From Geosiphon pyriformis (taxonomy: Eukaryota > Glomeromycota > Glomeromycetes > Archaeosporales > Geosiphonaceae), in contig JAAOMT010000145.1 of the NCBI GenBank assembly GCA_016748015.1, positions 1-22,227 of the forward strand: a DNA stretch of 22,227 nucleotides. Direction: 5' to 3'. The position numbers and the translations under genes were made by a program. This document shows positions 1 to 22,227 of this stretch, one piece after another; the first letter of the stretch is position 1, and each line of letters begins with the position of its first letter. The notes beneath the pieces are model-generated. The model was not told the DNA's origin and made no database searches. It saw only the letters and a list, made by a program, of their open reading frames with translations.

Positions 1-3000
1 CTGGTAACCACTTATTTAAATGAATTGATATCAATATTATATGTAATTGAAAATTTGTCTGGCATAAAGTAAATAATACTTTACTTTTACATGTGTAATT
101 CTGGAATTTATGTGTTAAAACATTAAGCTCTGCTTATTCTGAGGTATTGACTGTACCAGTGCTGATGCAAATACAAACTCGTTGGAAAAAAAAATTCCTG
201 AAATACTATCAAATAAGGCTTTAAAAAACCCTCTTCATAATAATTGATTGTCTTTTATCCAAATCATAGAAAACAAAAAAATTAATAAAAATTGTCTATA
301 TGCTCATAATTTAAACCTGTGTGAATTTTGTCTAGAAAGATTCAATAAAAACTTTTCAAGTGGTTGATAAAATAAATAAATAATAACTATTTAAATATTT
401 CATAAAGCTTTAACTATATTAATTAGAGCATTTATTATGTTCATTTCTTAATATGATAAAATATACTTTTATTCTTTCATTAATTTATTAAAAAAGAATA
501 TTTTCTCACATCTAACCTAGAAAAAAAGTTTTCATTTATCTTTAATCAGTGTATCTAAGCATATTTAGCACATTAAAAGTTGCAATTTAATACGGAACCA
601 AATTAAGATATAATAAAGTCGAGTCATTATATTATTTGTGAAGATTGATAAACTTATAGTGAAATTTATTATAGGAATGCTAAGTGTTTTTATAAACTAA
701 TTATGATAAAATAGCTGCAAAAAAGATAAATACCTCCAGGTTTTTCCTATAAGTATAAAGCTTAAAAATTAAAAATTTATGAAAAAATCAGTAATTATTT
801 CTTATACTTGTAAAATATTTTATTTTGACAGCTAAATAAACTATTTAAAGTCAAAATTATTTTAAAAATAGTTTCTAAAATCATGAAAATCTTGGATTAG
901 ATTTTTCTTTAAGTTTGGCTAGTTGATGATTTTACTTCTATTACATGTAATTGGTTCAAGATTATCTTGAATATTTCATCAAAATGAATATTCTCTTTCA
1001 ACTATTAATGCGAGAATATTGATTGTTTAATAGTCAATTAACATTATAAAAAAGATTTTATACTTTTCTAACTACTTCCTTGAATATTTAGCTCTTTTGA
1101 TAATATTTTTGATCAATTAAATAAAGATTCGACTTTTTAATTGATTAGGAAGCCAAAAACCCAATCCCCTATTTCGAATTAGGTTTAATTATTTTGCTTT
1201 TAAATATTTAACAATAAAAAAAACTTTCACTCCAGAAAATTATTTGGCTACAAAATCATCACTAAGAAATATAAAATTTATTAAACCGCTCAAGATTCTT
1301 TTAAATGGCTCTAAATTTAAGTATTATAAAAATAAAAATCAATCTGAAATAAAATTTCTAAAATTCAGGAGAGAATTTTTGTAGCTAAATGAATTGCAAA
1401 ATTTTGTTTAACCTTTAAAAATATAATATTATAGATTTATTAAGCTAATAAATTAAGGACTTCTGTTTTATTATATCTTTAAAAGTTAAAAATTTAGGGA
1501 GATTTTAAGAGTAAATACATATAGCTAGGATGGTATGATTGATTTTGTTGGGAAAAATAATATTCCATTTTTTATTAATTAAAAAATAAATAATTATATT
1601 GTCATACCATTTCCTTTCACTCCGTGGCAAACAAGCATTATTATAAAAAAGTTGTAGAACTCTTAATTATCCAAATCTTAACTGTTGTGCTATTATACGG
1701 TTTTTTTTTCTTTCTGAGTCACTTTTTGACAAAAGTTTTTGGGTATATTTATAGTATAAATTATTTAATAATATAGACAAAATTTTTTATTTGAACAATA
1801 TAAATATGTATTTTTTAGAGTTATTGAAAATAAAATTTGGGGGAATTTAGCTTTTGGTATCTTAAGAATTTTCAAAATTAAAAAATGCCTTATTTTAATG
1901 TGGACTTTGATAAGAATGATCTGGTGACATCAATATTTTAATCCTGATTACTAATAAGGGAAAAAATAAAACTGTTAATAATTTTTAAAAATTTAGTTGT
2001 TCACTTTATCATAATTATTAAATTTATTAATTAATATTAAGGGAAGAAACAATTCATTCTGTTCATGCCTCAAATATTTTACAAAAGCAAGAGTTTCCAA
2101 GAATTTTCGAATTGCATAAAAGTAAAAGCTTACTGAAACGAGTTAAATATGATATTGTATGTTGCTTGAGAGTGTTTATCATAATAATTAGAGAGAAAGT
2201 AGTTAGGTATAAACGTCTATGAAACTTTTTCAAGTTCAACTAGCCTCCATATATCAATTACTAATAAAAAAAGGTTTTGTTTGTTTGGTATTGCTATGTT
2301 TCAGTATCGGATGACATTTGAATTACAAACATCTACTGTTTTAGTTTTCATTAACCTTAAAATTTAGACCTTTCTCAATTGAATCTAAGCAGCGTTCCAC
2401 AAGTGAGTTCCAAGCCTAGTTTTTGCAATATTTAAATCATTCAAACATTTCAAGTAATAAAAACTTTTGAAAGCTATAATTGATAAATTTAAGCTTTCGC
2501 CCTAGTAAAAAATGACTATTTGAAGCTTTTTCAGACAAAATTTATTATTAAGCCTAAATATATTTTTTACTAGGTTGTCATTTATTTTCATCATAATTTC
2601 TTGATATTTTTCATTTTAAATTAAAATTTTACAGGCTTTTTAAAATATCATAAATTCATCAAGTTTATTTTTCAAGTAGATGCTTTTGTTTCATATTGTA
2701 ACAAACATATTTCTAATTTTTTCTTTTTTTCTTAATATGATGGTTGCATCTTCAAATTAAGACTCGGAAAAATACTTTTGTCAAAGTTTTTTTCAACTTT
2801 TTCGTTCTTATGAGCATTTTTATTTTTGTTAAGAATAAAATAAATATATAAGGCGCATAAAACACAAATCAAACTGCTTCTAATTAAAAGATTTCTGAAT
2901 TTGAATATTAATTACAAATTCCCAACAAAAAAATTATCAACATCGCTCATTATTATTCTTAGTTGAATTAAGAAGGAATTCTTTCTATCTAAACTGTTCC

Positions 3001-3600
3001 ACAAAGTATTGATCTAGCTGCTATTATTTTGTTATGATATTTTTTTATTGGATAATAAATTATGCCCAATTTAAAAAATTTAAATAAGTGTGAAAATAAC
3101 AGTCAAATTATTCTTTGAAATTTTTCAAAAAAAACATTTTCTTTATGAACTGCTTCAGAAATTCTTGTTTAAGAGATAAGATTGCCAAAGAATGGCACAT
3201 TACACAAAAGCAGCATATCATACTAAAGAATCTGAAGGCAAAATTTTGAAATTATGAAAAAACCTCAATTCGCACTGATTTTCAGCCGGGTTCACTTTGA
3301 AAAAAGTGCAAAGAAATTCGAAATTGAATTATTTATATATTAAAAGTGAACAATTTTATAATGAGCTCGCAAATTCGGCTATCTAGATTCTTATAAACAA
3401 ATAAAAACTAAATTGGTGAATTTAAAAATTTAAGTGACAAAAAAAAAGAAATAGAGTAGGAGATGCAAAAGGTCCAATAATATTACTGAACATGAGATCA
3501 GTAAGTTTCTAAAAAAAAGCTCTTATTAATTTTATATTTCCAAATTTCAAATCTAAACTTAAATTAATTAATAAATATTTAGTTTCGCTATGTTCCTGGC
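1..3600. other. AT-rich gene-free region
   Basis: I read both strands and found no reading frame with recognisable protein text, no convincing exon with paired splice sites, and no structured RNA. The DNA is AT-rich with many homopolymer A/T runs. Short open stretches occur at about the rate expected by chance at this composition. A few less AT-rich scraps (for example about 3180-3310) contain no motif I can name. Confidence 0.6.
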
Positions 3601-3606
3601 TTTAAC

Positions 3607-3849
3607 TTATAAAAAAGATAATCCTGGAGGCTTAATTACTATTGTTACATTTGGTGCATCATGTTCTATTTTGATAAGAAATTCCCCAAATTTATCAAAT
3701 AACAAATTATGCTGATTTTGCACCAAATATTCTAGCTGATAAAGACCATATAGATATTCAAATATTAATTTTTGATTACTCAAATTTTTGATTGTAACAA
3801 TTGCTAAGATAAATGGCCAGAAAAAAAAATCTTTCAAGTTTAGTTTCAT
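3607..3849 (-). CDS. Weak small ORF, possible secreted peptide
   Basis: This 80-codon ATG-to-stop frame begins with a charged then hydrophobic stretch (residues 1-20, including FFFWPFILAI) that resembles a signal peptide or membrane anchor. A mixed-composition tail follows and ends in KPPGLSFL. I do not recognise a family. At this base composition one or two frames of this length are expected by chance in the window, and there is no neighbouring exon, so it may not be a gene. The points in its favour are the N-terminal hydrophobic segment and the less biased amino-acid use of the second half. Confidence 0.2.
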   Translation of the reverse strand: MKLNLKDFFFWPFILAIVTIKNLSNQKLIFEYLYGLYQLEYLVQNQHNLLFDKFGEFLIKIEHDAPNVTIVIKPPGLSFL

Positions 3850-6800
3850 TACAGTAAAAAAAATTTGATTGATACTTAAATTGGTTTTTTCTTATTTCAA
3901 GTTACAGAGCAAATTAAGCAAATAATCCAAAAAAACTCTATTTTTTAAAAAACGGCCTTCTTGAATCTTTAGATCAAAAAAATGAAAATTTAAAGGCATA
4001 TTGGTACATATTTTAAGGTAGGAATGACATGATAACATGTGGCAACACACGTCATAATATAAAAATGCTTAGAAAAATAATAATTTATGTTAAAAAATTG
4101 CCACAGGATCAAAACTGAAAAGTAGTTTGAAAATTAATTTTATCATAGAAATATAAAAAAATTATACGTGGATTATAAAATTTTTAATATAACGAATTTA
4201 TTGTTTTGCCATCAAATACTTTTTGAAACAAGAGAGTATTTCGACTCTGAATTCTTGTGAATTAGGATTTTGAATTTATGTTTAATTTCTATATTCTTTA
4301 TTTGTGAATATTACAAATTATATTAAATTACATCATCAATAATATATTTAATCATTAATATATTTAAATATTTAGTAAAAAAATAAAATCAGTTTTAGAT
4401 TATATTTTTGGTTTCAAAAATTTTAATATTCATATATTCATCATTTTTTAATTAATTTGCTACAGCTAATCGCAAAATATTTTGTTTAATTTTTTCAGAA
4501 AAAATTTGTAAAATAATAATAATAAAATTATTATTAATTATAGATAATTTTTGACGATCAACTTTTACAAACAACTATTTCATAAAAAGTTAAAAATAAT
4601 TTAACCTTAGAAATTTTGTATAATAAAATATTAAATAACTTTTATTCGAAAAAAAACATTTTGGAAATTTCTAGATCACATTAACGAGTGTGGCCCAACC
4701 ATTACATATTACAATATAGTAGAAGCTAACTCTAAAATAAGCATAGTTTATGTTATTTCTACCACTTTAACCAGTTAAAACTATATTATGTATTACTAAT
4801 ACCACAAACAACATCAAAGTCATTACCAAAACTAACAAAAAACAAAGAAAAAATTAGATATAAGACTCAAACTTTTATCAAAACTAAAATTTAATAAAAC
4901 ATTCTGGCAGAATTATCTTTATATACAGACATTTAGAAAACACATAAAATAAATTATACATATTAACTACCACATAATTGTTATTTATAATCAAACTTCT
5001 TCTCTTATATTTTACTTTTAACTTAAAATTGGAAACCAGATTTTATCTCTGTAATGAAGTATTAAGTTATATACAAAACAAACAAAATTATAATACGCTT
5101 TCTTAACTAATTCACATTTTATTAGTGATTCTTTAAACCAAATCTTAAAAGCAAAATCGTTTATAACAGCCTTGTAAGCCAATTTATTCAACCAAATATT
5201 ATACAGCATTTGTAAAACTCTTGATTTGACAACAGAAGTTTTAGTTAGAAATATCCAAATATTAATGTACTTTTTAGCAATAAGTTTTTTTAATAACATT
5301 AGAATTATAAACAAAAATATGATCTTAAATTTCTTTTTCTTATATTTAATGCAAAGTTATTTGAATGTTTATAATTATACAACTTTTTATGTAAAGTCTT
5401 TGTAAAATAGCTGTAAAAACTAACAGTTTATTTGCCAAGCAAGCCAGTTTTAAAGTGTCTATTTGAATGCCAAACCATAATTATTTTAATTCAATTTACA
5501 TTTATAGACAAAAATTTTATTAATATATTTAATAGTGTATTCAAACTTTTATAAAGCACAATTAAGATAAAAATTAAATTAAAAAATCAAAGTTTTAACT
5601 AATTTATTAGTAAAAACAAACAAATTAAACAAATTAAAACTATTCAAATCTTTTACAATAGAACCAAAAACAGTTGTATTATAAAATATTTTTATTTGTA
5701 AACCCAAAGATAAAATGTGCTCAAAATACCAAGAAAAAGATTCAGAAAATTCTTATATAAATTTAAATGCTTTAGAATTATTATTTTTTTTTGTTTGATA
5801 TTTTTTATAAGATATTTGTCTTATTTAATTAAAATTGAGTATATATTTTTCAAATTATGTAAAAATATAAAATTGTATGAAAAATTTATAAAAAATTATT
5901 GTAAAAAATATTTATAATAGAACATTTTAGATACTTTTAAAAACTTTGTTATGTATTTTAATTTTGGTTAAAATATTTATTTATAACTACTAAATATATT
6001 TATATATTCAGTATATAAAATGTTAACAAAAACTTGAAAAAATTATTTTATTGTAAAATCATCAAATAAGAATTTTATGAAAATTACATAGTAATATATA
6101 AAAATTTTTCTTTTTGATAATGAATTGAAACAATAGACTAGCATAGTTTTTGGCAAAAATTTTATTTATTAATTATATATTGCAGCATTTATTTTTCTAT
6201 TTATATTCAACAATTTTTTGCAGATTTTTAATAAGATTTAAATCGAATTTATATAACAGTCAGCTATTAATTTTAGATATATTTTCTGTATAAAAATGTT
6301 TTAAATACTTAATTTGTATTTTTAAAATTGTTATTTTGTTGAAACTGTTATTATTCTATCATAATAAAAAGATTTTTTCTAATATTTTGGGGTTAAACAA
6401 ATTGGCTATTTTTTATTAATATTGAATTGCGTTTAAAAACAGCATTTTATTGTTTTATTAAAAAATTAGAGTTTTTTAGTTATTATTAAAATAAATTTGG
6501 TCTATTTAACATGTTTTTTTTTGAATTTGTATAAGCAATTATATTTAGTAAACTTTTTATATCCAAATAATTTGTAATTGTAATTTGTTTTGCTTATTTT
6601 CAAAGTATTAGTAAAAACTTTTTTGAATTGAAATTTGTAATAAAGTAATCAGTTTTTATATCAAACACATTTATAGCTTAATAATTTTAATTTTAAAAAA
6701 TCAGCCAATAACATTTTATAAATTTACCATTAATTATTAAAAAATCTTTTGTAAAATTGCAACAGCTTTTAACAAAACACGAATTTTACATTATATTTAA

Positions 6801-8167
6801 AAAGTAGTTGAAAGTTTTATATGGAATAAATACATATTGTTTTTGATTTAATTTTGTATTATTGCTTTTTAAAATAATAAATATTATGAAAAAATTAAAT
6901 AATAATATTTTTATTAAAAATAAAATTGTTAATTGTTTAAAAAATATATTAATTTTGAAAAATTATTTCATTAGATGAATAAATTAAAATAAAAATAAAA
7001 AAAATGATTTAAAACAATTACAAAAATGATAATAATACTAATAATTAAATAATAACCCAAATACTATTGATATTAAAGGAATATTTTATTTATTAATAAA
7101 TCAGTTTTTGTCTTATTTTTTATTTATATTTATTTATTTATTATTAGTTTATCTAAATATGACATGAATAATAAAAAATATTTATATTTTGCTAATATTT
7201 CGGTTAAAATTTACAAAAATTAAAAAAAATTTTAATAAAACAATAATTTAGTATATTTGTATATATTGTTTAAAAAAATATCTTTGTAATGTTTTTGAAA
7301 TTTGATTTTTAATTGTTTATAATAGGTTTAAAAAATTAATTAAATTAAAGTTAAGTAAACAAATAAAAATTACGGAGTTCATTCATAAAAACATTTTATA
7401 CAAATAATAACTTTATATTTAAGTTTTAAAAAAATAAAATTTTTATTTTTGTTTATATTCGTTTATTTACTATATTAAATGTTTTATAAAAACAGTCAGA
7501 TAAGCCAAATAAATTTAACTTAATAGAAAATTGCAGCATTTAATATATAAAAAACAGGAATCTTTTTAATAATATATTGTTTTTGAAAATTGTATAGTTA
7601 AAATAAAAACTTTTTTAATACACAGAATTTTTTATCTCTTGCATTATTTATTTAAATATTGTTTGTTCTTTATAAGTTTTATGTAAAACCAATTACTTTT
7701 AAAGAAAAAATAACATTATTTTTTCTAAATTAATTAACTGTAATTATTTATTCAAAAATTCTATTTGTTTTTAATTATAATCATATTTTTCCAAATTTGC
7801 ATAAAATCAATTTGTTAACGTTTTTAATACTATTATAAATAAGATTATGTTTTTTTGTTTCTTTAAAGATATTATAATAGTATTCAAATAAATATTTACA
7901 AATTGATTTGAATATTTTCAAAAAATATTATCTATGAGATTCTAATATACTATAAAAACTTTATTAAAAAAAATAAATATCAATTTTTAAAAAGATTTTT
8001 AATCATAATAATGCAAAAATAAGTTTTGTTTATATTGTAAATCTGCTGGACGCACTCTAAGTTTTTATTATAATATTTCATAATTTTACTTAAGAGCACA
8101 AAATTCTTAAACTGCCAAAAATAAACAATTTGGATATAAATGCAGAAAATAACGAATTAGATCCAAA
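3850..8167. other. Very AT-rich gene-free region
   Basis: No gene could be supported. GC falls further from about 5.4 kb and is lowest at about 6-8 kb, where long runs of only A and T dominate. Open frames at 5018-5314 (minus) and 5717-5917 (plus) encode mainly I, L, K, F, N and Y, as expected from translated AT-rich noncoding DNA. Just before the transposon, 8098-8167 carries about 23 in-frame codons after an ACTTAAG acceptor-like site, which could be an exon remnant. Confidence 0.55.
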
Positions 8168-8169
8168 TA

Positions 8170-8197
8170 CAGTCAAATCTGAGATAACCCATAACTT
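8170..8197 (+). repeat. Left terminal inverted repeat
   Basis: The outer repeat of the transposon begins CAGTCAAATCTGAGATAACC directly after a TA dinucleotide. It pairs with 10889-10916 on the opposite strand. Such termini are bound and cut by the transposase. Confidence 0.9.
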
Positions 8198-8322
8198 GTA
8201 ATAAGCCATAGCATTTTGAATCTACCAATTTGGTAGTTAAAAACTTCCTATGTTTATAACCCATACCTGTGATACCCAATAACCCATAACTTTTCACTGT
8301 CAGTATGAGTTATCTCAGGTGC
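8170..8322. repeat. Left-end foldback with internal inverted copy
   Basis: The terminal CTGAGATAACCCATAAC block is met again in inverted orientation near 8305-8320 (GAGTTATCTCAGG). The sequence between contains several further AACCCATA motifs. The end could therefore fold into a hairpin of about 150 nt. The same arrangement occurs at the right end, so it appears to be a designed property of the element's termini rather than chance. Confidence 0.7.
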
Positions 8323-8443
8323 TAGATTTAGTTTAAATTCTGCTAATTTTGGTAAAATTGCAGTAAAACAAACCAATATTTCCATGACTAAAAATGCTAT
8401 ATGATAATATAACATCACTTATTCAACAGAATAATTATATATC

Positions 8444-9098
8444 GTGTAAGTAATCAAGTCAGAGTTTCGAATTGTCCCAAGTTTTAAATTATCATCAATT
8501 GTGTGAGTAATCAAGTCAGAGTTTTGAATTGTCCCAAGTTTTAAATTATTACTGACCTTGTAAATAATTAAGTCGGAGTTTCAAATTGTTCCAAGTTCTA
8601 AATTACCATCAATTGTATAAGTAATTAAGTCGAAGTTTCAAATTGTCCCTAGTTCTAAATTATCATTGATTGTATGAGTAATCAAGTCGGAGTTTCAAAT
8701 TGTCCCAAATTTTAAATTATTACTAACCTTGTAAGTAATCAAGTCAGAGTTTTGAATTGTTCCAAGTTCTAAATTATCATCAATTTGTATAAGTAATCAA
8801 GTCAGAGTTTTGAATTGTCCCAAGTTTTAAATTATTACTAATCTTGTGAGTAATCAAGTCAGAGTTTCAAATTGTCCCAAGTTCTACAATTATTATCGAT
8901 TGTATAAGTAATTAAGTTGGAGTTTCAAATTGTTCCAAGTTCTAAATTATTATCAATTGTGTGAGTAATCAAATCAGAGTTTCGAATTGTTTCAAACTCT
9001 AAATTATCATTGATTGTATGAGTAATCAAATCAAAGTTTTGAATTGTTTCAAGTTTTAAATTATTATCAATTGTGTGAGTAATCAAGTCGAATTTTTG
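8444..9098 (+). repeat. 57-bp minisatellite, 12 copies
   Basis: The landmark AGTAATCAAG (or a close variant) starts at 8449, 8506, 8563, 8620, 8677, 8734, 8792, 8849, 8907, 8964, 9021 and 9078. The period is 57 bp, with 58 twice. A unit reads roughly GTAAGTAATCAAGTCAGAG, then TTTCGAATTGTCCCAAGTTC, then TAAATTATCATCAATT. Two tail variants occur: ATCATCAATTGT-like in most units and ATTACTAACCTTGT-like in units 2, 5 and 7. The last unit is truncated. The array lies wholly inside the transposon, between its left end and the transposase. Whether it serves as a subterminal protein-binding array or is passive expansion cannot be told from sequence alone. Confidence 0.95.
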
Positions 9099-9157
9099 GA
9101 TCAGCTCTAATTGATCAGAGTCTTAATTGTACTTTTTCTTTGCCTTTTAATTCTACC

Positions 9158-10744
9158 ATGTTTAATAGCAAAAAGCATGCTATCTCTTTAGCTTTGCGTT
9201 CTGCAAAGTCGTGAGAATGCTACACTTTATGATATGCTTATGGTGCTTGATTGATATCATGCAAATAATAAAAACCAATCAAAAACTGCAAGGCACTTTA
9301 AGGAAAACAGTTTTCCATACATGAAACAGCCTCTAGTTTTGGCTTGGGTCAAAAATGAACCAAATCTTTGTCTATGAGCAAATAAAATGCGTGACTTGAC
9401 TAGCAAGTATATATGCACAGTATGTAATCCTGACTTTGATAAAGCATTTGTTATTTTTGTTCAAGAGACAGAATCGCATGGAATAATACTTACTGGAGAT
9501 GTAATTCGAGCTGCTGACATAAAGTTCTATGATCAATTGGATATTCCAGAAAATGAGTGCCAAAAAACTATCCAATGGCTGGCTTGAGCTTTAAAGACCA
9601 TGTTGAATTGCATTTACTTCACTTTTATGGTGAGTATCATCAGCCAATGTTGAGCATATTGAAGATAAGTGAGTGTATGTAATAACACTTCTTGCTGATT
9701 AGAAGTTATGTAATATTTTCAACATGGATGAAACTGCACTATTTTATGCCATATTACCAAATTGAGGTCTTGCTACAATACCACGTTATGGCACCAAACA
9801 ATCAAAAGTGCGACTGACACTTGCCTTTACAACCAATGGTGATGGAACTGAGTGTTTGCTACCACTTATCCATGCTGTTTTCAAAAGAAAATAGGAGAGC
9901 AACTTGGTTTCTAGTATTATTCAAACATTCATGCTTAGATGACTGGTGATATTTTTCGACAATGGCTTGTTGATTGGGATTATCAGCTGCATAAAAAAAA
10001 CCAAAACATATTGTTGTTAGTAGACAATTTTGCTAATCACAACTATTTTACAAGATCTATTACAAATATTCATGTAGAACGGTTTGCATCTAACTTGACA
10101 GCATATATTTAGCCTATGTCGACATTTTTTTTATCATGCATTGGATTTTTTTGATGATGGTGCTGATGATATTTATGCAATCAACCAACTTCAAGCAATG
10201 TGTCTAATTTATAGGGCATAAAAAAATGTTTCAAATGAAATAATTGCTTATTGATGGCACAAAGTTGGCATTTTTCCAATTAATACAAATGACAACTTTT
10301 AGAATGAAACTGCAAACTTGGAAATAATAGTCAATTATAATCAAAAGATAGTATTAGAAAAGATTAAGGATTGTTACAAAGAGTTCAATGGTGTACAGCC
10401 AAATCATACATACTTATCAATTGAAAAGTTTGGTAAATCTATCTGAAGTAAACAATACAATTACTTTGGAACATCTAAATGATGATGAGATTGCAAATTA
10501 TATTATAACAAATCGTAAAACAAAGCATGATAGCTCTAATAAAAAACAAGAGGTACAGAAAATAATGACTATTAAGGATGCACTAACTGCTATTACAAAT
10601 CTTGAACAGTTTATGGAGCTTAAAAATAGCAAGGAATTTTATGATGCAGTTAGTAAGCTTGCTTATGTTAAATGTATACTTCATAAGAGAATACAAGATA
10701 AACAAAAACAAACAACTTTTACAAGTTTCTTTAATATTGCATGA
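9158..10744 (+). pseudogene. Broken pogo/Tigger transposase (CENP-B HTH + DDE_1)
   Basis: When intact this family binds the element's ends and carries out cut-and-paste transposition in the nucleus. The first ATG (9158) opens text with KKHAISLALRSAK. A helix-turn-helix N-terminal part follows (TARHFKENSFPYMKQP near 9290), then a Tc5/CENP-B-type second DNA-binding domain (PDFDKAFVIFVQE at about 9430, then GDVIRAA). The DDE_1 catalytic domain shows NMDETALFY, with the first acidic residue at 9727-9729, and LLLVDNFANHNYF, with the second at 10023-10025. Around 10105-10130 the text goes from NLTAYI-stop-PM almost directly to the region of LDFFDDGADDIYAINQ. The block expected to carry the third acidic residue is missing or scrambled. 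About nine in-frame stops (for example before ECYT, after VLD, after NLCL and after HAVFKRK) and several frameshifts (near 9590, 10140 and 10430) interrupt it. The C-terminal 118 codons from 10388 are open and end FTSFFNIA. Confidence 0.88.
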
Positions 10745-10837
10745 ACTATTTAAAGATTTTTATAAGAATATGCAAATAAATTTATTTTTTAATAATATTA
10801 TATCTATTTTTATTATATGTATACTATATATACTTAA

Positions 10838-10916
10838 ACCTGAGAAAACCCATAACCTTTAATAACCCATAGCAATTTGTATCCACCAAGGGTATGGGTT
10901 ATCTCAGGTTTGACTG
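10838..10916. repeat. Right-end foldback
   Basis: ACCTGAGAAAACCCATAACC at 10838-10857 is inverted relative to GGTATGGGTTATCTCAGGT at 10891-10909, with additional ACCCATA copies between. This mirrors the left end and gives the right terminus its own hairpin potential. Confidence 0.75.
10889..10916 (-). repeat. Right terminal inverted repeat
   Basis: Read on the minus strand this end begins CAGTCAAACCTGAGATAACC. It differs from the left end by one base in the first 20 and is followed outside by TA at 10917-10918. Confidence 0.9.
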
Positions 10917-10957
10917 TATATGCATTTTAACTTTTAACTTTTTTATAATTAAATTAG

Positions 10958-12231
10958 GGCATTAAATCATGTGCTTTTATTTGAAGACAACAAAGAAAAC
11001 AATTTTCAAGAGATGTTTGATAAAAAATTGTGGATAGCAGTAATTAATGACATTGAGAAACAATTTGTTTCATATCGACTTTTTATTAATAATATTTTAC
11101 TTTGCCATGTTATGTTCAAGGTAATTTTTTGGGTAATATTAACAATATTTTTTTCTTTTAGATTAATTTTTTTAAATTACAGGCTGCGAATTACACATTT
11201 GAAGATTGTAAGTTGCTTCTGCGAAAATGGCAACAGCAAATGGATAATACTATTCTTATTGAGTTTTTCGAGAGTATGTAAGTAAATATTTTCTAATTTT
11301 TTTTATAATTAACAATATTTTTTATTTAAGTTTACAACAATCTTGGTGGAATCAAAGAGATCAGAATGAAAATAATTTTGTTCATGAAGTAGTACCTATA
11401 TTAAAATCTTTCTTTGCTTTAAATAAATTACTTGAATGCAATTGGTAAGTAATATATTTCTACTTAATTTTTAATAAATTATTAATTCTACTATTTTTGT
11501 TGATCAATTGATATATTGGATGCATCAACACATCGTAAAAGAAAATTCGATCCTTCACTTCAAGGCAGAAAACCCGATTTCACCATTTTTACATCAACAA
11601 TGAATAAAAAGGAATTTTTGTTTGTGGGGGAAGTGAAATTGCCAAAACATCGTTATTCAAAGGAATTATTTAATGAAGGATTGTTTGGACAAGATGATTA
11701 ATAATGGTATAGAAAGCAAAGAGGCAATCGTTTGTGGGCTTCTTGTTCAAGGTAAGTTTTTGGAATTATAACATTTTATAATATTTTATAATTACATTTT
11801 TTTTCAATACTTAGGATTCCAATGTTCACTGTATGCAATAGATTTGCAATATGATGGAGTTTATAGAATGATTTTTTTGGGTCAATTTTTACTTCCTCGA
11901 AATAATTATGACTTTGGAGTATTGCCCAATGTTATTCAAGTATTGATGAAAGCAAAGGTTAGTACAGACTTTTTTGCTATTTTAAAGATTTGTATTTTTA
12001 ACATCTTGTAATTTTATTTCACAATTATTGTAACGAATACGTGTGAACTTTGTATCAAAAGTTTGCGAAGTTCAAACTTTAAAGCTAAAGTTATTTTAAA
12101 TAAGCAAGATCCGATAGATGGACAAGAAGAAGATAAATTACCAAAACACCATCACGTAAATTGATGATTTGGAATTCATATCATACCTCTATTAAGATTT
12201 CAGCTTCGAGTCGAAGTGTAGATAAGCTGTA
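10958..12231 (+). pseudogene. PD-(D/E)XK-fold-like multi-exon gene, frameshifted
   Basis: Exons can be traced at 10958-11120, 11183-11277, 11331-11444, about 11510-11751 and 11815-11957. Their introns are 53-63 nt long, with matching phases and GTAAGT-like donors. The text runs LLFEDNKENNFQEMF, then KLLLRKWQQQM, then SWWNQRDQNENNF, then DASTHRKRK...GRKPDF...EFLFVGEVKLPKH, then KEAIVCGLLVQGF, YDGVYRMIFLGQFLLPR. GRKPDF followed by GEVK matches the Asp and Glu-x-Lys of PD-(D/E)XK nuclease folds, and the GVYRM..LPR tail fits a family I know from Mucoromycota and Glomeromycota, sometimes linked to Crinkler-like proteins. Two faults suggest loss of function. No AG acceptor is visible between 11450 and 11530, although the donor at 11445 is strong. 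The frame also shifts near 11678, between FNEG and DCLDKMINN. The last part (about 12030-12231) has two overlapping frames, one ending HHHVN at 12164 and another containing NSYHTSIKIS that ends at 12231, so it may hold a further shift. The transposon ends 41 bp upstream. Nuclease activity is inferred, not shown. Confidence 0.6.
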
Positions 12232-12329
12232 ATTTATTGCTCCTAGTTAAATTTTAAATAAGAATATTGGTTAATAAAACAAAAAGTTATAATTTCAATA
12301 ATAAATTTCACCTACCAAAATTTTGCATC

Positions 12330-12935
12330 ATTTTATATCACGTCGCGATTATTTTTTAGCTTCATAAATATGGGATCATTCTTGGGTCCTATACTTGGTC
12401 ACATGGCTAAAAGGACCATAGGGCCTACAATCCTTAAAGCAAAATCTGGTGATTGTTTACGCGTTTAAAAAGAGTCGGATCATTATAAAGTCTCATAATA
12501 ATAATTGGAGTTGCTATTTCGACGAAACTCTACCTGAAGATTACCGCTTGTGAATTTTTACATATACCGATCCAAGCAAACCGGACTTCGCACCGAATTT
12601 CCGGAAGGAGGCTGACAGGTTGCAAAAGGATTTGAAAAATTTGATGAAGAATGGTTCTGAAAATGTTAAGGAGGGTGTTCACCGACTTGATAATGCTTTT
12701 AAGGCTAGCTTTTTGGTTTCTCTTTCTTTTTTTTTACAGGGCGGCTGGTGCGCAGAGGGAAGGATTTACATGACTAGGAGGGCGAACTGCTTGCTGGCCA
12801 TCTGATAATCTGCTTTTTCGTCATGTGTCGCAAGTGAGAACAATTGCTTGCTGCCTACTTTACGGTCTGCTTGTCCGTTATACCCGTTATGGTCTGCCTT
12901 CGGCCTTTCTTTTTGGGATATTTCAATGTCAACAT
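12330..12935 (+). other. GC-elevated patch, unrecognised coding remnant
   Basis: This stretch is plainly richer in G and C than its flanks, with an abrupt change on both sides. One plus-strand frame stays open for about 43 codons from 12423, crosses a single TGA at 12551-12553 and continues to a stop at 12805. It includes NNWSCYFDETLPEDYRL, then TYTDPSKPDFAPNFRKEADR, then LQKDLKNLM and GGWCAEGRIYMTRRANCLL. A separate frame upstream reads MGSFLGPILGHMAKRTIGP (12369 onward). After 12805 the DNA becomes pyrimidine-rich (GGTCTGCCTTCGGCCTTTCT near 12890). I cannot name a family. A LINE or other retroelement 3' part, or a fragment of a conserved host gene, are the likeliest readings. I saw no terminal repeats or target-site duplication. 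Confidence 0.4.
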
Positions 12936-12948
12936 GTCATACTACATA

Positions 12949-13158
12949 CTAATTAGTATGGTTTGTAGGATTATCATATTGAATACTTTTATCAAGTCCT
13001 CGTTTAAATGCATTGATAATATCCTCTTTATTTTTGGAAGAAAATAGAAGAAAATTTATAGCATTCCAATTTTGAGTGATTGATTTGGCTAAAAAATTAT
13101 CAACATGTTGATAAAATTCCATATCTATTTTTTTAATAATAAGTAAATTTATTAGCAT
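12949..13158 (-). CDS. Unrecognised small ORF or gene fragment
   Basis: A 69-codon frame contains the helix-like text EFYQHVDNFLAKSITQNW and NKEDIINAFKRGL. This has a less biased amino-acid mix than frames in the surrounding AT-rich DNA. It could be a piece of a transposase or other broken gene. There is no partner exon and I do not recognise a family. Chance ORFs of this length are expected several times in the window. Confidence 0.22.
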   Translation of the reverse strand: MLINLLIIKKIDMEFYQHVDNFLAKSITQNWNAINFLLFSSKNKEDIINAFKRGLDKSIQYDNPTNHTN

Positions 13159-13249
13159 AAAAAGAACGAATTAATATACTAAAAAAGTCTCAAATATAGT
13201 TATTATAAGGATAAACAGTAAATTATAAAAATAATATTTCAGTTTTTCT

Positions 13250-13423
13250 AATTCCAAATATCGGTCACAGAGTTATAGACTATATTTTGCTTTAGTATAC
13301 TGGAAGAGAGGCCGAAGGTATAATATTTTTTCAAAGTGCTGCGAATTCCAAACATCGGTCACAGGGCTATAGATTATATGAGAATAGGATACTATTTTAC
13401 TTTGGTATAATGAAAAAGAGGCC
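13250..13423. repeat. Direct duplication, 94-bp period
   Basis: Copy 1 (13250-13313) and copy 2 (13344-13423) share ATTCCAAAYATCGGTCACAG, then AGRGYTATAGAYTATAT, then a TTTRGTATA-like core and finally AGAGGCC. Copy 2 carries about 16 extra bases in the middle. The copies are diverged but clearly related. On the minus strand both would read (Y)SVTD-W-N-like, so the unit may come from a dispersed repeat or a decayed coding segment. Confidence 0.75.
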
Positions 13424-14019
13424 TTAGACATATTGATTATAAAGCCAACTATATAAACATAAAATGCTGCTAATGTTATGTTTTCTATTGTAACAATATA
13501 AGAAATAAACACTTAACTATTCTTCGTCAAATGATCTTGGTTTTTCCAAAGTTTGAGAGTGAAAATTATTTTACTTTATATAAATAAATTATAAATTAAA
13601 CTAAAATATCTTATATTTATAAGTTTGCCAAAATGTAAATAATTTATAAAATTTGTTATATGTTTAATAGTTTGTAAAAATTTAAAAAACATTTATAAAA
13701 ATAATAGTGTTTAAACTTAAAATAAAATAAAATAAGCTTTTTTATCGCTTTGAAGTGTTTTTTGCATTGAATAGTTTCAGATAGTTGAAAAAAAATTTGA
13801 ATGTATACTTATTTTAATTAGTCTGAAAGTCTTGTTTGAAATCGGTCAAAAGAGGCGTGATGTCGAACTACGACAAAATTGAAATTATTTCAGAAAATAA
13901 ATAATGTTTGGTACCAATATTAAATAATTTCCTTTTAAGCCTAGTTATTTAAAATATAGTACAATTTTTAAAACACAGCCCCAGAAGATTTTTTTATTCA
14001 AAATACCTTAATATCAATG

Positions 14020-14160
14020 TTATAATATATATAAAAATTGATATGTAGTATTGCCTCCTGCATTTAAACTAGCTTGAATACAGGTAAACATGCTACGAAT
14101 ATTAGCAAGTGCTACCTCCTCTGGAAGGTTTTTTCATTCTTTTTGTATATAGCTCTTAAA
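14020..14160 (-). pseudogene. Tc1/mariner transposase C-terminal remnant
   Basis: On the minus strand one frame reads KSYIQKE-stop-KNLPEEV, then ALANIRSMFTCIQASLNAGG and NTTY. The pattern of an aromatic or polar lead-in, a short amphipathic helix with S-M, and a closing GG-x-T-x-Y is the usual C-terminus of Tc1/mariner-family transposases. One stop interrupts it and nothing recognisable lies upstream of it on that strand, so only the last 40-45 codons survive. The CACAGCCCC near 13975 might be a relic of the element end, but no partner repeat was found. Confidence 0.55.
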
Positions 14161-14439
14161 AAAAAATTTTAAACACGTACATGCATGGGAAATTTTTCAA
14201 TTCAAAGTCACACACTCCTATTTTCTAAAAAATTTTTGGTATAAAATTTGAATTTTGAAATTGCAACTGTTTTTTTTACTATTAATTTTTTTAATTTTAT
14301 GTCAGTTTTACAATCTGGTGGAAAGTGATAGTGGTAATACCATTAGCGAAATTTATCACGCTACCAACCTTCTTGTAGAAAAAGGTTGACGCATAAATGT
14401 TATTTTTGTTTACCACATCTTCCCCGCTATTTCTTTTTT

Positions 14440-15340
14440 TTTTATATACACTTATAAATAGCTTTTTTTTATATAAACAACCAAAACTATGAAATATCTG
14501 AAATAATCTATTAATGCTTATTACATATTTTTATAAACCTATTATTATCTAAATAATAATAAACATGGTTTATAGTTTTTCATTTCAAAACATAATAATA
14601 ATAAGTGGTTTGTTTTTCACAAGATAATGTTGGATGGCAAGCTCTTCTATTATTGGAAAATTAATGTATTTAAGTATATGAAACAGATTATTATTACATT
14701 TAACAATATTTGATTACCAAAGACTAAAAAATTAAGAATTGATATTATTATTCAAAACAAAGTTTAAATATCCAAAAATTGTAGTTAATATTATAACATT
14801 TAAAGATCAAAATATTCAAAATGTATAATTACTGAAATTGTAAGATTAAAATAAGTAAAGATAAAAATAGCACTTTGCAATTTTTTTTCGAATATTGCTT
14901 GATAAAATCATAACCATACAAGAAATAATAATTATTAAATATTTAATTCTTATTTTAAAATATAGTTTAATGTATTTAATTTGTTATTTATTATTATAAA
15001 ATTTTTATTTTTATTTTATTAAAAAGAATTTTTATTATTATTAATAAAGTTATTACGTATATAATAAAATTAAATAAAAAAGATTTTAAATTTATAAAAA
15101 TTTATTATTATTATTTATTTTTATGTAAAATATTGTAAATAAAAAAATAATGTTATATTATTTTCCATATTTTATGCGAAATGCTTATTAAATTAATAAA
15201 CGAATAAAATAAAATAATATTTTGTTGAAAATTATTTAATTATTTTCAAAAAGTGTTCTATATAGGAAAAATAATTTAATGACTGGTCAAAGAACAAATT
15301 CAATGTTTAAAAAGTAGAAAATTATAGGTATAATGAATTT
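14440..15340. other. AT-rich region, no gene seen
   Basis: Apart from an imperfect hairpin just upstream (CAACCTT at 14365 against AAGGTTG at 14382) nothing distinctive was found. The DNA here consists mainly of A/T runs and lies immediately downstream (3') of the minus-strand lipase-like gene. Confidence 0.55.
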
Positions 15341-15344
15341 ACTA

Positions 15345-16756
15345 TTATACATTAGATTTATTAATGTGTCCTCCCCTTAACTTGTTTTGTGAGATTATTT
15401 TTTTAATCATATCTTTGTTAAAGTTCTCACAATTCCTCATGTCTTTTCCAAAATATGGACCATAAGTAAAATATTTATCTTTATCAGTACTCTTGGTTTC
15501 CCTCGAAAAGTAAATCTCATGTATACGAACATTACACGCCTAGAAAGTTTCAAAAAAGTTAATAGTAAAATTTATCTCTTTATTGGCAAATGTAAAAATT
15601 CATACCGGATTTTCGTTGAATAAATGTGTGTTAAAACACTTGTAAACAAGTGGGTCCAAATTTTGCCCACATTCACAGTTTGATTTTTCCTCAGATATAT
15701 CATGTGCTTTAGCATCAATCCAAAATTCTGGTTTAAAGTGTCTATATTGTTCATATGCTATAAGCAGTGATTTTTCTGGTTTCTCAATTTCATCATTCCA
15801 TTTCAAAAAAATTTTTACTCCTCTTATTGGTATATTTGGTAACAAATCATCTGCAATTGTTAGACGATAAATCTTTTTTATAAATTTCAAACGAGAAATT
15901 TAGTAAAAAAAATTTTGGATTATGCTCAAATTACTTATTGTAAACACTCATTAATTTATTAATTACCTCAAGATTGGCTTGAACAAAAGCAGCAAAAATT
16001 TCATTTCCTATTCTTGGCTGGCCAAAAGTAACAACAATGGGCCTCTTTTTCGGTTGATATTTTTTCAAGAACTCGAGAGCAGCAAAGACTACATATGCTT
16101 TTTATAAAAAGAGTACCTTAAATTTAAAATATATTTTTCAATTTCATAATTTTTTTTGATTGATAATAAACTTACGGCCGCTTTGACCGAATCCAGTAAA
16201 GTCAAAGTTTGTAAAATTGTATTGTATCGGCGAACTTTTCAAATAAACTTGAAGTCCATTGAAAAAGTTAGTTTCAAAGTAATTTTTCCACTTAATGTTG
16301 TAGTTTTTCCCGACCCAAGCACCAGTTACGTCTGGGAATTGAACTATTGCAGATAAATCTTGTACATGTTGTCCCAATGCTGCTAAAGAATTGTAATTGA
16401 GGTGTGCAAAACTAAACGTGATTTTTGATTCATCATGTGTCAAAAAAGAAACCGAGGCTTGACGATCAACTACAGTATTTTGGTAAAAAATGATTAGAAG
16501 TCGCAAAATTTAAATTCCCCAATAAGACAAAGTTTCATTGGTTATTATAACTCTGTTGATAGCAGTGCGATATCCAGGCCAAATTTGCCTTGTTAGCAAA
16601 TAGTTTTAGAAGCTCTTTATCATTAACTAAGGTTTTCACATAACGAGGACCCGTAAATTTTCTTGATTTGATGATCGTGATTTCGGATTTATCATTTATA
16701 TCTTTTTTTTGGGAAACTTTGAGATTATTTATTGAAAACTTTTTGACTGGTAGCAT
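15345..16756 (-). CDS. Class-3-lipase-fold protein lacking catalytic Ser
   Basis: Five exons join in phase: 16756-16552, 16469-16176, 16097-15967, 15872-15606 and 15539-15345. They give a 363-residue frame ended by TAA. Introns are 66-94 nt, with donors GTTATA, GTAAGT, GTAATT and GTATGA and AG acceptors; CTAAT and TACTAAA branch-point-like sites are visible. Class-3 lipases are alpha/beta hydrolases that cleave acylglycerols with a Ser-Asp-His triad. Recognisable blocks are LFANKANLAWISHC (about residue 50), ASVSF (about 73), FTGFGQSGPYVVFAALEF (159-176), TFGQPRIGNEIF (190-201), ADDLLPNIP (217-225) and YGPYFGKDMRNC near 325. The elbow normally reads G-H-S-x-G-G. Here it is G161-F-G-Q-S-G, so the nucleophile position is Gly163. 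Asp219 is kept. The histidine of the paralogue's HFGPYF is Thr324 here. It should therefore be an inactive, perhaps ligand-binding, lipase fold. The start at 16756 gives no signal peptide, so a 5' exon may be missing. The plus-strand paralogue begins 600 bp away, divergently transcribed. Confidence 0.75.
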
Positions 16757-16859
16757 CTGCTGAGGATGATGAATACACTCGAATTATTCATCATTTCGTA
16801 TCAAGAAGCAATGGATTTTTTCCAATTTTATTGATTTTGATTGTGACAAAAAAAATTAC

Positions 16860-16936
16860 CAAAGAATGAAAAAAATTATAGCTATAATTTGTAAAAAAAA
16901 AATTGATTTAAAGTACTTTATGAATTCTTTATACAT
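16860..16936 (-). other. Possible signal-peptide exon of lipase-like gene
   Basis: A minus-strand ATG at 16936 opens 25 codons reading MYKEFIKYFKSIFFLQII, then AIIFFIL, a good signal-peptide or anchor shape, followed by a G|GTAATT donor. It lies about 100 bp upstream of the first supported exon, whose start has an acceptor-like CCTCAGCAG at 16757-16765. The donor leaves phase 2 while that acceptor needs phase 0. Either the exon is unrelated, the acceptor differs, or a 1-nt lesion has occurred. Confidence 0.3.
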
Positions 16937-17356
16937 AATGTTTCTTTTTTTTTGAAAAGATCCTTTGTGAAATCTCATTTCAGTTTTGAAATTTATTCCG
17001 GTTATAGATAGAATATGTTTAATGCATATGCATTTATTTGTTTGAAATATCCCTGGATTTCTAAGCTTTTATTTGTCGATTATTAAACAAATATTCTAGT
17101 ATTTTGAATTGCAAAAAGTTTTGTCCCATTTTATACTTAGTTTTCAAATTTCAAAGTATATTTCCCGTGATCATCAAAGAATATAAGAAAATGTACAATC
17201 ATACGAGGAAAAAGTTTGGTTCAACCATTAATTAAGAAACACACACAAAAACCGATTAATATTGGTTCAAAATCTAGCTTTTTACTTTGACCATTGTTAT
17301 TTTTTTTTTAAAAAAAAATTGTAATTTTTTTAATTGCAAAATATATATGCCCAAAT
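16937..17356. promoter_or_regulatory. Shared divergent upstream region
   Basis: The two lipase-like genes face away from each other across this AT-rich interval, so it must hold both promoters if they are transcribed. An A/T run ending in ATATATAT lies about 10 nt before the plus-strand ATG. That is too close to be a TATA box in the usual sense. No specific factor site was recognised. Confidence 0.4.
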
Positions 17357-18787
17357 ATGATTCATAAAATTTTAATCTTTTTGTCCTTTACTCTAATTTC
17401 TCTTTTTCATTTCCAATCTACGAATGAATTTAATATTATAGCTGAGAGCGAACGAATAAGAACTCACAATGAATTTCATTTAAATTCACTAAAAGAAAAT
17501 TTTTCTCTCAGAAACACTCAAACCTCTATTCAGCGATTTTCTATTTCAGCCAGAGGTCTTGATAATAAAGTGGTTGGAATTGGAAACGATAAAGATATAA
17601 TATTTGTAAAAGAAATTGTTGAAGATGCAAAAGTTTTGGCTCAATTGTCATCGAGTGCAACTTTTTCATGGAGAGCGTCTTGTCAACAAATCTTCCCAAA
17701 CTATAAAAACTCCTATCTAAGAGGTACTAGTGATTACCGAGTTTGGGGTCAGCAAAAATTTATTCTTATATTTGGGGAGGTTGGAGTTCTTTTTTGAAAT
17801 CAAAAAATAAAAAGCTATATTCAATGAGATTCCATGGCTCTAAACTTTTGAAACATCACTAAAGCAGTAATGTTTTCTGAAAAGACAATTTTTTTCGGTA
17901 CTGTGGAACAAGATTTTAATTATATTACAGTTGAGCCGTCACACGGAAGATGGGATGCTATTCCATATCCATATGTAGAAGACGAGTTGTCTCTAAAATA
18001 TTTTATAATTATTGGGAACGTTGCTCAGCTCAATTTTGGGAAAAATTCAAAGATTCTGAAAAGAAAAATTATTTAACAAAATTTGTTAATAAATATACAT
18101 TTACAGGCTTTGGTTTTGGAGCTGGTAGATCTAATTTAATTTATGATTACAAAATTCAAAAAAAAACTTTATGATTTAAAAAAAAATTTCAATTTTAGTT
18201 TTAGCGGTATTTGCTTCACTTGAATATAAAAGAAATTATACGGAAACACCAGTTTCCCTTATTACTTTTGGTCAATCACGAATTGGAAATGAACTATTTG
18301 TTCATTATGTGGAACATATGCTTGATAAAACCTGGAGGGTGACTTATGGTGATGATTGGATGCCTAATTTTCCATTTGAAGGTTATAATCGTGAAATAAA
18401 GATGCCAACAGGTTCAAGAACAAGGTATCTCAAAATGTATACAGACACTTGCGAAAAGAATTTTGGATAGAACCTGTATGTGATTTTCTTAAGCCAAAAA
18501 TTTATTTGTGTTATCATACGGCTACTTGACATGAACATGAGATAATTTCAAAATTTTCAAAATGAGTTTTAAAAAGCCCCCCAATTTTACTTCTTTATAA
18601 TTGTCCAAAAAAATATTTTCAGGAATGTAACGGGAGAAATTATTTTCATAAAGCGATATATTCAGGAATCACCTGGGAAGAATTAATTATGAATTACAGA
18701 CAATCGCACCCTGATGAACCACATTTTGGTCCATATTTTAGGCATACCATGCTTCAAAAATGCCCTCTTATTAAAAAGCCTAAATGA
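17357..18787 (+). pseudogene. Secreted class-3-lipase-like paralogue, frameshifted
   Basis: Exons are 17357-17723, 17868-18124, 18199-18475 and 18623-18787. Donors are GTACTA, GTAGAT and GTATGT, and the acceptors AG, one of them a tandem AAGCAG at 17863-17867. Phases match at each junction. The start MIHKILIFLSFTLISLF is a clear signal peptide, so the protein would be secreted. Blocks match the minus-strand paralogue one for one: VLAQLSSSATFSWRASCQQ, FFGTVEQDF, FTGFGFGAVLAVFASLEY, ITFGQSRIGNELF, GDDWMPNFPF, RHLRKEFWIEP and PHFGPYFRHTM. The elbow is G-F-G-F-G-A, so the catalytic serine is glycine (codon 18112-18114). The Asp (18354-18356) and the His of HFGPYF (18722-18724) remain. Two frameshifts break it: one in the A-rich stretch near 17990-18000 and one near 18425-18445, between RYLKM and YRHLRKEFW. 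Unless these are sequencing errors, the gene is dead. Its serine loss is shared with the intact copy and so predates its decay. Confidence 0.7.
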
Positions 18788-19900
18788 GTAAATTTTTTTA
18801 GATATTGCATGCTTTTTTATGATTTAATAATTTTCTCTGTTAGTATGTTTTAAAATAAATTAAGATAGGTAAAATATTCTAAAAAATTAACAATATCTGA
18901 ATCATATTTTATAGATAAAAGTTCTTTTAATCTTCAAACTTTGTTAAAATACAAACAGTAAAATTTATTATAAAATAGTTCAAAAAATAGTAATAAAAAT
19001 TTTCCTATTAAACCAATGTGCTTTTTACTAAAAGCTGCCTTAGTTTACACATTAAATCTGACCAAAATTTTATTGCTCAAAACATTTCCGTTTTAATAAT
19101 GGGAAAAGTATAGAATCTGATATAAAATAATTTCAAACCAATATGAACTCTCTTTCTTAAAATTATTGATGATAAAGTTAAAAAACATGTTTCTAATTAT
19201 ATATAAATATATTATTTTATATTTAACGTCACGCTTTAAGCTAAAAATTACTTTAGAAAGAAAATTCTTCCCTATTTAAAAGATTGAGATAAAAATTATT
19301 GATTATGCAAATTTATAAATGTAACTTTGACACGCCAGACATGTCTAACCTAAAATATGTAATAAAACCGTACCTAATATTTTAGTACTCGCAGATAAAT
19401 TTCTCCTTTTCAAGATTTCTGATGATTTAACTGAAATAATTGTTTTTGTATCCATTTTATGTTTAAAGAACTATGATTGAATTTTATTTTCTAATTTAAT
19501 ATTAGGTAAAGCACAAACAAAATTGTTGTTTAAAAAAATATAGCACGACTTATCACAATTTCTTTTATATGTTCTTTGTTTTTCATTTTTAGTTAATAAA
19601 ACAATCAAACATATATAAAGATCTACATTTTAGTCGCCATTTGAGTTCATTTGTTTAATTTGAACACCAAAAAATTTCCTTTCTTTTTTCTTTTTTTTTT
19701 TTAATGGGACCAAAAATGCATTCAAAGTGTTAATTCAAATTCTTTAGAAATTTAGATTTACATCTAATGAGGTTATGGGTGACATAAACAAAATTAAGGA
19801 AAGTCAAATACCTGGCATAAATAGATTATGTTTATTTTTTATCAATTTGAGAAATCATCTCAAAAGGAAACCAATTGATTCAATTTAAGTTTTCTAATTG
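18788..19900. other. AT-rich region, no gene seen
   Basis: No exon, repeat or RNA structure could be supported downstream of the plus-strand lipase-like gene. A 10-bp palindrome (AGACATGTCT near 19338) is within chance expectation. Confidence 0.55.
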
Positions 19901-20840
19901 TTGAATTTTTATTTTAGAAAAAAATGCCATAATGCTTTCATTGTTAATATCGCGTTCCTGATAAAGACCATAGTTCAATTAAAAGGAAATCTGACAGCTT
20001 CTATTTTTCGAATACTTTGAGTTTCTTCAGAAAATTTTGGAATTCCTTCCACTCAACATTAATTCAAAGATCATTGTATTTCCAGTATATCCGTAGTAGA
20101 CCACAAAAACACATTCTCATATCGTTGTCAAACATTCCCGACTTTTGACAAAGTCCAAATTCAAAATTCAATTGCTTCATATTTTCGATTGAATGAAACC
20201 TGAAAGCTTATTTCAACAACAACAAAAATTAAACTTGTTTTAATATATAAATGTACATTGAACTAAAAATTGTTTGATATTAGGCATTTAAATAACCATC
20301 CTAATACTTTAAAGTAAATGAATGCCCAATATAAAATTGTTTATAAGCAGTGTTTAGATCAAAAAATTTATTGGGAGGACAATGGGAATAATGGGTCAAA
20401 TATTTTTAAATACATGCTTAATTTAAAATATTCAGAAATTCTGGAAATGTAAATCATAGGTCTTCACCATAATCTCTTTTAGTTTCCGACACGCAAAAAC
20501 TTTAGTTCTTTCGTGAACTTTGCTTTCAGATCCCTTTGAAACTTTTTAATAGAGAATGACTCAAACAAAGGGTATTAAGGCCTCGTCTCTCTTGATTTTC
20601 AACAGTTAAAATTGATAAAATAAAGCTTACATTTTGACCTGGTTTTCAATCTTTCAAATTTTACACTCACATTTTTCTTTTGATTTATTCTAAACATAAT
20701 TTGCCAACAGTCGCAAGTTAACTTACTCGTCGCGAAACAAGCTTTTGATCGATCTCTCGCAATTTTCATATCATCGTTATGATTAATCAATGGTCTTGAG
20801 CTGTTCCAGAATTCTTTATCAGTCATAACTTCATTTTTTC

Positions 20841-21270
20841 AGCAATAAGGGACAAGATACTTTCTTGATTGTAAATTGTTATGTTCAATCACTCAATAAT
20901 GATCATTCCAGCTCCAAATTTTATCGTCGGCATGATACTTGTAGAATTTTCAATTTTAGTAATCAGCTAGCAAATTCTAAAAATTCACTTGAAACCATTC
21001 GCCTCATGCTCTGCGGGGAAGAAGCATGCATAAGAAATCAATCCAGCGAAAATGCTCTGATACCTCATGTTTATAAAAAATTTTTATGATTTGGAAACGA
21101 AACTTCGCGCTTGATAACTCAAATATGTGCTTTTCGTCATGTCAATTTTTCAAAAGTTGATGAACTATTATTTCGGAATTCATTGGAAAAGTTACGATTA
21201 AACGGTTTGAACCTCCAATGCCTCTTCTATGGCTTTCAACCCTCACCAATCGCGAAAAGGTTAACTAAAT
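20841..21270 (+). pseudogene. Unrecognised frame with one TGA, LRR-like text
   Basis: After an acceptor-like TTTTTTCAG, one frame runs for about 143 codons to a TAA at 21268-21270, crossed only by a single TGA at 21087-21089. It contains NSLETIRLMLCGEE before the TGA and VDELLFRNSLEKLRLNGLNL after it. The two L-E-x-I/L-R-L segments resemble leucine-rich repeats, and F-box/LRR proteins are very numerous in glomeromycotan fungi. There is no F-box and no long repeat ladder here, so that is only a suggestion. The DNA around it (about 19.9-21.7 kb) is less AT-rich than the flanks and gives several further short open stretches (for example 21297-21450) that I could not join into a gene. Confidence 0.35.
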
Positions 21271-21699
21271 AAAAACCTCGGCGTTTGCTTTAAGAAAGCG
21301 CAATGAGTTCAAAAACAGTAATAAGTATCGAACAAGATTGTTCCGAATGACCCATGTTCAGAAAATCAATAAAATTCCCATTATTCAACAGTTGTGTTAT
21401 CAAATGAAAATTATCAGCTGGCACAAGAAGCAGTCTAAACCATCATCATAGATATTGAAAACTATCAGCATCCACGTCGTTCCTCACCTCTACAAATTCA
21501 CAACTTATCAAGAACCAGTTCAAATTCTCCAAGAAATCTAATGTCAATTCAATTGATCACTAATAAACCGGACATATCGTTGCAAACACCACACATTTCT
21601 TTGGTGGCGTCACCATCCAAATACTATTTTACATGCTCCAACCAGCCATTCCCTTCCTTTTTCTAATTATTAGAAAAAATATAAAGCCCAAAGTCAACG

Positions 21700-22227
21700 A
21701 GTCCTCATTCTTCCACATCAAAAGAGGATTTTCAATGTGTCCATCCTAATTTAAAAAGAAATCTTCGTAATTTATACCCATGTGTAAAAAATATCACAAA
21801 TAATCATAAAAACTCTTCTTTTTCCTTTTACTAAATTTAGAAATAAATTTTAATAATATAATGCTTTTCGATAACCACATCATCCTTATATTTAGAAGTT
21901 TGCAATTCTATGCATGCTATGTTCATGCATTTAAATCTTTAAGCTACAGTAATAAGAAATCATTTTTGTATTTTCTAAATTCTTCTACCCTGTTGTATGG
22001 GATATATATGAATAATTCAATATCAATATTCTTTATTCCTTCTCCTTCGAAATCATATTGTTTTTCGATTATCATATCCTTTGATTAAAATTTCATAGAT
22101 ATTTAGAACGATTCTAACACATTCAAGGTTATTAAACATATTGAGCCGTTTTTCCTCTTTAACAAAATTAGTTTTTACGTAAACCTCAGAGTAAATTTTT
22201 CGAAGCCCAAGTTATAATTTCTTGTGG
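21700..22227. other. No gene seen at right edge
   Basis: Composition returns to AT-rich. A 75-codon frame at 21861-22088 is dominated by F, I, L, S and Y and has no recognisable motif, so I treat it as chance. Confidence 0.5.

Follow-up and report, generated by a model that had tools for sequence, protein, structure and literature searches.

The window (22,227 nucleotides of Geosiphon pyriformis contig JAAOMT010000145.1) contains two divergent genes, G1 on the minus strand and G2 on the plus strand, both with class-3 lipase-like products. The alignable coding exons of G1 span 15348..16756 (minus strand) in a spliced model that is supported by a 94.5% identical copy, C211. In transcription order the exons are 16756-16529, 16457-16176, 16097-15967, 15872-15606, and 15539-15348, and the stop codon TAA (15345-15347, minus strand) follows directly. 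Upstream lies an N-terminal stretch with a hydrophobic segment (16757..16936, minus strand), which is open in the C211 copy and interrupted in the window. A further in-frame ATG for G1 is present at 16978. The remains of G2 occupy 17357..18784 on the plus strand, with exons at 17357-17723, 17865-18124, 18199-18509, and 18623-18784 in the spliced model, a TGA directly after the last exon, and a hydrophobic N-terminus (MIHKILIFLSF...). The gap between the two gene models (16937..17356, no strand) is the 5' region common to both genes. Lipase_3 matches were found on the window exons 3' of the nucleophile elbow, with E-values of 3.4e-7 for G1 and 8.4e-10 for G2.

The window copy is broken and is drifting neutrally relative to its nearest copy, C211. 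In G1, in-frame TAA codons at 16858 and 16786 (minus strand) interrupt the N-terminal stretch, and the 5' splice site used for the first intron in the C211 model is missing, with the first junction uncertain. In G2, a first frameshift lies within 17984..18000 (plus strand; the DNA alignment with C211 puts it at 17984 and the spliced model at 17996), a second lies at 18435..18439 (plus strand, spliced-model position) just before the YRHLRKEFW motif carrying the triad His, and a third near 18506 may be a modelling effect. Between the window and C211, dN and dS of G1 are equal (0.034), and the coding divergence of G1 is the same as that of the whole aligned stretch. The G2 of C211 is itself cut at the elbow, as its homology to the window ends inside this motif (window position 18111). 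It is therefore probable that the window locus is a dying pseudogene pair, in which the altered elbow has no functional meaning, although this reading concerns the window copy only. Against it, the small indels could be assembly errors, exons 2-5 of the window G1 are open, 13 of 18 G1 and 15 of 21 G2 models are without stop or frameshift (one such G2, that of C211, is truncated), and both families are constrained in codon models. Since the window copies are decaying, function has to be argued from the other copies.

Nucleophile elbow and catalytic residues

The initial annotation had placed a Gly in both elbows where the nucleophilic Ser is expected, and this was confirmed. The G1 elbow region reads T-G-F-G-Q-S-G, intron, P-Y-V-V-F-A-A-L-E; the elbow itself (G-F-G-Q-S-G; 16177..16194, minus strand) is followed by a phase-1 intron of 78 bp (16098..16175, minus strand, spliced model), and alignment places its Gly on the Ser of TGHSLGG in the Rhizomucor miehei lipase 1TGL. 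The G2 region reads T-G-F-G-F-G-A, intron, V-L-A-V-F-A-S-L-E, with the elbow (G-F-G-F-G-A) at 18106..18123 on the plus strand, as assigned by the Gly count and the intron check, and a phase-1 intron of 74 bp behind it (18125..18198, plus strand, spliced model). The G2 profile likewise puts Gly on the nucleophile Ser position of 5gw8. The Ser-to-Gly change thus affects one and the same codon in G1 and G2, as the annotation stated, and Gly is kept within each lineage: it is present in 18 of 18 G1 copies, encoded by four Gly codons, and in all 19 readable G2 copies, encoded by three, a count that omits L001, which is cut, and L004, whose model lacks the elbow exon and has a stray TCT aligned there. 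The elbow His is replaced by Phe in most G1 and G2 copies.

The residue at the nucleophile position was also determined in 100 Lipase_3 loci from the same genome, a non-random sample in which 72 loci were found along with G1/G2 and 28 through a Pfam search. Gly was present in 65 and Ser in 21, with Ala, Asp, Arg, Asn, Phe, or Cys in the remaining 14. A loss peculiar to the G1/G2 pair was thus rejected, as many family members have elbows without Ser and G1 and G2 are placed among them. Four of the sampled models (L037, L050, L067, and L068) contain a stop or frameshift; two of these, L067 and L068, represent G2-like loci in decay.

With an intron immediately after the elbow, the missing Ser might be an artefact of wrong splicing or alignment. 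A phase-1 intron at the equal position and phase follows the elbow in 94 of the 100 sampled loci, including 19 of the 21 that bear Ser, where the Ser lies upstream of it. This indicates that splicing of the intron is not hiding a serine. Independent profiles also match the Gly to the nucleophilic Ser in lipases of known structure, so that a splicing artefact was rejected and an error of this kind is extremely improbable.

Loss of the whole triad, as originally annotated, did not hold, since only the nucleophile is gone. The catalytic Asp is kept in 18/18 G1 and 20/20 G2 copies and the catalytic His in 18/18 and 19/20, respectively. G1 and G2 therefore lack the G-x-S-x-G elbow of catalytic class-3 lipases and retain their Asp and His. 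Such retention is not obviously expected of an idle active site. It is conceivable, albeit unlikely, that G1 and G2 are still enzymes, either because the Asp-His dyad serves to activate a water molecule or a different nucleophile, or because the Ser at elbow Gly+2 (GFGES), found in 17 of 18 G1 copies, acts as a surrogate nucleophile. Consistent with this, a motif scan of the sample found the Asp motif in 49 of 65 Gly-bearing loci relative to 15 of 21 Ser-bearing loci, and the His motif in 54 relative to 16, though such regular expressions miss variants and pick up chance strings, and the His pattern caught some unconvincing ones. However, a two-residue shift would break an otherwise ungapped alignment with lipases, and all readable G2 copies but one (18 of 19) have Gly at the Gly+2 position, the exception being the decayed copy with Glu. 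Proteins of the EDS1 family, as described in sections of PMC8813719, conserve the S-D-H residues and have no enzymatic activity, which suggests that retention of the dyad does not have to imply catalysis.

Selection, pairing, and history of the serine loss

Both families are under purifying selection. Codon models yielded an omega of 0.329 for G1 (lnL -10266.4, relative to -10461.3 at omega = 1) and 0.285 for G2 (lnL -10716.9 relative to -10982.2), with G1 copies L013 and L018 and G2 copies L001, L004, L014, L016, and L023 omitted. NG86 ratios of the listed low-dS pairs, window/C211 excepted, ranged from 0.38 to 0.84 and were above the codon-model values. The dN/dS check that the initial annotation had proposed for Ser-less members thus gave values far from 1 (0.33 and 0.29), by which decay of the whole families was rejected, whereas decay stands for the window copy.

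The 18 G1 and 21 G2 loci include 13 head-to-head G1/G2 pairs on 13 contigs; five G1 and eight G2 loci had no such partner within the stretches fetched. Both aligned models are free of stops and frameshifts in seven of the pairs, and at least one member is damaged in the other six, the window copy included. The aligned models start 601 bp apart in the window and 142-1153 bp apart in the 12 other pairs, where the two lowest distances (L003 and L004) reflect models starting across a long modelled intron. Tree distances of G1 and G2 were correlated across nine of the 13 pairs, with L001, L004, L013, and L014 omitted (r = 0.82, permutation p = 0.00015), and remained so without one of two close pairs (r = 0.54, p = 0.006). 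This recurrence, together with the correlated distances, suggests that the pair is inherited as a unit. Correlated trees could also result from block duplication alone, which would be expected if G1 and G2 were independent and their layout were carried along by a common promoter and segmental duplication, without joint function. The short, shared 5' region and the existence of unpaired copies fit this explanation, which is possible but on balance somewhat unlikely, as the layout persists in copies that have diverged deeply (47-54% identity to the C211 G1 in seven G1 proteins) and more than half of the pairs have both models undamaged.

The annotation further proposed that Ser was lost in a common ancestor and that this state was then maintained. 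Maintenance is supported by the Gly in all G1 and all readable G2 copies and by the low omega values; the ancestral loss is a parsimony reconstruction and is not firm. A bootstrapped tree, in which bootstrap values had not settled and from which G2 copies L001, L004, and L014, G1 copies L013 and L018, and sampled loci L099, L109, L116, L120, and L068 were omitted, contains a G1 clade (100/99) and a G2 clade that includes the decayed L067 (96/89). Both fall within a clade of 64 sequences (100/95) having only four with Ser. A second tree, built by a fast method and rooted on 1TGL, has Ser at its root and requires no fewer than 10 changes between Ser and non-Ser. Lone Ser-bearing sequences inside the Ser-less part (L053, L056, L058, L062, L075, L082, L093, and L104) may have regained Ser or be remnants left by multiple losses; the branches concerned are weak. 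Eight of the 10 sequences with GHSLGG form a clade in the bootstrapped tree and none in the rooted one, and neither tree settles whether G1 and G2 are sister clades.

The sequence nearest G2 (L075) bears Ser in both trees, and L053, which also bears Ser, adjoins G1 in the rooted tree and groups with other sequences in the bootstrapped one, so that separate losses are possible. The shared Gly would then be convergence at a position that changes often, as the number of changes on the rooted tree and the variety of residues there suggest. This is rather unlikely, given that parsimony favors a Ser-less ancestor of G1 and G2 with later regains and that Ser is so rare in the clade containing both.

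Putative function and comparison with known systems

Profiles built from eight G1 and eight G2 proteins match class-3 lipases of known structure, with best E-values of 2.6e-5 and 2.1e-10, respectively. All 16 spliced proteins scanned (8/18 G1 and 8/21 G2) match PF01764 (Lipase_3) at E ≤ 0.01, the first members scoring 44.3 and 68.1 bits with a cut-off of 22, and no other family was matched by them at this threshold. Six cysteines are kept in both branches. The annotation's claim that at least one protein is secreted is plausible for both types, as judged from hydrophobic segments near an in-frame Met in 15 of 18 G1 and 16 of 21 G2 loci.

Many family members are without the catalytic Ser and two kinds recur head to head, so that a function different from the usual cleavage of fats is probable for them. 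Our preferred reading, to which we assign a probability of about one half, is that G1 and G2 retain the fold, are exported, and act without hydrolysis as a selected pair in binding, as a scaffold, or as decoys. The two would be branches that diverged within a large and ancient family of lipase-like proteins of class 3 (Rhizomucor type), one that exchanged its nucleophilic Ser for Gly but retained Asp, His, and the six cysteines. Their products, exported or surface-anchored, would no longer be ordinary serine hydrolases, and selection would keep the genes as a divergent two-gene unit with products acting together, for example in a heterodimer that binds lipids or serves as a scaffold, or as decoys that draw off host factors aimed at lipases. 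The retained Asp and His count against this explanation, as do the G1 and G2 loci without a partner, the damage in six of the 13 pairs, the Ser-bearing neighbors L075 and, in one tree, L053, and block duplication as a sufficient source of the correlated trees. The recurring pair is a testable object, as several G1/G2 pairs, such as those of C355, C240, and C214, look intact and are predicted to bind each other and to cut no ester.

The genome yielded a single match to small-subunit rRNA (C320), which deviates from the search pattern by one letter; of the primer sites looked for in it, a universal one is exact, two have one mismatch, one has four, and a large-subunit site was not found. An arbuscular-mycorrhiza primer site had no exact match. 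No match to a fungal fatty-acid-synthase family was found in the genome, by a search of uncertain sensitivity for fungi, since a bacterium was the sole match among 14 control genomes. The lack of a synthase match fits Glomeromycotina, for which passages of PMC12574304 report a mean of 189 lipases per genome and that cytosolic fatty acid synthase was not found. Lipase counts such as these serve to describe symbiotic fungal lifestyles, and the passages concerned make no mention of nucleophile loss. A search of titles and abstract beginnings in the open-access literature, outside which most subscription papers fall, found no description of Ser-less class-3 lipases in these fungi, which is weak evidence of novelty. 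If many members have no nucleophile, such counts are misleading, and non-hydrolytic roles in lipid handling or in host signalling become candidates for the family. More speculatively, and in our view doubtfully, much of the lipase family of a fungus without a fatty-acid-synthase match may have become exported Ser-less proteins, with one pair inherited as a divergent module whose products form a dedicated heterodimer for handling or sensing host lipids or for interfering with lipase-like factors of the host. Reported lipase counts would then partly represent non-lipases.

Class-3 lipases of filamentous fungi (1TGL, 5gw8, and feruloyl esterase A) are homologous to G1 and G2 over the domain, with the elbow, TFGQPR-G, and Asp regions aligning and the His region (H..EYW) aligning only as a weak, non-significant piece. 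The 5gw8 record is described as a 'hypothetical secretory lipase (family 3)', which we take to be a Malassezia-type secretory lipase. G1 and G2 differ from these enzymes in the Ser-to-Gly change, the mostly Phe residue in place of the elbow His, additional N- and C-terminal parts, and the paired genes. Neuroligin-type cholinesterase-like adhesion proteins are surface proteins with an alpha/beta-hydrolase fold that lack the catalytic Ser and work by binding, but they belong to a different (carboxylesterase-type) family, and no Pfam match to that domain was found in the 16 G1/G2 proteins scanned.

The EDS1/PAD4/SAG101 plant immune proteins, as covered in parts of PMC8813719, have a lipase-like domain, are non-enzymatic, and form heterodimers. 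EDS1 chains were among the PDB matches (8b28, E = 7.6e-4 for G1 and 5.4e-4 for G2; 5e-4 to 6e-3 overall), though weaker than the best fungal lipases. Unlike EDS1 proteins, which carry a C-terminal EP domain, the scanned G1/G2 proteins contain Lipase_3 only, and they lack the nucleophilic Ser and have a hydrophobic segment at the N-terminus. Any likeness in how G1/G2 and EDS1 pairs work is putative; if the heterodimer-module reading is true, the pair would be the fungal equivalent, in its design, of EDS1-type pairs.

Elbows and decay of the window copy

Two divergent class-3 lipase-like genes, G1 on the minus strand and G2 on the plus strand, occupy 15348-18784 of the window. The nucleophile elbow of G1 is T-G-F-G-Q-S-G and that of G2 is T-G-F-G-F-G-A, each followed by a phase-1 intron, and the exon 3' of the elbow matches Pfam Lipase_3 in both genes (3.4e-7 and 8.4e-10, respectively). 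On alignment of G1 to the Rhizomucor miehei lipase (1TGL), the glycine falls on the serine of TGHSLGG and the aspartate is kept, and the G2 profile gives the same glycine-on-serine placement against the secretory lipase 5gw8. These elbow reads, Lipase_3 matches and alignments to solved lipases confirm the serine loss described in the initial annotation, whose interpretation as a whole is supported in part.

The nearest copy of the region, on contig C211 of the same genome, shares 94.5% identity across 3,429 aligned columns, with homology ending within the G2 elbow at window position 18111. The C211 G1 copy begins with MSKEFIKYFKSIFFLQIMAIIFFILW, a hydrophobic N-terminus. The same stretch of the window G1 holds two in-frame stops (16858 and 16786), the hydrophobic stretch is absent from its open part, and the 5' splice site of the C211 model's first intron is missing. 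Frameshifts occur in the window G2 near 17984-18000, near 18435 and possibly at 18506. These lesions may be assembly errors. Between the two G1 copies dN = dS = 0.034 (362 codons compared; nonsynonymous differences 28.5, synonymous 7.5), and their coding sequences differ by about 3.3%, just as the aligned stretch does overall, where 3,349 aligned bases contain 109 mismatches; the window copy therefore evolves without visible constraint. It is a relic, and the real finding is the family and the recurring pair.

Elsewhere in the window, a decayed DDE_1-type transposon lies at 8170-10916 on the plus strand; its DDE_1 match (7.7e-10, stops read as X) falls in a frame with many stops, and near 8170 and near 10916 it has similar CAGTCAAA-CTGAGATAACCCATA ends, inverted relative to each other. 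Between these ends is a tandem array of a 57-bp unit (8430-9089; 11.5 copies, 81% matches). A weak match to DUF6826 at 11510-12000 is below the cut-off (E 0.0089, stops read as X). The sole small-subunit rRNA match found in the genome (L124, contig C320) differs by one letter in a stretch that normally does not vary, and is perhaps an altered or pseudogene copy.

The recurring pair and its constraint

Each protein was searched against the same genome (124.7 Mb, 406 contigs) and matches were mapped in fetched stretches, yielding 18 G1 and 21 G2 loci plus the decayed G2-like L067 and L068. Thirteen head-to-head pairs were found, in the window and on C211, C355, C301, C291, C300, C92, C88, C315, C240, C214, C226 and C239. 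In seven of them (L002, L005, L006, L007, L008, L011 and L012) both aligned models lack frameshifts and stops, some models being short of the N-terminus. On C302 one G1 sits in tandem between two G2; this single-strand G2-G1-G2 arrangement (L009, C302:74400-80700) is related to the head-to-head pair by rearrangement. In the fetched stretches, a few kilobases each, G1 is unpaired in four other stretches (L010, L015, L017, L018) and G2 in six (L016, L019-L023). A chief rival to a functional pair is that G1 and G2 are independent genes merely travelling together. Their tree distances correlate across nine of the 13 pairs (r=0.82, p=0.00015, 20,000 permutations), and still do after removal of one of two close pairs (r=0.54, p=0.006). 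Because pairs recur and distances correlate, we conclude that the pair was mostly copied and kept as one unit.

Serine loss is maintained in both lineages. The nucleophile codon encodes glycine in all 18 G1 copies (GGT 9, GGC 7, GGA 1, GGG 1) and in all 19 readable G2 copies (GGT 11, GGA 7, GGC 1), and such varied codons for one residue are the trace expected from selection on that residue. Codon models with 16 rows for each gene, broken codons masked and the window among the rows, gave omega of 0.329 for G1 and 0.285 for G2, far below 1 (lnL differences against omega=1 of 194.8 and 265.2). Pairwise NG86 medians were 0.42 and 0.52 (120 pairs each), and the listed low-dS pairs ranged from 0.38 to 0.84, window/C211 excepted. 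The elbow histidine is phenylalanine in 17/18 G1 and 19/20 readable G2 copies. The catalytic aspartate is kept in 18/18 and 20/20, and the catalytic histidine in 18/18 and 19/20, where only the decayed L014 differs; the other chief rival is that this Asp-His dyad retains leftover chemistry.

History of the loss across the Lipase_3 family

A Lipase_3 search of the genome gave at least 171 matches, with 150 of 748 first-look candidates scored. Among 100 sampled loci (72 found with G1/G2, 28 via the Pfam search), all with the elbow covered by spliced models, the nucleophile residue is Gly in 65, Ser in 21, Ala in 5, Asp in 4, Arg in 2, and Asn, Phe and Cys in one each. The commonest elbow triplets are GHG (34), GFG (22) and GHS (16), and a phase-1 intron directly follows the elbow in 94 loci, including 19 of the 21 with serine. 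By motif scan, the Asp motif is present in 49/65 Gly, 15/21 Ser and 11/14 other rows, and the His motif in 54/65, 16/21 and 10/14. Substitutions include GHD (L043, L057, L089), GHR (L092, L118), GHC (L080) and GHA (L052, L054, L081, L090, L095); Asp or Cys as nucleophile, if true, would mean different chemistry. A serine-less subgroup with GFGRAG elbows (L028, L031, L032, L033, L038, L045, L048, L050; all but one on C328 and C254) has, unlike G1/G2, no convincing catalytic histidine in the fetched sequence beyond the exon, some 330 bases.

In a 129-row tree, G1 forms a clade (100/99), as does G2 with L067 (96/89), and both fall inside a 64-row clade (100/95) with four serine rows; eight of the ten GHSLGG rows form a separate clade (100/90). 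Deep forks are weak because the alignment has only 109 columns. The 1TGL-rooted tree has serine at the root, requires at least ten changes, and reconstructs serine-less ancestors for G1, for G2 and for the two combined. The serine-less state of the shared ancestor favors the single loss in a common ancestor proposed initially and counts against separate losses in G1 and G2. Separate losses are nevertheless possible, as serine-bearing L075 adjoins G2 in both trees and serine-bearing L053 adjoins G1 in the rooted one. Lone serine rows amid serine-less relatives in the rooted tree are L053, L056, L058, L062, L075, L082, L093 and L104, possibly reflecting serine regains or many separate losses.

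Predicted export and possible function

An in-frame methionine followed by a hydrophobic stretch occurs near the start in 15/18 G1 and 16/21 G2 loci; no upstream methionine was found in two G1 and five G2 models. The best 17-residue hydropathy is 1.6-4.1 for G1 and 1.2-2.7 for G2, a hydropathy reading without a control rather than a predictor result. By the same reading, the stretch of the 15 G1 has net positive charge ahead and is signal-anchor-like, and that of six G2 begins within the first four residues and is signal-peptide-like. Six cysteines are conserved among eight aligned proteins in each of G1 (C65, C277, C279, C290, C302, C337 in A1) and G2 (C113, C297, C299, C307, C319, C361 in A2), which fits with export. 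The proteins are probably exported.

The paired genes would thus encode exported, fold-conserved, serine-less proteins that keep Asp-His, and the simplest reading of these sequences is a non-hydrolytic pair that may bind lipids or proteins. Glomeromycotina are reported to lack fatty-acid-making genes (PMC12574304, PMC9453076), with a mean of 189 lipases per genome (PMC12574304). The fungal FAS family had no match in this genome, in a search of uncertain reach in fungi. The Glomeromycota label of the initial annotation is compatible with this and plausible. If it is correct, the G1/G2 proteins belong to a fungus that feeds on lipids of its host, and lipase numbers published for such fungi may include proteins incapable of serine-lipase action.

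The nearest solved parallel in style is EDS1 with PAD4 or SAG101, described as lipase-like scaffolds with no enzymatic activity that pair largely via their lipase-like domains (PMC8813719). EDS1 chains are weak PDB matches to the G1/G2 profiles, and Lipase_3 is the sole Pfam match of the eight G1 and eight G2 proteins scanned, which places them outside the EDS1 family.
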